Part shown: positions 1 through 64,000 of the stretch, one piece after another
How positions within the stretch are numbered: position 1 is the first letter of the stretch
Layout of the letters: each line of letters opens with the position of its first letter
From: Thermoplasmata archaeon
GTDB lineage: Archaea > Thermoplasmatota > Thermoplasmata > GCA-020350865
Assembly: GCA_020348445.1 (NCBI GenBank)
Contig: CP070751.1
Location: 4,653,060-4,717,059 of the forward strand
Reading direction: 5' to 3'
Length of the DNA stretch: 64,000 nt
Position numbers and translations under genes: made by a program
Notes under the pieces: generated by a model
Told to the model about the DNA's origin: nothing
The model's database searches: none
The model's input: the letters and a program-made list of their open reading frames with translations, nothing else

Positions 1-843
1 CCAAATCCCGCCTGATTTCTCGTAGGCTCTCACCTCATTGGTGGTGCTTTCAATACCAATTACCACTTCGGTGTTTGCATCATTGTCTGAATCGCCTACT
101 GCAACTGAATGAACGTTGGTCGGGGTATCGGCAATGATATCTTCCACCCAAATACCACCTATATTTTCGTAAGCTCTCACCTCGTTGGTGGTGCTGGCCA
201 TCCCTATTATAACCTCTTCTTTTGTATCGTCGTCACAATCGGCAATGGCAACACAACGGACATGTGTGAGTGTATCTACAACAACATCCTCCACCCAAAT
301 ACCACCAGATTTTTCGTATGTCCGAACCTCGGAAGATGAACTATGTAAACCTATCACGACCTCATTTGCACCGTCATTATCAGCATCGCCTATGGCTAAT
401 GAGTATACATTATTTGGTGTATCGGCGATAATATCTTCAATCCATATTCCACCCACATAATTGTAAGCTCTCACCTCGTTGGTTGTACTCACCATGCCAA
501 CGACGACCTCGTTTAATTCATCGTTGTCACAATCGCCAATGGCCACGGCATAAATTTCGGCAGGAGCACTGACGATAACATCTTCCACCCAAACACCATT
601 TGATTTTTCATACGCTATCGCCTTTTGATCTGGACTCCATAAACCCACCACAACCTCATTTGTGCCGTCATTGTCAGCATCACCTATTGCAACTGAGGTG
701 ACAGCACTTTCCGTATCACATATGATCTTCTCCATCCAGTCTTGTGGATCTGCCGTTGCCTCCTCTGTGAACTGGGTCATTCCCACAAAAAACATGGCCA
801 CTACAATCCATGCGATAGGTCCATTGCCTCTTTTTTTGTGCAT
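1..843 (-). CDS. FG-GAP/VCBS-type repeat surface protein, 3' end outside window
   Basis: An open frame of 281 codons reads leftwards from an ATG at 843 and runs off the window edge without a stop. The ATG follows GGGTGAGAAG, a good ribosome binding site, and a TATA-like TTTTATAG lies about 40 nt upstream. The N-terminus (basic KKRGNG, then a hydrophobic stretch ending near TEEATA) is a signal peptide. The rest is a 49-50 residue repeat, at least five copies, each with an AIGDxDND-type calcium-binding loop, then EVVVG, EVRAYEKSGGIW and VEDII. This is the FG-GAP/VCBS pattern of an integrin-like beta propeller, so the protein is probably exported and binds calcium. Its ligand cannot be told. The missing C-terminus would show whether it has a membrane anchor. 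Confidence 0.8.
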   Translation of the reverse strand, partial: MHKKRGNGPIAWIVVAMFFVGMTQFTEEATADPQDWMEKIICDTESAVTSVAIGDADNDGTNEVVVGLWSPDQKAIAYEKSNGVWVEDVIVSAPAEIYAVAIGDCDNDELNEVVVGMVSTTNEVRAYNYVGGIWIEDIIADTPNNVYSLAIGDADNDGANEVVIGLHSSSSEVRTYEKSGGIWVEDVVVDTLTHVRCVAIADCDDDTKEEVIIGMASTTNEVRAYENIGGIWVEDIIADTPTNVHSVAVGDSDNDANTEVVIGIESTTNEVRAYEKSGGIW

Positions 844-1091
844 CTTCTCACCCTTTCGAGTGCAGAGCTCTGTAAAACACTATAAAACTCTCCCTCAAAA
901 AAACGCTGGATGATTATCATTTGCTATATTTTCAAGGATAGGAAAGAGTTTTGATTCGCTGTTTTTTTGGGAAAGATCGTCATTATCTTTCGCATTTTTA
1001 CAAGCGGTTTTTATTTTTCAAAAGTGATAACGCCCTTATTTAATAGGTCTGGCCAAGATTTAGTATGCATAAAAAATATAATGCTGATCTA

Positions 1092-4000
1092 CTAATATGA
1101 TCTGCTCTTTTTCCTCTTTTTCTTGGTTTTAGTAATTATGAATATTCCCATGAATATTGCAGTGGGGATGAGGATTTCCTGAAATTCTGGTATAATTTCG
1201 GTCGGGCCGCCGCTTAACGGGAAGGAGGATCCGGTGATGTTGTCTTGGGTGGAGGTGAGGTTGAAATCCTTAGATTCTGTGATATTTATAAAATGATCAT
1301 CACCTGCATCATTTGAATCTGTGTCAAAAACTACGGTTATTAACATATGAGCCCAGGCCCATGCTTCTAAATTCATATCTGTAATGTCTATCTCGGTTAT
1401 GGCACCTGTTAATACTGTTCCACCTGTGTTTAAAAGGACCTCATCACCATCCAGGGAGCCCAAATTTGTACTATATGTCTCGTTGTAGATGAAAACCCTG
1501 CAGTCGCCGAACTCTCCACTGCCTCCATGGGTTATATTGATCTTTTGTATGGTGATATCGTCACCGACGCAGTAAATCGAGAAATTCAACATTTCATATT
1601 CTGTGAAATCTCCCCAGCCAATGGTGGGCGGGGCCAGATTTTGCTCATTAAAAACCGTGCCTACCCCCCTGGTACTCCGATCATCTTTAATCCAGACTCT
1701 GGAGGATAGGGGATATTCCCCCTCAACTCCCCTTCCTATCCTTTGATTCGAATAATCTTTGGTTTTATTGTTCCAATCCGTGGTCTGGAAATAAACCTTA
1801 AAATGTCCCGTGATATCCAGATCATTTACCGAAATCTGTGTTTCTAACCGCGCAAAATCGATTTTTGCCTCCACCTCGCCCTCATAAAACCATGCCCATT
1901 CAAAAGATGAAGAGCCTTCAAAAATAAGATGTTTTTTGGAGGTTATGTCACCGTATTTACCCTTGATCTCGATTAGATGGTCTGCTCCAATTCCGCCAAT
2001 GAAATAGCCGGTTGAGGATATATCATCACTGTCTATGAAAATGTAAGCGACATCCTCTCCAGTGTGTGGCGGTATAGAAGGAGGCGGTCCAATATATTTA
2101 CTAGCGCCAGTTACTATCTGCACGAGCCAGATATCAGATCCTCCTGCATCATAATCTATTACTCCGTCATTGTCATCGTCAGGATCGTCTGTATCAAGCC
2201 CGCCATCATTATCGAAATCAAACCTTGTATCCTCGAGTATACCATCGGATTCATATATCATAAGTTCTTCGCCAGTATCCACGATTATATATGTCGCATC
2301 GCCGTCTTCTATCTTCCAGTACCTCTCCAATATCTTATGCAATCTCGCTGTAAAAGTCAAAGGTTGTTCTTGATTTCCAAATACCCCCCTTAGAAATTCA
2401 TTAACCGGACCCTCCACTAGATGTTGCCGCAAATTGGATTCCAAATTAAACAGATACTCAAGATCTATATCGTGATAGTCATTTGCATCAAGAATTCCAT
2501 CCCCATCTGAATCCTTGGGTCCAGGTGGCTTGTCCGACGGTACCTCGACATAATTCCAATACGTGATGGGCGTTCCATATCCTATCTCACCGTCAACTTT
2601 TAGATAGAACGAAACCGCATCAGATGTGTTTGATACACCGTATTCGACAATATCTAAATTCCTGTTATCCACATCTTTTATGCTATCAATTACCCTGATT
2701 TTGTTCTCCCAGTCCAAAAATGCCCCATCTACTTTTATATCAACAGGCTCAGACCTAATATAGGATATATCACTTAAACCAGCAACTGGTCTGAGTTTCT
2801 TTAATGAGACTGTTCCAGTGTCGGTGATAATGTCGTGGGCGCTTGTGATTTTAAAGCCTATGGAATTCTCTGGCTCTGCAACATCGCTGATATCCACGAC
2901 AATGTAAAAAGCAATTGGGCTTCCCATAGAAATTTGTAATTCAGGTTGAAATATTGCCATACCCCCGGACATACTACCGGGTATTTGCTGATTCCTATCC
3001 TCGTTTTCGAGCCTTATTTCTGATATATCATGATCGTCTCCAGAACCTATCCTGAGAGCCTTCAGTTCGTTTAGGGTAACATCACTGTTTAAGGCTTCAA
3101 ATTCCAATCTCAGCAATCTATTGTTGTCTCCGCTGATTTTATTATTTCCCACCCCTTGCTGTTCAACTGATAGAACACCTTTTTCGTTACTGATTACGAT
3201 ATTGGAAAAATCCTCGGATCCATTCCAACTTTGCATATAGAACAGAACATCAACGTTTGCACCATTTTTCAAACCCAGTTCACGATGGTTTATTTGGGCC
3301 TCAAGTCTTGAATCTGATGCTGCTGCAGAAATATCACCCACCATCCTCCAGCTATTCCAATCCATATCATATGAACCATAATTACAAAGACTTGTTGAGA
3401 TTACCTCACCTTGCCATCCCTCCACCTTGATCATATAATCTGCACCAATACCCATGACCAGATAACCCGAGAATTGAAAGCAATCAGTATCTATGAAGAT
3501 ATATGCTGTGTCCATATGTTTTCCGCTATTTCGTGGCTCGCCCATAAGCATTTGTCCTCGCACTTCCACATAGAAGGAAAGCTCCCGCATTCTGCTATCT
3601 ACACCAAAGTTGACGATGTCCACATTGAGGTTTTGCGGTTGTATCTCGTCTTCCTCTGATAAAGTGGCTACACCTTCCCAATCATTGAAATTTCCGTCTA
3701 TATTGATTCCTTTTGGCGGTCCACCAGTATAAACGATAACATATGGAGATAATATTAGAAAGAATAGAATAAGAGGAACGATGATCAATCCCAGTTTACT
3801 CCCCTTCCTCTCAAATACCCCCTTTTTTTTCCCAAGACCGTTGGTAATTCCATTCCCATTGGTGATGCCATTTGTGATTCCCATCTTTGCCACTCGAAGG
3901 CCATTTGTAAGCCCGTTCGTTAGGCCATTGGTCAGACCGTCGGTCAGATCACGTTCCTTATCCCACCTCCCGTTGACAATTCCCGCAGAAAGAGCTGCTT

Positions 4001-4529
4001 CATACCTTTTTTCTGCTTTGATACCAGGACTTATCAAACCTATTTCTTCCTCTTTTCTTGGTTCTAGTTCCTCCTCTTCAACCTCCCTTTCCTTGAAGCT
4101 TTCAACTTCACGTGGCCCGAATATCTCTTCTGCTCTCCTTTGATCACAACCGCAGTTTGGACAGATGGTATCATCCAGTTCTAAAAAATATCCGCAAACT
4201 CGACATTCCTTTTCCTCTTTGTGAAAAGCTTCTTTAATCCCATCAAACTCGGTACCACAATCGGGGCAAACAGAAACTGGCTCGTCAAAAATCCTACCGC
4301 ACTCTGGGCATTCATACCCTTCATCAAAATATTTCATCTCATCCTCCACTTCAAATGTTACACCACAAACAGGGCACTCGCTCAGAGCCGATTTAAGTAC
4401 TGTTTTGCATCTTGGACATTCAAAATTGAATTCCTCTTCACCATATTCGATAAGATTAGCACCACAGTGCGGGCATTCTTCCTCTTCATCATCTACTAGA
4501 GCATCACAAGAAGGACATTTTATCTCCAA
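1092..4529 (-). CDS. Membrane protein: four cytosolic zinc ribbons, TNG-repeat linker, extracellular CBM9-like modules
   Basis: The start is taken as TTG at 4529 (1145 residues) because GGAGG lies 9 nt upstream; the frame extends to another TTG at 4547 overlapping that site. Residues 4-130 hold four CxxC-x(10-11)-CxxC zinc ribbons, followed by a charged stretch and a linker of repeated L/I-TNG units (about residues 195-235). A transmembrane helix (LGLIIVPLILFFLILSPYVI) follows at about 245-265. The outer part has two modules beginning IDGxFNDW / VDGxFLDW, a CBM9/DOMON-like signature, and two calcium-binding Asp/Asn-rich segments. The C-terminus has IIPEFQEILIPTAIF and a KKKRKKS tail, like a PEF-type sorting signal. 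The family is not known to me. The upstream HTH gene is co-oriented, 210-230 nt away. Confidence 0.8.
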   Translation of the reverse strand: MEIKCPSCDALVDDEEEECPHCGANLIEYGEEEFNFECPRCKTVLKSALSECPVCGVTFEVEDEMKYFDEGYECPECGRIFDEPVSVCPDCGTEFDGIKEAFHKEEKECRVCGYFLELDDTICPNCGCDQRRAEEIFGPREVESFKEREVEEEELEPRKEEEIGLISPGIKAEKRYEAALSAGIVNGRWDKERDLTDGLTNGLTNGLTNGLRVAKMGITNGITNGNGITNGLGKKKGVFERKGSKLGLIIVPLILFFLILSPYVIVYTGGPPKGINIDGNFNDWEGVATLSEEDEIQPQNLNVDIVNFGVDSRMRELSFYVEVRGQMLMGEPRNSGKHMDTAYIFIDTDCFQFSGYLVMGIGADYMIKVEGWQGEVISTSLCNYGSYDMDWNSWRMVGDISAAASDSRLEAQINHRELGLKNGANVDVLFYMQSWNGSEDFSNIVISNEKGVLSVEQQGVGNNKISGDNNRLLRLEFEALNSDVTLNELKALRIGSGDDHDISEIRLENEDRNQQIPGSMSGGMAIFQPELQISMGSPIAFYIVVDISDVAEPENSIGFKITSAHDIITDTGTVSLKKLRPVAGLSDISYIRSEPVDIKVDGAFLDWENKIRVIDSIKDVDNRNLDIVEYGVSNTSDAVSFYLKVDGEIGYGTPITYWNYVEVPSDKPPGPKDSDGDGILDANDYHDIDLEYLFNLESNLRQHLVEGPVNEFLRGVFGNQEQPLTFTARLHKILERYWKIEDGDATYIIVDTGEELMIYESDGILEDTRFDFDNDGGLDTDDPDDDNDGVIDYDAGGSDIWLVQIVTGASKYIGPPPSIPPHTGEDVAYIFIDSDDISSTGYFIGGIGADHLIEIKGKYGDITSKKHLIFEGSSSFEWAWFYEGEVEAKIDFARLETQISVNDLDITGHFKVYFQTTDWNNKTKDYSNQRIGRGVEGEYPLSSRVWIKDDRSTRGVGTVFNEQNLAPPTIGWGDFTEYEMLNFSIYCVGDDITIQKINITHGGSGEFGDCRVFIYNETYSTNLGSLDGDEVLLNTGGTVLTGAITEIDITDMNLEAWAWAHMLITVVFDTDSNDAGDDHFINITESKDFNLTSTQDNITGSSFPLSGGPTEIIPEFQEILIPTAIFMGIFIITKTKKKRKKSRSY

Positions 4530-4756
4530 AGAACTGTACCTCCACAATATTCCCGATCTGAGCCATTAATGACTTTTATTCTATAAATTAGGTACACTAT
4601 TAACTCCCTTATATATTTTCTATATCAAAAATACATGCTTTCAATTCAATATTACATCTTTTATAACATGAGTTTCTCGAGTTATCATATAACAAGTTGA
4701 TATTTAATATATTGAGTTAAAGGTGAGAAAAATCTTAAAAATAGACCATCAATTTC

Positions 4757-5488
4757 TTAAGCCTTCTCGGATCTCCATTTTTCAAAATAATTGTACGGTA
4801 ACGTACCGAGCATGTTTCTACTTATTTCAAATTCCCCTCCAAGGGTGTCTATTACCTTTCTCATGGTCACATCGACCAATGATTCTGTAGAATGTTGGCC
4901 CAGTCTGGATTCGTAATGCTCAATTACCACATTAATTAGATCTGTTAATATATCCACAACTTCCTCGCATCTCTTCTCAGATATAGTCGCACCATTGAGG
5001 CTTTTTATGAAGAAATTCTTTGCATCTTCCAAATCACCCTCGAACAAAAGTGAATTCTTAACGGCATTTTTTTCAGTGTTTTCCAACTTTTCAAATCTTC
5101 CATCCACGAAGGAATCAACACTTTGTCCCACCACCTTTCTCGATTTTAGAAGGATGGTATAAAGAATTGCGAAAAGGACAATAGGTTTTTTTTCGGTTCT
5201 AATACTTTTCGCCATCAGGGTGGAGATATCAAATTCGATTTTGACCTTCGGACTCTTCACCTGATACTCGAACGCCTCCCTGGTTTTACCTCTTTTTATG
5301 CGTCTGTTCACCAAACCTAGTTCATAAAGCTCTGTAAGGTATTTTACAGCTGTAGCGATATGAATGTTAAGGTCTCTGGCCACCTCGCTTGCTGTTTGCC
5401 AATCGTTTTTATAGACGTTGATCATCACGTCCAAACAATGCTCCTTACCCAAAACAAACAGCATTCTTTTCATTGCTTCCTTTTTCAT
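4757..5488 (-). CDS. ArsR-like winged-helix transcriptional regulator
   Basis: This is a 243-residue protein. Its ATG at 5488 has GGGGAG six nt upstream. Residues 10-75 form a winged helix-turn-helix: LGKEHCLDVMINVY, then a recognition region around TASEVARDLNIHIATAVKYLTEL and a basic wing (RRIKRGKTREAF). The remaining 160 residues are alpha-helical and charged, without metal-binding cysteine clusters, so the signal sensed is unknown. A TTTGTGG-N11-CCACAAA inverted repeat lies 40-65 nt upstream of the start, between a TATA-like box and the ATG, as expected for autorepression. The co-directional zinc-ribbon membrane protein downstream may be a target, but it has its own 200-nt upstream region. 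Confidence 0.75.
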   Translation of the reverse strand: MKKEAMKRMLFVLGKEHCLDVMINVYKNDWQTASEVARDLNIHIATAVKYLTELYELGLVNRRIKRGKTREAFEYQVKSPKVKIEFDISTLMAKSIRTEKKPIVLFAILYTILLKSRKVVGQSVDSFVDGRFEKLENTEKNAVKNSLLFEGDLEDAKNFFIKSLNGATISEKRCEEVVDILTDLINVVIEHYESRLGQHSTESLVDVTMRKVIDTLGGEFEISRNMLGTLPYNYFEKWRSEKA

Positions 5489-5853
5489 TTAATTCTCCCC
5501 AAGGAGCTTAAGCGAGATTGAGTCCTTTTTTGTGGTATGGCTCATTCCACAAATAGTATGTTGATTTAATCTGTATAAATATTAATCGAAATAAAATCTC
5601 ACTTGTGATTCTCAGACCTGATATTCAAATAAAATTACCAGTTTTGATAATTTGTTCTTATTTTTTATCTATGAGAATGCCTTCTAAGATTGAAAACTAA
5701 AGAGCTTTTTTTTTTATGTAAAAAGTCCGGATTAATGGATAGGGACAAGGGGAATCAAACAGATATTTTCCACATACCAATCGAAATCTTATTAGAATTT
5801 TTTAAGATAGAACTTAAATAAGAATAAAATCATGTTGGGGGCGGTGTGAGAGC
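5489..5853. promoter_or_regulatory. Divergent intergenic region with HTH operator and adkA promoter
   Basis: This 365-nt AT-rich region separates the HTH regulator (left, minus strand) from adkA (right, plus strand). Positions 5529-5553 hold a perfect 7-bp inverted repeat TTTGTGG/CCACAAA with an 11-nt spacer. A minus-strand TATA-like ATATTTATAC lies at about 5573-5582, so the repeat sits near the expected transcription start. On the plus strand, TTAAATAAG at about 5814 fits an adkA promoter. A run of eleven T at about 5707 could be a terminator for nothing visible. No coding frame is convincing here. Confidence 0.55.
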
Positions 5854-6396
5854 ATGAGAATGGTGGTTAGCGGAGTTCCTGGCGTCGGGAAAACCTCGGT
5901 TATGGAAGGGGTGGCCAAGGAAAAAGGGCTTAGCATCGTGAACTATGGTTCCGTTATGTTCGAGGTGGCGAAAAGCCAAGGTCTTGTAGAAAACAGGGAT
6001 CAGATAAGGAAACTATCAGTGGAGAAACAAAGGGATATCCAGGAGGCGGCTGCACAGAAAATATATGAGATGGGCGATGTAATAGTGGACACGCACTGCA
6101 CTATAAAAACCCACGGAGGATTTTATCCAGGACTGCCTGAATGGGTTCTAAGAAAGCTCAAGCCTGATAGAATCATTTTGGTGGAAGCAACACCCGATGA
6201 GATCGCCAAAAGAAGAGCAAAGGATGCAAGCAGGATTAGAGATGAGGATAAAGAGAGAGAGATATCGGAGCATCAAATGATGAACAGGTATGTTGCCATG
6301 GCCTATTCGATGCTAACAGGGGCATCTGTTAAAATAGTTTTTAACCATGATGACGGTCTCGAAGATGCCATAATGGAAGTACTGGATGTTTTTTAA
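5854..6396 (+). CDS. adkA: Archaeal adenylate kinase
   Basis: A 180-residue protein of the archaeal AdkA type that interconverts ATP + AMP and 2 ADP in the cytosol. The P-loop GVPGVGKTS is at residues 7-15. The AMP-binding region includes NYGSVMFEVA and VDTHCTI, and the lid region carries the conserved arginines of AKRRAKDASRIRDEDKE. The length matches the family. The ATG follows GGGGGCGGTGTGAGAGC, a plausible binding site with GGTG. Archaeal adkA often sits next to ribosomal protein genes, and here it precedes the rpl44e operon with a 400-nt gap. Confidence 0.95.
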   Translation: MRMVVSGVPGVGKTSVMEGVAKEKGLSIVNYGSVMFEVAKSQGLVENRDQIRKLSVEKQRDIQEAAAQKIYEMGDVIVDTHCTIKTHGGFYPGLPEWVLRKLKPDRIILVEATPDEIAKRRAKDASRIRDEDKEREISEHQMMNRYVAMAYSMLTGASVKIVFNHDDGLEDAIMEVLDVF

Positions 6397-6402
6397 ATTT
6401 TT

Positions 6403-6640
6403 GATCAAAAGGGGATATGATGAAGATGTGTGTCCCCCGATACTAACAGCCCTGTTCATAGATTGCGAGACGCACTCTCCCAGTCCTGACCCATATCGGG
6501 GGATTGTTGGATATCGGGGTTGTCCTGCAATCATATATTGATGACGCATCATCAGTCATGCAGGGACCCGTATGCGATATCTCACCTTGGCCTTGCTCCG
6601 TGTATCATCATTCAACACGGTCTTCGAACCGAGGCAGTTG
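6403..6640. other. Structured, non-coding-looking intergenic segment (possible ncRNA)
   Basis: The 401-nt gap between adkA and rpl44e lacks a convincing gene but is rich in inverted repeats. CCCCCGATA at 6434-6442 is complementary both to TATCGGGGG at 6494-6502 and to TATCGGGG at 6512-6519, so two alternative helices are possible. Other hairpins are AACA/TGTT near 6445-6456, TGATGA/TCATCA around 6539-6554, CCGTGT/ACACGG at 6598-6603 and 6615-6620, and CGGT/ACCG at 6618-6631. I looked for RNase P, SRP, 5S, tRNA and C/D box signatures and found none convincing. Strand is undetermined. From 6640 to 6797 the sequence is AT-rich and ends in the rpl44e promoter (TTTTTATA at about 6747) and an AGGAG site. 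Confidence 0.4.
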
Positions 6641-6797
6641 TATATTGGGAGTTGAAGGTTATTAACGTTGCGGTTAGAAAGATATCGATGATTATAAATA
6701 TCAAATCTACCAGATATACTCTCCTCAATTATTAAATCCCACAACTTTTTATAGTGGGTGCGCAATTACACTCGATACTGTTTCTAGGAGAATATCC

Positions 6798-7076
6798 ATG
6801 AAAAGGCCCAGAAATATCAAAACGTACTGCAAATCCTGCCATAAACATACCACCCATGAGATAGAAAGGGTGAAAAAGAAAAAGGCAAATGAGCGGAAGT
6901 GGGGTCAGAGAAGGTTCAGACGGGTCACCGCAGGATACGGTGGCTTTCCCAGGTCAAAGCCTGAGGGCAGGGAAAAGCCCACAACACGGATTTTTCTCAG
7001 GTACAGATGCAAGGAATGCAAAAAGGCCTCGCAAAGACCCTGCATCAGGGCCAAGAAATTCGAATTCACAGGGTGA
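6798..7076 (+). CDS. rpl44e: Large-subunit ribosomal protein eL42 (L44e)
   Basis: A 92-residue, highly basic ribosomal protein starting [14 protein letters not shown]. Two zinc-binding CxxC pairs are visible (CKSC near residue 11 and CKEC near 73), with the conserved [19 protein letters not shown] region between them, as expected for eL42 near the ribosomal E site. AGGAG lies 8 nt upstream of the ATG and a TATA-like TTTTTATA about 50 nt upstream. It is the first gene of a tight five-gene operon (rpl44e, rps27e, eif2a, nop10, PAC2) whose order is widely conserved in euryarchaea. Confidence 0.96.
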
Positions 7077-7081
7077 ATCAT

Positions 7082-7279
7082 ATGGTTGAAGAGGAAAAGA
7101 AGACTAAGAGTAAATTTATAAGGGTCAAATGTCAGGACTGCGGTGGTGAGGAGTCCGGGCAGATAATCTTCAGCCATCCCTCGACAGTTGTTACATGCAA
7201 TGTTTGCGGTGCCACCCTCATAAAACCACAAGGGGGAAAAGGTAAGATTCGAGGAGAGATTCTGGGAGTTGTAGAATAA
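7082..7279 (+). CDS. rps27e: Small-subunit ribosomal protein eS27 (S27e)
   Basis: The 65-residue protein starts at the ATG at 7082; an open frame extends upstream into rpl44e but only as overlap. The ribosome binding site GGGTGA lies across the rpl44e stop codon, 5-6 nt before the ATG, so the two genes are translationally linked. It has a four-cysteine zinc finger, CQDC...CNVC, and the GKIRGEIL ending typical of archaeal S27e. Its stop codon overlaps the aIF2-alpha start in a TAATG. Confidence 0.95.
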
Positions 7280-8064
7280 TGCTAAGGGCAGATGAATATC
7301 CCGAGGTCGGAGAACTCATTATTGGCACCGTTCAGACCGTAAAAAATTATGGGGCCTTCGTTATCTTGGATGAATACGAGAACAAGGAAGGATTCATTCA
7401 TATAACAGAGGTTGCCACTGGCTGGATAAAATACATAAGAGACTACATCAGGGAAAGACAAAAGGTGGTATGCAAGGTTCTTCGTGTCGAGAAAAGCAAA
7501 GGACATGTGGACCTCTCCTTAAAACAGGTTAACGAGCATCAAAGACGTGAGAAGATACAGGATTGGAAAAATGAACAGAAAGCCAGGAAATTATTGGAAA
7601 TCGCGGCTGAGAAACTCGAGAAGAGCATTGATTTATGCTATGATGAATTTGCATCCGATTTGGTGGAGAAGTACGGTGGTTTATACAGGGCCTTGGAGGA
7701 GATCGCCATTAATCCTAACTTATTAAAAGAAGAAGGATTTTCGGGCAATTGGGTCGATATTCTAACGAGCGTGGCCATTGATAACATCACACCACCTTTT
7801 GTCAAGGTTAGCGGTTACCTTGATTTGACGTGTCCCACTCCTGATGGGATAGTCCAGATAAAAAATGCCCTGCTCGAGGCCGAGAGAAGCGAAGTAACAG
7901 AGCTTGTCGTTCAATATGTTGGAGCACCTAAATACAGGATCAAAGTCAACGCACCTGATTATAAAACCGCCGAAGAAGAGCTGAAAAAGGCAAGCGAAAG
8001 AGCGATAACATATATTAAAGAACATAATGGTAATGGAAGGTATTATAGGGAGATAAAGGAATAA
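7279..8064 (+). CDS. eif2a: Translation initiation factor aIF2 subunit alpha
   Basis: A 261-residue alpha subunit of the heterotrimeric aIF2, which delivers initiator tRNA to the small ribosomal subunit. Residues 1-88 form an S1-type OB fold (GTVQTVKNYGAFVILDEY, then GFIHITEVATGW, and DLSLKQV at the end). A helical middle domain and an alpha/beta C-terminal domain follow. Length and domain order match the family. The ATG shares bases with the rps27e stop (TAATG) and its own stop overlaps the nop10 start the same way, showing operon coupling on both sides. Confidence 0.95.
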   Translation: MLRADEYPEVGELIIGTVQTVKNYGAFVILDEYENKEGFIHITEVATGWIKYIRDYIRERQKVVCKVLRVEKSKGHVDLSLKQVNEHQRREKIQDWKNEQKARKLLEIAAEKLEKSIDLCYDEFASDLVEKYGGLYRALEEIAINPNLLKEEGFSGNWVDILTSVAIDNITPPFVKVSGYLDLTCPTPDGIVQIKNALLEAERSEVTELVVQYVGAPKYRIKVNAPDYKTAEEELKKASERAITYIKEHNGNGRYYREIKE

Positions 8065-8237
8065 TGCGATCAATACTTAGAAAATGTGAAGATTGTGGTA
8101 AGTACACTTTAAAGGACATCTGCTCTTGTGGAAAGAAAACAATGGTGCCGATACCACCAAGGTTCTCACCGCAGGACAGATTTGGCGAGTACAGAAGGAA
8201 GTTAAAAGAAATCCATGGGAAAGAGAAAATGGTTTAG
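8064..8237 (+). CDS. nop10: H/ACA RNP component Nop10
   Basis: A 57-codon gene starting at the ATG that overlaps the eif2a stop. The product begins MRSILRKCEDCGKYTL and contains CEDC and CSCG zinc-binding elements, then the conserved PIPPRFSPQDRFGEYRRK segment of archaeal Nop10. Nop10 joins Cbf5, Gar1 and L7Ae in the H/ACA ribonucleoprotein that makes pseudouridine in rRNA. Length and position after eif2a match other archaea. Confidence 0.95.
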   Translation: MRSILRKCEDCGKYTLKDICSCGKKTMVPIPPRFSPQDRFGEYRRKLKEIHGKEKMV

Positions 8238-8268
8238 AATTGAAAAAAAGTAAAAGGAGATGAAAATT

Positions 8269-9033
8269 ATGGAAAACGTCATCATAAATTACCTGCAAAA
8301 ACCTGATATAAATGATCCTATTCTGATCGAGGGTTTACCTGGTGTGGGCAATGTGGGCAAATTGGCTGCAGAGCATCTTATAGATCAACTGCACGCCGAA
8401 AAATTTGCAGATCTTTTCTCAAAACACTTCCCTCCACAGGTTCTGGTGGGGGAGGATGGAGTTGTGAAGCTGGTTAATAACGAGCTTCACTTTGTCAAGT
8501 CGTCCAACAAGGATGGCTTTGACCTGATCATCTTGGTGGGGGATTATCAAGGAATGACTCCCGAAGGCCAGTACGAATTGGCCAGCAAGATATTGGAGGT
8601 CGCCAGGGAGTTTAAAGTAAAGAAAATCTTCACCCTTGGTGGTTATGGTATGGGAAAGGTGATCGAGTACCCCAGGGTCCTGGGCGCCACCACCAACAAA
8701 GGGCTTGTGGAAGAGATGAGAAAATATGGCATCACATTCCCAAAAGGGGAGCCCGGAAGCGGAATCGTGGGTGCCAGCGGTCTTCTGCTAGGCCTTGGTG
8801 TACTGGAAGGAATAGAGAGTGTGTGCCTCATGGGAGAAACTTCCGGCTATTTTGCAGACCCAAAAGCTGCCCAGGCTGTTTTAGAGGTATTGACCAAAAT
8901 TCTCAATGTGAAGGTGGATTTCAAACAACTTGAATTAAAAGCCAAGGAATTGGACTACATGACATCCAAGTTAAAGGACCTGGAGACATCCATGATAGAA
9001 TCACAAAAGGAAGATTTGAACTACTTCGGTTAA
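8269..9033 (+). CDS. PAC2 family proteasome assembly chaperone-like protein
   Basis: A protein of 254 residues if the ATG at 8269 is used; AGGAG at 8255-8259 lies 9 nt upstream, whereas an upstream ATG at 8260 overlaps that site. The PAC2-family features are visible: DPILIEGLPGVGNVGKLA at the N-terminus, LVGDYQGMTPEGQYELA in the middle, TLGGYGMG, and the GIVGASGLLLGLG and MGETSGYFADPKAA blocks. A helical charged tail follows. Archaeal members are thought to relate to proteasome assembly chaperones; the exact role is not settled. It is the last gene of the rpl44e operon. Confidence 0.88.
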   Translation: MENVIINYLQKPDINDPILIEGLPGVGNVGKLAAEHLIDQLHAEKFADLFSKHFPPQVLVGEDGVVKLVNNELHFVKSSNKDGFDLIILVGDYQGMTPEGQYELASKILEVAREFKVKKIFTLGGYGMGKVIEYPRVLGATTNKGLVEEMRKYGITFPKGEPGSGIVGASGLLLGLGVLEGIESVCLMGETSGYFADPKAAQAVLEVLTKILNVKVDFKQLELKAKELDYMTSKLKDLETSMIESQKEDLNYFG

Positions 9034-9052
9034 ACTGCAATTACTACGCATC

Positions 9053-9376
9053 TTACAGCTTGCCTTCCTTGGCCTTTTTCTGGAGTCTTTTGGAGCGCTC
9101 TTTAGAGGAGAAGCCCGTGGCCCTGAGCAGGAACTCGTTTTTTGCCCTGATGGTCTTCATGACCTCGTCGTCGCCTACATTGGGGTCGGTTGCGATATCC
9201 ACGCATAGCTCCTTTTTGCTTTTGATCCAGGCTGTGATGGGTTTCATTGCCCCGTAGTTCGCCTTGAACTTGTCCCCGTCCTTTTCCACATTTCCGAAGA
9301 CCTCTGTCATTAGATTATCCAGCCCCAGATCTTCCAGGGTCTTGTAGTGTCCTCTTTTTATATCCAGTGTTTGCAT
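9053..9376 (-). CDS. Small conserved archaeal protein, DUF5611-like
   Basis: A 107-residue soluble protein, start ATG at 9376 preceded by GGTGGATGT. It begins MQTLDIKRGHYKTLEDLGLD and ends in a lysine-rich helix (SSKERSKRLQKKAKEGKL). The sequence resembles a small archaeal family that I believe is DUF5611, but the assignment is from memory and uncertain. No catalytic motif, cysteine cluster or membrane segment is visible. It is convergent with the PAC2 gene (20 nt between stops) and is probably a single-gene unit. Confidence 0.6.
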   Translation of the reverse strand: MQTLDIKRGHYKTLEDLGLDNLMTEVFGNVEKDGDKFKANYGAMKPITAWIKSKKELCVDIATDPNVGDDEVMKTIRAKNEFLLRATGFSSKERSKRLQKKAKEGKL

Positions 9377-9491
9377 ACATCCACCTCAATCTAAACGATG
9401 TAATGGATTCAAGCTTCAAAAAATTTTCTGAGAGATTTTTTATATTGTATCCTGGAATTAGGATTCTCATTGGGAATACATGATTCGGCCA

Positions 9492-10478
9492 TTACCCTCG
9501 TCTCTTCAACAAGACAACTATGATAATAATAAGCACAATTATTATTACCAAAACACTCAAGGCAATGAGTAAGAGGTTCTCCTCCACAAAGCTCTCCTCC
9601 TCTTTAGGAGGTGGAACCGAAATATCAGAATTGGGATTTGAACCTGCAGCCACCTCTTCACCATCAGTGTATGTATCATCGTCCGAATCTGGATCATTTG
9701 GATTTGTTGAATACAAAGATTCATTATGGTTGTTGAGGCCGTCATTATCGGGATCGTCGTCAGCATCTGAGGCATCCTTTGGATTTAAACCATTTTGCTC
9801 TTCCCAATCATCTGACATTCCGTCGCCATCATCATCAGTATCTTCGGAATCTGGGATACCATCCCCATCGAAATCATGAAAGGGTAGAACATAATCGTTA
9901 CCTGCAGATGTAAAGTCGACTCCATAGTAGCTTCCTGGCTCCTGTGCGAACCTCTCGTTTCTATGGGTTATTGCTTCTGGAGCAGCAAGTGTATCTCCTT
10001 CCTTGACATCTCCTATTCCCGCTTTTGGAATGTCTATATGAATATAGGCAGGTGTACCGTAAACTATTTGTCCAGAACAAACTCCTACTATGGTGTATGA
10101 GCCATCATTATGTTTGCCATATTCCCACTCCTCGGTTCCATTATCTTCCCTGTCAAGCCATGCGAACCATCTGTATTCCTCGGTATTACCTCCAAAATAC
10201 CACCTAACAGCATAATCAGAACCATCCTCCAGATCCTCTGCCGAGGGGATGCTAAGGATTTTAATGGTAATTCTAATATGAGTTTCCGATTTTTCGGAAA
10301 ACCATGCAGCCACAATATCCAAGTGATCTGCGTTACCCTCAGTGGGGTAGTGATTATCGATGGCATCACCTTCATCATCGGTGATCTCAGGTTCAGATTC
10401 ACTACCTGCACTGACATTCAAGCTTGAGATTCCGAATAAAAACATGACTATTATAGCTATTATTAACTCCCTCTTCAT
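9492..10478 (-). CDS. Secreted membrane-anchored protein with calcium-binding TSP3-like repeats
   Basis: The start is the ATG at 10478, five nt after GGTGA; the frame extends to a GTG at 10487 inside that site. The 328-residue product has a signal peptide (RELIIAIIVMFLFGISSLNVSA), then a domain beginning SEPEITDDEGDA and containing HLDIVAAWF. This start also occurs in the protein at 15354-16538. Around residues 200-285 there is a run of DxDGDGIPD/DTDDDGDGMSD calcium-binding repeats. A single transmembrane helix and KRRG close the protein. It has a tandem paralogue at 10580-11587. Function unknown; probably a surface-exposed Ca-binding protein. Confidence 0.75.
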   Translation of the reverse strand: MKRELIIAIIVMFLFGISSLNVSAGSESEPEITDDEGDAIDNHYPTEGNADHLDIVAAWFSEKSETHIRITIKILSIPSAEDLEDGSDYAVRWYFGGNTEEYRWFAWLDREDNGTEEWEYGKHNDGSYTIVGVCSGQIVYGTPAYIHIDIPKAGIGDVKEGDTLAAPEAITHRNERFAQEPGSYYGVDFTSAGNDYVLPFHDFDGDGIPDSEDTDDDGDGMSDDWEEQNGLNPKDASDADDDPDNDGLNNHNESLYSTNPNDPDSDDDTYTDGEEVAAGSNPNSDISVPPPKEEESFVEENLLLIALSVLVIIIVLIIIIVVLLKRRG

Positions 10479-10483
10479 CGTAT

Positions 10484-10560
10484 TCACCTTCCAGTGGATT
10501 CCTCAGCTACTGAATGAAGCTGGAATTATATAAGATTTTGTGTATATTTTAGATATTGAG
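10484..10560 (-). promoter_or_regulatory. Upstream region duplicated between the two tandem surface genes (copy 1)
   Basis: Read on the minus strand, this region ends in CACTGGAAGGTGA before the start codon and contains an AT-rich promoter-like TATATTTT/TATATAAG stretch. It aligns by eye with 11592-11660 upstream of the paralogue (shared elements: ACTGGAAGGTGA, GAATGA, AATTAT, TTTTGT, TATATTTT). Both genes therefore seem to carry the same promoter and binding site, copied along with the coding region. Confidence 0.45.
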
Positions 10561-10579
10561 GAAGGAAAGAGATCGCGAG

Positions 10580-11587
10580 TTATCGTTTTCCTTTCACATA
10601 AAGGCCTACTACGAGAATGATTATTAAAAATATTATCACAAGAACAACGACCGCAATCACCATCATGTTCTCCTCTAAGAAGCTCTTCTTCTCCCCAGGT
10701 GGCTTAGATGAGTCAAGTAAGGGATTTGAGCCTGCAGCCACCTCCTCACCATCGGTGTAACCATCATCATCTGAATCCGAATCCTGTGGATCTGTGCCGT
10801 ATGAGTTTTCCTGGGTATTGTTGAGGCCATCGGAATCTGTATCCTCATCTGCATCAGAGGGGTCCTTTGGATCTAGGTCATTATTTTCTTCCCATTCATC
10901 AGTTAGACCGTCGTTGTCGTCATCTGTATCAAGAAAATCAGGTTCTCCATCCAAGTCAGTGTCATCTTCCAATGGAAGAACAAAATAACTATCTCCATTG
11001 AGATAATGAGTTACTTCCGTGGAACCGGCTTGGTAGTGAGGTAAGTATCCAACAGCAACATGGTATTCCTTTGGAAGAACGTCAATATCAAGATCAAATT
11101 CGAACAAATAGATATCAGTTTCATTATAAGGAAGTTTTTGACTTCCCGCTTCTTGATAATCGTCGTTCTCATCATAATAAAAGAAAACGAATCTAATCTC
11201 TTTTGGATATCCACCAACTATTGGATCGAAACTGAGATGCACACGACCTGTAATTGGGTCATCTGTAAAGTATAGGTTCCAGCCTCGTTCATATGTTGAA
11301 CTGCAATCGTCCCTTATATTAAAAGCGACGCCTGACCAACCATCGCCACCAGTGTATGTATCAGTCCATGTATCAGCTGACTCAGAATCATCCATTTCAA
11401 TATCAGCCCAATAACCCGTAGAGTCGCCATAATCCTTTATATGAAGATACAGTGTGTTTTTACTCCCGCAGGGACACCATCTTTCGTATTCTTCCTCTTC
11501 CTCTCCATCTCCACAAGATACTGCAGCCGAAATCACTAAACTGCTAAGAAGCATTGCAATTAGGACGAAAATAAACTCCCTGTTCAT
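10580..11587 (-). CDS. Paralogous secreted protein with TSP3-like repeats and C-terminal anchor
   Basis: The start is taken as the second of two adjacent ATGs (11587), four nt after GGTGA; 335 residues. A signal peptide (MNREFIFVLIAMLLSSLVISA) is followed by a cysteine-containing N-terminal region (CPCGSKN) and a beta-rich domain. Then come acidic repeats (DTDDDNDGLTD, DSDSDDDGYTDGEEVAAGSNP), one transmembrane helix and KGKR. The repeats and anchor closely match the neighbour at 9492-10478, while the N-terminal domains differ, which points to duplication followed by domain exchange. The upstream 70 nt of both genes are also similar. Confidence 0.75.
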   Translation of the reverse strand: MNREFIFVLIAMLLSSLVISAAVSCGDGEEEEEYERWCPCGSKNTLYLHIKDYGDSTGYWADIEMDDSESADTWTDTYTGGDGWSGVAFNIRDDCSSTYERGWNLYFTDDPITGRVHLSFDPIVGGYPKEIRFVFFYYDENDDYQEAGSQKLPYNETDIYLFEFDLDIDVLPKEYHVAVGYLPHYQAGSTEVTHYLNGDSYFVLPLEDDTDLDGEPDFLDTDDDNDGLTDEWEENNDLDPKDPSDADEDTDSDGLNNTQENSYGTDPQDSDSDDDGYTDGEEVAAGSNPLLDSSKPPGEKKSFLEENMMVIAVVVLVIIFLIIILVVGLYVKGKR

Positions 11588-11791
11588 CATATCACCTTCC
11601 AGTATTATCCTCATCCCCCGAATGATGCCATAATTATTTAATATTTTGTATATTTTTCAGGTAGAAAGAAACCTCAATTAAAAAGGGGTCATCATCTGGC
11701 AATATATAATTTAGTGTTACCTCTGGGGTAGAACCATAGATAAATATTATTAAGGAGAATAGAAATTATCCCTTTGGATAGTGAACAAACC

Positions 11792-11950
11792 ATGAAATCA
11801 ATTGGGCTCTGCTTTCGCTGTGGTGCGCCCGCTATGCTGTCATGTCCATTATGTGGCAGGTTAATATGCAGATCATGTCGTGATCCTCAAATCGTGATTT
11901 GCCTCGACTGTGCAAATAAAAAACAGACAGGTTTTGAAAGGAAGTTCTAG
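11792..11950 (+). CDS. Small zinc-binding protein (52 residues)
   Basis: This 53-codon frame from ATG 11792 encodes a product with at least four CxxC-type pairs: CFRCG near residue 7, CPLCG, CRSC and CLDC. The spacing resembles a B-box or HIT-type zinc finger. A TATA-like ATAAATATTA lies about 50 nt upstream, but no clear ribosome binding site precedes the ATG, so the true start may differ. The stop codon overlaps the convergent pheS stop in a shared CTAG. I do not recognise a family. The dense, evenly spaced cysteines argue that it is a real gene despite its size. Confidence 0.6.
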   Translation: MKSIGLCFRCGAPAMLSCPLCGRLICRSCRDPQIVICLDCANKKQTGFERKF

Positions 11951-13473
11951 ATATAAGGGGCGTTTTTAAGCCAATCTATATCATTGAAATACAGGCTTCG
12001 GATGTCTTTTAAACCATATCTTAACATCACGAGCCGTTCCAATCCCAGACCCCAGGCAAGAACCGGATGTTTCACCCCAAATGGATGTGTTACCTCTGGC
12101 CTGAAAATGCCTGCCCCACCGTACTCAAGCCATTTTCCCCCAAGTTGTATCTCCACCTCAAGGCTAGGTTCAGTATACGGGAAATAACCAGGACGAATTC
12201 TTATCTTCTCAAATCCCAGTTTCTTGTAAAATTCCGTCAATATCCCTATGAGCATCCTGAGATTGGCCTTCTCCTCCATAACTATGCCCTCGATCTGCTG
12301 AAATTCTGGAAGATGCGTTGAATCCAAAGCCTCCCTTCGGAAAACCCTACCTATTGAGAAGACCTTCACTGGGGGATTTGGATGCTCGGAAAGATATCTT
12401 ATGGTGTTCACAGTTGTATGGGTTCTAAGAATCGCCCGTTCAGCTTCCTTTACATCCCACCTGTATCTCCATCCTATCGAGGGGAGATCACCCCCATGTT
12501 CGTGCATGTCCTTTATCTTCTTGGCTGTGGTTTCATTGATCTTTAGTCTCCCGGGTTTTTTCAGGTAAAACGTATCCTGTGCATCCCTTGCAGGGTGATC
12601 CTGCGGAATGAACAGCGCGTCCATGTTCCAAAAACACGAGTGTATGAAGTCTGTCTCGATCTCAGTGAAGCCCATGGATAGGAAGATATCCCTTATCTTG
12701 TGAATCAACCGCTGCATTGGATGGACTGCTCCACTGTATATCTTGGGTGCGAATGTGCCTACGTCGTATCTTCTCAATTCCACGTCCTTCCATTTTCCTG
12801 TCTGCAACAATTCAGGTGTTAACTGAGACATCTGCTCTTTGATCTTTAGAGGCATAGATGATATCTCTTTCCCTAAATCAGTAAGCTTAACAGATCTAAG
12901 GACCATGGATCTTTCCTTGACTATATCCTGCCTGGACATGAGGGTTTTAATGACCTCAGAATTAACGTCATCTTCGGATAGCTCTCCCTTGGCAAGTTGT
13001 TCAATCAACTTCTCGTCCTCGCCTTTTGAGTCCATGGCCTGCTTGCCCCTCTCTGTGATCTCGATTAAGGTTTTACCCTCTTTCTTAGATATAGTGGCCC
13101 ATCCCTTTCTCTTCATCCATCCAACAGCTAACTGAACTTCGTTGGGCTTCAATTTACTGCTCCTTTTTAATTCCTGTACCTTCAGGATTCCTCTATTTTT
13201 CTTTAGAATCCGAAGAGCCCTTCTTTCGGGAAGGTCTTTGGTCGCCGTCTGTTTCTTAGCAAGGGAATAGTAATTTTTAACTCTCTCGCTCATCATAACC
13301 AGCTTCTTGGACTGAAGCCAGGAGGCTGCGTTCATGACTTCCACAAGCTTGGAGAATTTCCCGGATTTCATTACCTCCTCTGGACTGGTCTCTCCAAGTT
13401 CTTTTAAAGTCATAAGAAATTTCTTTTCTGCGTTGGATAGCTCTTCTATAATCTTATCTTTCACCCGGACCAC
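11947..13473 (-). CDS. pheS: Phenylalanyl-tRNA synthetase alpha subunit
   Basis: A 508-residue archaeal-type PheRS alpha chain, which with PheT charges tRNA-Phe. The N-terminal 200 residues contain winged-helix-like tRNA-binding modules. The class II catalytic core follows, with MGFTEIETDFIHSCFWNMDAL, QDHPARDAQDTFYL, and the motif 3 region GLGLERLVMLRYG near the C-terminus. FRREALDSTHLPEFQQIEG is the conserved motif 2 region. The annotated start is a GTG at 13473; a second GTG at 13464 is possible and neither has a strong binding site. pheT is not in the window. Confidence 0.95.
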   Translation of the reverse strand: MVRVKDKIIEELSNAEKKFLMTLKELGETSPEEVMKSGKFSKLVEVMNAASWLQSKKLVMMSERVKNYYSLAKKQTATKDLPERRALRILKKNRGILKVQELKRSSKLKPNEVQLAVGWMKRKGWATISKKEGKTLIEITERGKQAMDSKGEDEKLIEQLAKGELSEDDVNSEVIKTLMSRQDIVKERSMVLRSVKLTDLGKEISSMPLKIKEQMSQLTPELLQTGKWKDVELRRYDVGTFAPKIYSGAVHPMQRLIHKIRDIFLSMGFTEIETDFIHSCFWNMDALFIPQDHPARDAQDTFYLKKPGRLKINETTAKKIKDMHEHGGDLPSIGWRYRWDVKEAERAILRTHTTVNTIRYLSEHPNPPVKVFSIGRVFRREALDSTHLPEFQQIEGIVMEEKANLRMLIGILTEFYKKLGFEKIRIRPGYFPYTEPSLEVEIQLGGKWLEYGGAGIFRPEVTHPFGVKHPVLAWGLGLERLVMLRYGLKDIRSLYFNDIDWLKNAPYI

Positions 13474-13553
13474 TTCGTAGGGCCATAAAACAATTTAATG
13501 CTTTAAATATTTCCTTTTAATTCCTAAAAATTGTATTTGAATATCGCTTACTG

Positions 13554-13958
13554 TTATTTCTCCTTTAAAAATTCACCGAACTTCAAATCCGTGGTTCTAA
13601 TATGCAAAATAAGCCAATCTATAAGGAACCTCTGCACTTGTGATGCAAAATGTTCCAGGTCCTTTTCTGATTCCAGATTCTTGATCAACCTGCTGGTAGT
13701 ATTCTTGAATTTTTCATGCTCTTTTTTCTGATGCTCCAATCCCGGATAATCATATTTTCCCATATAGCTCTCTTCTGTGGCAAAGTGCATTTCCGCGTAA
13801 TCATCCATGAACCTGAGCATTGTGGCGATTTTATCCTTCCCCGTCTTATGTAAAATGCATTGTGCAAGTTCATCCAGTTTTATAATAAGTTCTTTGTGCT
13901 GGCTATCTATCTCTCCGATTCCTACTGATAGGCTATCCTCCCATTCAAAAATCGCCAT
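13554..13958 (-). CDS. Bacteriohemerythrin-like O2-binding protein
   Basis: The start is the ATG at 13958, 7 nt after GGAGGT, giving 134 residues; an upstream in-frame GTG lies inside the binding site. This is a single-domain hemerythrin: a four-helix bundle with a di-iron site that binds oxygen or iron. Visible ligands are His21 (DSQHKEL), His58 and Glu62 (HFATEE), His81, His119 and Asp124 (LHIRTTD). At the position usually occupied by the fourth His there is Gln77, with His76 just before it. The gene lies 15 nt downstream of trpS with its binding site in that gap, so it is probably co-transcribed. Confidence 0.88.
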   Translation of the reverse strand: MAIFEWEDSLSVGIGEIDSQHKELIIKLDELAQCILHKTGKDKIATMLRFMDDYAEMHFATEESYMGKYDYPGLEHQKKEHEKFKNTTSRLIKNLESEKDLEHFASQVQRFLIDWLILHIRTTDLKFGEFLKEK

Positions 13959-13973
13959 TAGCGATACCTCCAC

Positions 13974-15287
13974 CTACTCCCAAACAAGATACTCGCTTAT
14001 CTTGTTCCTTGCAGCCCTTCTCTTCTTGGCCAAATTTGAAAGAAAATCCTCCATGAGCTGTGCTGCATAGTTCTTGCACTCACCGCACATCCGCTCGCCG
14101 CTTTTACATGTTTCGAAGATGTTCACAAGCTCGTCATCATCCTCCACCAAATGATAAAGCATTAGTTCGTAGACTGTACATTCCTCTGGTTTTCCCCCGT
14201 GCTTCTTCTGCTCTTCAAGTGATATCGCACCCCCGGTTTTCGCGTTTTTTACCTTCTTAGCCCCCACTTCAGGCTCATCATTTAACATAATAACGCTTTC
14301 TGGTATGGAAGATGACATCTTACCTCCTGTAAGCCCTGACATGAACATGTTGTAGGCTGAAGAGGGGGGATAGAATCCGTATCCTCCAAATTTGAGTTCG
14401 ATGGGAATTAAAGTTGCATCTATTTTATAAATATCCTCGTTTTTGGCATCCTTGATGTACAGCGCCTTATACCCATAGTTGGTGTCAAACTCGGAAAAAC
14501 CATTTTCAGATAAGGCTCCTTGGGCAACGTCTAAAAGTTCATTTACATTCTCGTCGCCCTTTACAAAAACTCCCAGATAGCCATCAGCTGTTTCCTTTAC
14601 ACTGAAAAATCTGAAAGCAGCGGCGAGGTTTCTTGTGAGTCTCATATGAGGGTCCTGGTCCACTCCCACCGGCACCAAAGTAGGTCTTGGCCCGCCGTAT
14701 CTCTCAAGCTGAACATGCAGTATATCCCCCACCTGAACCAGAGGAGAAAAGACATGGGCCATATTTGTTGAATCCTCAAATCCATAAATAGCCTTCATTT
14801 CGGACCAATTGACCTTCTTACTCAGGGTGTAACCCAGGTTCTTTACAGCCTCTCTTTTTGATTGAAAGTATATCTCACAGTTATCAGGTTTCAATCCCAG
14901 TGCTATATAATTTAAAATGTAACTCTCTATTGCAATCTCCTTTGCTTCTTCGAGGCTAATATCTCTTGTGGCATAGGCCTCTATATCAGCCACAGCAACA
15001 AAAACCTCTGCGCCTTGGGACTGATAATATATTACCTGGTCAATTACCATCTTATTGCCTATGTGCATGTTTCCCGAGGGCATCAATCCCGTAAGTATCA
15101 CGAAACGCTTCCTGTTCATAATAGCATCCTTGATCAGCTCAAAGCCCCTGTGCCCGAAAATCGCACCTCTTCGAATGAGTTTGCAGGGATTAGGAAGACC
15201 TGTTGGATCATATGTCTGGATGCCGAACTCATCTCTCAGCCTGGCATAGTCTTCATATTGCGTTGATGACCAGGGATCTATCCTCAA
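13974..15287 (-). CDS. trpS: Tryptophanyl-tRNA synthetase
   Basis: A class I synthetase of 437 residues in the archaeal/eukaryal TrpRS group. The HIGH-equivalent is SGNMHIGNK near residue 72 and the KMSKS loop is KMSSS near 325. The TrpRS-like core includes VGVDQDPHMRLTRNLA. The start is a TTG at 15287 with GGAGG seven nt upstream. The C-terminus holds CGECKNYAAQLM and a basic helix. It leads a two-gene unit with the hemerythrin gene. Confidence 0.94.
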   Translation of the reverse strand: MRIDPWSSTQYEDYARLRDEFGIQTYDPTGLPNPCKLIRRGAIFGHRGFELIKDAIMNRKRFVILTGLMPSGNMHIGNKMVIDQVIYYQSQGAEVFVAVADIEAYATRDISLEEAKEIAIESYILNYIALGLKPDNCEIYFQSKREAVKNLGYTLSKKVNWSEMKAIYGFEDSTNMAHVFSPLVQVGDILHVQLERYGGPRPTLVPVGVDQDPHMRLTRNLAAAFRFFSVKETADGYLGVFVKGDENVNELLDVAQGALSENGFSEFDTNYGYKALYIKDAKNEDIYKIDATLIPIELKFGGYGFYPPSSAYNMFMSGLTGGKMSSSIPESVIMLNDEPEVGAKKVKNAKTGGAISLEEQKKHGGKPEECTVYELMLYHLVEDDDELVNIFETCKSGERMCGECKNYAAQLMEDFLSNLAKKRRAARNKISEYLVWE

Positions 15288-15353
15288 TTTTCATCCTCCT
15301 ATGCAGTGTTATAATAAATGCAAAAGCGTTTTCAAAAGTACTGTATATTGAAA

Positions 15354-16538
15354 TCATCTCCTAATCAGAACTGCCAACACAATGATTGCTACGACTACAA
15401 TGGCAATTGCACCCGCGATTATCGCCAGGTTATCTGCGAGCATTTCCATGAATTCCTCGAACCAACCTCCTCCTTCATCCTCATTGGCAGAGCTTAGACC
15501 AATTGCTTTTAGGGTCACAGGGTTTAGAATCGGATAAGTCTCATCTCCATCCTTCTCGTGAATAACTCCTCCGATTTTAACGATAAGAGTGGTACCGTTT
15601 TTCACGTTTTTTGGTGGAGTGATTGTAACTGTTATGTCCCTTTTATCTCCATTGGCAATGGTTGTACTATTGGGGTATAGAACAACAGACCAACTTTCAT
15701 CACCAGATGTAACGTTGAAGTTGAAGTCAACCAGGAATTCATCAGTTCCATTATTTCGGGCTATAACTGTGAAAGTTACAGGCTTTCCGCCATGGGTTTC
15801 CTTTTCGTCATCTGCCACAGAGAGCACGACGTTGTAGTCAATATCTCCTACCCCTCTAATATTATAAGAATCGCCTGGATTGGTGTGATGAGTATGTGCA
15901 AAATCTGTTGCCTGAGTTTTTGGATCACGCTGAGATCCAGAAGGACTGGCATCTGCGTTCCATATGGCTGCCCATGTGTTTATTAGAGACTTGCCTCTGC
16001 CCTTAAGTCCCGATCCGATTCCTACGGCCTCTTTATTAATCTCCCAGGTTATGATATTGTCCACGAAATTATTACTGTTTATACCTTCCGAAACAGCGGT
16101 CTCGGATCCTATTGTGTCTGAGCCTAGTCTATAGCTGACTGAACGAAGCTCCCAGGTCCATGTATTTGTAGGACTGTACATTCCACCTAATGAAAATGCA
16201 TATTGGATTGTAACCGCAACTGCATATCCCTTTCCATCAACATCAAAATAAACCTCATAATCATAGTTGTCACTGGGTTCCTGGCGAAGGTCCATCAATC
16301 CCGGTGGAGCACCTGCCATTTTAAGGTGTATTTCGAGGGTTTCGTTTGTGGGTTCTGGTCCGAACCATGCGGCCTCGATATCCCTAAAACTGGACCCCGG
16401 TTCACCAGTGCTCGTGGAATCACCTGTGGTGTCTTTTACCTCTGGATCGCTCTGATCGCCTGCAATTGCTGTGCAGAAAATGAAGTTTATTACAAATAAT
16501 AGTGCGATTAGAAGTACCACTGAGTTCTTGACATTCAT
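15354..16538 (-). CDS. Secreted, C-terminally anchored surface protein with CARDB/NEW3-like domain
   Basis: The start is the ATG at 16538, preceded by GGGAG; 394 residues. It has a signal peptide (NSVVLLIALLFVINFIFCTAIAG), an N-terminal domain starting SDPEVKDTTGDS and containing DIEAAWF, then an Ig-like domain (NVVLSVADDEKETHGGKPV to TLIVKIGG) that resembles CARDB/NEW3 domains. A single C-terminal transmembrane helix ends in VLIRR. The N-terminal domain matches that of the 9492-10478 protein, so these belong to one dispersed family. N-glycosylation sequons are common. Function unknown. Confidence 0.72.
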   Translation of the reverse strand: MNVKNSVVLLIALLFVINFIFCTAIAGDQSDPEVKDTTGDSTSTGEPGSSFRDIEAAWFGPEPTNETLEIHLKMAGAPPGLMDLRQEPSDNYDYEVYFDVDGKGYAVAVTIQYAFSLGGMYSPTNTWTWELRSVSYRLGSDTIGSETAVSEGINSNNFVDNIITWEINKEAVGIGSGLKGRGKSLINTWAAIWNADASPSGSQRDPKTQATDFAHTHHTNPGDSYNIRGVGDIDYNVVLSVADDEKETHGGKPVTFTVIARNNGTDEFLVDFNFNVTSGDESWSVVLYPNSTTIANGDKRDITVTITPPKNVKNGTTLIVKIGGVIHEKDGDETYPILNPVTLKAIGLSSANEDEGGGWFEEFMEMLADNLAIIAGAIAIVVVAIIVLAVLIRR

Positions 16539-16792
16539 TGCGATTACTCCCAAATATAAGTAAAACATATGATTGGATATAAAAGTTTCGAAGGCTTAAA
16601 AATGGTTGCAACTGGGTATTTAGGCCGTTTTTATAGGATTTCTAATCCGTCATTGATTTCCCAAGGCGAAAATATTATTATCCATTGAAGAGATGATCAA
16701 GTGGTAATTTTTCAAAATTACTGGTGAACCCCAACACCTAAAAATGGGGTGGTGGAAAGGATGGGGGCAGAACCTCATCCCCACATTTTTTT
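16539..16792 (-). terminator. Intergenic region with GC-rich hairpins downstream of gltX
   Basis: Read on the minus strand after the gltX stop, GTGGGGATG ... CATCC ... CACCCCATTTTT can fold into nested stems followed by a T run at about 16740-16785, which looks like a transcription terminator. The remaining AT-rich part leads to the surface protein gene at 16538. No small gene is evident. Confidence 0.4.
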
Positions 16793-18469
16793 CTATCTGT
16801 GGGCAAAATAGGCCTCATATCCTCCCTCTTTCTGCTCAACCTTAATAAATCCAAACCTTTCGAACTGCACAACAGAACCAATGTCCTTTTCCAGAATGCG
16901 CTCGCAGATGCCTTCCTTTACCGAGCCGTCGGGCAGGTATAGTTTAGTGGGAATATTCTCCTCTCCGACCCAATGAATGATCTTCACCCCTTCTTTTAAA
17001 ATCGATAAATCGTCGCCTTTGTACTCTGCTTGTTCCTGGGAAATAATTTTGATGTTGCACAGGTCCTTTAATCTGAGCTTCTCTTCTGGTTTGACTTTTT
17101 TTATGTCGTCCTCTGTTACAAAAACTGTTATACCATCTTTACCTTCTAAAACGATCTTCCGAATCCCTCTTTCAGGATGATCAGGGTGAAGGGGTGCATG
17201 ACCTTCGAGTCTTTCTTCCCCAAAAATTATAAGTTGTCTCGGATTCCATACAAAGAAGTATCTGTTGGCCTCATCATCTACGATGTCTTTATTGTAAGCA
17301 TACAAATTGTCCCAAGAGAATTTTATGTCAACCTCTTTAATGCCCACCTCAATCCAATATTGCCTTATGGCTTTAGCAGAAATTCCCCTTCTGGCCATAG
17401 TCTTTAGGGTCGCGAGCCTCACATCATCCCATCCCGAGAATTCCCCTTTTTTTATTCCCTCCTTGATCACAGTGGTCTTAAGGGTGGTATCCACCATCTG
17501 GACCAGGCCGTAATGAACATAAATGGGTTTTTTCCATCCAAAATGATCGTATATAAATTCCTGCCGATATGTGTTATTCAGATGGTCCTTCCCTCTTAGA
17601 ACGTGGGTCATACCCATGAGATAATCGTCAATAGCTACTGAGAAATTGTAGAGGGGATACACAAGATATTTATCACCTGTCTTTGGATGCGGTGATTTTA
17701 CTATTCTGAGGCCCACGAAGTCCCTTACCGCCGGATTTGGGTGTAAAAGATCTGTCTTGACGACATATGATGCCTCATGTTCGTCAAAGGAGCCTGCGAG
17801 CATCCCATCCCACATCTCAAGCTGTGCTTCAACTTCCAAACCCCGATGAGGGCAGGGCTTCATTTTCAGTTTTGCTGAACGCCAGTCCTCCACATCGCAT
17901 ATGCAGATGTACGCCTTCCCCATTTCAAGTAGCCTCTTTGCATGTTCATAATATATCTCGAACCTGTCGCTTTGGAGCCCAAATTCGTGGTAATCCACAC
18001 CTAACCATTTCAGGTCTTCTATTATCGAGTCATAGGCCTCGGGTTCGATTTTTGCGGGATTGGTATCCTCAAGCCTGATGATGTATTTTCCACCATACCG
18101 TTTTACATATTCATCATTTAACACTGCGGCCCTTGTATGGCCGATATGCAACGGTCCTGAAGGTCCTGGTGCAAAACGCATAACAACTTTCCCTTCGACA
18201 TTTGGTAGATCAGACAATTCCATTTTCTTAGTAACCTTTCTTTCTAAAAGTTCAGGGGCTTCTTTTTCTAAAAGTTTCATCTGCTCATCTATGGAAAGTC
18301 CATTGACTTCGGTAACCATAGTTTTTATATCTTTCATTATATCCTTTATTTCGGATTTCAATTCTGGTTTTGCACTTATTACTTTACCTAACACGGATTT
18401 TTCATCTGCTTTACCATCATGCAAAATAGCGTTTTGCAAAGCATATTTTCTAATCAGTTCCTCTAGCAT
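16793..18469 (-). CDS. gltX: Glutamyl-tRNA synthetase, archaeal type
   Basis: A 558-residue class Ib synthetase of the archaeal GluRS/GlnRS type, charging tRNA-Glu in the cytosol. The HIGH motif is GPLHIGHTRA near residue 108. The anticodon-binding half is the beta-barrel type (SWDNLYAYNKDIVDDEANRYFF onward). The region that normally carries the KMSKS equivalent reads TTLKTTVIKEGI before GWDDVRLATL, so the lysine or arginine usually found in this loop is replaced by valine. An N-terminal helical extension of about 90 residues is normal for the family. It is divergent from the cupin gene. Confidence 0.94.
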   Translation of the reverse strand: MLEELIRKYALQNAILHDGKADEKSVLGKVISAKPELKSEIKDIMKDIKTMVTEVNGLSIDEQMKLLEKEAPELLERKVTKKMELSDLPNVEGKVVMRFAPGPSGPLHIGHTRAAVLNDEYVKRYGGKYIIRLEDTNPAKIEPEAYDSIIEDLKWLGVDYHEFGLQSDRFEIYYEHAKRLLEMGKAYICICDVEDWRSAKLKMKPCPHRGLEVEAQLEMWDGMLAGSFDEHEASYVVKTDLLHPNPAVRDFVGLRIVKSPHPKTGDKYLVYPLYNFSVAIDDYLMGMTHVLRGKDHLNNTYRQEFIYDHFGWKKPIYVHYGLVQMVDTTLKTTVIKEGIKKGEFSGWDDVRLATLKTMARRGISAKAIRQYWIEVGIKEVDIKFSWDNLYAYNKDIVDDEANRYFFVWNPRQLIIFGEERLEGHAPLHPDHPERGIRKIVLEGKDGITVFVTEDDIKKVKPEEKLRLKDLCNIKIISQEQAEYKGDDLSILKEGVKIIHWVGEENIPTKLYLPDGSVKEGICERILEKDIGSVVQFERFGFIKVEQKEGGYEAYFAHR

Positions 18470-18597
18470 CGCGCCTAAAATGTATTAGTCAGTATAATAC
18501 TTTGTTGCTTTGCTTCTGTTTCAGATTTTAGATTATTATTCCTTCCTAATTGAATTATAATTTTAGGGCGGGCGGAGGGGGAAAGGAAGGATGGGAA

Positions 18598-18615
18598 GTA
18601 TCGACGAATCGATAC
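18598..18615 (+). promoter_or_regulatory. Perfect hairpin GTATCGA-CGAA-TCGATAC upstream of cupin gene
   Basis: A perfect 7-bp inverted repeat with a 4-nt loop lies 45 nt before the preferred cupin start and about 40 nt after an AATTATAATTTT TATA-like element. It could be a 5' leader hairpin or an operator. Its presence argues that the true cupin start is the ATG at 18660, not the in-frame ATG at 18591, which would place the hairpin within coding sequence. Confidence 0.4.
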
Positions 18616-18659
18616 CCTTTTATCCAACTTTGCCAATCAGCATCCCGCGTGGCGATACA

Positions 18660-19004
18660 ATGAAAAAGCACAACTTCGAAGAAATCAAATCCGAGGTGGT
18701 TGGGAAAGGCTGCAAAGGTGTCAATATAAGGTGGCTTGTAACCAAGGACATGGGTGCAGAAAACTTTGCAATGAGGATGTTCGAGGTGGAGCCTGAGGGT
18801 CACACACCGCTGCACTCCCATGAATGGGAGCATGAGGTTTTTGTACTCAAAGGAGAAGGATTGGTATTGGCTGCAACTGGTGAGGAGAAGATCAAACATG
18901 GGGATGTCATCTTCATGCCTGCCCATGAGAAGCACCAGTTCAAAAATACAGGTGAGGATAATCTAAAATTCTTATGTCTAATTCCCTATTTGGATGAAAA
19001 ATAA
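18660..19004 (+). CDS. Single-domain cupin protein
   Basis: The start at 18660 (MKKHNFEEI) gives 114 residues; an in-frame ATG at 18591 would add 23 residues without a recognisable role. Both cupin motifs are visible: G-HTPLHSHEWEHEVFVLKGEG (motif 1, three His and Glu for the metal) and GDVIFMPAHEKHQFKN (motif 2, His). The protein is a small beta-barrel that probably binds a divalent metal; substrate unknown. It stands alone, between divergent gltX and convergent ftsZ. Confidence 0.85.
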   Translation: MKKHNFEEIKSEVVGKGCKGVNIRWLVTKDMGAENFAMRMFEVEPEGHTPLHSHEWEHEVFVLKGEGLVLAATGEEKIKHGDVIFMPAHEKHQFKNTGEDNLKFLCLIPYLDEK

Positions 19005-19053
19005 AAAAAAATAAAAAGAGGAGGGGGGAGATAATCCTCATAAATGGGGTTAA

Positions 19054-20136
19054 TTACCTTATCCAGGCTATCTCGTAATCGAAATCCTGTCCTATTGCAT
19101 CGTGGTCTGGATAAACGCTTGCCGCCATTTGGCTTGTTGGACTGAGAACATTGGGGGAGTGTACGCCTGTCATGATGACCATTAGGCGAAGTCTGTCGTT
19201 GAATTCATCTGCTGTCCTTGCGCCTAGTATTATGTTCGCCGAGGAGTCCAGTTCGTATGTTACGCTCTCTGCTACCTTGTTCACCGTTCTCAGTGCGAGT
19301 TTTGATCCACCTGTTATGTGTATCAGTGCGCCTGTTGCACCTGTGTAATCCACATCGAGCAACGGATTGTTCAATGCATCTATTACCACTTGTTCTGGCT
19401 CTTGATCCATGCCTTCTCCATAGAGCATCATTGCTGTCCCGCCTTCGCACATAATGGATTTCACATCCGCGAAATCCAGATTTATTAGCGATGGCTTTGT
19501 TATGGTCTCTGTAATGCCCTTTATGACCTCTGATATGAGTTGGTCCATCACCGAAAATGCCTGATCTATGGGTAGATTGGGAACGAATTCCAGTAGTCTG
19601 TTGTTGTCAAGTACTATTACGCTGTCCGCTCTCTTTCTGAATTTCTCAAGGCCGCTTCTTGCCTTGATTTGTCTTGCTCTTTCCACATCAAAAGGTGTGG
19701 TGGCTATGCCAACCACTATTGCACCCAAGCTCTTTGCTATCTCTGCCAGTATTGGTGCAGATCCAGTGCCCGTCCCACCCCCCATCCCAGCCGCGATGAA
19801 CACCAAATCCGCCTCGCCCAAAACCTCTTCAAGTACATCTTTTGCCTGATCTGCTGCATCCTCGCCTATCTCTGGGTGACCGCCTGCTCCTAGTCCCTTG
19901 GTGATATTCTTTCCTATGAGTATCTTCTTGTCTGCCTCTATGATATCCAAGTGTTGCTTGTCGGTGTTGACAGCAATTGTTTCTGCGCCATGAACCCCTA
20001 TGTTATGTAGTCTATTTATGCTGTTATTACCAGCTCCGCCGCATCCTATTACCAGGATTTTTGGGTCTCCGAACTCTTTATAGAGCGCCTCTCTCTCTGC
20101 TGCATATTTTGCTGCACTCGACACTATCGAGTCCAT
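19054..20136 (-). CDS. ftsZ: Cell division GTPase FtsZ
   Basis: A 360-residue tubulin-like GTPase that forms the division ring. The nucleotide-binding [13 protein letters not shown] is at residues 31-43, the signature [12 protein letters not shown] near 117-128, and the synergy-loop region [11 protein letters not shown] near 220. The C-terminus is short and ends EIAWIR. The ATG at 20136 follows GGAGGTG; that site lies in the loop of a CTAAC/GTTAG hairpin. Upstream are a structured leader and a co-directional ribbon-helix-helix gene, an arrangement like the CdrS-ftsZ2 pair of haloarchaea. Confidence 0.96.
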
Positions 20137-20265
20137 GCTAACACCTCCGTTAGGCCTTTTAGGGGCGATAGGCCCCTCTCTTTACACATGACCTTTGGGC
20201 TAAGCGTAATACGCTGAACCCAGTGGCCCTTTTGCCGCTTACTCAAATCGCAAGCGGGTTTGAAC
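20137..20265 (-). promoter_or_regulatory. Structured 5' leader of ftsZ
   Basis: The space between the RHH gene and ftsZ contains a series of stems, read on the minus strand: CCGCTT/AAGCGG (about 20237-20258), AGCGTA/TACGCT (20204-20216, inside longer GGGCT/AGCCC-like arms), AGGGGC/GCCCCT (20170-20186), and CTAAC-GGAGGT-GTTAG around the ftsZ ribosome binding site. A TATA-like AATATACT at about 20272-20280 would start a transcript just before the first stem. The pattern suggests a regulated leader RNA, with the last hairpin presenting or hiding the binding site. No known riboswitch class was recognised. Confidence 0.5.
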
Positions 20266-20363
20266 AAAACAAGAGTATATTCTGTGTAAGTATTACATGT
20301 CAACTCCTGTTGTTAGTTCGCATCCCATCCCTTCTGACAACCCTTCTTATGAATTATCAAATA

Positions 20364-20711
20364 TCATAATTTTTCTTCGCTGAGGGTTCTTTCTATTCGA
20401 ACTCGTATGTATTCTCTGACTGCATGTCGGATCGCATCGTCAACTGATACGGAATCGCCATCTTCCACCAGTTGCTCCAGTCTAACACTGTCACCTTTGG
20501 GTAGTTCCACTGCGATCTTTGATATGTTCGTGGGCACGTCTTCTTCTTCGATGAATCGTTCAATGGCTTCTCTCACAACATCGGATTTGGATTTGAACTC
20601 TCCTTTTTCCACTAGTGCGTTGAGTTTATCGAGCTTATCCGCTGGTACTCTAACCGTTATCCTTTCGGTTTCTGAGCTGTCTTGGCGTCTCTTTTTCTCC
20701 TGTGCTGACAC
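20364..20711 (-). CDS. Tandem ribbon-helix-helix (CopG/CdrS-like) regulator
   Basis: A 115-residue protein starting at a GTG (20711) with GTGAT upstream. It contains two ribbon-helix-helix units: ERITVRVPADKLDKLNALVE...SDVVREAIERFIE at about 15-55, and SKIAVELPKGDSVRLEQL...VDDAIRHAVREYIR at about 64-104. This equals a covalent dimer of the usual 45-residue RHH fold. It sits directly upstream of ftsZ on the same strand and divergent from tbp. In haloarchaea a short RHH protein (CdrS) next to ftsZ2 controls division genes, so a similar role is plausible. Palindromic TTGTCTGACAA elements at its own promoter suggest autoregulation. Confidence 0.85.
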   Translation of the reverse strand: MSAQEKKRRQDSSETERITVRVPADKLDKLNALVEKGEFKSKSDVVREAIERFIEEEDVPTNISKIAVELPKGDSVRLEQLVEDGDSVSVDDAIRHAVREYIRVRIERTLSEEKL

Positions 20712-20756
20712 TGGACATCACTTTGAATTGCTGTTCGTAGATTGTCTTTGGGAATC

Positions 20757-20787
20757 GTCAGACAACTTTTGGTGATTTGTCTGACAA
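20757..20787 (-). promoter_or_regulatory. Palindromic operator pair at the RHH gene promoter
   Basis: TTGTCTGACAA at 20777-20787 is a perfect palindrome around a central base. A second copy, GTCAGACAA, lies at 20757-20765. On the minus strand the promoter CGAAAGATTTATATACC (BRE plus TATA, about 20808-20823) would start transcription near 20785, so the perfect palindrome covers the start site and the other copy lies just downstream. This is the geometry of a repressor site; the RHH protein itself is the natural candidate to bind it. Confidence 0.6.
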
Positions 20788-20918
20788 AAGACTATATGTG
20801 TTAAGTGGTATATAAATCTTTCGTCTTCTGAGTGAAAAATATTATTTTTATGAATACTGGCTTTACTTTTATTATTACGGATTTTAAAGGTTTTTTGCAC
20901 TTCAATATTAATATCCAA

Positions 20919-20927
20919 TTGTCTGAC
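20919..20927 (+). promoter_or_regulatory. Third TTGTCTGAC element, upstream of tbp promoter
   Basis: A further copy of TTGTCTGAC, followed by GTGACGTC, lies upstream of two tbp TATA candidates (CTTTATAGTATATATAAC at 20943-20960 and GCGAAATGTTTATAAATG at 20965-20982). Within the 370-nt region 20712-21081 the only other visible signals are the operator pair and promoters; no small gene is seen. The shared element suggests that the RHH protein could also affect tbp. Confidence 0.45.
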
Positions 20928-21081
20928 GTGACGTCTTATTCCCTTTATAGTATATATAACAACAGCGAAATGTTTATAAATGGGTATTTAAATCAAGTGC
21001 GAAAATGGGGGAGAAACGAAGATTTTAACATATCGAGGAAAAAGAACTTAAGGATAATCTGAACAAATCGGAGGAATAATA

Positions 21082-21630
21082 ATGGCTGAGATAAAAATCG
21101 AAAATGTAGTGGCATCAACCTCTCTCGGAGAGGAGCTGAATTTACAGGCAATTGCCTTGGCATTGGATGGCGCTGAGTACGAGCCTGAGCAATTTCCAGG
21201 ATTAATTTACCGTCTTAAAGAACCCAAGACCGCAACACTGCTCTTTCGGAGTGGAAAGGTTGTATGCACAGGTGCAAAGAGCTTGGATCATGTTCGAATA
21301 GCAATTGATACCGTCATCAAACAGATAGGCAAGGCCGGTATTTCAGTTACAAGGGATCCCAAAATAGAGGTCCAGAACATTGTGGCATCATCGGATTTAG
21401 GATGCGAGATAAATTTGAATGCCATTGCAATCAGTCTGGGTCTCGAGAGGGTAGAGTACGAGCCCGAGCAATTCCCGGGATTGGTTTACCGTATTTCAGA
21501 TCCTAAGGTCGTGGTGTTGCTTTTCGGCTCAGGTAAACTCGTTTGCACAGGTGCAAGACGTCCCGAAGATGTTGAGGCAGCAGTGGACAAGATCACGGAT
21601 GAGCTGAGAGCAGCTGGTCTTTTGCACTAA
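21082..21630 (+). CDS. tbp: TATA-box binding protein
   Basis: A 182-residue archaeal TBP made of two direct repeats of about 90 residues. Each repeat carries the hallmark YEPEQFPGLIYR/YEPEQFPGLVYR and LLFxSGKxVCTGA segments. It binds the promoter TATA box and recruits TFB and RNA polymerase. CGGAGGAATAATA precedes the ATG. The leader of 70-80 nt is long for an archaeal gene, and the promoter region is shared with the divergent RHH gene. A T-rich stretch (CTTTTTACCTTTCTTA) follows the stop and may end the transcript. Confidence 0.97.
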   Translation: MAEIKIENVVASTSLGEELNLQAIALALDGAEYEPEQFPGLIYRLKEPKTATLLFRSGKVVCTGAKSLDHVRIAIDTVIKQIGKAGISVTRDPKIEVQNIVASSDLGCEINLNAIAISLGLERVEYEPEQFPGLVYRISDPKVVVLLFGSGKLVCTGARRPEDVEAAVDKITDELRAAGLLH

Positions 21631-21803
21631 ATCTTTTTACCTTTCTTATATTATTTTGATTCTTTCAAATTTGACCTCCACCATAAGGTCATTAAAAATA
21701 TGACCCTCTAACCTATCTTTAAAGGATGTAACATAATGGGGTGGAGGAAGGGGGTGGAGGGTGGGAATAGATATGAATTTAGAAGAGAAATGAGAGGAGG
21801 ACC

Positions 21804-22646
21804 ATGTCCATCATACCTATACTGGATAACCATATCCATCTACAGCCCTCAGGGAGAAATGTAGAGGCTGTTTTGGATTTTCAGAAGGCAGGTGGGACTC
21901 ACCTTATCGTCTCGCATCTCCCGCATAAAGGATTTAAAGTAACCATGCCAGAGCATTTCAAAGCACAATTTGATATCACATTGGATTTGGCAAAGTCGGC
22001 AAGAAAAAATTCAGATGTTAAAATATTTGTTACACTTGGACCCTATCCTGTGCAGTTGATCAGACTATCTGAACATATGCCCCTCGGCTTGGCAGTGGAT
22101 GTAATGAAGGCAGCTATGGATATAGCAGGGGATTATGTTAAAGAAGGTAAGGCAATTGCTTTAGGGGAGATAGGAAGGCCGCATTTTCCTGTTTCAGACG
22201 AGATTATGGAAGCATCCAATGAGATCATGAAATACGGGATGCAGATTGCAAAGGACATTGGATGTGCAGTTGTTCTTCATACCGAGAGTGGAACTCCAAA
22301 TGTCTGCAGGGATCTGGCCAAAATTGCAGATGGTGTTGGCTTCCCAAAAGAGAGATTGGTCAAGCACTACAGCCCACCAATAATAAGGCCCGAGGAAAAT
22401 TCCGGGCTCTTTCCATCAGTTTTGGCATCTAAGAAGAATATTGATGCTGCTGTACCCAAGGGTCTTCGATTTATGATGGAAACAGATTATTTGGACGATG
22501 CCAGAAGACCGGGGGCTGTTTTGGGAATAAAGACCGTACCAAAGCGGACAAAGGCATTATTAGAATCTGGTATGCTCAAAGAAGAGGACGTATTTGTTAT
22601 TCATAAAGATAATCCCGAGAAAATTTACGGGATAGAAATCCAATGA
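21804..22646 (+). CDS. TatD-related metal-dependent hydrolase (archaeal COG1831 type)
   Basis: A 280-residue protein with the amidohydrolase/TatD-like fold. The metal-binding DNHIHL is at residues 8-13, ALGEIGRPH around 125, VVLHTES around 163, LVKHYSPP near 190 and METDYLDD near 225 (the final Asp). These match the archaeal family of predicted metal-dependent hydrolases of the urease superfamily. Substrate unknown; DNase-like or phosphoesterase activity would be inference. The ATG follows AGAGGAGG. It is a single gene between tbp and the giant surface gene. Confidence 0.82.
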   Translation: MSIIPILDNHIHLQPSGRNVEAVLDFQKAGGTHLIVSHLPHKGFKVTMPEHFKAQFDITLDLAKSARKNSDVKIFVTLGPYPVQLIRLSEHMPLGLAVDVMKAAMDIAGDYVKEGKAIALGEIGRPHFPVSDEIMEASNEIMKYGMQIAKDIGCAVVLHTESGTPNVCRDLAKIADGVGFPKERLVKHYSPPIIRPEENSGLFPSVLASKKNIDAAVPKGLRFMMETDYLDDARRPGAVLGIKTVPKRTKALLESGMLKEEDVFVIHKDNPEKIYGIEIQ

Positions 22647-22826
22647 AATGTTCAGTCCATATTTTTTTCAAAACTAGTAATCATACCTGATTTTCTGGTC
22701 AAAACCATTTAATTAATATTTGTATCTATTATAATTTTACTAATTGATATAAACTGTACAAATATAAGATAGATTTCAGAGATAATTGCTAAAGGAATCA
22801 ACTTGAACGAGGATAGCAAATAGGGG

Positions 22827-25800
22827 ATGGAACAGGAACAGGATTTAACATCAATAGTTAGAGGCCATCAGATGTACATCAAATATTGCTGCAAGTCATA
22901 TTCAATTGTTATAACTGCTATGTTAATTCTATCTTCTTTTTTTTCGATATTCTTTATGAATGGATTAAATACTGTTTCAGGTGATGCAGCCGACACCATC
23001 GCCTCTGTCTCAGGCTCGAATATCAATGATAATTTCGGCTGGAATGTCTCAGATTGCGGGGACGTAAACGGTGATGGATTCGAGGATGTTATAGTCGGTG
23101 CTCCAAGTTATAACAGCAATCAAGGAAGGGCCTATATCATCTTTGGAGGTCCTAGCTTCGAAGGAGATCTAGCAGCTGATTCCGCTGATGTTATTCTCGA
23201 GGGGAGTTGGGCAAATGCCCTGTTTGGATGGGATGTATCTGGAGCAGGGGATTTCAATGGAGATGGAATCAACGAAACAATAGTTGGAGCTCCAGGAAAT
23301 AATAGCAATACGGGAGCTGCTTATATCTTCTACGGTAGCAGTTTTTTAAGTGGAACAATAAGTGCAACCAATGCCAATGTTACAATTGATGGGGAGAATA
23401 GTGGTGATTATTTCGGAAGCTCTGTCTCGGATCTTGGTGATGTAAGCAAGGAAAACCCTGTTGATCATGTTGTGATAAGCGAGGTTTATGCTAATGGAGT
23501 TGATGAGACCTCACCTGATATCGGTGAGTTTATGGAACTTTATAATCCTACATCAGCTCCTATTCCACTTGATAATTGGGTAATCGAGGATAACGATGGT
23601 CACAGTTTTACACTCTTTGGGACCATTCCAGCCAATGGATTCTTCTTGATTGCAGTGGATAACTATCTTGGATCAACAGATCCTACTGAGGCTTCATGGC
23701 CACCACCTGATTTTGATTGTGGTTACACGGCAGGCTCGGTCTTTGCCAATTCCGGAGATGAAATAAGAATAAAGGATGATACAGGTGCGGTCATCGACAC
23801 CTTCGGATACAGTGTTAATGCAGAATGGTACGAAGGAACCTACCATCCTGCTTTACCCAATCCATGGGAGAGTTACGAGAGAAAACTTGGAGAGACATCA
23901 CCAACTGGTGGAAATGCGATAGACACCGATAACAATGGAAACGATTTTGCAGTAAGATCTGCAGCCGAACCACAAAACACAGCATCTGCAATTGAGATTC
24001 CCCCCAATCAAAGCATATACGATGATGTGATTATAGGGGCCCACGGTTGGGGAAATGACAAGGGAAGGGCCTATGTATTCTATGGAAGTAGTGGGAATCC
24101 CGTAGATGCCAGCAGTGCAGATGTCATTTTAACAGGAGAATCTGATAACGATCTATTTGGATTTACGGTTTCAGGGGCAGGTGATGTAAATTCTGATGGA
24201 TTTGACGATATTCTAGTGGGTGCACCAGGATATAACAACAACCGAGGCAGAAGCTACATATATCACGGTGCCCAGAATATGTCGAGCTGGACCCAGGATA
24301 TGATAATGGCACATTGGGATGAGAGCACCGGTGCAGTTTTTGATATTGCCAATGTGTATGCAATATATGAAAAAAGATGGCTTGCCCAATCTTTCACTCC
24401 TGATCAAGATTACCTTTTAACAAAGGTCTGGTTATACCTGGATAATATTGGAGATACCACAATATCCATTTCTTTAGAAGGAGATAACAACGGTCCAGAT
24501 GGGGTAATCCTTGCCCTAGCAAATCCCAAACCTAACATTCCCCCAGGTCCAAATCCTCTTACCTGGATGGAATTCGAGTTCACAAATCCATTCCAGGCCA
24601 CTGCAGGCACCATGTATTGGATAACTGCCCGGGCCACTGGAAAGAATACAAATAACTGCTGGGGATGGCTTCAGGATTTGGATTCCAATCCCAATTATTC
24701 AGGTGGTTATTCGGCTTTCTTGATCAATCCCCCTGGAACCTGGACCGAGGAGCCTGATTATGATTACTGGTTCAAGGTTATGGGTAAATTGCCTGGTGAA
24801 CTCACAGCCGATGTAACTCTTACAGGAGAAATTCAAGGAGACCGATTCGGTTGGTCAGTTTCAGATGCGGGTGATATCGGTGGGGATGGATTTGATGATG
24901 TGATTTTAGGTGCACCGGAAACTGCAAATGGAAATGCATATTTGATAAATGGAAGTACCATCATGAAAGATGTCACAGTTGCAGGAATAGATTGGGGAGA
25001 TGAAAAACAACGTGCAAATTGGGAAACTGGAGGAGATATGGAGGCTGCAGTTTACTCCGGTCAATTTGTTGCTCAGTCCTTCATCGCGCAGGAAACTTAC
25101 CTCCAAACTAATGTGAGCCTTTTGATCAAAGCTTTTGGGACCTCGGGAACTTTAACTGTTATGCTCATGGGAAGCTCAGGATCTTCACCAGATACGGTAC
25201 CAGATGGCACTGTTTTAGCCCAGGCACCTTCAATCAGCACTGGAAATGTTTCCTATGAATGGGCTGTATTTGAATGGATGGTACCATATATCTGCACAGC
25301 AGGCACAGAATATTTCATTGTAGGCGAAGGAACAGGAGCCGATACTTCAAACTGTTGGGGATGGTTTGGACAGCGAGGAGGAAATTATCCCGATGGAGAT
25401 TCAGCATACGACCAGGGTGGTGGTTGGACAGCATACGATGCTGATTTCTATTTCAGGGAGTTCGGAAAATCAGAAACCGCTCTTCCGAACATCACATTTT
25501 CAGGTGAATCACCAGGTGACAAGTTCGGATACTCTGTCTCCGATGCCGGGAATTTCAATGGAGATGCCTATGACGATGTAGTAGTGGGTGCTCCCGAAAA
25601 TGGAAACGGAAAGGTGTATCTTTTCAATTGCTCAAATGTTCTCCCTATTACAATTCAAGCAATCAATGCAAATTATTCTGCGTTGGGAGAAAACCTGCAG
25701 GATCGATTTGGATGGTCAGTGTCTAGAGCTGGGGATATCAACCAGTCCATGGGTTATGATGAAGTAATTGTAGGAACCCCATATCAGGATCCCAGTGGAA

Positions 25801-28800
25801 TCAGCGATGCAGGCAAGGCATATATTCTCTCAATGCCTGTCGGTGCCCCTATTCCACCTGTAGTGGATCTTCCCTTTAGGATAAACAACGACGCCGAGTT
25901 TGCTGCTATAGCGGCAGCTGAGGGTTGGGTTGGGGATGGAAGTGCTGGTAATCCGTATATTATCGAGAATTACGACATTGATGGGGGAGGTTACGGTTAT
26001 TGTATATATATAGGAAATACCACGGTGAGCTTCGTAATTAGGGACTGCAATTTGTATAATTCAAGCGGCAATCCTGGGATATATAATTGGGATTCGGGAA
26101 TTGCACTTTATAATTCTATGAATGGAACGTTGAAAGGCAATACCTTTGAGAATTGCACAGGCAATGCACTACATATTGTGGGAAGTACAAATATCAGTAT
26201 TTCCCAGAATGATTTCTTAAACAGCACGGGAAGCGGAATATATCTTGAATCGTCTGTAGGCAATAATATAGATGATAATACCTTTGATAACAACAACTAT
26301 GGATTGGAGATGAACTCAAACAGCGACTCCAATATAATCACTAACAACTCATTTACCAACAATTCGGAAGCAATGGATTTATGGTCATGTGATGGCAACA
26401 TCATATCAGGCAATTACGGGGATAACAACGGCATGTTCGCTTATCTTTTTAGTTGGTGTAATGGTAATGAGTTTCTAAATAACACCATTGTCAATTCCAA
26501 TACAGGAATTTACCTGCAAAGCAATTGCAATGGCAATACAATACAGAATAATACTATTTCAGATATTAACCAGGAAGGAATAATAATTGAAAGCTCGAGT
26601 TCTAATGTTTTAGAGGGCAATGATGTCCAAAGATGTGATACTGGACTTTATACAATTTTAGCCTCCCTCAACATCATATCCAATAACACATTCTCAAACA
26701 ATACAGATTATGGAATATACCTTGATCCAAGTTCTGACCAGAACACAATTTCCAACAACACAATCGCTTACAATGGAATCTATGGGATTCTCTTGATCAG
26801 CGCAGATCTCAATGTTATCATATACAATGACATTTTCAACAACTCTGAATATGGGATAGATGCGGAGGGCACAACAAATGATAATCAAATTCATCACAAC
26901 ATTTTTTCCGATAATAACGGAGGGGATGTGCAGGCCTTTGACGATGGAACCGACAATAGGTGGAATGATACCTCTGGTGAGGGAAATCTGTGGGGAGATT
27001 ACGAGGATAGATACGTCCCCCCAGCATCTAGTAACGGGATCGTATGGGATATCCCCTATGACATAAATGGTTCGGCAGGTGCTCAAGATCTATTTCCATT
27101 GGCCCTTTATCCATGGTATCAGGATCTTAGAATCGACAACGACACCGATTTTGCAGATACTGCGGCATTTTTCGGTTGGATTGGAGATGGAAGTAGTTCA
27201 AACCCATATATCATAGAAGGTCTCACAATTGACGCTGGAGGTTTAGGATACGGTATATATATCGGGAACACCACAGCCAATTTCATAATCCGCAACTGTT
27301 CTATCGAGAACTCAAATGGTAATTCAAATCAGTTCTTCCGGAATTCTGGAATTTATCTTTTCAATGTCACAAATGGTATCTTAGATAATAATGAGATTAA
27401 AGCCTGTGACGGAAATGGAATCAATATCGAATATTCAAAAGATATTGTTGTGACCAATAATACATGCAGGTACAACAACTGGAGCGGGATCTACACAGGG
27501 TATTACAGCAATATCACAATCTCGAACAATACATGCAATTTCAATAACTGGAGCGGAGTGTACCTCTGGTCCACAAACGATAGTTTTGTTATAAACAATA
27601 CCTGTTTGAACAACTCGGATGGCATAACCTTGGAATACTCCGATAATAATCTCATTGCAGATAACGTCCTAAATAACAATTCTTGGGAGGGGATATATGC
27701 GGATAATTCCCACCTAAACACCATAACTGACAACACATGTCTGAGAAATTATGATGGATTATATCTTTACTATTCTGATAACAACACTGTTTCGGGAAAT
27801 CAGTTCTCAAATAATACCCAGGGAGGATTTGGAGGAACAGGGATATTCTTGGACCATGGAGATTACAATGATATTCTCAACAACACTTGTTCTGGAAATA
27901 AAGAGGATGGGATATACATATTCTACTCAGATTTCAGTTTTGTTGATAACAATACATGCCAGGACAACCCCAATGACGGAATTTCAGTTTATAAGTCAAT
28001 TAACTGCACAATTTCCAACAACACAGTAACAGGAAATCAATTTGGTATCTTATTGGAAAACAGGTGCTTTGACATCATAATCGAGAATAACAACATTTCC
28101 TACAATCTTGATGACGGGATCTATTTCCTCATCCTGTGTATCAATAACACCATCAGAAATAATACCATAGAAGGCAATGGTGACGATGGGATTTATATGA
28201 ACGATAGAAATAGAGCCAACCTTATTGATAACAACACAATCTCCAAAAACGGAGGAAATGGAATCAACCTAACTGATGATTCAGATGAATTTATCATCAT
28301 ATACAATATAATCGCAAATAACACAGAATATGGATTACAGATTTTAGATAACGATTGCGAAAATAGTCTTATACATCACAATGGTTTTTACTTCAATAAC
28401 GGAAGCGGTGTTCAGGCCTACGATAATGGCTCAAATACCTGGGACGATGGATACCCCTCAGGTGGTAATTTCTGGACAGACTACATTGGTGTTGATTTTA
28501 ACAGCACACCAACACAGGATGTTCCGCCACCTGATGGATTCGGGGATACACCTTATGATATAGACGGCCCCAAAGGAGCAAAGGACAGGTATCCCCTGAT
28601 AACGTTCCCATGGTCCCCCCCACCTCCTGTTGGTCTACCTGAGATATCAAATGTTACGGCACTTCCTGATCCTCAAGAGACTGGAGGGTTTGTGAACATC
28701 ACCTGCAATGTGACAGATTCAGATGGAGTTTCTGAGGTTTGGGTGAATGTAACTTTACCCTCAGGCGGATTTATCAATTCCTCTTTGAATAAAGGAACAG

Positions 28801-31800
28801 GGGACTTTTGGTTCCTAAACTCACCATATTCAATTTTGGGTGTTCACGATTTTGTCATATGGGCAAAAGATGTGGCTGGGATTTGGAACGGCTCTATAGA
28901 ATATACCTTCACGATCCAGGACACAACACCACCAATGATTTTCAATGTTCTGAACCTACCTGATCCTCAGGAAGTGGGAGGCTCTGTAAATATTACCTGC
29001 GATGTTACAGATAATGTGGGTGTTATGGGAGTATGGGTAAATATTTCTCTACCTGATGGTGGATTTACAAATACCTCGATGATAAAGGATACAGGAAATC
29101 AGTGGTTCTATGAAGCTGTTTATATGCAGGTTGGTGGGTATTCCTTCACTATTTGGGCCAATGACTCTTCCGGAAACTGGGGTATTTCAATAAACAACAA
29201 TTTCCAAATTCTGGATACCACCTCACCCGTTATTTCCAATGTTTTAGATATTCCAGATCCGCAACTTACTGGAGGTTCCGTAAATATAACTTGCGATGTT
29301 ACCGATAATTTCGCGCTCTATGAAGTTTGGGTGAATATTTCTTTACCTGCTGGAGGATATATCAATTCCTCAATGATAAAAGGACCTGTTGATCAATGGT
29401 TCCTGGATTCAATCTATATCCCATTGGGTATTTACAACTACGTGATCTGGGCAAATGATACCGAGAATAACTGGGCCTCTTCTTCTGGACATACGTTTAC
29501 AATATTCGATGGAAATTCACCAGTTATATCAGATGTTCTTGACATTCCAGATCCCCAGGAGATAGGCGGCCTTGTCAATATTACATGCAATGTCACCGAT
29601 GATGTTGGTGTTTTGGAGGTTTGGGTGAACATCACATTGCCAAGCGGAGGTTACAGTAATGTCTCCATGAACAAAGGAGCAAGCGATGAATGGTTCCTAG
29701 AGTCGCCATATATAGCTTTAGGCGCTTATGACTATGTGATATGGGCAGGTGACACAAGCTCCAATTGGGTTAGTTCCACAGGTCACAGTTTTACAATCCA
29801 GGATACAACCTTACCTGTTATCTCAAATGTTATAGATACTCCAGATCCCCAAGAAGTAGGCGGTGCTGTCAACATAACGTGTGATGTCATGGATAATGTC
29901 GAGATATTTGGGGTCTGGGTGAACATAACCTCCCCAGGTGGAGGATTTGTAAACCTTTCAATGACAAAGGGAGTAGGTGATGGATGGTTCCACGACTCCA
30001 TATATCCAGTTCTTGGCTTACATGATTATGTCATCTGGGCAAAAGATTCATCAGATAACTGGGCTAGCTCATCTGGTTATAGCTTCCTAATTCAGGATAC
30101 AACTTTACCTTCCATTTCCAATGTGATGGATGTTCCTGATCCCCAGGAGGTTGATGGCAATGTCAATATTTCTTGTGAAGTTACAGATAATGTAGAAGTA
30201 AGTGGGGTTTGGGTAAACATCATGCTGCCAGGAGGAGGAACTGTAAATATATCCATGACAAAAGGACCTGGGGATACCTGGTTTTATGATATCCCTTACA
30301 CCTCCTTGGGCACCCATGATTATGTAATCTGGGCTAACGACACATCAGGAAACTGGATCTTTTCATCAGGTCACAGCTTCTTAATACAGGATACAATCCC
30401 GCCAGTGATATCCAATGTCTTGGATGATCCTGATCCTCAGGAGATACTAAATCGGGTAAACATCACATGTGAGGTGACAGATAATGTTCAGGTTTATGAT
30501 GTCTGGGTGAACATCACTTCACCTGGAGGAGGATCCATAAATATATCCATGACAAAAGGTCCAGGGGATACTTGGTTCTATGATGCCCCTTATGTCCTTT
30601 TGGGCATCCATTATTATGTAATATGGGCAAATGATACATCTGGAAATTGGATTGGCTCATCCGGTCACATTATCTTGGTTCATGATACCACCTTGCCAGT
30701 AATTTCCAATGTAGTAGCTACACCTGATCCACAAGATGTCGGCGAGAGGGTTAATATCACATGTGAAGTAACTGACAATGTGGAATTATTCAATGTCTGG
30801 ATTTACATCAATCTCCCGGGAGGGGGATTTGTAAATGTCTCCATGACCACGGGAGCAGGCGATATTTGGTACAACGATACAATACGCAACTTGGTAGGCA
30901 TCCATGACTATTTAATATGGGCCAATGACACCCAGGGAAACTGGAACTTCTCATCTGGGCATGGTTTTACAATCCAACAACTTGCTCCGTACGATATCAT
31001 TCTAATTTCTGGAGACGGGCAGAGCGGGACTGTGGGTACACAATTGGGAGCTCCTTTTATAGTTGAAGTTCGTGATAAATTTGGAAATCCTGTTCCAAAT
31101 GCCGATGTTTGGTTCAATATCACCCTTGGAGGAGGATCAATTGATATTTCAAGTCCTATATCAACGGATAATAACGGAAGAGGACAAGTAAACCTTACAT
31201 TAGGCACCACTTCTGGAACCAACACCGTTACTGCTGAAATAGCTGGCTTGGGAATCAATCAGGTTGTTTTCAGTGCTTTTGGAGATCCGGATATACCTGA
31301 TAGCATCGTCATCATCTCAGGAGATGGACAAATCGGCACAGTTGGTACTCAACTTGCTTTTCCATTGGTCATCGAAGTGCATGATCAGTATGGAAATCCA
31401 GTCCCAGGTACGAATGTCTGGTTCAATGCAACAGCTGGTTTTGGAATCTTAAGCACAGGTAATCCTGTATTGACCAATGGCAATGGAAGGGCGCAAACGC
31501 AACTCACGCTAGGAACATTTACAGGCTTAAATGCTGTTACCGCCGAAATCGTAGGTAATGGTATAACACAGGTTATATTCATTGAAACTGGAATTCCTGG
31601 TGCACCTCATGACATCGTGATAATCTCAGGCAACGGACAAATTGGCACAGTGGGCACTCGTTTAGCCCAGCCATTTGTGGTTGAGGTTACAGATATATTT
31701 GGTAATCCTGTTCCCAATGCCCCAACTTGGTTCAATATAACAAACGGAGACGGATCTCTTGACTCTGTCAGTCCCATAATCACAGATGCAAATGGTAGGG

Positions 31801-34130
31801 CTCAGGTCAATATGACCCTGGGAGAAGTACCTGAGGCAAATTCTGTATCCGCCGAGATAAGTGGCCTTGGAATAACACAAGTTGTATTTTCGGCTGTAGG
31901 AATTACCAATCGACCCGAGATCATAACACATATCTCCAACATAGAATTAACTGAGGATGATCCACCTTACACCCTGAATCTTTTTGCTTCTGCTTTGGAC
32001 GATGAAGACCTTCCGCAGGATTTGGATTGGATTATTACAGATTTTAATAGCTCCTTATATTCTATTGGTGGCCAGGGAACAAATACATTGGTTATTATTC
32101 CAAAACCAAACATGTTCGGAAACGATAACGTAACTTTGTGGGTTTCGGATTCTCAGGGTCTTTCTGACTCCCAGCCCCTATGGATCAATATAACGCCTGT
32201 TAATGATAAACCGTATTTCTTTCCAGAGCCTCCGGATTTGACAATAACAAAAGATATACCGTACACATTCAACTATGCTCCTTATATTCACGATATCGAC
32301 AACACCATAGATGAGCTTACTATTACAACCGATGATCCGGGTCGTGCAACCCCAGGAAGTCCCATAATCACATATTTGTACCCATCCTCCATGGTTGGCC
32401 AGCAGGTCTTTGTAACCTTGACTGTAAGTGATGGACTCGATAGTTCCTCTGTTGTAATCCGGATAAATGTGACCGAGGACAATGTACCTGTTTTAAAGAG
32501 TGAGCTACCAGATATTATCATGTATGAGGACGAGACCAAATTATGTGTGTTCGATCTCGATGAATACTTCTACGATCCTGATGGAGATGCCGTTTATTAC
32601 TCCTATGGGTACTCCCATATCAAAATAATAATCAACGACAACAACAGTGTCGATTTTATTTCAGAAACTGATTGGTATGGCCAGGAGACCGTCATATTCC
32701 GTGCTCGAGACCCGAACTTTGCCATTGTCGAGGATTCGATATTGGTCACGGTTTTCCCAGTAAATGATCCGCCAATTATCTCGGGCGTGCCAGATCTGGT
32801 CGTACACTACGATGCAGATTATTTCTTTGATCTCTCACCTTATATAACTGATGCAGACAACATCAACTCTGACCTCAGCTTAACATTCTTGGAATACTCA
32901 AGTGGGACCTGGAATTTATCAGAAAACATCAGTGTCTCTTTGGATAATAATCTGAAGATGATGGTCAACTACTCCATTGATTATCTGGGTAATAAAATCC
33001 AGGTTCAAATCGAAGTTTTTGACGGAACTGATTCAGCTTGGGAGACGATAAATATAACGGTTTCCGAAGACTGGCCTCCTGAATTGCACACAAATATCCC
33101 TGATATTATATTTGATGAAGATGAATACCTATCTGATCATATCAATGTCAACAACTATTTCATTGATAGAGACGGCGATGCCCTGTTCTTTACATACGGG
33201 CAGGAACATGTACAGATAATAATATATGAAAGCGGCAGTGTGGATTTCTTTGCTGATGAGAATTGGTTTGGCATGGAAAACATCACCATAAGGGCAACCG
33301 ATCCCTCCGGTGCCTTGGTGGAGGATATAATAATTGTCACGGTGCTTCCAGTAAACGATGCACCAGTTATAGAAAACATACCACATCAGGAAGGGATTGT
33401 GGGCACAACATGGGTCTTGGATCTAAGGCCATATCTTGATGATGTTGACAACAACATCACAGAGTTGGAGATATTCTGCGATTCTCCATATGTAACTGTT
33501 GTGGGAACGGTCTTGGTATTCCAATACCCGTCCGATGTGACGGAGGACATAGTTCAAATAATAGTAAGGGACCCTGATTCTGCCAATGCAACCACTGCGT
33601 TCAACGTTACACTTACCAAGTTAACGGCCCCTGGAAAGGATGAGTTTGATATCATGCCTTTTATTTGGACAATAATACTGATTATAATCGTTATAATCAT
33701 GGTAATTATTCTTTATATTTATCAAAAGGGAAAGTACGAGGTGGAAGAGGTCCTTTTAGTCTTTGGTCAAAGCGGTCTTTTGATATCTCACAAGTATAAG
33801 GGTGAAGAAGCAGATATAGACAGGGATCTTATGGCCAGCCTGTTTACCGCCATCCAGGACTTTGTAAATGATGTATTTGAATCCGGGGATTCCAAGGGAA
33901 CAAGGCTTAATGTCATGGAAATAGGGGATAGAAAGGTCATGATCGAGCGGGGCAAGTATACATACCTTGCGGCAGTGTTTAAAGGTGGAACATGGAGGCT
34001 TGAAACCAAATTGAAGGCGACTGTGGAGGATTTAGAAACCGAATACAGTGATGTATTCCAAGAATGGGAGGGGGATATGGAGGACTTCAAGGGAATAGAG
34101 GAGTATCTCGATGGGCTTGTAACAACATGA
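22827..34130 (+). CDS. Giant modular surface protein (3767 residues) with cytosolic roadblock/longin-like tail
   Basis: Domains in order: signal peptide (about 29-54), FG-GAP repeats (60-210), a lamin-tail-like domain (211-388), more FG-GAP with two choice-of-anchor-like jelly-roll domains (395-1001), and two NosD-like beta-helix regions (about 1011-1428 and 1431-1928). Then eight Ig-like repeats of exactly 98 residues (about 1935-2719), three invasin/Big_1-like repeats (2722-3025) and six cadherin-like units (3027-3605). A transmembrane helix (IWTIILIIIVIIMVIILYIY) is followed by a 130-residue cytosolic domain beginning EVEEVLLVFGQSGLLISH and containing IGDRKVMIERGKYTYLAAVF, resembling roadblock/longin folds. 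N-x-S/T sequons are very frequent. The ATG at 22872 has a closer binding site and may be the true start. The role is unknown; adhesion linked to a cytosolic small-GTPase partner is inference. Confidence 0.85.
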   Translation: MEQEQDLTSIVRGHQMYIKYCCKSYSIVITAMLILSSFFSIFFMNGLNTVSGDAADTIASVSGSNINDNFGWNVSDCGDVNGDGFEDVIVGAPSYNSNQGRAYIIFGGPSFEGDLAADSADVILEGSWANALFGWDVSGAGDFNGDGINETIVGAPGNNSNTGAAYIFYGSSFLSGTISATNANVTIDGENSGDYFGSSVSDLGDVSKENPVDHVVISEVYANGVDETSPDIGEFMELYNPTSAPIPLDNWVIEDNDGHSFTLFGTIPANGFFLIAVDNYLGSTDPTEASWPPPDFDCGYTAGSVFANSGDEIRIKDDTGAVIDTFGYSVNAEWYEGTYHPALPNPWESYERKLGETSPTGGNAIDTDNNGNDFAVRSAAEPQNTASAIEIPPNQSIYDDVIIGAHGWGNDKGRAYVFYGSSGNPVDASSADVILTGESDNDLFGFTVSGAGDVNSDGFDDILVGAPGYNNNRGRSYIYHGAQNMSSWTQDMIMAHWDESTGAVFDIANVYAIYEKRWLAQSFTPDQDYLLTKVWLYLDNIGDTTISISLEGDNNGPDGVILALANPKPNIPPGPNPLTWMEFEFTNPFQATAGTMYWITARATGKNTNNCWGWLQDLDSNPNYSGGYSAFLINPPGTWTEEPDYDYWFKVMGKLPGELTADVTLTGEIQGDRFGWSVSDAGDIGGDGFDDVILGAPETANGNAYLINGSTIMKDVTVAGIDWGDEKQRANWETGGDMEAAVYSGQFVAQSFIAQETYLQTNVSLLIKAFGTSGTLTVMLMGSSGSSPDTVPDGTVLAQAPSISTGNVSYEWAVFEWMVPYICTAGTEYFIVGEGTGADTSNCWGWFGQRGGNYPDGDSAYDQGGGWTAYDADFYFREFGKSETALPNITFSGESPGDKFGYSVSDAGNFNGDAYDDVVVGAPENGNGKVYLFNCSNVLPITIQAINANYSALGENLQDRFGWSVSRAGDINQSMGYDEVIVGTPYQDPSGISDAGKAYILSMPVGAPIPPVVDLPFRINNDAEFAAIAAAEGWVGDGSAGNPYIIENYDIDGGGYGYCIYIGNTTVSFVIRDCNLYNSSGNPGIYNWDSGIALYNSMNGTLKGNTFENCTGNALHIVGSTNISISQNDFLNSTGSGIYLESSVGNNIDDNTFDNNNYGLEMNSNSDSNIITNNSFTNNSEAMDLWSCDGNIISGNYGDNNGMFAYLFSWCNGNEFLNNTIVNSNTGIYLQSNCNGNTIQNNTISDINQEGIIIESSSSNVLEGNDVQRCDTGLYTILASLNIISNNTFSNNTDYGIYLDPSSDQNTISNNTIAYNGIYGILLISADLNVIIYNDIFNNSEYGIDAEGTTNDNQIHHNIFSDNNGGDVQAFDDGTDNRWNDTSGEGNLWGDYEDRYVPPASSNGIVWDIPYDINGSAGAQDLFPLALYPWYQDLRIDNDTDFADTAAFFGWIGDGSSSNPYIIEGLTIDAGGLGYGIYIGNTTANFIIRNCSIENSNGNSNQFFRNSGIYLFNVTNGILDNNEIKACDGNGINIEYSKDIVVTNNTCRYNNWSGIYTGYYSNITISNNTCNFNNWSGVYLWSTNDSFVINNTCLNNSDGITLEYSDNNLIADNVLNNNSWEGIYADNSHLNTITDNTCLRNYDGLYLYYSDNNTVSGNQFSNNTQGGFGGTGIFLDHGDYNDILNNTCSGNKEDGIYIFYSDFSFVDNNTCQDNPNDGISVYKSINCTISNNTVTGNQFGILLENRCFDIIIENNNISYNLDDGIYFLILCINNTIRNNTIEGNGDDGIYMNDRNRANLIDNNTISKNGGNGINLTDDSDEFIIIYNIIANNTEYGLQILDNDCENSLIHHNGFYFNNGSGVQAYDNGSNTWDDGYPSGGNFWTDYIGVDFNSTPTQDVPPPDGFGDTPYDIDGPKGAKDRYPLITFPWSPPPPVGLPEISNVTALPDPQETGGFVNITCNVTDSDGVSEVWVNVTLPSGGFINSSLNKGTGDFWFLNSPYSILGVHDFVIWAKDVAGIWNGSIEYTFTIQDTTPPMIFNVLNLPDPQEVGGSVNITCDVTDNVGVMGVWVNISLPDGGFTNTSMIKDTGNQWFYEAVYMQVGGYSFTIWANDSSGNWGISINNNFQILDTTSPVISNVLDIPDPQLTGGSVNITCDVTDNFALYEVWVNISLPAGGYINSSMIKGPVDQWFLDSIYIPLGIYNYVIWANDTENNWASSSGHTFTIFDGNSPVISDVLDIPDPQEIGGLVNITCNVTDDVGVLEVWVNITLPSGGYSNVSMNKGASDEWFLESPYIALGAYDYVIWAGDTSSNWVSSTGHSFTIQDTTLPVISNVIDTPDPQEVGGAVNITCDVMDNVEIFGVWVNITSPGGGFVNLSMTKGVGDGWFHDSIYPVLGLHDYVIWAKDSSDNWASSSGYSFLIQDTTLPSISNVMDVPDPQEVDGNVNISCEVTDNVEVSGVWVNIMLPGGGTVNISMTKGPGDTWFYDIPYTSLGTHDYVIWANDTSGNWIFSSGHSFLIQDTIPPVISNVLDDPDPQEILNRVNITCEVTDNVQVYDVWVNITSPGGGSINISMTKGPGDTWFYDAPYVLLGIHYYVIWANDTSGNWIGSSGHIILVHDTTLPVISNVVATPDPQDVGERVNITCEVTDNVELFNVWIYINLPGGGFVNVSMTTGAGDIWYNDTIRNLVGIHDYLIWANDTQGNWNFSSGHGFTIQQLAPYDIILISGDGQSGTVGTQLGAPFIVEVRDKFGNPVPNADVWFNITLGGGSIDISSPISTDNNGRGQVNLTLGTTSGTNTVTAEIAGLGINQVVFSAFGDPDIPDSIVIISGDGQIGTVGTQLAFPLVIEVHDQYGNPVPGTNVWFNATAGFGILSTGNPVLTNGNGRAQTQLTLGTFTGLNAVTAEIVGNGITQVIFIETGIPGAPHDIVIISGNGQIGTVGTRLAQPFVVEVTDIFGNPVPNAPTWFNITNGDGSLDSVSPIITDANGRAQVNMTLGEVPEANSVSAEISGLGITQVVFSAVGITNRPEIITHISNIELTEDDPPYTLNLFASALDDEDLPQDLDWIITDFNSSLYSIGGQGTNTLVIIPKPNMFGNDNVTLWVSDSQGLSDSQPLWINITPVNDKPYFFPEPPDLTITKDIPYTFNYAPYIHDIDNTIDELTITTDDPGRATPGSPIITYLYPSSMVGQQVFVTLTVSDGLDSSSVVIRINVTEDNVPVLKSELPDIIMYEDETKLCVFDLDEYFYDPDGDAVYYSYGYSHIKIIINDNNSVDFISETDWYGQETVIFRARDPNFAIVEDSILVTVFPVNDPPIISGVPDLVVHYDADYFFDLSPYITDADNINSDLSLTFLEYSSGTWNLSENISVSLDNNLKMMVNYSIDYLGNKIQVQIEVFDGTDSAWETINITVSEDWPPELHTNIPDIIFDEDEYLSDHINVNNYFIDRDGDALFFTYGQEHVQIIIYESGSVDFFADENWFGMENITIRATDPSGALVEDIIIVTVLPVNDAPVIENIPHQEGIVGTTWVLDLRPYLDDVDNNITELEIFCDSPYVTVVGTVLVFQYPSDVTEDIVQIIVRDPDSANATTAFNVTLTKLTAPGKDEFDIMPFIWTIILIIIVIIMVIILYIYQKGKYEVEEVLLVFGQSGLLISHKYKGEEADIDRDLMASLFTAIQDFVNDVFESGDSKGTRLNVMEIGDRKVMIERGKYTYLAAVFKGGTWRLETKLKATVEDLETEYSDVFQEWEGDMEDFKGIEEYLDGLVTT
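28640..30985 (+). repeat. Eight tandem Ig-like repeats with a constant 294-nt period
   Basis: Within the giant gene, units of 98 codons each begin near ISNVLDxPDPQEVGG and continue NITCDVTDN, VWVNIxLPGGG, a WF...Y segment and YVIWANDTSGNW. Unit starts fall at about 28640, 28925, 29219, 29513, 29807, 30101, 30395 and 30689. The period is invariant while the sequence has diverged, so the copies are functional repeats under length constraint rather than a fresh duplication. Confidence 0.8.
30985..31905 (+). repeat. Three invasin-like (Big_1) repeats in the giant surface gene
   Basis: Three units of about 102 codons begin IxISGxGQxGTVGTxLxxP, continue EVxDxFGNPVPxxxxWFN and end NGRxQxxLTLGxxxxxNxVxAEIxGxGIxQVVF. 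This is the bacterial Ig-like group 1 pattern found in adhesins, where the GNPV loop links the beta strands. Confidence 0.75.
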
Positions 34131-34226
34131 CAACCTATGGTGATTTTCTGGAGTTGTTACTTTTTTTCCTTTAAAATTCCCAAAATTAAGCTGTAAAATC
34201 GAAAGGAGGTAATTCCAATCCGATTC

Positions 34227-35168
34227 TTAATATTCATCCACTGGGGTCATTTGAAATTTTCCTTCCTTTACACCGTATAATCTTTGTATCTTTTTTATTG
34301 AGTGCTTTTGCTTTAGATCCTTTACCATCAAAGTTGCATAAGAACCTAGGGGCTTAAAACCAATTTGCCCAAGCATATTGATTTGATGAATTCCAGCTGT
34401 CCATTCAGATAACATGTATTTTGGCTTGAGTTTAAGTTCCAGGGCCCTAATGCATCTGCTGATATCCTTCTTATTTGGGCAGCAAAGCTCTCTGATTTTT
34501 AGGATATCTTTCTCCTTACCAACCAAAGCATACCCAATTGAAGATTTCTTATCTTTAAAAACATGAACCTTACTTTGGGGCATCCAGGTCCAGGCGTTCC
34601 TCACTTGTAAGAAATTTTCGGGTCTATGGACAAAACCGTAAAGCCCTTTTGAATATTTGGTAAATATCTCGACCAATTCATTGTTTTTTATCTTGGAGGA
34701 AAGGGTGATCTTGGAATTGGACTTTGAAAGGGATTTGCATTCCCTCAATCCCCAATATGAACTTGCGAAATCTTTGTAGCCAAGTTCATTATACAAGTTA
34801 TAAGCAACTAGAGATTTTCCTGTTACCAAGAATGAATATCTTATGTTTTCACCGCTGAGTCTATCATGAGCCTCTTTCATCAATTTCATTGCCAATCCTG
34901 ATCTTGCTGCATCAGGTCTAGTACACACTCCCCAGATAAAACCAACTTTTTCTTTCCCAGATGTACATTCCGTATCTACTGTGACTATACCTACTTGACT
35001 TAAAACCTCATTTCTTTCAACGGCATAAAATGCAAAATATTCTGGAACACGCTTATCCACTTTCCGAATATTTTTCACCTCGTTTGGACTAAGAAACCAC
35101 CCAAAACATCTCACGTTTAATTCTAGGACCTGATCCCCGCCCACTTCATCATATTCAAGAATTTTCAT
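34227..35168 (-). CDS. GNAT family acetyltransferase, tandem-domain type
   Basis: The start is the ATG at 35168 (313 residues); the frame extends to a TTG at 35183. The N-terminal half is a recognisable GNAT domain: AFYAVERNEVLSQVGIVTVD (beta strands), VGFIWGVCTRPDAARSGLAMKLMKEA (motif A, acetyl-CoA binding with RSGLA) and AYNLYNELGYKDF (motif B). The C-terminal half (from about 170) looks like a second, degenerate GNAT domain ending IHQINMLGQIGFKPLGSYATLMVKD. Substrate unknown. Single gene, convergent with the giant surface gene. Confidence 0.8.
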   Translation of the reverse strand: MKILEYDEVGGDQVLELNVRCFGWFLSPNEVKNIRKVDKRVPEYFAFYAVERNEVLSQVGIVTVDTECTSGKEKVGFIWGVCTRPDAARSGLAMKLMKEAHDRLSGENIRYSFLVTGKSLVAYNLYNELGYKDFASSYWGLRECKSLSKSNSKITLSSKIKNNELVEIFTKYSKGLYGFVHRPENFLQVRNAWTWMPQSKVHVFKDKKSSIGYALVGKEKDILKIRELCCPNKKDISRCIRALELKLKPKYMLSEWTAGIHQINMLGQIGFKPLGSYATLMVKDLKQKHSIKKIQRLYGVKEGKFQMTPVDEY

Positions 35169-35206
35169 GAAATCAACAACCAAATAAAATTGATATACCC
35201 CCGATC

Positions 35207-35482
35207 TTAATATCTGACCTCAAATTTGGTAAATTCCCCTGTAAACTCCTCCCACTTCACATCTGCTCTATTTACTTTGGCATAAGGCTGCTGTGTTTTA
35301 CACCATTTAATCAGTTTCTCAATATCCTCTTTCTCACCCTCAAAAACCGCACCAACGCTACCATCCCACATGTTCTTTACCCAGCCGAAGACTCTAAAAC
35401 GCTCAGCTGCATCCCTTGTATTGGCCCTGAAGAATACACCCTGGACCTTCCCCTTGAAGGTTACAGACGCTCTCGCTTTCAT
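35207..35482 (-). CDS. acyP: Acylphosphatase
   Basis: The start is the ATG at 35482 (MKARASVTF), giving the usual 91 residues; the frame extends upstream but that part is AT-rich promoter. It hydrolyses acyl phosphates. The catalytic Arg lies in GVFFRANTRDAA and the catalytic Asn in GWVKNMWDGSV, both in their normal places. A TTTTAATTTTAATAAG element about 30 nt upstream and the lack of a binding site suggest a leaderless transcript. It is followed 38 nt later by the co-directional acetyltransferase gene. Confidence 0.92.
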   Translation of the reverse strand: MKARASVTFKGKVQGVFFRANTRDAAERFRVFGWVKNMWDGSVGAVFEGEKEDIEKLIKWCKTQQPYAKVNRADVKWEEFTGEFTKFEVRY

Positions 35483-35641
35483 GCAATTGGAATATCTTAT
35501 TAAAATTAAAAGATTTTTGGTTAAGGTGATAACAAATGAATTATCTTCCTGAGTCGGCATGATGTCAACTCATAATGGAGTTGTGGATAGGATTAACAGA
35601 ACAAAATCCTATAAACGTTTATGCTTATACTGGTTGCGAGA

Positions 35642-36340
35642 ATGATTATTATGATGAATTTACACAACCATACAACTTTCTCGGATGGCAGGTTCTCCCC
35701 CAGAGAAATAATCGAGGCAGGTATTGAGGCTGACTTTGCACATATCGCAATTACAGATCATTATATGACCAATAAAGTGGATTCCATACCCTATGATGGC
35801 CTCATGAATTACATACAAGATATCCGGGTATTGAAAGAGGAATTTCAGGACAAAATCATTGTTTTATGCGGTGTGGAGATAGATGCGTGCAAAAAGCGCA
35901 CTGACTTTGCAAAGATGCCGTACGAGGATCTCAATAAACTCGACCTTGTACTTTTCGAATATGTTCAAAATGATATCTGGAACGGAATGCCATTATGGGA
36001 ACTTTTAGGAATTAGGGAAAATATCAAACCACCGGTTGGTCTTGCACATAATGATATTGGTAAAAATTTCTCGCATAGCAAATATGATGAGTTGATAGCT
36101 GTTTTAGAAGCAAACAACATTTTTATTGAGCTTTGCCCAAGCTTGAGGAACTCGAAACTCAACACCCCATTTTATCATTTTGCAGAGGGCTTCTTCGCCA
36201 GTTTAAGGGATACAAAGGTGCTCATATCCATTGGCACCGATACACATACAAACCTAAAAAATGTGGGTAATATCGGCGACGCCATGGATTTTATAGAAAG
36301 ATATGGACTTCAGGATAATCTGATAACAAAGATTTTTTAG
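35642..36340 (+). CDS. PHP-domain metal-dependent phosphoesterase
   Basis: A PHP-superfamily protein of about 232 residues. The metal-binding NLHNHTTFSDG is near the N-terminus, ITDHYM around 40, the GVEIDA element around 80, VGLAHNDIG in the middle and SIGTDTHT near the C-terminus, so the trinuclear-metal ligands appear intact. Members are histidinol phosphatases, nucleases or phosphoesterases; the substrate here is unknown. The start is ambiguous (ATGs at 35642, 35651 and 35654). TATAAACG at 35610 would give a nearly leaderless mRNA starting at 35642. The stop overlaps the convergent phospholipid gene. Confidence 0.85.
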   Translation: MIIMMNLHNHTTFSDGRFSPREIIEAGIEADFAHIAITDHYMTNKVDSIPYDGLMNYIQDIRVLKEEFQDKIIVLCGVEIDACKKRTDFAKMPYEDLNKLDLVLFEYVQNDIWNGMPLWELLGIRENIKPPVGLAHNDIGKNFSHSKYDELIAVLEANNIFIELCPSLRNSKLNTPFYHFAEGFFASLRDTKVLISIGTDTHTNLKNVGNIGDAMDFIERYGLQDNLITKIF

Positions 36341-36957
36341 CGAGCCTTGCCCAACAATTTCCAGGTCCGAACTCCTCTTTGCACTGCTGTTATATGACCC
36401 GCGATGGCGAACCAGATCATTGCGTATTCCATTGGTGTAAAGAGCCATATTTTCCCGTTTAAAGTTATATAGGCCAGTAACTGGATCAATGGAACAATAA
36501 TGAGAACAACAAGCCTGTCCGCCCGTCCTAGTATTCCCCCGTAGTCCCTACCACAACCCAGTGCCTGAGCCTGGGTTCCCATGTAACTTGCTAAAATCAC
36601 GCCAAGCATCGCCAAAAGCCCAATGAACCAGTCACAATGGACTGAAAGCATTATTCCCCCTATTATGATAACATCAGCATACCTATCGAGGGTGTGATCC
36701 AAAAAATCTCCTCTTTTGGAGGTCTTATTCGTGAGTTTGGCGACCTTACCATCCAAGGCATCGAAAAGCGCATTGAATATTATACATAAAACCGCCAATA
36801 GTAACAACCAGATATAACTTAAATAGAAGATTATCCCGGCAAGAACCGCAAAAATGAATGCCACCCAGGTAATTGTATTGGGATTTACTCTTCTAAGCCG
36901 CTTGGCCAAGGGCAACAGGAAGGGATCCGCACTTGATCTATAATTGTTTAGAACCAT
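36337..36957 (-). CDS. CDP-alcohol phosphatidyltransferase (probable archaetidylinositol-phosphate synthase)
   Basis: A 206-residue membrane enzyme of the CDP-alcohol phosphotransferase family. The signature is DALDGKVAK...GDFLDHTLD, matching DxxDGxxAR...GxxxDxxxD except that the usual Arg is Lys. Five to six transmembrane helices follow. In archaea this class links a CDP-archaeol lipid to inositol phosphate, glycerol phosphate or serine; inositol phosphate is the most likely from overall similarity, but this is inference. AAGGT precedes the ATG. Convergent with the PHP gene, whose stop codon it overlaps. Confidence 0.85.
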   Translation of the reverse strand: MVLNNYRSSADPFLLPLAKRLRRVNPNTITWVAFIFAVLAGIIFYLSYIWLLLLAVLCIIFNALFDALDGKVAKLTNKTSKRGDFLDHTLDRYADVIIIGGIMLSVHCDWFIGLLAMLGVILASYMGTQAQALGCGRDYGGILGRADRLVVLIIVPLIQLLAYITLNGKIWLFTPMEYAMIWFAIAGHITAVQRGVRTWKLLGKAR

Positions 36958-37075
36958 TAAACAGACCTTCTGATTGAAATTCGGATGTAGTTATTGATTA
37001 TTCGTATTTTAAGATATTGCCAATATAAACCAACAACCTTTTTAAACCGATTACCCATTTGGGTTGGGGGATTGT

Positions 37076-38188
37076 ATGACAAAGGTTACAATAAGTATCA
37101 TAAAGGCAGATGTAGGAGGCTGGCCTGGCCACGCAACCGTACATCCGAGACTCATGGAAATCGCAAGGGATATGCTGTCTAAGGCTGTTGAAGGGGCAAT
37201 CATTTCGGACTTTCATGTTACGCACTGCGGGGACGACCTGGAGCTTATAATGAGCCATACAAAAGGGGATAACAACAAACATGTGCATGAGACGGCATGG
37301 AACATTTTCACAACGACCACGAAAGAGGCCAAGGCCCTGAAACTCTACGGGGCTGGACAGGACATGCTGTCCGATGCCTTCTCAGGTAATGTTCGAGGTA
37401 TGGGACCAGGCATTGCCGAGATGACTTTTACTGAAAGGAAGGCCGAGCCTGTTGTGGCTTATATGATGGATAAAACCGAACCTGGGGCATTTAATCTTCC
37501 CATTTTCAGGATGTTTGCTGATCCATTCAATACAGCGGGTCTTATCATAGATCCTAACCTGCACCCAGGTTTTATGTTCGAGATATGGGACATTATGGAG
37601 AGTAAAAAGGTCATGATGTCCTCACCAGAAGAGATGTACGATATTCTGGCCTTAATCGGGGCTAAGGGAAGATATGTTATAAAAAGGGTCTATCCCAAAG
37701 AGGGAGGGAAATTGCCGGCAAACGAGCCTGTGGCCGTGATATCCACTGAAAAGCTCTACAAGATAGCAGGCGAGTATGTTGGAAAGGACGACCCAGTTGC
37801 GGCGGTAAGGGCCCAATCAGGTTTACCTGCCCTTGGTGAGGTTCTGGAGCCCTTTGCATTTCCGCATCTTGTATCAGGATGGATGAGGGGCTCACATAAC
37901 GGGCCATTAATGCCAGTGAGTGTGAAGAATGCCACATGTACAAGATTCGACGGCCCTCCAAGGGTCGTGGGTCTGGGATTTCAGGTTTCGGATGGGAAGC
38001 TGGTGGGTCCAGTTGATCTGTTCGACGACCCAGGCTTTGATTACACAAGGGAAAGGGCACAGCGAGTTGCCGAGTACATGCGAAGGCACGGACCCTTCGA
38101 ACCGCACAGGTTACCTCTTGAAGACATGGAGTACACCACCTTGCCCAATGTGATGAAGAAGCTGAAAGACAGGTTCGCGAAGGTTTAG
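37076..38188 (+). CDS. fbp: Bifunctional fructose-1,6-bisphosphate aldolase/phosphatase
   Basis: The start is the ATG at 37076 after TTGGGGGAT (370 residues). This archaeal type V FBPase makes fructose 6-phosphate from triose phosphates in one gluconeogenic enzyme. Metal ligands are in SIIKADVGGWPGHATVHP at the N-terminus and HCGDDLELIMSH. The aldolase Schiff-base Lys and its Tyr are seen as Y234-V-G-K237 before DDPVAA. The length is typical. TTTTTAAACC about 45 nt upstream is a likely promoter. Single gene. Confidence 0.95.
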   Translation: MTKVTISIIKADVGGWPGHATVHPRLMEIARDMLSKAVEGAIISDFHVTHCGDDLELIMSHTKGDNNKHVHETAWNIFTTTTKEAKALKLYGAGQDMLSDAFSGNVRGMGPGIAEMTFTERKAEPVVAYMMDKTEPGAFNLPIFRMFADPFNTAGLIIDPNLHPGFMFEIWDIMESKKVMMSSPEEMYDILALIGAKGRYVIKRVYPKEGGKLPANEPVAVISTEKLYKIAGEYVGKDDPVAAVRAQSGLPALGEVLEPFAFPHLVSGWMRGSHNGPLMPVSVKNATCTRFDGPPRVVGLGFQVSDGKLVGPVDLFDDPGFDYTRERAQRVAEYMRRHGPFEPHRLPLEDMEYTTLPNVMKKLKDRFAKV

Positions 38189-38283
38189 TAGAAACATAAG
38201 TCATTGATCTTTACTCATTGTTGATTTAAATAACCACCGAGAATGGATTTAGATAGACATTGAAAAAGATAGGATGGGATAAA

Positions 38284-39087
38284 ATGGCCAGCTCGATAGC
38301 CGCCTTAAGGGGCGTTATTACATTCGCTGTTGTCCTGGTTATCTTACTAATTATTGCTGTAATCATCACTGCAATTTTATCCAGAAAAGGTAAGAAATAC
38401 CTTGGCAGAATAATAACAGGCTGTTTGCTCATTATTTTTTCTTTATCACTTATTATAGGATTTTGGAGTTTTATGGGTATTATGGGACCTGCACAGAGCG
38501 CAGAAGATGTTGCTTCCCAAGAGCAAGAGGGTAATTTTAAGGACCACGATGAAGGTGATATCGTTACCATAAGGGATACAATATCCAGAATTGATACTAA
38601 ACCCATCTCCAATAAGACATACGTTATAATCTGGTTTGACAGTTCTGGCAGTGGGGATGATGACTTCAACGTTACTTTTAGGGATGATATACGGGGTGAT
38701 TACAATGAAAAAGATGTTGTGGTCGTTTTCCTCGAGGTGGTTTATATAAACGCCACTAGCGATATCGAGATACTGAGATACCATGCCCCCGGTAAGGAAT
38801 TGGGTGCAAGATCTTTTCAGATTTACCCTTCGCTTTTTGCTGATATCTGGTTTTGGCTCCTTCTTCTCATCGGGATAGTTGAGCTTGTCCTTGGAATCCT
38901 TGGATGGAGAAAGAAGAAACCAGAGGGGGAATCTGAAGAAGAATCCTCCGAAACAAAAGGAACTGCAAAGAAAGGGAAAGATGAGCTTCCAGATGAAAAT
39001 GCCTTACTCGTAGATTCGCAGGATTCGGGTTCCCAAAAAGAGCCATTGATTACAGATAAAGAAGGATTGCCTGATGATGAAACTTAA
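38284..39087 (+). CDS. Membrane protein with three helices and an extracytoplasmic beta domain
   Basis: The start is the ATG at 38284 after GGATGG (267 residues). Two N-terminal transmembrane helices (VITFAVVLVILLIIAVIITAI and IITGCLLIIFSLSLIIGFW) precede a domain of about 100 residues rich in beta strands (GDIVTIRDTISRIDTK to VVVVFLEVVYI), possibly OB-like. A third helix (IWFWLLLLIGIVELVLGIL) and a charged 65-residue cytosolic tail follow. Not recognised as a named family. The outer domain resembles small cell-envelope proteins of this clade; function unknown. Confidence 0.7.
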   Translation: MASSIAALRGVITFAVVLVILLIIAVIITAILSRKGKKYLGRIITGCLLIIFSLSLIIGFWSFMGIMGPAQSAEDVASQEQEGNFKDHDEGDIVTIRDTISRIDTKPISNKTYVIIWFDSSGSGDDDFNVTFRDDIRGDYNEKDVVVVFLEVVYINATSDIEILRYHAPGKELGARSFQIYPSLFADIWFWLLLLIGIVELVLGILGWRKKKPEGESEEESSETKGTAKKGKDELPDENALLVDSQDSGSQKEPLITDKEGLPDDET

Positions 39088-39124
39088 AAGAAGCGATAAA
39101 CCGCAAAGAAAGCCGCTTTTATCA

Positions 39125-40294
39125 TCAATTTTCTGAAGGTTTCACGATTCTCTTTTCTCTTTTGAAGACCAGATATTTGCTACCAAAGAAGTTCACTAGC
39201 ATCACGATTATGATGGCGATGAGCAGAACGAATCTTTCAATGGATAAAAGGGATACAAACAAGTTCACCAATGGTCCTTTATAAGAGCTCCATGCATCCT
39301 GATATGTCAACATGGTGTCGATAATCAATGTTCTTATCAACCACGCACCTAAAGCAACTGCAACGAACATGAAATACTGCTTTGTAACCTTGCTTTTTCT
39401 GCGTTCCTTATCCTGGAATGTCCACACTTTATTAAGAGCATAATTGAAGGTCACAGCAGCGCCGAATGAGATGGTCTGAGAGTACAGCGTTCCAGTTATT
39501 TGACCATAGGCATTTAGAAAGAAGCTGTAATATACGAGGGAGAACACACCCAAATCCACAAAAATCCCAAGGCCGCCAACAGCGCAGAACTTAAGAAATT
39601 GATAAAAAGAGCTGTCTTTGTGGAAATAAAGGCTCAATGCGTGGGATAGGTAGTTTTTTACAACCTTGGCACCGAGCTTGCTTTCCCCGTAGGCCCTATT
39701 CTTAAAAACGTATGGCTCCTCGACTAAATGCTCATAGTTGCCTTTAACAATTATTTCTAAACCAATTTTATATCCCTTCGGTTTTAGCTCGACACCTTCT
39801 ATTACCTCCCTCTTCAGCATGAAAAAGCCTGACATTGGATCCTTGACCTTCGTAACCGGTCTTGCGATGAGAGACGCGCATTTGGACACTATCTTTCTTT
39901 TCATGGTCCAATTCTCGATTCCCCCACCCGGAACATGTCTTGAGCCTATTACGAGTTCTGCTTCTTCATTCTGTATATGTTTCAGCATTTTGGGGAGAAC
40001 TTCTGGTGGATGACTGAGATCTGCGTCCATCACACACAGCACATCACCTTTTGCACTCTCCATGCCTTTTATTGCAGCTGAGGATAGACCGCGCTCGTTC
40101 TTTCGGACGATGACTTGGATATTATAACTGCTTTTTAGGTCTTCTGCCACTTTCGCTGTACCGTCCGGGGAGTTGTCGTCAACGATTACGAGTTCTCCTT
40201 CTATCTTATTTTCATCCAGCACCTTGAATATTCTTTTGACTAGCTGGGGGATATTTTCCTTTTCATTGTATGTTGGCACTATGATAGAAAGCAT
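39125..40294 (-). CDS. Dolichol-phosphate mannosyl/glycosyltransferase fused to GtrA membrane domain
   Basis: The start is the ATG at 40294 (MLSIIVPTYNE), giving 389 residues; the longer open frame upstream includes a short zinc-ribbon-like frame instead. Residues 1-235 are a GT2 DPM1-type domain: IIVPTYNEKENI, VDDNSPDGT, MDADLSHPPE and GSRHVPGG. Residues 245-385 form four transmembrane helices of the GtrA type (FCAVGGLGIFVDLGVFSLVY to FFGSKYLVFKREK). The enzyme loads a sugar onto dolichyl phosphate for protein glycosylation, consistent with the many sequons in the surface proteins of this window. Confidence 0.92.
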   Translation of the reverse strand: MLSIIVPTYNEKENIPQLVKRIFKVLDENKIEGELVIVDDNSPDGTAKVAEDLKSSYNIQVIVRKNERGLSSAAIKGMESAKGDVLCVMDADLSHPPEVLPKMLKHIQNEEAELVIGSRHVPGGGIENWTMKRKIVSKCASLIARPVTKVKDPMSGFFMLKREVIEGVELKPKGYKIGLEIIVKGNYEHLVEEPYVFKNRAYGESKLGAKVVKNYLSHALSLYFHKDSSFYQFLKFCAVGGLGIFVDLGVFSLVYYSFFLNAYGQITGTLYSQTISFGAAVTFNYALNKVWTFQDKERRKSKVTKQYFMFVAVALGAWLIRTLIIDTMLTYQDAWSSYKGPLVNLFVSLLSIERFVLLIAIIIVMLVNFFGSKYLVFKREKRIVKPSEN

Positions 40295-40355
40295 TTGTCC
40301 ACACTCGAATGTCCTCTTGCCTCGGCACGGTGTAAGAAACCCTGTGGTATAAAGT

Positions 40356-40475
40356 TTACCTGTTTTGGTTGTTTTTGCATGGCTTCCCTTGCAGGTCGTT
40401 TTTTCCACAAGAAGGACAGAACATTGCCTTCATTGGGAGATTTGTTCCACTATTTGGACAGAAGACACCTTTCAT
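40356..40475 (-). CDS. Very small zinc-ribbon-like frame, one cysteine missing
   Basis: A 39-residue frame begins at ATG 40475 with GGATG five nt upstream. The product, MKGVFCPNSGTNLP then MFCPSCGKN, has the layout of the zinc_ribbon_2 element, except that the second cysteine of the first pair is serine. It may be a small protein or the remnant of a longer zinc-ribbon gene. It overlaps the 5' open extension of the glycosyltransferase gene in another frame. The rest of the 40295-40647 gap holds only the cca promoter. Confidence 0.35.
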   Translation of the reverse strand: MKGVFCPNSGTNLPMKAMFCPSCGKNDLQGKPCKNNQNR

Positions 40476-40647
40476 CTAATCATCCTTCCAATATATTAGG
40501 CCGCCATTTGCCTCCTAAATTCTTGAAACTCGATTCCATTATATCTCAAGGTATATTTGCATTTTCTTTAATCATTAAAAATTTTCACTAGACATTCCAG
40601 TCATCAACCAGAAAATCTTTTATCCCATTATACTTTATACCACCTAT

Positions 40648-41988
40648 ATGGATATAGAAAGAGAGGTTCTTTTAAAGATAGAACCAAAGGAAGATGAGAA
40701 CAAACACATATTAAAAGTTATAGAGAATGTGAAAGTTGAGATTCAAAGAGTAGCAGAATCACTTGGATTAAGTGTTGAGCCTATTTTGGTTGGTTCTGTT
40801 GCGAAGGACACACACTTAACAGACCCAGATATTGACATTTTCGTGATGTTTCCCCCCACAACTAAAAGACAGGATTTAGAGCTGTACGGATTGAAGATAG
40901 GCAACGCTGTTTTGAAGAAATGCGAAAAGAAATATGCCGAACACCCATATGTATATGGCTATTACGATGATCTGAAAGTTGAAATCGTCCCATGTTATAA
41001 AATCGAAGATCCTTTACAGAAAATGAGTGCCGTGGATAGAACTCCCTTTCATACCAACTACATTATTAAAAATCAAAAACCTGAGCAGAAAAATCAAGTT
41101 AGACTCCTTAAGCAGTTCTTAAAGGGCATTGGTATTTACGGGGCTGAGGCCGAAATTGAGGGATTCTCAGGATATCTATGTGAATTGCTCGTGCTGAACT
41201 ATGGTGATTTCAAGAATATTGTTGCTCATGCCAAAGATTGGAAAAAAGGTGTGGTAATCACATTTGTAAATGGAGATTTCAGGGAATTTAACGAGACCTT
41301 GATAGTCGTGGATCCAGTGGATCCCGAAAGGAATGTGGCATCCGCTTTATCTGAGGAGAATTTCGCGACTTTCATCCATGCATGCAGGGAATATTACGCA
41401 AAGCCAAGATTCGAGTTCTTCTTTCCTAATGACATCACTCCTGAGCCCATAAAGATCCTGAAAAACAAAATAGAAAGGAGGGGAACGACTTTACTTTGCA
41501 TAATTTTCGATACCCCACAGACCCTTCCTGATATATTGCATTCACAACTTCGAAAATCCATGCGGGCCATTGCGAACCTCTGCGAAAAATATGATTTCAA
41601 ATTCATAGGTTCAGATTATTTTGTAAATACTGAGGTGATGTTGTTATTTGAGTTCGAAGTATATTCCCTACCCCAAACGAAAGTACATAAAGGACCACCT
41701 GTATGGCATCCAAATGCCTCGGATTTTCTTCAAAAATGGACCTGCTCCTCGAAACTCGTTTCGGGTCCTTACATAAAAAACGGCAGTTGGTATGTGGATA
41801 TAGAAAGGGATTTTAAAAACGCAAGGGAACTTATTGAGGCAAAACTCGGCACTTTAAGCCTTGGCAGACATATAAACGGATCAGTAAAAAAAGGATATAG
41901 AATCCTTAAGGGCATAAAGATCGTTGAGGAACGTTACGCCGGGTGGTTGACCATGTTCCTTAATAAAAAATTTAGATGGGAATACTGA
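40648..41988 (+). CDS. cca: CCA-adding enzyme (archaeal class I tRNA nucleotidyltransferase)
   Basis: A 446-residue enzyme that adds CCA to tRNA 3' ends using CTP and ATP. The nucleotidyltransferase signature is VGSVAKDTHLTDPDIDIFVMF near residue 48, with the carboxylates of DID. The archaeal tail domain is present, including PPVWHPNASDFLQKW. No ribosome binding site precedes the ATG; TTATACTTTATA at 40625-40636 is the TATA box of an apparently leaderless mRNA. The only tRNA gene in the window lacks an encoded CCA, in keeping with the need for this enzyme. Confidence 0.95.
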   Translation: MDIEREVLLKIEPKEDENKHILKVIENVKVEIQRVAESLGLSVEPILVGSVAKDTHLTDPDIDIFVMFPPTTKRQDLELYGLKIGNAVLKKCEKKYAEHPYVYGYYDDLKVEIVPCYKIEDPLQKMSAVDRTPFHTNYIIKNQKPEQKNQVRLLKQFLKGIGIYGAEAEIEGFSGYLCELLVLNYGDFKNIVAHAKDWKKGVVITFVNGDFREFNETLIVVDPVDPERNVASALSEENFATFIHACREYYAKPRFEFFFPNDITPEPIKILKNKIERRGTTLLCIIFDTPQTLPDILHSQLRKSMRAIANLCEKYDFKFIGSDYFVNTEVMLLFEFEVYSLPQTKVHKGPPVWHPNASDFLQKWTCSSKLVSGPYIKNGSWYVDIERDFKNARELIEAKLGTLSLGRHINGSVKKGYRILKGIKIVEERYAGWLTMFLNKKFRWEY

Positions 41989-41990
41989 AA

Positions 41991-42695
41991 TCAGTAAACA
42001 TTGAATCTTCCAGATAAGGATGCCTCATGATCGTTTATGTCTTTCGCAGAAATAATGTATTCATGCATCCCTTGACGAAGATCATATAAAACATATGAGA
42101 ACTCATTATCTTCGATACGGTTCATTCGACCGCTTTGGATTTCTATAAAACTCTCCCCCTCCTTTCTTTTGATCGTTATTTTAACTGTATCCTTGTCAAC
42201 CTCTACATTATCGACTATTATGACGTTAATGCTTACGTTTACATTGTAGTTTAATAGATCCACATTGGTCTCGTTTAGCTTGGTCCAATTTCCTTGGCTC
42301 CCAAAATATATTGTATCTTTTTCTATTGTTGGCGAACTAAAGTCCGAAAAAGGTGGATTACTTAATAGAATCCAGATAGCGAGCCAAGTGAACAGATACA
42401 TTATAATATTGCCTGCCCATTGTTTATTTTCAATCAAGGAAGTATCAATACCAATTAAGGGGTAAATGTGCCTTAAGAAAATAATTGCTATAAAACCGGT
42501 CAAAGCAGCTAAAGCGATGTCTGCATAAGTTAAACCAAAAGACACTACGCCCATTAATACCGCATAACCAAATGTCACGAAGAGGATTTTTGAATCTCTT
42601 ACTTCCTTTCTTAGAAATTCCTCTTCATCAAACTCGGGCATCTTGAATTCATAGGTTTCTTCTTCTTCCTTTACCTTTCTCCTTTTCTTCGCCAT
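41991..42695 (-). CDS. Membrane protein with extracytoplasmic Ig-like domain
   Basis: A 234-residue protein: a charged N-terminus (AKKRRKVKEEEETYEFKMPEF), then three to four transmembrane helices between residues 37 and 115, and a C-terminal beta-sandwich-like domain of about 110 residues (NVNVSINVIIVDNVEV, then HEYIISAKDINDHEASLSGRF). The C-terminal part is probably outside the cell and has N-glycosylation sites. Not recognised as a named family. The stop codon lies two nt from the convergent cca stop. The mRNA looks leaderless. Confidence 0.7.
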   Translation of the reverse strand: MAKKRRKVKEEEETYEFKMPEFDEEEFLRKEVRDSKILFVTFGYAVLMGVVSFGLTYADIALAALTGFIAIIFLRHIYPLIGIDTSLIENKQWAGNIIMYLFTWLAIWILLSNPPFSDFSSPTIEKDTIYFGSQGNWTKLNETNVDLLNYNVNVSINVIIVDNVEVDKDTVKITIKRKEGESFIEIQSGRMNRIEDNEFSYVLYDLRQGMHEYIISAKDINDHEASLSGRFNVY

Positions 42696-42784
42696 AATAG
42701 TTCGGTAATGGTGCAGAGGATAAAAATGTTTTCTAAAGATTAAAAGCGGGCGTTAGGGAATTTCTAGTTTATAATGATAGCGAA

Positions 42785-42855
42785 GGACGTGAGGGGTGTT
42801 CAAGGTTAAGAAATAATTGATGTGTCAACATAACTTGAATACAACGCACGTCCGC
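42785..42855 (+). repeat. Partial copies of the tRNA-Arg 3' end
   Basis: GGACGTGAGGGG at 42785-42796 repeats 12 bases of the neighbouring tRNA (42882-42893) in the same orientation, 97 nt away, with weaker similarity beyond (TTCAAGG versus TTCGAACC). CACGTCCGC at 42847-42855 repeats the tRNA end in inverted orientation. These could be leftover attachment sites from integration at the tRNA 3' end, or chance plus a processing hairpin. Confidence 0.35.
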
Positions 42856-42880
42856 GTATTAAATTAATATAAAAGTTAAG

Positions 42881-42955
42881 CGGACGTGAGGGGATTCGAA
42901 CCCCTGATCCACGGCTTAGGAGGCCGTTGCCCTATCCAGACTAGGCCACACGCCC
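42881..42955 (-). tRNA. tRNA-Arg, anticodon CCT
   Basis: Read on the minus strand, the gene folds into a full cloverleaf: acceptor stem GGGCGTG/CACGTCC (one G-T pair), anticodon stem ACGGC/GCCGT with loop CTCCTAA (U33, anticodon CCT for AGG codons), T arm GGGGTTCGAATCCCC, and discriminator G73. There is no intron and no encoded CCA. A TCTAATATAG promoter-like element lies about 35 nt upstream. The sequence just after the gene, on the same strand, contains GCGGACGTG, complementary to the acceptor 3' strand. Confidence 0.95.
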
Positions 42956-43168
42956 TTTCTTTTTTATCTGTAAAGCTATATTAGATAATTAATTTTCTGA
43001 AAGCCTTGTTCGTGCTCTTATTTTCTTTTAATGTTAAAATGATAGGGTGGTAAAAAAATAAAACAATCCTTTTTTGCCGAATTCAAACTTATTGAGATTT
43101 CATTATCATAAAAAGCGTATCTTAAATAAAGTTATAAAAAATAAAAATTACCTCCTCCCCGGAAGGTT

Positions 43169-43192
43169 AAAGGCCCCACATGGGGACCCTTT
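43169..43192 (-). terminator. Hairpin terminator after the lysine-rich gene
   Basis: On the minus strand, AAAGGGTCCCCATGTGGGGCCTTT forms a strong stem 15 nt after the lysine-rich stop codon, followed by TAATTTTTATTTTTT. This is a classic stem plus T-run arrangement and supports transcription of the small gene on the minus strand. The remaining 42956-43168 sequence is AT-rich, without a visible gene. Confidence 0.6.
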
Positions 43193-43206
43193 AGGTTGAA
43201 GAACAT

Positions 43207-43359
43207 TCATCTTTTCTTCTTCTTTTTAGTGCTCTTCTTCTTCTTTGTTGTTTTCTTCTTTGTTGTCTTCTTCTTTTTGGTACCCTTCTTCTTTGTTGTT
43301 TTCTTCTTTTTGGTACCTTTCTTCTTTGTTGTCTTCTTCTTTGTTTTCTTCTTCGCCAT
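43207..43359 (-). CDS. Lysine-rich 50-residue protein, possible chromatin or nucleic-acid-binding protein
   Basis: ATG at 43359 follows GGTGAGAG with ideal spacing. The product has 50 residues: 32 Lys, 12 Thr, and single or few Arg, Gly, Ser and Ala. It is built of KKKTT/KKKGT units, like the C-terminal tails of histone H1 and bacterial histone H1-like proteins. A GTTTTTAAACC TATA-like box lies about 70 nt upstream and a hairpin terminator 15 nt downstream. The plus strand shows an open frame of Phe/Leu/Val runs, which is only the complement. The gene follows the GINS gene on the same strand. DNA or RNA binding is inference from charge. Confidence 0.6.
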   Translation of the reverse strand: MAKKKTKKKTTKKKGTKKKKTTKKKGTKKKKTTKKKTTKKKKSTKKKKKR

Positions 43360-43524
43360 CTCTCTCACCACATCCTTTTATGCATATAGGTGTGTGATTA
43401 AGTAGAGGTAATACTTTAGTGGTTTAAAAACTTTTGTAAAAAATTTACTTTTTCATCTGTTTTTTTATCATAAAAAAAACTTTTTTAAAAATTAATTATC
43501 TATGTTCTGCAGAAAAATTTATTG

Positions 43525-44229
43525 TTAACTTTGAATTATCTTAGCTTTCCCGTGCTTACATAGAATCCTTGCGTATTCCAAGGGTAATGTTATCGTATCA
43601 TCTTTTTTTAAATTGAATATTCTTTCCTCTGTTTCGAAGGAGGGAATATCCTCTAAGATTAGAATTACAGGATTTTCTTTGTGAGAATCATCGATTTGTA
43701 AGTTACTTTCATCTATCATTTTCATATCTTCTTTTGTTAGATTATTTTCTTCGAAAATACTTTCTTTAGTTAGATCTTTCTCCATGGTTTTTTGGCCAAG
43801 GGATGATGTCTTTTTTATTTCGCATGCATCTTCTTTGGCATTTAATATAATGTTCGAACGATTCTTAATTAGCACCTCAACGAGGTTATTAAAAGCATTC
43901 TTTTCCTCGATTGTCATTAGATCGATTTTTGGATTCCCTCCGTTTGCAGCAGATAATGCTAACAATACTATCTTCCTTTCTCTGAGCTCATAAATTTCCA
44001 AAATCCTTTTTTCTGACTTATGGAATTCGTCCTCAAGCATTAGGGTTCTTGGGGATGCAGGATCATTTTTACGTTCCTCAATATAATTGGATCTTAATTT
44101 TTCTATGTAGTCCATGATATTTTTAAAGAAATGCGGAGGTAGTTTTGTGAGAGTTGCAGAATTCCGTTCTTCACGATATACCTGTGCTATCATTTCAAAA
44201 TTGAATGTCTTATCTTCTCTTGGCATCAT
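43525..44229 (-). CDS. DNA replication complex GINS subunit (archaeal Gins51-type)
   Basis: A 234-residue GINS-family protein, part of the CMG-like helicase that activates MCM at replication forks. The N-terminal helical A domain spans about residues 1-115 (YREERNSATLTKLPPHFFKNIMDYI, then RTLMLEDEFHKSEKRILEIYELRERKI). A low-complexity linker follows. The C-terminal B domain is VILILEDIPSFETEERIFNLKKDDTITLP then EYARILCKHGKAKII. The domain order A-then-B is that of Gins51/Sld5. Ribosome binding site weak. It is divergent from the HisA-like gene. Confidence 0.88.
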   Translation of the reverse strand: MMPREDKTFNFEMIAQVYREERNSATLTKLPPHFFKNIMDYIEKLRSNYIEERKNDPASPRTLMLEDEFHKSEKRILEIYELRERKIVLLALSAANGGNPKIDLMTIEEKNAFNNLVEVLIKNRSNIILNAKEDACEIKKTSSLGQKTMEKDLTKESIFEENNLTKEDMKMIDESNLQIDDSHKENPVILILEDIPSFETEERIFNLKKDDTITLPLEYARILCKHGKAKIIQS

Positions 44230-44380
44230 GCCTACATAGATAAAGTCATATTAGGAATTTTTGAATGTTAATTATTTGCTCAATTACATTCTCACCGCAT
44301 ATTTTATTTACCACTCTAACAATCTCCCGTAAGGAATTAAGTGAGAAAATAGGCCTAATAATTCACTTGGGGATAACAAC

Positions 44381-45055
44381 ATGAACGATAGTGAAAAAAA
44401 GCAAGATACAATTCCAGCTATAAACGTATACAAAGGATTACCCATGATAAAAGGCAAAGAGGGCTATGAACCCATGGAGGATAGTGAAAGAGAATATATA
44501 AAAATTGAAGATTTGATGGATAAATTAAAGGAGGACTTCAAAAGGGTATTCATTGTCGATTTAAATGGTATCAACAGAGATAAACCACAACTTGAATTGA
44601 TAAAAAGATTATCAACCAAGATGGAACTGTGGGTAGATGGCGGTTCAAGGTATGCAGAGGGTGCAATCGATATCCTCATTGCTGGATCCGAGAAAGTGGT
44701 CCTAGGTACCAAAACATTGAGGAGTATAGAGGAATTGGATAAGGCTTGTGAGCTCTCTCAAAATATCGTCCTTGGTATTGATTACGATAAAGGAATAGTA
44801 AGCCCAAAGAAGAAAATCAGAGAGATGTCAGCTCGCCAATTGGCAAATGAAGCAAAGGATATTGGAATAGAAGATCTTATTTTCAGTGATTTGGCACATA
44901 TAGCTACTGAGGATTATTTTAGCTTAGATGTGGGTAAAACGCTGCTAGATAGTGAAATGAACATCTATTTCCACGGTAGATTCGAAAGCGGTCTAGAAAG
45001 GTTCAAAGGAATGAATCTAGCAGGACTTGTAGTGGAAGTGGAAACACTGATTTAA
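44381..45055 (+). CDS. HisA-related (beta/alpha)8 barrel protein
   Basis: A 224-residue protein related to ProFAR isomerase (HisA/HisF family, archaeal COG1411 type). Recognisable parts are IPAINVYKGLPM at the N-terminus, RVFIVDLNGINRDKPQ, WVDGGSR, VVLGTKTL, IVLGIDYDKG and the final YFHGRFESG. The catalytic residues of true HisA are only partly kept, so it may act in a different pathway such as a cofactor route. GGGGAT precedes the ATG. It is followed 18 nt later by the DUF2240 gene on the same strand. Confidence 0.78.
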   Translation: MNDSEKKQDTIPAINVYKGLPMIKGKEGYEPMEDSEREYIKIEDLMDKLKEDFKRVFIVDLNGINRDKPQLELIKRLSTKMELWVDGGSRYAEGAIDILIAGSEKVVLGTKTLRSIEELDKACELSQNIVLGIDYDKGIVSPKKKIREMSARQLANEAKDIGIEDLIFSDLAHIATEDYFSLDVGKTLLDSEMNIYFHGRFESGLERFKGMNLAGLVVEVETLI

Positions 45056-45073
45056 TTTCTCGGGGATATGGCT

Positions 45074-45556
45074 ATGAATGAACTTATGGAGGCACTTATT
45101 TATTTATTCCAAAGAAAAGGTAAAAAAGTTCTCTCCGAGAAAGAAATTATACTTTCGGCATCAATGGACCTTGGTTGGTTTACACCCGATGAGGCGAAAC
45201 AACTTGTTGATGTCTGTCTTGAATTGAAGCTTTTAACAAAAGAGGATACCGGACTTTCACCAAGCTTCGATTACAAAGATCACAATATCCCAATAGATTT
45301 CACACCTAGTAAAAACATATTGCAGTTGGAAGCTCAAGAGCCGTTGCTGTTTTCGGTTATTCGTCACATTGAGTCTAAAACCAACCTCAAGCGCAGTCCA
45401 ATTTTGGCCGAGATCAATAAAAAACAGAACTCTTTGGATGTGGAAATCGAGGTTGCTGCTATGCTTGTCGCCCAAAAATATGATGTTGACATTTTGGGAT
45501 TTCTCAGAGAAGCAGAGGTTGAAATCTTCAAAAGGGCACAAAAAAGGAACGGATAG
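45074..45556 (+). CDS. DUF2240-like small archaeal protein
   Basis: The start at 45074 (MNELMEALIYLFQRKG) has GGGGAT six nt upstream; an ATG at 45068 lies too close to that site. 160 residues. The N-terminal 60 residues look like a winged-helix unit (KGKKVLSEKEIILSASMDLGWFTPDEAKQLVDVCLELKLL). The C-terminal half is helical. It resembles the archaeal DUF2240 family (assignment from memory). Soluble, function unknown. Same transcription unit as the HisA-like gene. Confidence 0.68.
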   Translation: MNELMEALIYLFQRKGKKVLSEKEIILSASMDLGWFTPDEAKQLVDVCLELKLLTKEDTGLSPSFDYKDHNIPIDFTPSKNILQLEAQEPLLFSVIRHIESKTNLKRSPILAEINKKQNSLDVEIEVAAMLVAQKYDVDILGFLREAEVEIFKRAQKRNG

Positions 45557-45564
45557 AGGGGATT

Positions 45565-46059
45565 TTATCCCTTCTTTATTTTTATGAAATCACCAAGGGT
45601 CATACCTTTTGCTTCCTCCTTGCGCTTGGGTGGGGAAATTGCGGCAACCTTCTCCTTGAGGGATATATCAAGGGCCTTTTCCAGTTTCTTTATTAACTTT
45701 TCATCTGGAATCATATCCCCTGCTTCGAGCTTTGCCACCACAGATTTTTTCTCATTGATCTTCTTACCAAGTTCCTCCTGACTCAATCCCATAGATGTCC
45801 TGGCTAAACTAATTCTCTTTGGGTAGTCCAATGCTAATTCTTCTTGGGCCTTCTCAAAAACATCCTTGGTTGTTCGCCTTTTTTCCCTGCGCTCCAACCT
45901 CTCTGTTATTGTGGGTGTGTATGTATGCTCATCTGCCCCCTTTGTCATTGGATGATCCTGTCCAAATTTTGCACATTTTGGGCATACACTGAGATTTGAG
46001 CCTTCAATTGTGATTTCCTTTAAATTAGGAACATCCACTCCACACATCTCGCATATCAT
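45565..46059 (-). CDS. Multiprotein bridging factor 1 (MBF1)-type HTH protein
   Basis: The start is the ATG at 46059 (MICEMCGVDVPNL) after GAGGAT; 164 residues. The N-terminal zinc ribbon is CEMCG...CPKCAKFG, and the C-terminal half is a Cro/C1-type helix-turn-helix (RISLARTSMGLSQEELGKKINEKKSVVAKLEAGDMIPDEKLIKKLEKAL). This is the archaeal MBF1 layout, a transcription coactivator-like or ribosome-associated protein. It is divergent from the PAN gene and convergent with the DUF2240 gene (9 nt between stops). Confidence 0.93.
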   Translation of the reverse strand: MICEMCGVDVPNLKEITIEGSNLSVCPKCAKFGQDHPMTKGADEHTYTPTITERLERREKRRTTKDVFEKAQEELALDYPKRISLARTSMGLSQEELGKKINEKKSVVAKLEAGDMIPDEKLIKKLEKALDISLKEKVAAISPPKRKEEAKGMTLGDFIKIKKG

Positions 46060-46170
46060 GTTCAATCCTCGATAAGCTGAACAAAAGATATATATCATTG
46101 GTATAATATATAACTAACCGTACAGAATGATGATATAAAGACAGAAATAAATGACTTTGGGGTGCGCATC

Positions 46171-47379
46171 ATGGATGAGGAAGATGCCAAGAAGACCTCT
46201 GATAATCTCCCTGAAAGAGTAGCTGCTCTTGAGAGCCAAAACTCAGAGCTCATTAAGGACACTAAAAAGATCGAGAACGAAAAACGTTATTTAGAGAGTG
46301 AACTGACACATTTACAGGGTGAAGTTAAACGCCTTAAGGCTGAAATGGAGAGAATGAAGGCTCCGCCACTGATAATTGGCACCATAAGGGGTGTTTTGGA
46401 AAATGGGAAGGTTGTGGTAAAAAGCACCACTGGGCCTACTTTTATCGTAAACTGTGCCAGCCACATTCCACAGGAGACTGTTATCGTGGGCTCTCAAGTG
46501 GCATTGAACAAACAGACCCTTTCGATCATGAGCGTGTTACCTCCATCAAAGGATCCCCTCGTTATTGGCGCCGAGATTATCGAAAAACCGGAGGTTACAT
46601 ACGAAGAGATAGGCGGCCTAGAGGAACAGCTTCGGGAGATCAGAGAAGCTGTCGAGGAGCCCATGATAAAACCAGAGTTGTACAAGAAGGTGGGGATAGA
46701 TCCACCAAAAGGAGTGTTGCTCGTGGGTCCACCCGGAGTGGGAAAAACCCTTCTGGCAAAGGGTGTGGCAAACAAAACAAACGCAACATTCATAAGGTTC
46801 GTGGGCTCAGAACTGGTTCAAAAATATATAGGTGAGGGGGCGAGGTTGGTTAGGGAATTATTTGCATTGGCTAAGGAGAAATCCCCAACAATTGTATTCA
46901 TAGATGAGTTGGATGCTATTGGGGCCAAGAGATTGGAAGTTGCCACATCCGGTGACAGAGAGGTTCAAAGAACCCTGATGCAGCTTCTGGCCGAGCTGGA
47001 TGGCTTCGACCCCATTGGCGATGTGAAATTGATTGCAGCAACCAATAGACCTGACATCCTTGATGAGGCTTTACTTCGACCCGGTAGGTTCGACAGGATA
47101 ATCAGGATCCCCATACCGAGTTTGGAAGCCAGGATCGAGATTTTCAAGATCCATACCAGGAAGATGAACATAGCAAAGGATGTCGAAGTCGAGGCTCTCG
47201 CAGCCAAGTGCGATGGAGCAACTGGTGCTGATATAAAATCCATGTGCACCGAAGCAGGAATGTTCGCGATAAGAGAGGGCCGAGACTCTGTTGAGATGGG
47301 AGATTTTGAGAAGGCCGTGGACAAGGTGAGGGGTGGGGAGCTGCTTAAAGCCCAGGAATCGGGAGTTATGTTCGCCTAA
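46171..47379 (+). CDS. pan: Proteasome-activating nucleotidase PAN
   Basis: The start is the ATG at 46171 after GGGGTG (402 residues). This AAA+ unfoldase forms a hexamer on the 20S proteasome. An N-terminal coiled coil (about residues 12-65) is followed by an OB domain, Walker A GPPGVGKT near 190, Walker [11 protein letters not shown] near 250, and [20 protein letters not shown] (sensor and arginine finger). The C-terminus is SGVMFA: the usual HbYX docking motif appears as Met-Phe-Ala, with Phe for Tyr. The gene is divergent from MBF1. Confidence 0.95.
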
Positions 47380-47459
47380 CTTTTTTCTCTATAAGGCCCG
47401 TTTGAATGCGTCATTCCAATGGTTAATTATAAGAACATCCTCTTCATTTCCTGGTTCAG

Positions 47460-48527
47460 ATGCAACAGATTCTCGATGATATGGATGAGATAAAAAGGCT
47501 AGATACAGAGGACATGCTGGGCTTTGTTCAAAATTTTCCAAAACAGATCGAAGAAGCCAAGAGCATCTCAGAGAGAACAGATTTGGAGGTTTTTCAACCC
47601 CATCAGATATTAATCGCCGGTGTTGGAGGCAGCGCCATTGGTGGGGATATTCTCGCAAGTTGGCTATTTAAAAGAATAAATATTCCCATATTCGTGAACA
47701 GGGCATATAAGCTGCCGACCTTTGTGGGAGAAAAAACTCTCCTTTTTACAGTGAGTTATTCAGGAAATACAGAGGAAACTCTCAGTCTCTTTGATGAGGG
47801 TATAAAAAAGAGGTGTAGGATAGTTGCAATTACCTCAGGAGGGGAGTTGACAAGGCGCTGTAAAGCAGAAAATGTGAAGTTGATCTCCATCCCATCGGGA
47901 AAACCACCTAGGGCTTCGGTTGCCTATCTTTTCATGCCCATAGTGGTGACGTTAAAGAAGTTGGGAATCTACGATTCTGATAGGGAGGTTGCAGTTGCAA
48001 TAGATAACTTAAACGCCCTAAAAGGGAAATTGGTACCTGAAAATCCCACTGATAAAAATCCTGCAAAACAGATTGCGCAACAACTCCAGGGTGAAACCCC
48101 AATAATCTACGGATTGGCCATATTTAATGCCATTGCCAGGAGGTGGCAGACACAATTAAATGAAAATTCTAAGGTACTTGCATGGCACAGCACCTTTCCA
48201 GAAATGAACCATAACGAGATCGAGGCATGGGCCCACGACGGTAACTCCAATAAGTTCACAGCTGTGCTATTGAGGGATAACTTCAAGATGGAGGGCAGAC
48301 TGCAAAAGCGTGTTTCGTTAACAAAAAACACGATCTTAGAAAAACATGCAAAGAAGGTAATAGAGGTTGTAGCTGAGGGTGGAGAGGAAAAGGATTACCT
48401 TGCCAGGATGCTGTATTTGATGTATCTTGGTGACTTCGTGAGCATATACCTTGCGATCCTGCGTGGTGAGAACCCCACTCCCGTTTCTGCAATTGAAGGA
48501 TTTAAGAGGGATTTAGCGGGTTTCTAA
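47460..48527 (+). CDS. Bifunctional phosphoglucose/phosphomannose isomerase
   Basis: A 355-residue SIS-fold isomerase interconverting glucose-6-P or mannose-6-P with fructose-6-P. Visible are IAGVGGSAIGGDIL near residue 52, TVSYSGNTEETLSLF near 97, the SGKPPRAS loop, and the C-terminal WHSTFPEMNHNEIEAW with the catalytic Glu and His. This is the archaeal/crenarchaeal-type PGI/PMI. TTAATTATAAG about 27 nt upstream of the ATG suggests a leaderless mRNA. It would feed mannose into the dolichol-sugar pathway. Confidence 0.92.
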   Translation: MQQILDDMDEIKRLDTEDMLGFVQNFPKQIEEAKSISERTDLEVFQPHQILIAGVGGSAIGGDILASWLFKRINIPIFVNRAYKLPTFVGEKTLLFTVSYSGNTEETLSLFDEGIKKRCRIVAITSGGELTRRCKAENVKLISIPSGKPPRASVAYLFMPIVVTLKKLGIYDSDREVAVAIDNLNALKGKLVPENPTDKNPAKQIAQQLQGETPIIYGLAIFNAIARRWQTQLNENSKVLAWHSTFPEMNHNEIEAWAHDGNSNKFTAVLLRDNFKMEGRLQKRVSLTKNTILEKHAKKVIEVVAEGGEEKDYLARMLYLMYLGDFVSIYLAILRGENPTPVSAIEGFKRDLAGF

Positions 48528-48627
48528 ACGCTTTTGGGATTATAGAAAAATTTAATTCCCTGTAGTTGTTTAATAAATTTGAAAAAGACGGACCTGGCTT
48601 TAAAGAAATGGTATGTAGAGGGAAACC

Positions 48628-49911
48628 ATGGATAAAGAAACCAGAGAGCTTTTGGCTAAATTGTTCACTTCCCAATTAGAGCAGCTTGCAAAGGAGAAGG
48701 ACATTGATTGTGGCTTGGAGCCTGATAGGATCGACTACCTCTCGATTCTCGGTGGTAGCGACCAAATCACAAGAGAAGATGTGGAACGTTACATCGGCGA
48801 AACCGAGACAGATTCTAAAAAAGTGGAGGAAGGCGAAGAATATTTTGGGGAAATAGAAAAAATATTAAAAGATTTTAAAAGCCAAGGCTCCATTTTCGAA
48901 AGGGCAGATGGATTGTTGCAGGGTATACAGCGCAACTTTGAAGATGGTAACCTACAAGGTACAATTTCCCAGGGTGTTGAGGGTTCTGGTCTAATAGAGG
49001 AAACTGCAGAATTGTATGATAAAGTGAGAAAGGCCTATATCATATATGCATTCAGACAATTGATAGGTGATGTCAGGGATTGCGGCATTGAGATCGGAGA
49101 GGACGAGCAACTGGCCTTGACAGCTGCAGAGCATCTCCATAAAGGTGAGAAAGAGGAATTGGATGAAATTCTCAAGCAAATAGTGGGTAAAGCTGAATAT
49201 CTAACGAGTGAGCAGGCGAAAAAGATGAAGGAATTGATATCATCTGTTGAGGAATTCATAAATCAAACGAGGGATTTGGGAGCCAATATCAAAGAGGCAA
49301 GGGAACATTATGAAAAGGCAGAGGAGGCTTTCAATACAAAGGCCTTCAAGAAGATGAACTACTTCGCAACCAAGGCAAGAAAGGCCGCAGAAGACGCAAG
49401 ATCTGATCGAATCAAGGGAATATCAGATTCATTGATCTTTGTAAGATCTATTTTGGATGATGCAAGGGAGATCGGCGCCGATGTAACAGATGCCGAGAAT
49501 ATCTATTCCAAAGCTCACACCGCTTTTAAAGAGGAGGATTATGTTCAATCCAAGGCCTTGATTAAGGAGGCCGAGCAATTGGCCCTGCAACTCCAGGACG
49601 CTCAGATTCAAAAGGCCCTGAGCCTGAGAAAGCGTCGAGTTAGTGATGAAGCTTCAACGGGCAAAGTTGTCGAGGTGGAGCCTGAGACACCCCCTGCGCA
49701 ACAAAGAAGATTTATGCGGGCTTATCCTCCGCCACCGCCATATTCACAGCCGTACCAAAGACCTGCTATGCGACCATCCACAAGACCACCTGCGCAGGGT
49801 ATGCGCAAAACCAGGTGCCCAAACTGCGGGCAGAGCTTCCCTACGAGAGCGGGAGACGGACCAAAAAAGGTTGAGTGCCCGTTTTGTGGAATGAGAGGCC
49901 TGATGCCTTAG
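48628..49911 (+). CDS. Coiled-coil/TPR-like protein with proline-rich linker and C-terminal zinc ribbon
   Basis: A 427-residue soluble protein. Residues 1-340 are helical and acidic, with repeated hairpins resembling TPR-like units, e.g. ANIKEAREHYEKAEEAFNTK and ADVTDAENIYSKAHTAFKEED. A proline-rich stretch (YPPPPPYSQPYQRP) at about 370-395 links to a C-terminal zinc ribbon, CPNCGQSFP...CPFCG. Proteins with this overall plan occur in this archaeal clade, but I do not know a function. AGAGGG precedes the ATG. A scaffolding role is inference. Confidence 0.7.
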   Translation: MDKETRELLAKLFTSQLEQLAKEKDIDCGLEPDRIDYLSILGGSDQITREDVERYIGETETDSKKVEEGEEYFGEIEKILKDFKSQGSIFERADGLLQGIQRNFEDGNLQGTISQGVEGSGLIEETAELYDKVRKAYIIYAFRQLIGDVRDCGIEIGEDEQLALTAAEHLHKGEKEELDEILKQIVGKAEYLTSEQAKKMKELISSVEEFINQTRDLGANIKEAREHYEKAEEAFNTKAFKKMNYFATKARKAAEDARSDRIKGISDSLIFVRSILDDAREIGADVTDAENIYSKAHTAFKEEDYVQSKALIKEAEQLALQLQDAQIQKALSLRKRRVSDEASTGKVVEVEPETPPAQQRRFMRAYPPPPPYSQPYQRPAMRPSTRPPAQGMRKTRCPNCGQSFPTRAGDGPKKVECPFCGMRGLMP

Positions 49912-49917
49912 TTACTT

Positions 49918-52713
49918 TTATAGCGGCACTTCCCATGTTTTTTCGAATTTCGAGTGAACATAATAGCCAGATCCAGTCTTAAAATAATCCTCTTCGTTCA
50001 TCTTCTCCCACTTTTGTGAAGAGGCGTTGAAGGTCCAAATGGCATTTACATCATCTGTGAAATTGAGATTGTTCAGGCCATCTGTCCTGTTACGGTTTAA
50101 AATTGTGGGGTAGCCCACAAGGTTCCATCCTGGATAGAGTGTTATGGATTGTTGTGATGATATTTCTTCCCCGGTGATTATCAATGTGGTTCCACCGGGC
50201 TCTGTGATATGAATCCATAAACCCATTTTATGATCTATATCTTTTAAATCGTTTAGATGATCTGGCTTTTGTGTATGGTGATGTTTCCAGGGATCTTCAG
50301 TTTCAGAAGAATCGTACCACGAAACTGCATCGTACTTGCCAGAAATAGATGTTAAGACTGTATCCAATGAAGTATCGCTCTGAATCAGTGGAAGGGATAT
50401 AAGGTTCCAACCGAACTGCAAGGGGATTTCAAATGATGGGGGCAGGGGCTCGATTGTGATTTTAACAACAGATAGGTTGTTGCTATTTTGCTCATCTGTG
50501 TCCAATAATGTTGTGGAATATATCTTGTAGTCCCCGATCTCAGTGAAGGTGTAATCCCAGCTTAACTGTTGGGTTTGATCCTGACCCATAATGCCGGCGG
50601 TCTGTTTAATCACAGGTCCATACACTGTAGTTTCTTCCGGGAAATCGGCCGATATTAAAACATCATCTATAAACCAACCGTCATCAATAACTCCCTCATC
50701 TGATGTGAACCTGAACCTTACCCTAACATCATCGCGACCTATGAAATCTCCTAGTGGAATTACTGCCTTTTCAAAACTGGTGGGTCCATCTCCGTCGAAA
50801 CAGGCCATGTTTATCCATTTGACTCCATTGTATACATCGACACTGCCGTAATCATAAGATTCTTCGATTTTGTATTTGTGATAGAAGCTAAGGTTGGCAT
50901 CAGTGGCCCATTTAAGACTAAAAGATGGCGGGTGCAACAACTGTGCAGTTATATTGGAATACATGGAGCTAGAGCCGCACCACCAACTTCTTGTTGGGCT
51001 ATGTGAACTTGTTGTTACTATTTTCCAACTATCTGGCGATGATGAACCGTCCAGATCCACAACATCCCAGTTGGAAGCGCCGCCTTCCATATTATCCGAA
51101 AATATGGTCTGCCTTACAGGAGGGCCCAACTTTCTTATCTCCAGGGAGGTGTCGAACCCGAACAGGCCGTTGCGTCCGAAATTCTTTGCAGTGGATTTTA
51201 TCAAATAATTACCAAGGGGGTATTTTCCCCCATCCAAGAATGTGTCAATTGAGACCATCCCCACATCATTGAAATATGGTACATTAACAGTGAATATTAA
51301 CGAGGCTGTGACCGAGTTGTTGCCTTGGGAGGTGACGTTTGCCTTTATTATGTATTCACCACCGCTTTCTCCGCCTGGAACCGTTACACTGAGAGTCACT
51401 GAGTCAGAGGCTCCGCTGGAAAGGAACATTGTCTCAGAACTAAGGTCAATTGTCCAACCAGGAATCGCGGACGCTGATATATTATAAGTATCATCTAAAG
51501 CTCCATCATTTGTAATTGAAATCGTAAATTGCTTGGTCTCTGACTGATTGATCACCTGTGAGGCATACGGTGTGGATAAGGAGAAATGATAATCCATTGC
51601 CTGAAATGGATTGTCCGCGATTTTGCATAGATACAATGCGGCCTCGATATTATCCTCGCATACTGGGAGAACCTTGTCCTGCCGCGGATGAAAGAGATCG
51701 TATGGGATAGTTACAGCTGGATCACCCAATATAGCATCATTTATTACAGGATACAGCTCGAAGCAAAATGCATAGATGCCCATTTCTCCGTACAGCCAAT
51801 CATCGTCTGATCCGCTCGTCATGTATAAATCGCTACCTTCAATTGGTATATAACGGGATTGAGATGAGTTGGCCTTGTTGGTTATTAAATCCGACATTTT
51901 ATTTGCCACAGCCCAAAACAGGTCGTTATCTTTTGATTCATTGTATGTATATCCCCATGGATAAAGAATCAACTGGCCGTAGCTGTGATATGATATGGAA
52001 AAAACGAAGTTGTGCTGTTTTACAAAATCCCGGATTGCACGGGTCTCGTTCTCTGAGAAAGGTTCAGTGCCCCTGTAAACTTCTGATGATGTATCATCGC
52101 TTGCTCCTGCACCACCCCACATGTAATCGTAGTTCCTGTTCAGATCGACTCCATAATTGCCATCGCCGTTGTCCCTCCTGTTTTTCCGCCACCCGGCTTG
52201 TTGATGTTTATGATTAGAGGGATCGTCTTCGGGACTGTCGTATTGGCGGCCATCAGGATTCACACAGGGAACAACCCAGATTTGTCTGTTGTCCACTATG
52301 TTCGTGATGGTGGTGTTAGTTGCATAATTGTCTGTAAGATAGTTTAAGATGTACAAGCAGACCTCTATTGTCAGCCATTCCCTAGCATGGTGATTGCCAT
52401 TAAAGTAAATCTCAGGCTCGTCTTCTTCTGTGTCTGGATTGTCGGAGACCTTCATTGCCCAGATATCTCTTCCCTCGTAACTCTTTCCGATGCTCACCAA
52501 TTTCGTGATGCCTGGATGTTCGATTGAGATTTGAACAAGTTCTGCCACTGTTTCATTGAGGCTGTGATAAGAGGTCGTGCCCAGGGGTTGGGGGTCGTCT
52601 GCGGCTGCGATCTCCACAAAATCGATTCCAAGAATAGAGCTTCCCGGCATTACAAGAACGAAAATTGAGATTGTTAATGTCAGTACTCTCTGTAATTTAG
52701 TTACTGGTGCCAA
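49918..52713 (-). CDS. Secreted M14 zinc carboxypeptidase with C-terminal WNLISLP domain
   Basis: The start is a TTG at 52713 with GGGGG upstream; 931 residues. The signal peptide is RVLTLTISIFVLVMPGSSILG. The M14 domain (about 45-370) has the zinc ligands GNHHAREWLTIE, substrate-binding NPDGRQYD and DLNRNYDYMWGG, the distal His in SISYHSYGQLILYPWGY, and the catalytic Glu in FCFELYP. Ig-like (NEW3/CARDB) domains, a MAM/jelly-roll-like domain (about 540-700) and a final 170-residue domain follow. The last domain, with WNLISLP, MGLWIHI, PGWNLVGYP and WEVPL at the very end, recurs in the beta-helix protein at 54737. It digests peptides outside the cell. Confidence 0.92.
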   Translation of the reverse strand: MAPVTKLQRVLTLTISIFVLVMPGSSILGIDFVEIAAADDPQPLGTTSYHSLNETVAELVQISIEHPGITKLVSIGKSYEGRDIWAMKVSDNPDTEEDEPEIYFNGNHHAREWLTIEVCLYILNYLTDNYATNTTITNIVDNRQIWVVPCVNPDGRQYDSPEDDPSNHKHQQAGWRKNRRDNGDGNYGVDLNRNYDYMWGGAGASDDTSSEVYRGTEPFSENETRAIRDFVKQHNFVFSISYHSYGQLILYPWGYTYNESKDNDLFWAVANKMSDLITNKANSSQSRYIPIEGSDLYMTSGSDDDWLYGEMGIYAFCFELYPVINDAILGDPAVTIPYDLFHPRQDKVLPVCEDNIEAALYLCKIADNPFQAMDYHFSLSTPYASQVINQSETKQFTISITNDGALDDTYNISASAIPGWTIDLSSETMFLSSGASDSVTLSVTVPGGESGGEYIIKANVTSQGNNSVTASLIFTVNVPYFNDVGMVSIDTFLDGGKYPLGNYLIKSTAKNFGRNGLFGFDTSLEIRKLGPPVRQTIFSDNMEGGASNWDVVDLDGSSSPDSWKIVTTSSHSPTRSWWCGSSSMYSNITAQLLHPPSFSLKWATDANLSFYHKYKIEESYDYGSVDVYNGVKWINMACFDGDGPTSFEKAVIPLGDFIGRDDVRVRFRFTSDEGVIDDGWFIDDVLISADFPEETTVYGPVIKQTAGIMGQDQTQQLSWDYTFTEIGDYKIYSTTLLDTDEQNSNNLSVVKITIEPLPPSFEIPLQFGWNLISLPLIQSDTSLDTVLTSISGKYDAVSWYDSSETEDPWKHHHTQKPDHLNDLKDIDHKMGLWIHITEPGGTTLIITGEEISSQQSITLYPGWNLVGYPTILNRNRTDGLNNLNFTDDVNAIWTFNASSQKWEKMNEEDYFKTGSGYYVHSKFEKTWEVPL

Positions 52714-52911
52714 AATTAGCCCCCTTTTTAAAGAACAATATATAGGCCAGGGTATTTATAATTTAAGACATGCAGCCCAACTCAGATTATTTCATTAATT
52801 TTTCATTTATTGATAAGAATTTCTTTTTAAGCTCTATCTAGTTAGAAAAACGAAAAGAAAAGGCAATAAGTATTTAATTCTGCAGATGAATATGGTAATT
52901 AAGGTGAATCG

Positions 52912-53142
52912 ATGCCAAAAAATCCCACCATTCCAAAGCGATTCTGGGAGGATGCACAATGGGTCAGGAATAACTATTCAGAGCTGTTAAGAAAATACCC
53001 TGATAGATGGATTGCCGTAGTGGGTAAAAAGGTTATATGTTCAGGGAAAAATCTAAGCAGAGTAAGAAGTATAGCAAAAAGGAAGACATCCCGATCGTTG
53101 ATCTACTCGACTTACATCGGATGCGGGCATCATGTCTACTAG
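52912..53142 (+). CDS. Small DUF5678-like protein
   Basis: A 76-residue protein. The core, RNNYSELLRKYPDRWIAVVGKKVICSGKNLSRV, matches what I recall of DUF5678 (uncharacterised, common in archaea next to aspartic-protease-like genes). The C-terminus ends YIGCGHHVY. Its last 11 bases overlap the start of the protease-like gene, so the two form a unit. Function unknown. The 198-nt region before it is divergent from the carboxypeptidase gene. Confidence 0.7.
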   Translation: MPKNPTIPKRFWEDAQWVRNNYSELLRKYPDRWIAVVGKKVICSGKNLSRVRSIAKRKTSRSLIYSTYIGCGHHVY

Positions 53143-53586
53143 AATAAAATTGCATTTTGTTGAGGCTGTTTTACAGGAACTCTCTAAGGAAGAGGAATAT
53201 GAACTAACCAGATTAATGGGTTGGGTAGTATTTAGGACTACAAACCATTGGTCTGAACCCATGGATGCAATTATCGATACTGGGGCTCATACATCAATTT
53301 TACCAAAAACAATCTGGAAAGGATTACAACAGAAATACAAGATTCATATGATATTCAAGGTATCTCTACTAGACCAGAATGTAAAATACCCTGCAAGGTT
53401 GGAACCGTAACCGCGAGGTTTATCGACGAAACAAATAATACTTCAGATGAAATAAAAATGCGAGCATTTTTAGCATTAACTGATGAAGTACCGTTAATAA
53501 TAGGATTCAAGGATGTTCTATCCAGATTTAAGGTTTGTTTTGATCATAAAAGAAATAATGCTTATCTTGAAGAGTTAAAGATTTGA
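53132..53586 (+). pseudogene. Frameshifted retropepsin-like (clan AA) aspartic protease gene
   Basis: The first 70 residues start MSTRIKLHFVEAV and contain the catalytic DAIIDTGAHTSILP (D-T-G-A). The frame then stops at 53410. The expected continuation, GISTRPECKIPCKVGTVTARF and then a beta-strand-rich tail ending LEELKI, is found in a different frame up to a TGA at 53586. A one-base slip at about 53345-53356 would join both into a normal 150-residue protein. It is either a disabled gene or a base error; the intact DTGA and the clean second frame favour a recent event. Confidence 0.65.
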
Positions 53587-53593
53587 AAAAACA

Positions 53594-53655
53594 TTGTACT
53601 CAACCGTATAAAGATATTACTCAATCTTATAGTGTGACATTTAACTCCTGTGTAA
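53594..53655. repeat. Direct repeat A flanking the HEPN/MNT pair
   Basis: About 62 bp, beginning TGTACTCAACCGTATAAA and continuing TTACTCAA and TATAGTGTGACATTTAAC, closely matches repeat B at 54703-54765 in the same orientation, 1109-1110 bp away with one indel. Both copies have two TACTCAA elements 21 bp apart. Copy A sits just after the protease-like stop and has no gene to drive. On the minus strand its outer end resembles the 3' end of the neighbouring surface gene (ACTATAA stop context). The 53656-53696 stretch is AT-rich spacer. Confidence 0.65.
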
Positions 53656-53696
53656 TTTTATCACGTATTTATTAATCCTGATCTACCTGCAATTTA

Positions 53697-54143
53697 TCAT
53701 ATGAGTTTCCTTTTCTTGAGTTCATTTTCAATTAAATTGAAGAATTTCTCGGCGCTTGTTACTGCCTTTTTTGCCTCAAGCTGCGATATCAAACCCGAGG
53801 TATCATAAACCACCCTGTGTCGTTTTCTTCGCATTCTGTCCAAAATCACGATAATTTCCTTGGCTTTGCCACTTAAAACTGCCTCTGCGAACCTCACTGC
53901 TGAGATATGCTGAGCTTTTCCAAATGGACGATATCCCATTGAGAACATCAAAGCACGAGCACTCTGTAACATGGAATTATAGGCAATAGAGAAGGCCCAG
54001 TCAGGATTATCTTTGGATAATGATTTTGAAGTTCTTAAATCTCTTTTTGCTAAAGCCATACACTCTTTGACTCTTTTTTTATCGATGGGGATTTTTCCGA
54101 TCAATCCCTCTTTCTCCAGATCAGCAAGTTTCACTTCCTTCAC
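53697..54143 (-). CDS. HEPN-domain protein (toxin-like partner of MNT)
   Basis: A 148-residue HEPN protein (start GTG at 54143; a second GTG at 54134 is possible). It is helical, with YNSMLQSARALMFSMGYRP and the conserved LDRMRRKRHRVVYD, which holds the R-x(4-6)-H catalytic type motif of RNase-like HEPN toxins. It overlaps the nucleotidyltransferase gene by 23 nt and is translated as its second gene. In the known HEPN/MNT systems the HEPN protein cleaves RNA and is controlled by its partner. Direct repeats flank the pair. Confidence 0.85.
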   Translation of the reverse strand: MKEVKLADLEKEGLIGKIPIDKKRVKECMALAKRDLRTSKSLSKDNPDWAFSIAYNSMLQSARALMFSMGYRPFGKAQHISAVRFAEAVLSGKAKEIIVILDRMRRKRHRVVYDTSGLISQLEAKKAVTSAEKFFNLIENELKKRKLI

Positions 54144-54693
54144 CTACTAGGAATATCCTTGGGCTTTCAAAGACATTTTTAATGAAAGGATCTTTTCTTT
54201 TAAGTCTTCTTTTAACTTCATCTTCACTGAATATTACATAGTTGATCTCTCTGGAAAGCTTTTTTTCTAGGGTATTTAGACCTTCTATAATTCCATTCTC
54301 ATCAACTTTTCCCACAATAAACAGATCGATATCGGAAAGTAATCTTTCTTTCCCTTCAGCCCATGAACCGTATATGAAAGCCAGTTCGATGTTCTTATCT
54401 TTTTCAAGTATCTGTTTCAGTTCGTTTGCGATTCCATCTGTCTTGATGAATATCATCTTCAATTCCTCATAGATTGGGAGTTTATTGTTAATTTGGAAAT
54501 ATCTTTGATTTCCCTTTCTCCGTGACAGCAGGATCCCAAGCTTTTTCAATTTATTCAGTTCTCTTCGGACAGAGTTAAAGTTCTCCTCAATCCTCCTCGC
54601 AATTTCTCGGACGTAGAACTCCTCGTCTGGATGCGAGAAAAATAAACTAAGGATTTTACTCCTAGTTCTGGAGCCCATAAGTTCCTCAAGCAT
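54121..54693 (-). CDS. MNT-type nucleotidyltransferase with N-terminal winged helix (antitoxin-like)
   Basis: A 190-residue protein. Residues 8-75 form a winged helix (SKILSLFFSHPDEEFYVREIARRI, then SVRRELNKLKKLGILLSRRKGN). Residues 95-180 form a minimal nucleotidyltransferase with GSWAEGKERLLSDIDLFIVG, the GS-x-DxD motif. In such pairs the NTase can adenylylate and inactivate its HEPN partner; the HTH could make it a self-repressor. A TATA box lies about 25-30 nt before the ATG, giving a leaderless transcript, and a GAGTA/TACTC palindrome sits between them. Confidence 0.88.
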   Translation of the reverse strand: MLEELMGSRTRSKILSLFFSHPDEEFYVREIARRIEENFNSVRRELNKLKKLGILLSRRKGNQRYFQINNKLPIYEELKMIFIKTDGIANELKQILEKDKNIELAFIYGSWAEGKERLLSDIDLFIVGKVDENGIIEGLNTLEKKLSREINYVIFSEDEVKRRLKRKDPFIKNVFESPRIFLVGEGSETC

Positions 54694-54733
54694 GAGTAAA
54701 TAATGTACTCAATCGTATAAATATTTTACTCAA
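54694..54733 (-). promoter_or_regulatory. Promoter and operator of the HEPN/MNT unit
   Basis: Directly against the start codon lies GAGTA-N7-TACTC (54694-54710). TACTCAA occurs at 54706-54712 and again at 54727-54733, 21 bp apart. The minus-strand TATA-like ATTTATACGATT (54711-54722) sits between the two. A protein bound here would block transcription start, so the winged-helix MNT protein is the natural candidate. Confidence 0.6.
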
Positions 54734-54765
54734 CTTTTATAGTGGGATATTCCAAACCTTTGTAA
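54703..54765. repeat. Direct repeat B flanking the HEPN/MNT pair
   Basis: The second copy of the repeat described at 53594-53655. It spans the MNT promoter and the last codons and stop of the beta-helix surface gene (NIPL-stop). Because copy A also contains a degenerate version of that gene end, the repeat unit includes surface-gene sequence, which suggests the cassette was inserted or duplicated by recombination within this 3' end. Confidence 0.65.
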
Positions 54766-56620
54766 CCCTGGAATGTATCCAATATCCTTTACCTATCTCG
54801 AAATAATCTGTGGCTTCATCGAGCTTAACCCATTTCTGGGTTGAGGCATTATAAGTCCAGATTGCATCAACATCACTCCCGAAATTCAAGGTATCCAAGG
54901 CGACAACTCGAGTTTTATTGGTTTTAGATGGGAATCCAACGAGATTCCATCCTGGATAGAGTGAAATATCTTGATTAGATGTCAGCTCATCTCCCATAAC
55001 TACTAATGTCGTACCCCCAGGATCCGTGACATGGACCCATAAACCCATCGTGTGATTGATATCATTCAAATCATTTAGATAGGAAGGTTTTGAGATATGA
55101 TGGTGTTTCCAGGGATCGTTGGTGTCTGTTATGTTATACCATTGGACGGCATCATATTGATTTTCGATGGATTGAAATACGGTCTTTAGATTTGGATCAG
55201 ATTGAGGCCTGGGTAATGAGATTAAATTCCAGCTTGTTTCCAGGTCTAAAAGAGTGCCTTTATGAAGAACGATATCTATAGTTTTGCTTTCGTCGATAAA
55301 AGGTTGGGCGTACCCTACTAAGGTATCGTTCCATGCTACTATTTTGTGTGGTGTATGGTAGGTTTTCTCACCTATATTATTTCCATCAGTATCTTGCTCT
55401 ATATATTCTGTAATAGTAAGCCATCTGATTTGGCCATTTGAATCTGTAATGAAAGTTTGGTCATAAGAGCCGTTCAGGTTGTCTTCAATTTTAACTTGGG
55501 CATATGAGACTGGATTCCCTAGGTAGTCTACGATGTTTAAGTGGAGATACCATTGGACAATTAATTTTGATGCGGAATCCTTGAATTTAGTTCTTGTTTT
55601 ATTGAAAATTGTATTTATTGTTTTAATGTAAGATCCGTCTTCAAGATGAAAATCTTCCCAATTTGAGTTCGATATCGAACAGTTTGTATAAATATCTCTT
55701 GATTTGGTTGAAAGAACACCATCTTTTCTATTATTCTCAATACGGTTATTTATTATTTTATTTTGAGATAGATGGAGAGCCCAAATACCATATTCATTGT
55801 TAGAGATAATATTGCCTTCAATAATATTATCTATACCAGCTAAAAATATACCTTCCCAATTGCAGCCAGTAATCTCGTTATTAGTTACATTATTATAATT
55901 TGATGGTCCGCAGAACTCAATACCCGCAGTATAACCATTTGAAATCTTGTTATTTGTAATGATGTTGTGTGATGTATACTCTAGTTCAAAACCCCCCTTT
56001 GTTATAATATTATCTTTGAAAAAGTTGTTCGATCCTTTTAAAAGCCATATAAGTCCGCTATTAGAAAGATCATTGGCAATGATGTTGTTCCAACTAGAAG
56101 AATCAAAATCAATAGGACCTTGGGATCCCGTAATTATATTATCAGTAATATCTATATTTGAAGATGCATAAAGATGGATACCATAGCATGAATCCTTTAT
56201 TATATTATTTGTTATTTGGATATTTAAAGAAGAATAAATATAAATACCATAGTCCCCCTCGATAATTGTGAGACCTTTTATATTCACCCAATCTGCATCA
56301 ATATAAATAACATGATCCAATAAATATCCATAAATAATCGTCGTATCTCTGTTTTGCCCAACTAGATTTATTGATTTTTTAATCACTACATTCTCCCAAT
56401 AATTTCCACTATAGACATAAACGGTATCCCCATTTTTAGCTGCATTCACTCCATCTTGAATGCTCGTGTAATCTGCCCCTCCACTGTCATCAACATAAAT
56501 CGTATCGCAACTAACATTAAGTACAATCTCAAAATGAAAATCAATGGCAGCAAATATGGCCAGAACTAGTAGAATAACAATGGATAAATTCGCTATCTTT
56601 ATCGATAACCTTTGTCGCAA
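54737..56620 (-). CDS. Secreted NosD-like parallel beta-helix protein with C-terminal WNLISLP domain
   Basis: The start is taken as TTG at 56620, with AAGGAGG six nt upstream (627 residues); the frame extends 19 codons further through AT-rich promoter sequence. A signal peptide (ANLSIVILLVLAIFAAIDF) is followed by DTIYVDDSGGADYTSIQDGVNAA, the usual beginning of pectate-lyase-like surface repeats. About ten PbH1 beta-helix coils (NIQITNNIIKDSCYGIHLYAS and similar) run to residue 320. An Ig-like carboxypeptidase-regulatory-like unit and the 170-residue C-terminal domain shared with the M14 peptidase follow, ending WNIPL. Probably a surface or exported polysaccharide-binding protein. Confidence 0.8.
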   Translation of the reverse strand: MRQRLSIKIANLSIVILLVLAIFAAIDFHFEIVLNVSCDTIYVDDSGGADYTSIQDGVNAAKNGDTVYVYSGNYWENVVIKKSINLVGQNRDTTIIYGYLLDHVIYIDADWVNIKGLTIIEGDYGIYIYSSLNIQITNNIIKDSCYGIHLYASSNIDITDNIITGSQGPIDFDSSSWNNIIANDLSNSGLIWLLKGSNNFFKDNIITKGGFELEYTSHNIITNNKISNGYTAGIEFCGPSNYNNVTNNEITGCNWEGIFLAGIDNIIEGNIISNNEYGIWALHLSQNKIINNRIENNRKDGVLSTKSRDIYTNCSISNSNWEDFHLEDGSYIKTINTIFNKTRTKFKDSASKLIVQWYLHLNIVDYLGNPVSYAQVKIEDNLNGSYDQTFITDSNGQIRWLTITEYIEQDTDGNNIGEKTYHTPHKIVAWNDTLVGYAQPFIDESKTIDIVLHKGTLLDLETSWNLISLPRPQSDPNLKTVFQSIENQYDAVQWYNITDTNDPWKHHHISKPSYLNDLNDINHTMGLWVHVTDPGGTTLVVMGDELTSNQDISLYPGWNLVGFPSKTNKTRVVALDTLNFGSDVDAIWTYNASTQKWVKLDEATDYFEIGKGYWIHSRVTKVWNIPL

Positions 56621-56821
56621 TTTGGTCCTCCTTAATTTTTCTATTATTAAATATAATATATATGCTTTGTCTATCAAAATAACATTTTTCTATATTAAAA
56701 ATACAATTAATAATGAATACTTATGAGACCCGAGTTTCCTATCTTCGAGGTCGAGTGTTCTACTTCCGAGACTTATTTTACCTTCCTTTCCATTTGCTCA
56801 TAAATACTTTATTAAAAAATC

Positions 56822-57394
56822 CTAAGCCCGCCCATAACTTTCCCCAGAAACCACCCCTGATGCAATCAAATGCGCCACCCTAATTGGTTCAGGAAGAGCA
56901 CCTCTTATCGTGGATTGATCGATGATTCTTTTTACGTCCTCCAAGTCCATGCCAGTGAACTTGACAAAGATTGGTTTGTGCGCGGTCTTGATTTTAAAAA
57001 GCTCTCCCTTTTTTATTATGTCCAGTCTTTTTTGCCAATCTTCAAAATGCTCTTTTAGGGCCTTCTCCATGGCCTCGAAATTTGGCTCCTCCCGCGTTAT
57101 CGTGATCACTGGCAATCCGATTTTTTTATGAAGTTCATCAATATCAATAACATTAAAGCCGCCCAAGGCCACTCCGTCCAGCATCACGAGCTTCAACTGC
57201 TCCTTATATCGGGATGAGTTTATCATAGCCTCGAGCTTATCGCAGGCATCGCTTCCATCCACCTCAACCTCTGTTTTTAATACTGCCTCGATGTACGACG
57301 GTATCCTAGTTACCACTCCAATGACCGTTGTTTTTTTATCACCGAATTTGAATGGTGCGTCATCGATTCCAAGAACCCTGACCTGCGGCTTCAT
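56822..57394 (-). CDS. DUF99 family protein (UPF0215, endonuclease V-like fold)
   Basis: A 190-residue archaeal DUF99 protein: VRVLGIDDAPFKFGDKKTTVIGVVTR at the N-terminus, LVMLDGVALGGFNVID in the middle and EPIRVAHLIASGVVSGES at the C-terminus. The family is related in fold to endonuclease V and RNase H, with acidic residues (GIDDAPF, MLDGV) where catalytic metals could bind. Biological role not established. AAGGTGGATGT precedes the ATG. It is the last gene of a minus-strand group with pth2 and the DUF1616 gene. Confidence 0.85.
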   Translation of the reverse strand: MKPQVRVLGIDDAPFKFGDKKTTVIGVVTRIPSYIEAVLKTEVEVDGSDACDKLEAMINSSRYKEQLKLVMLDGVALGGFNVIDIDELHKKIGLPVITITREEPNFEAMEKALKEHFEDWQKRLDIIKKGELFKIKTAHKPIFVKFTGMDLEDVKRIIDQSTIRGALPEPIRVAHLIASGVVSGESYGRA

Positions 57395-57421
57395 ACATCC
57401 ACCTTTTTAGTCAAACAATCA

Positions 57422-57778
57422 TCATTTCAAAAGGGGGAGTTCCCCAGTAATGGGATCCACCAACTCATTTGGAGCAGGACCTATACCCAAACATGTAACA
57501 GTCTCAGGCGGAATTTCTGTTAGTCCAGCATCTGTTATAAGATAGGTTGGTAATTTCCTGGATTTAGCTACCCTTTCCAAATCGAGAAGCTCATCCAAAT
57601 CCTCCACCCTTACCACCACCTTCTTTCCCCCTTCGCTCTGCCATTTTTTGAACCAGTTGGTATATGATTTCTTTGCCTCAAAGGCACAGCCCACTGCAGC
57701 ATGGGATGCCTGGGCTGCTATCTTCCCGCATGAGAGGTCGAGGTCGTCCCTCACCGCTATTATCATCTTGTATTTCAT
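57422..57778 (-). CDS. pth2: Peptidyl-tRNA hydrolase, Pth2 type
   Basis: The start is the ATG at 57778 (118 residues). It releases peptides from stalled peptidyl-tRNA. The Pth2 pattern is intact: MIIAVRDDLDLSCGKIAAQASHAAVGCAFEA with the catalytic Lys and His-neighbouring residues, VVVRVEDLDELLDLERVAKSRKLPTYLITDAGLTEIPPETVTCLGIGPAP and the ending VDPITGELPLL. It lies 20 nt after the DUF1616 gene and probably shares its mRNA. Confidence 0.94.
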   Translation of the reverse strand: MKYKMIIAVRDDLDLSCGKIAAQASHAAVGCAFEAKKSYTNWFKKWQSEGGKKVVVRVEDLDELLDLERVAKSRKLPTYLITDAGLTEIPPETVTCLGIGPAPNELVDPITGELPLLK

Positions 57779-57798
57779 GATGTTCACGAAAATCCATT

Positions 57799-58377
57799 TC
57801 AATAAAGCTGCCTTGCTCGAAGCTTCTCCAGCTCCTTGATCCTCTTGTCTATCTCAGAAAGACGCTTTTGGGCCTTGTGGCTCTTTTTTTGATAGTACTC
57901 CATCATATCCTTGGTCTGCACCCTTGATTTCCTCTCGAAAGCTTTTATGTCCCTTCTCAATTTGTAGCGCTCCTTTGTCAGCTTCTGGAACTCAAGTAAA
58001 GTCTTGTCCTCCAAAGGCCCTAGGTTGTACTCCACGATATCGGTCTGCGGTAAGGGGCGCTCCAACTTCGGATGCAGTTTACCAAGAAACTGATAAGCGC
58101 CACGATACCAACCCAGAATAAAGAACAGAAGCGACAACCCGCCCAAAGAAAGCCAGATATTCAATTCATTGAAACCCACCAACTGAGGACTGCCAAGGAC
58201 AAAGCCCACCAATACCGAGATAACGACGCTCATGACAGCCCCCATGACAGCCTGAAAGAATAGCCCCATCTCTGTATCGAGCTCCTCTGGCCTTGGGAAA
58301 AGCATGCGCATCAACGTAAAACCAGGCAGGAAAAAAATGAGGAGCAAACCAAAAGCTATTCGTATAAATTCCAACAT
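57799..58377 (-). CDS. DUF1616-like membrane protein with C-terminal coiled coil
   Basis: A 192-residue protein with three transmembrane helices (LEFIRIAFGLLLIFFLPGFTLMRML; AVMGAVMSVVISVLVGFVLG; LNIWLSLGGLSLLFFILGW) and a basic coiled-coil tail (YKLRRDIKAFERKSRVQ... to KELEKLRARQLY). The PGFTLMRMLFPRPEELDTEMGL block is typical of DUF1616 proteins of archaea; this one has a shorter C-terminus than most. GAGGATAAACG precedes the ATG. Function unknown. First of the DUF1616-pth2-DUF99 group. Confidence 0.75.
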   Translation of the reverse strand: MLEFIRIAFGLLLIFFLPGFTLMRMLFPRPEELDTEMGLFFQAVMGAVMSVVISVLVGFVLGSPQLVGFNELNIWLSLGGLSLLFFILGWYRGAYQFLGKLHPKLERPLPQTDIVEYNLGPLEDKTLLEFQKLTKERYKLRRDIKAFERKSRVQTKDMMEYYQKKSHKAQKRLSEIDKRIKELEKLRARQLY

Positions 58378-58591
58378 CGTTTATCCTCTTAGAGACGAGT
58401 AAATTATTGATATTTAAAGGTTTGGGCAAGGGAGCATGTAAATTATCGTCAATAGATTCCACCATGCTCAGATGATTTACATAAGAGGATTATTGTATGG
58501 TTACACTTATACAGATAAATGATCCTTCGCAGATAACTTTTAAAAGGTCTAGGAGATTACCCTATTTACTTTGAAGTGGGAGAGGATATGA

Positions 58592-59476
58592 ATGGTTGCA
58601 AATATAATTAGTGGTAAGGAGATTGCAAAATCCATACGTGAAGAAATAAAGGTAAAAGTGGATGAACTGAAGGAAAAGGGAATCACACCAGGTTTAGCAG
58701 TTGTTTTGGTAGGTGAGGACCCGGCATCTCAGGTTTACGTTAGAGCCAAGGGAAAGGCCTGTGATAAGCTAGGCATCTACTCAGAGACCACCACATTACC
58801 TGCAGAAACAGGTGAAGATGAACTGTTAAAGCTCATAGAAAAACTGAACGCTGACGAGAAGATCCACGGCATACTCGTACAGCTACCTTTGCCCAAACAT
58901 ATCAATGAGACCAAGGTACTCATGGCAATAGATCCAGATAAGGATGTGGACGGCTTCCATCCAGTAAACGTTGGAAGGATGCTAGTTGGAGATGAATGCT
59001 TCCTCCCATGTACGCCCCATGGAGTTCAGGAGCTGCTTATCCGCAGCGGCAACGACCCAGAGGGAAAGCACGTCGTGGTAGTAGGAAGAAGCAATATTGT
59101 TGGAAAACCTGTTGCTGGAATTCTAATGCAGAAGAAGGATGGAGCCAACGCCACAGTTACCATTGCCCACAGCAGGACAAAGAACTTAACCGAGCTTACC
59201 AAATGCGCTGACATCATTGTGGCTGCAATTGGAAAACCGGAATTCATCAAGGCCGACATGGTCAAAGAAGGTGTAGTAATAATAGATGTCGGAGTAAATC
59301 AGGTGGGTGAGACACCCGAGGGAAAACGTATCCTGAAAGGTGATGTTGACTTCGAGGGAGTAAAGGAGAAGGCCTCTGCAATAACCCCAGTGCCAGGTGG
59401 TGTCGGCCCAATGACAATAACAATGCTCATGCAGAATACTGTAAAGTCAGCCCAGCAAAAACTGGGTGGTGCCTGA
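58592..59476 (+). CDS. folD: Methylenetetrahydrofolate dehydrogenase/cyclohydrolase FolD
   Basis: A 294-residue bifunctional enzyme interconverting 5,10-methylene-THF, methenyl-THF and 10-formyl-THF with NADP. The catalytic Lys lies in QVYVRAKGKACDKLGI. HGILVQLPLPKHI, KDVDGFHPVNVGRM, VVVGRSNIVGKPV (NADP site) and the C-terminal TPVPGGVGPMTITML are all present. GGAGAGGATATGA precedes the ATG. The formate dehydrogenase fusion gene follows at 59628 on the same strand, suggesting shared one-carbon metabolism. A perfect tandem GATACAAGAT repeat lies just after the stop (59477-59500). Confidence 0.95.
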   Translation: MVANIISGKEIAKSIREEIKVKVDELKEKGITPGLAVVLVGEDPASQVYVRAKGKACDKLGIYSETTTLPAETGEDELLKLIEKLNADEKIHGILVQLPLPKHINETKVLMAIDPDKDVDGFHPVNVGRMLVGDECFLPCTPHGVQELLIRSGNDPEGKHVVVVGRSNIVGKPVAGILMQKKDGANATVTIAHSRTKNLTELTKCADIIVAAIGKPEFIKADMVKEGVVIIDVGVNQVGETPEGKRILKGDVDFEGVKEKASAITPVPGGVGPMTITMLMQNTVKSAQQKLGGA

Positions 59477-59627
59477 TACAAGATGATACAAGATATTTCT
59501 AAAGGCCAGGCAAAAATACAGATTCTCAATTGGGGGCAGTTGTCAAGAATAATTCACGGCAGCTAATTTGTAATTTCAAAAGAAGGGGGGCAATCCAAAA
59601 TCGCCATTTCCTAAGAAAGGTGAAACA

Positions 59628-62600
59628 ATGACATCAATTAAAGTGAAATTAGATGGAAATGAGATTCAGGCCTCAGCTGGCCAGACTATAATTGAGGTAT
59701 GCAGGGAAAATAACATCCAAATTCCAACTTTATGTTATGACAAGCAATTAACTCCCATTGGTAATTGTGGAATTTGTGTGGTGGAAATTAGGGGATACGG
59801 CATGGTTGCCTCATGTGCAACCAGGGTGGGAGAAGGCATGACAATTGAGACGAAAAACCCCAATGTCTTATCGGCCCGCAAAAAGCGATTGGAAGAACTG
59901 CTTTCCCATCACTATGGAGACTGCATTGCACCCTGTATCATGACCTGCCCTGCTGGCGTGGACATTCAAGGTTACATAGCTTTGATTGCAATTGGGGCTT
60001 ACAAAGAAGCCTATGACTTGATGCGTGAATGCATTCCTCTCCCAGCAACAATTGGACGCATCTGTCCTCATCCCTGTGAAGGTGTATGCCGAAGAAATAT
60101 CGTTGACCAACCTTTATCCATCTGCAAATTGAAAAGATATGCGGCAGATAGCGTGATTTTAAATGGTGAGGAGCAAATCCCAGAAGTTGAATCCAAAAGC
60201 GGTAAGAAGGTTGCCGTGGTTGGTTCAGGTCCTGCTGGGCTTTCTGCTGCATATTACCTTGCCCTAATGGGTCACGAGCCCGTGATTTTCGAGTCTTTAC
60301 CCAAACCCGGAGGCATGCTTCGTTACGGAATACCCGATTACCGCCTTCCACAGGATGTCCTTGATTTGGAGATAGAGAATATTCTAAAGCATGGCATCAC
60401 CCTGAAAACTGGGATGACTCTTGGTAAGGATTTCACAATTGATTCACTCTTTACAGACGGGTATGATGCCATATTTCTTGCAATTGGTGCGCATAAGAGC
60501 TACAGCATGAGAATCGAAGGTGAAGATCTTGAGGGTGTTCATCTTGGAACCGATTTTTTAAGAGATGTAACATTTGACAAATCCCCGGATATCAAAGGGA
60601 AAAAGGTGGTGGTCATAGGGGGAGGTAACACGGCAATTGACACCTCACGCACCGCTTTGCGTTTAGGTGCAGATTCTGTAACGATCCTCTACCGCCGCTC
60701 AAGGGTGGAAATGCCTGCCAGCGATTGGGAGATAGAGGAAGCTGAGGAAGAGGGTATTGAATTACATATATTGGCTGCTCCAAAAAAAGTAATTGGAAAG
60801 GATGGGAAGGTAAGTGTCCTTGAATGCATTAAAATGGAATTGGGCGAGCCTGATGATAGCGGAAGGAGAAGACCGATTCCAATAGAAGGTTCTGAGTTCA
60901 CGTTAGATGTGGATGTCGTGATAGCCGCAATTGGACAGGTCGCAGATCTCTCCTGTTTACCTGAAGAAAGCAAGGTTGAGGTTACCACCTGGAATATAGT
61001 TGCTTACGATGATTCTCTAATGACAAAAAGAGTAGGAGTTTTTGCAGGTGGGGATTGTGTTCTTGGTGCCGCAACTGCAATTGAGGCAATAGCACAGGGA
61101 AAGAAGGCTGCTGAGTCAATTGACATTTTCCTAAAAGGTGAAGGGCAAGAGACCAAAGAAGAGCTCATCAATGTTACAAAAGGCCTGTGGGAGGATATAG
61201 ACAAAAATGAACTTGCCCATGTTGAATCCCAGGAAAGATATAAACTTCCAACTTTAACACCTAGTGAAAGAAGAACCAATTTCCAGGAATTTGAATCTGG
61301 ATTTTCTGAAAATGATGCAAAGTCCGAGGCTGCCCGCTGCCTGGAATGCGGCTGCAAAGCTGCTTTGGACTGTGAACTGAGAACCCTGGCTTCTGAATAT
61401 GAAGTATATCCTACAGACACAGTGGATGAACCCTATTATCCTGTGGATTATTCTCATCCCTTTATCGAGCGGGATCCAAACAAATGCATTGCATGCGGGC
61501 TTTGTGTTGCCACATGCAGGGAGCTTCAGGGAGTGGGGGCAGTAAGCATGTCCTACAGGGTCAACAAATTAGAGGATATTTGCGAACACTGTGGTCATTG
61601 CGTGGCTGCATGTCCCACAGGGACCCTAGTCTCAAACAAAGCCCTTGTACCCTCACACGAGGTCAGGACCATATGTCCATATTGCGGTTGCGGATGTGGT
61701 ATGTATCTGGGAGTCAGGGGAAATCGAGTTGTCAACGTAAGAGGCGATTTTAACAATCCCTCAAATTCTGGAAGACTCTGTGTAAAAGGGAGGTTCGGGT
61801 ACGATTTCATAAACCATCCTGATCGGTTGACTGATCCTCTTATGAGACAAAACGGGGAATTTGTCAAGAAAAGTTGGGAAGAGGCCTTGGATTTTGTTGC
61901 CGAGAAATTCTTAAAATACAAGCCCGAAGAGGTGGCAGTGCTTTCATCTGCAAGATGCACAAACGAGGAGAACTATGTGGTTCAGAAATTTGCCAGGGCT
62001 GTTTTAAAAACCAATAGTGTGGATCACTGCGCAAGGCTTTGCCATGCTCCAACTGTAGCGGGGCTGGTGAAAAGCTTTGGAAGTGGGGCCATGACTAACT
62101 CCATCGGAGAGGTAAGGGATGCAAAATGCATCTTCTCCATCGGCTCCAACACAACAGAGACACACCCTATAATCGGATTGGAAGTAAAGCGTGCCGTGCA
62201 AAACGGGGCCAAGGTTATTGTGGCAAATCCCAAAAGAATAGATCTTGTCAATATCGCAGACATCTGGCTTCAGCAAAGACCAGGTAGTGATGTGGCCCTT
62301 CTTATGGGGATGTGCAAAGTCATTCTTGATGAAGGCTTGGACAAACAGGATTTCTTTGAAGTGAGATGCGAAAACTTCGGGATCTTTAAAGATTCACTTG
62401 CAGATTTCACCCCCGAATTCGTGGAAAAGGCAACTGGAATTGAATGGGAGAAGATTGCCGAGGCAGCGAAAATATATGCAAAGAACTCTCCTGCTTCCAC
62501 ACTCTTTGCCATGGGAATAACACAGCATTCCCACGGAACAGACAATGTCCTTGCTGTGGCGAACCTCGCCATGCTTACCGGAAACGTGGGAAAGGAGAGT

Positions 62601-63680
62601 GCAGGGGTAAATCCACTTCGGGGGCAAAACAACGTTCAGGGTGCATGCGATCTAGGGGCTTTACCAAATGTGTATCCTGGGTACCAGCGTGTGAATGATG
62701 AAGCCGTGCAAAAGAAATTCGAGGATGCCTGGGGTGTGGAACTGGATCCCAATCCCGGTCTCACAGTTACAGAGATAATTGATGCTGCACACAAGGGACA
62801 GATCAAAGCCCTGTATATTGTTGGTGAGAATCCCATGCTCTCTGATCCTGATATAAATCATGTGAGGGAGGCACTTCAAAAACTTGAACTCCTCGTGGTA
62901 AATGATATATTCCTTTCAGAAACTGCACAATTTGCCCATGTCGTGTTTCCTGCGGCAAGTTTTGCAGAAAAAGATGGTACATATACCAATACAGAAAGGA
63001 GGATCCAGAGAATCAGAACCGCAATCGAGCCTGTGGGTAATAGCATGCCTGATTGGTGGATAGTAGGTGAGGTGGCGAGGCACATGAATGCAAAGGGTTT
63101 TGAGTTTGTCAATGCATCTGATATCATGGATGAGATCGCTTCAGTTTCACCCATTTATGGCGGTATAAGTTTCCAAAGAATAGAGGATGTGGGCCTGCAG
63201 TGGCCCTGTCCAAATACTGATCACCCCGGTACAAAATTCCTGCATGAAGATAAATTTTCAAGGGGTCTGGGTTGCTTCCAGCGTTTGGAGTACAGGCCTC
63301 CTGCTGAGCTGCCTGATGAGGAATATCCACTTGTTCTAACCACAGCGCGTATGCTGTATCACTTCCATACAGGTACAATGACCCGAAAGGTGGAGGGTTT
63401 AAATGTCATCCGCCCCACAGAAAGGGTTGAGATCAATCCTGGTGACTCGGAAAAGTTGAATATCGCTCATGATGAGAAAATCAATATAATCTCCCGCCGC
63501 GGTAAAATCACAGGGAAAGCCTTTATAACAGAAAATGTCCCCCCTGGGGTGATTTCCATGAGCTTCCATTTTGCCGAAACACCTACAAATGCCCTGACAA
63601 ATCCCGTGCTAGACCCAGTCTCAAAGATCCCTGAGCTGAAAGTGTGCGCCGTTAGAGTGGAGAAGGTGAAAGACCAATAA
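59628..63680 (+). CDS. Single-chain formate dehydrogenase fused to GltD-like NAD(P)H flavoprotein
   Basis: A 1350-residue multidomain redox protein. Residues 1-80: [2Fe-2S] ferredoxin domain (CYDKQLTPIGNCGICVV). 85-185: GltD-type iron-sulfur domain (CIAPCIMTCPAG, CPHPCEGVCRR). 190-500: FAD site VAVVGSGPAGLSAAY and NADPH site VVVIGGGNTAIDTSR. 615-670: two [4Fe-4S] clusters (CIACGLCVATC; CEHCGHCVAACP). 683-1345: molybdopterin oxidoreductase with CPYCGCGCGMY and the active-site segment DHCARLCHAPTVAG, in which Cys805 stands where selenocysteine or cysteine binds molybdenum. The C-terminal pterin-binding domain is complete. It probably couples formate oxidation (or CO2 reduction) to NAD(P)H. The ATG follows GGTGA. 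It is likely cytosolic, as no signal is seen. Confidence 0.9.
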   Translation: MTSIKVKLDGNEIQASAGQTIIEVCRENNIQIPTLCYDKQLTPIGNCGICVVEIRGYGMVASCATRVGEGMTIETKNPNVLSARKKRLEELLSHHYGDCIAPCIMTCPAGVDIQGYIALIAIGAYKEAYDLMRECIPLPATIGRICPHPCEGVCRRNIVDQPLSICKLKRYAADSVILNGEEQIPEVESKSGKKVAVVGSGPAGLSAAYYLALMGHEPVIFESLPKPGGMLRYGIPDYRLPQDVLDLEIENILKHGITLKTGMTLGKDFTIDSLFTDGYDAIFLAIGAHKSYSMRIEGEDLEGVHLGTDFLRDVTFDKSPDIKGKKVVVIGGGNTAIDTSRTALRLGADSVTILYRRSRVEMPASDWEIEEAEEEGIELHILAAPKKVIGKDGKVSVLECIKMELGEPDDSGRRRPIPIEGSEFTLDVDVVIAAIGQVADLSCLPEESKVEVTTWNIVAYDDSLMTKRVGVFAGGDCVLGAATAIEAIAQGKKAAESIDIFLKGEGQETKEELINVTKGLWEDIDKNELAHVESQERYKLPTLTPSERRTNFQEFESGFSENDAKSEAARCLECGCKAALDCELRTLASEYEVYPTDTVDEPYYPVDYSHPFIERDPNKCIACGLCVATCRELQGVGAVSMSYRVNKLEDICEHCGHCVAACPTGTLVSNKALVPSHEVRTICPYCGCGCGMYLGVRGNRVVNVRGDFNNPSNSGRLCVKGRFGYDFINHPDRLTDPLMRQNGEFVKKSWEEALDFVAEKFLKYKPEEVAVLSSARCTNEENYVVQKFARAVLKTNSVDHCARLCHAPTVAGLVKSFGSGAMTNSIGEVRDAKCIFSIGSNTTETHPIIGLEVKRAVQNGAKVIVANPKRIDLVNIADIWLQQRPGSDVALLMGMCKVILDEGLDKQDFFEVRCENFGIFKDSLADFTPEFVEKATGIEWEKIAEAAKIYAKNSPASTLFAMGITQHSHGTDNVLAVANLAMLTGNVGKESAGVNPLRGQNNVQGACDLGALPNVYPGYQRVNDEAVQKKFEDAWGVELDPNPGLTVTEIIDAAHKGQIKALYIVGENPMLSDPDINHVREALQKLELLVVNDIFLSETAQFAHVVFPAASFAEKDGTYTNTERRIQRIRTAIEPVGNSMPDWWIVGEVARHMNAKGFEFVNASDIMDEIASVSPIYGGISFQRIEDVGLQWPCPNTDHPGTKFLHEDKFSRGLGCFQRLEYRPPAELPDEEYPLVLTTARMLYHFHTGTMTRKVEGLNVIRPTERVEINPGDSEKLNIAHDEKINIISRRGKITGKAFITENVPPGVISMSFHFAETPTNALTNPVLDPVSKIPELKVCAVRVEKVKDQ

Positions 63681-63950
63681 GTGGATGAGAATTCCCCAAA
63701 ATACCCCGTTTTTTAGCCAAATTAATCCAATACTTTAACCAATCTGAAGCAAAAGTATATTAACATGTATGTACATGTTCCCTATATAAAGCCTTTAGGA
63801 CGATAGGAGGTGAGGATTCACTTCATATGTCTGCAAAAGCGGATTTATCTGGAGGGGATTCTTCTGCTGAAGTGGCATATGGGGTGATTCTTCTCCAATT
63901 ACTGTACTTTAGGCTAGCAGAGAAATTTCAGTGATCTCAGAGGTGGAATT
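63681..63950. other. Downstream intergenic region with promoter and unassigned short frame
   Basis: After the FDH stop there is an AT-rich stretch, a partial palindrome ACATGTATGTACATGT at about 63763-63778, and CCTATATAAAGCC (63781-63793), a good TATA box. AGGAGGTGAG (63805-63815) follows. A 35-codon frame from ATG 63827 (MSAKADLSGGDSS) ends at 63934, but its spacing from the site is long; no function can be assigned. Confidence 0.35.
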
Positions 63951-64000
63951 ATGAGGAATGGGACAAGGGGGGGTAAATCCCTCAAGAGAGCGAACACTAT
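63951..64000 (+). CDS. Start of a truncated gene at the window edge
   Basis: ATG at 63951 follows GAGGTG at five to six nt. The frame MRNGTRGGKSLKRAN stays open to the window end, so only 16 codons are visible. The basic start could be the n-region of a signal peptide or of a soluble protein; nothing more can be said. Confidence 0.4.
   Translation, partial: MRNGTRGGKSLKRANT

Follow-up and report, generated by a model that had tools for sequence, protein, structure and literature searches.

Directly upstream of ftsZ, the 64-kb stretch of DNA analysed here (the window) carries a gene for an RHH protein and, divergent from it, tbp; three boxes with the core GTCNGAC lie between the two. The question raised by this locus is what these boxes do and which genes they tie together. 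A first-pass annotation, made from the sequence alone, had read them as a possible switch joining cell division to a general transcription factor. According to the comparisons presented here, they are very probably the sites by which the RHH protein controls its own gene, ftsZ, smc, and the genes of a membrane-protein family.

Genes of the locus and the RHH protein

The features of the locus, in window coordinates, are the following:
19054..20136, minus strand: ftsZ, 360 aa, ftsZ2 type
20364..20711, minus strand: gene of the CdrS-like regulator (cdrS), 115 aa, two RHH units, GTG start
20755..20765, strand not assigned: putative operator box 2, TCGTCAGACAA, in the cdrS leader, 22 bp from box 1
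20777..20787, strand not assigned: putative operator box 1, TTGTCTGACAA, at the predicted start site of cdrS
20809..20816, minus strand: TATA box of the cdrS promoter, TTTATATA, from a sequence match and the class-wide profile
20919..20929, strand not assigned: third box, TTGTCTGACGT, 19 bp before the tbp TATA, conserved in the genus only
20949..20959, plus strand: probable tbp TATA element, AGTATATATAA, kept in the sister species
21082..21630, plus strand: tbp, TATA-binding protein, 182 aa, divergent

The two fused RHH units noticed in the first reading were borne out by Pfam (RHH_1, 2.3e-12), by NCBIfam, and by the AlphaFold model (pLDDT 85), in which each of two helix-helix units is preceded by an extended strand segment. 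The best NCBIfam family is that of the haloarchaeal CdrS (NF058555, E 4.7e-14), and each unit of the 115-aa protein aligns with the 61-aa haloarchaeal CdrS. NF058555 models the haloarchaeal equivalogs, and the protein remains under its cut-off (52 bits vs. 100); moreover, with 115 residues and two units it departs from the short, single-RHH form typical of CdrS (55–61 aa). Judged by its sequence, it is a two-RHH homologue of the 61-aa haloarchaeal CdrS and not an equivalog. A Foldseek search with the two-unit monomer returned no significant match, the top ones being the RHH domains of ParD and NikR, and a scan of the genome contigs with the window protein as query gave no match.

The identities of the window FtsZ and TBP were confirmed. 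The former shares 60–63% identity with the cdrS-linked FtsZ2 of haloarchaea and 42–48% with FtsZ1; thus, the likeness to haloarchaeal CdrS that had been seen in the gene order holds, a CdrS homologue lying directly upstream of an ftsZ2-type gene. The gap between the two genes is 227 bp, vs. 2–3 nt in haloarchaea; cdrS and ftsZ may be cotranscribed. Elsewhere in the window (22827-34130), a repeat-rich surface protein of 3767 aa with a membrane segment at its C-terminus is predicted.

Boxes at the cdrS promoter

Box 1 is a perfect palindrome around its central base, and box 2 has one mismatch. On the minus strand, the order of the elements is TTTATATA (20816-20809), TTGTCAGACAA (20787-20777), TTGTCTGACGA (20765-20755), which is box 2 read on that strand, and the RHH gene's GTG start codon (20711). 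Since a minus-strand TATA box lies at 20809-20816, the cdrS start site is predicted, from the TATA spacing alone (some 25 bp beyond the centre of the TATA box), near 20787, within the palindrome. This agrees with the first-pass annotation, which had placed TTGTCTGACAA over the probable start of the RHH gene. The second copy that it had reported downstream is present as well, with one mismatch and at a centre-to-centre distance of 22 bp, not 20 bp; the third element, which it had seen upstream of the divergent tbp, is found as TTGTCTGACG, 142 bp from box 1.

The window contains five GTCNGAC sites, three of them within 165 bp at cdrS/tbp (P ~2e-4 for five random sites). When two mismatches were allowed, the whole window yielded 22 matches vs. 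23 expected, that is, no excess; the case for the boxes therefore rests on their clustering and on their conservation.

Conservation across the class

A homologue of the RHH protein was retrieved from 99 of 100 relatives, mostly adjoining ftsZ. The GTCNGAC core occurs in 74 of the 82 cdrS upstream regions, against 5 for the reversed motif and 4.7 for shuffled ones, so that the conservation in relatives on which the first-pass annotation had staked its reading was indeed found. In a genome-wide search, two cores at exactly 22 bp were present in 55/100 genomes (reversed control, 5/100), and a spacing of 23 bp, taken as negative control, gave 2/100. Furthermore, profiles anchored on the box place a BRE at -33..-31 and a TATA box at -28..-22, a fixed distance which implies that the box begins at the start site across the class.

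The palindrome might also be a chance occurrence or act at the RNA level, with no regulatory role, and the loose matches, not elevated across the window, would fit this; the class-wide conservation, the fixed spacing, and the reversed and mis-spaced controls already contradict it and leave it a negligible probability.

The core box is spread over many families of the class. It is absent upstream of cdrS in f17 (Thermoplasma-like), in most of f6, and in f21, and in these families cdrS is divergent or ftsZ is unlinked. The cdrS promoters of f18 (genomes G025, G052, and G096) carry three boxes in a row, in steps of 22 bp.

Other genes carrying the box

The perfect palindrome TTGTCWGACAA occurs at five sites of the genome from which the window comes: at cdrS, at smc (with a TATA box before it), at a TPR gene, at a membrane-protein gene (followed after 12 bp by a weaker second box), and inside an oxidoreductase gene, where it is probably due to chance. 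The tandem ftsZ pair of this genome has no box. The palindrome at the TPR gene (locus L091, position 4094) follows a TATA-like stretch and lies upstream of a protein of more than 1270 aa; a further box is found 127 bp upstream.

The smc and tbp promoters were compared on the 30 best-matching loci each. For smc, 29/30 relatives have the core (control, 1/30), and the boxes are usually paired at 11 or 12 bp, just after the TATA box. Box pairs at 11 bp, searched over whole genomes, were detected in 54/100 (reversed control, 13/100) and recovered smc together with a family of membrane proteins, about 300 residues long, that combine several TM segments with a tail and whose boxes also follow the TATA box. 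This family, seen with boxes in f6, f7, f15, and f18, is homologous to the box-bearing membrane protein of the genome under study (E down to 6e-33) and has no counterpart among the Pfam families. No homology was detected, and none is claimed, with the DUF7139/DUF7140 protein, which from its position and mRNA size would be HVO_0739.

Additional box-bearing genes are a second ftsZ, sepF, and a RecA/KaiC-like ATPase gene in f7, and a second ftsZ in f14. Boxes at other ftsZ paralogues as a general feature were rejected (10/40 vs. 10/40 in the control), since they are confined to one f7 paralogue and to f14; within the class, sepF has boxes in f7 only. In three f7 genomes (loci L434-L436), an 11-bp box pair stands directly before the KaiC/RecA-like ATPase gene. 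Both species of the window's genus also have a 22-bp pair upstream of a gene for a small, Pro-rich secreted protein that belongs to no family (155 and 120 aa; G000:C1:2290494-2290522, locus L133, and G001:C1:159098-159126, locus L134).

The divergent tbp gene

The smc and membrane-protein genes are more conserved partners of the box than tbp is. Only 6 of 29 tbp upstream regions contain the core (control, 3), and three of these six are shared cdrS-tbp intergenic regions, so that a general tbp regulon was rejected and the proposed switch between division and tbp did not stand as a general feature. Only f1 and f20 were found to have a tbp divergent from cdrS; the third box is confined to two species, those of the window's genus.

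In this genus, CdrS could still regulate tbp through the third box, which lies in the intergenic region that the two genes share. The core of this box is 10/10 identical between the window and the sister species, while the 90 bp before it, in the middle of the region, are 37% identical, and it lies at about -54 from the predicted tbp start, 19 bp before a conserved TATA box, a position that resembles, by analogy, that of the haloarchaeal activator, near the -50 of Haloferax ftsZ1. Against this, f20, which also has a divergent tbp, lacks the third box, found in two genomes only, and the tbp genes of the other families are boxless outside the shared intergenic regions. Hence, we regard such a switch as rather doubtful, the data supporting a tbp link at the genus level only. 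In the sister genome, no more than the first 72 residues of tbp are encoded at the cdrS locus and an almost full-length tbp (residues 14–182) elsewhere (G001:C1:1589657 and 467900), by rearrangement or an assembly break.

The same box at haloarchaeal CdrS targets

Residues R17, T19, and R21 are invariant in the RHH homologues of the class, giving a recognition strand R-[IV]-T-x-R, and the strand of haloarchaeal CdrS, RVTLR, fits it. This shared strand would explain why the GTCNGAC box is common to the class and to haloarchaea.

The comparison drew on 80 haloarchaeal cdrS loci, and the query used to collect them was borne out by its matches. The haloarchaeal ftsZ1 promoters carry one or mostly two GTCNGAC, usually 11 bp apart and directly before BRE/TATA; one of the 12, that of Halolamina, has no box there. 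The exact pair GTCNGAC-N4-GTCNGAC occurs 3–5 times per genome in three Haloferax species (control, 0) and in all three marks ftsZ1 and hisB/HVO_2987, where hisB is divergent from a small-membrane-protein gene. Both are CdrS ChIP-seq targets in Haloferax (PMC8406309, Table 1), and the comparison covered these two among the targets, which also include dacZ, panA, and psmB. The ftsZ1 pair is estimated to be centred at about -50 relative to the start, in accordance with the position given in PMC8406309 (-50). GTCNGAC thus appears to be the box at the ChIP-proven CdrS targets, as read from the promoters of relatives of H. volcanii and not from H. volcanii. In Halobellus, a box pair precedes sepF.

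The upstream regions of haloarchaeal cdrS mostly have no matching box near the start. They show (L280-L359 and L360-L371) a conserved GTAAGAC/GTCTTAC, one base off the CdrS core in TTGTCTTACAA, which is possibly a CdrL site or an altered CdrS site.

Halobacterium has a CdrL-binding site upstream of cdrS-ftsZ2, and the genome under study encodes further RHH proteins, so that another regulator might bind the boxes and also control cdrS. CdrL, however, is reported from haloarchaea only, Haloferax relatives carry the box at targets of CdrS proven by ChIP, and families with a divergent cdrS or an unlinked ftsZ (f6, f17, and f21) lack it; we consider this explanation distinctly improbable.

A model for the regulation of division and segregation genes

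We consider it likely, on the strength of the promoter comparisons, that the boxes are CdrS-like operators, bound cooperatively in pairs, through which cdrS-ftsZ, smc, and the membrane-protein gene are repressed. The two-RHH protein would bind the GTCNGAC core, flanked here by TT..AA. Paired boxes would lie on the same side of the DNA helix, 22 bp corresponding to two turns (cdrS) and 11/12 bp to one (smc and the membrane-protein gene); cooperative binding is suggested because these spacings are whole helical turns. A protein bound on a start site usually hinders RNA polymerase. As the boxes cover the predicted start site and the leader of cdrS-ftsZ, their occupancy should block initiation, and from the start-site position the CdrS operator here is probably autorepressing. 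CdrS would in this way repress its own gene and ftsZ, as well as smc and the membrane-protein gene, on which it would act by the same boxes; this would place a division and segregation regulon under negative feedback.

CdrS might instead bind the boxes and activate cdrS-ftsZ and smc, as proposed for Haloferax ftsZ1. There, knockdown of cdrS-ftsZ2 lowers the transcripts of ftsZ1, sepF, and an smc homologue, most CdrS sites lie 41–110 bp upstream, and CdrS is proposed as an ftsZ1 activator (PMC8406309), binding at its own promoter not being reported. Yet at cdrS, smc, and the membrane-protein gene the boxes are downstream of the TATA box, on the start site, and activation of these genes is in our opinion unlikely. 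The same box upstream of the TATA (haloarchaeal ftsZ1) would go with activation and, given the upstream Haloferax sites and the proposed activation of ftsZ1, the position of the box may set the sign.

In a wider, tentative reading, to which we give somewhat less than even credence, this would be an ancient archaeal division-and-segregation regulon: the GTCNGAC box would predate the split between Halobacteria and the present Thermoplasmata-like class, spacing and position relative to the TATA would set the sign, and the boxed multi-TM protein with its disordered tail would be an unrecognised component of the FtsZ machinery. Knowledge of transcriptional cell-cycle control in archaea comes from few species, and the literature search, whose coverage many journals fall outside, retrieved no CdrS outside haloarchaea and no such operator. 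If the proposal is true, a short DNA word predicts cell-division regulons class-wide and ties them to the experimental one of haloarchaea, smc comes directly under the ftsZ regulator, and a new membrane division protein is nominated; moreover, the short promoters would allow an in vitro test of one factor repressing or activating according to position.

Comparison with known systems

As described in PMC7617429 and PMC12284271, aCcr1 of Sulfolobales is likewise an RHH protein that represses genes of cell division and segregation (cdvA, segAB), acting in an ESCRT-type division and in another gene neighbourhood, whereas the gene described here is ftsZ-linked. The window protein was rejected as an aCcr1, its match to NF053762 being weak (5e-5) and under the cut-off and its gene being linked to ftsZ. 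SegB of Saccharolobus (PMC12284271), also of the RHH type, has palindromic sites upstream of the operon that encodes it but, unlike the present protein, it is a partition protein, and its box is TCTAGA-S-TCTAGA.

In the CdrS-ftsZ2 system of Haloferax volcanii and Halobacterium salinarum (PMC8406309, PMC7439475), as here, an RHH regulator precedes ftsZ2. The likeness extends to the recognition strand, to the GTCNGAC at the ftsZ1 and hisB promoters of Haloferax relatives, and to the genes concerned, division genes and an smc homologue responding to the knockdown there and smc being boxed here. The haloarchaeal protein, in contrast, has 55–61 aa and one RHH, against 115 aa and two units; its own promoters have GTAAGAC/GTCTTAC instead of boxes at 22 bp on the start site of the operon; and the boxes at smc and at the membrane-protein gene are, unlike in haloarchaeal CdrS-ftsZ2, a feature of the system described here.
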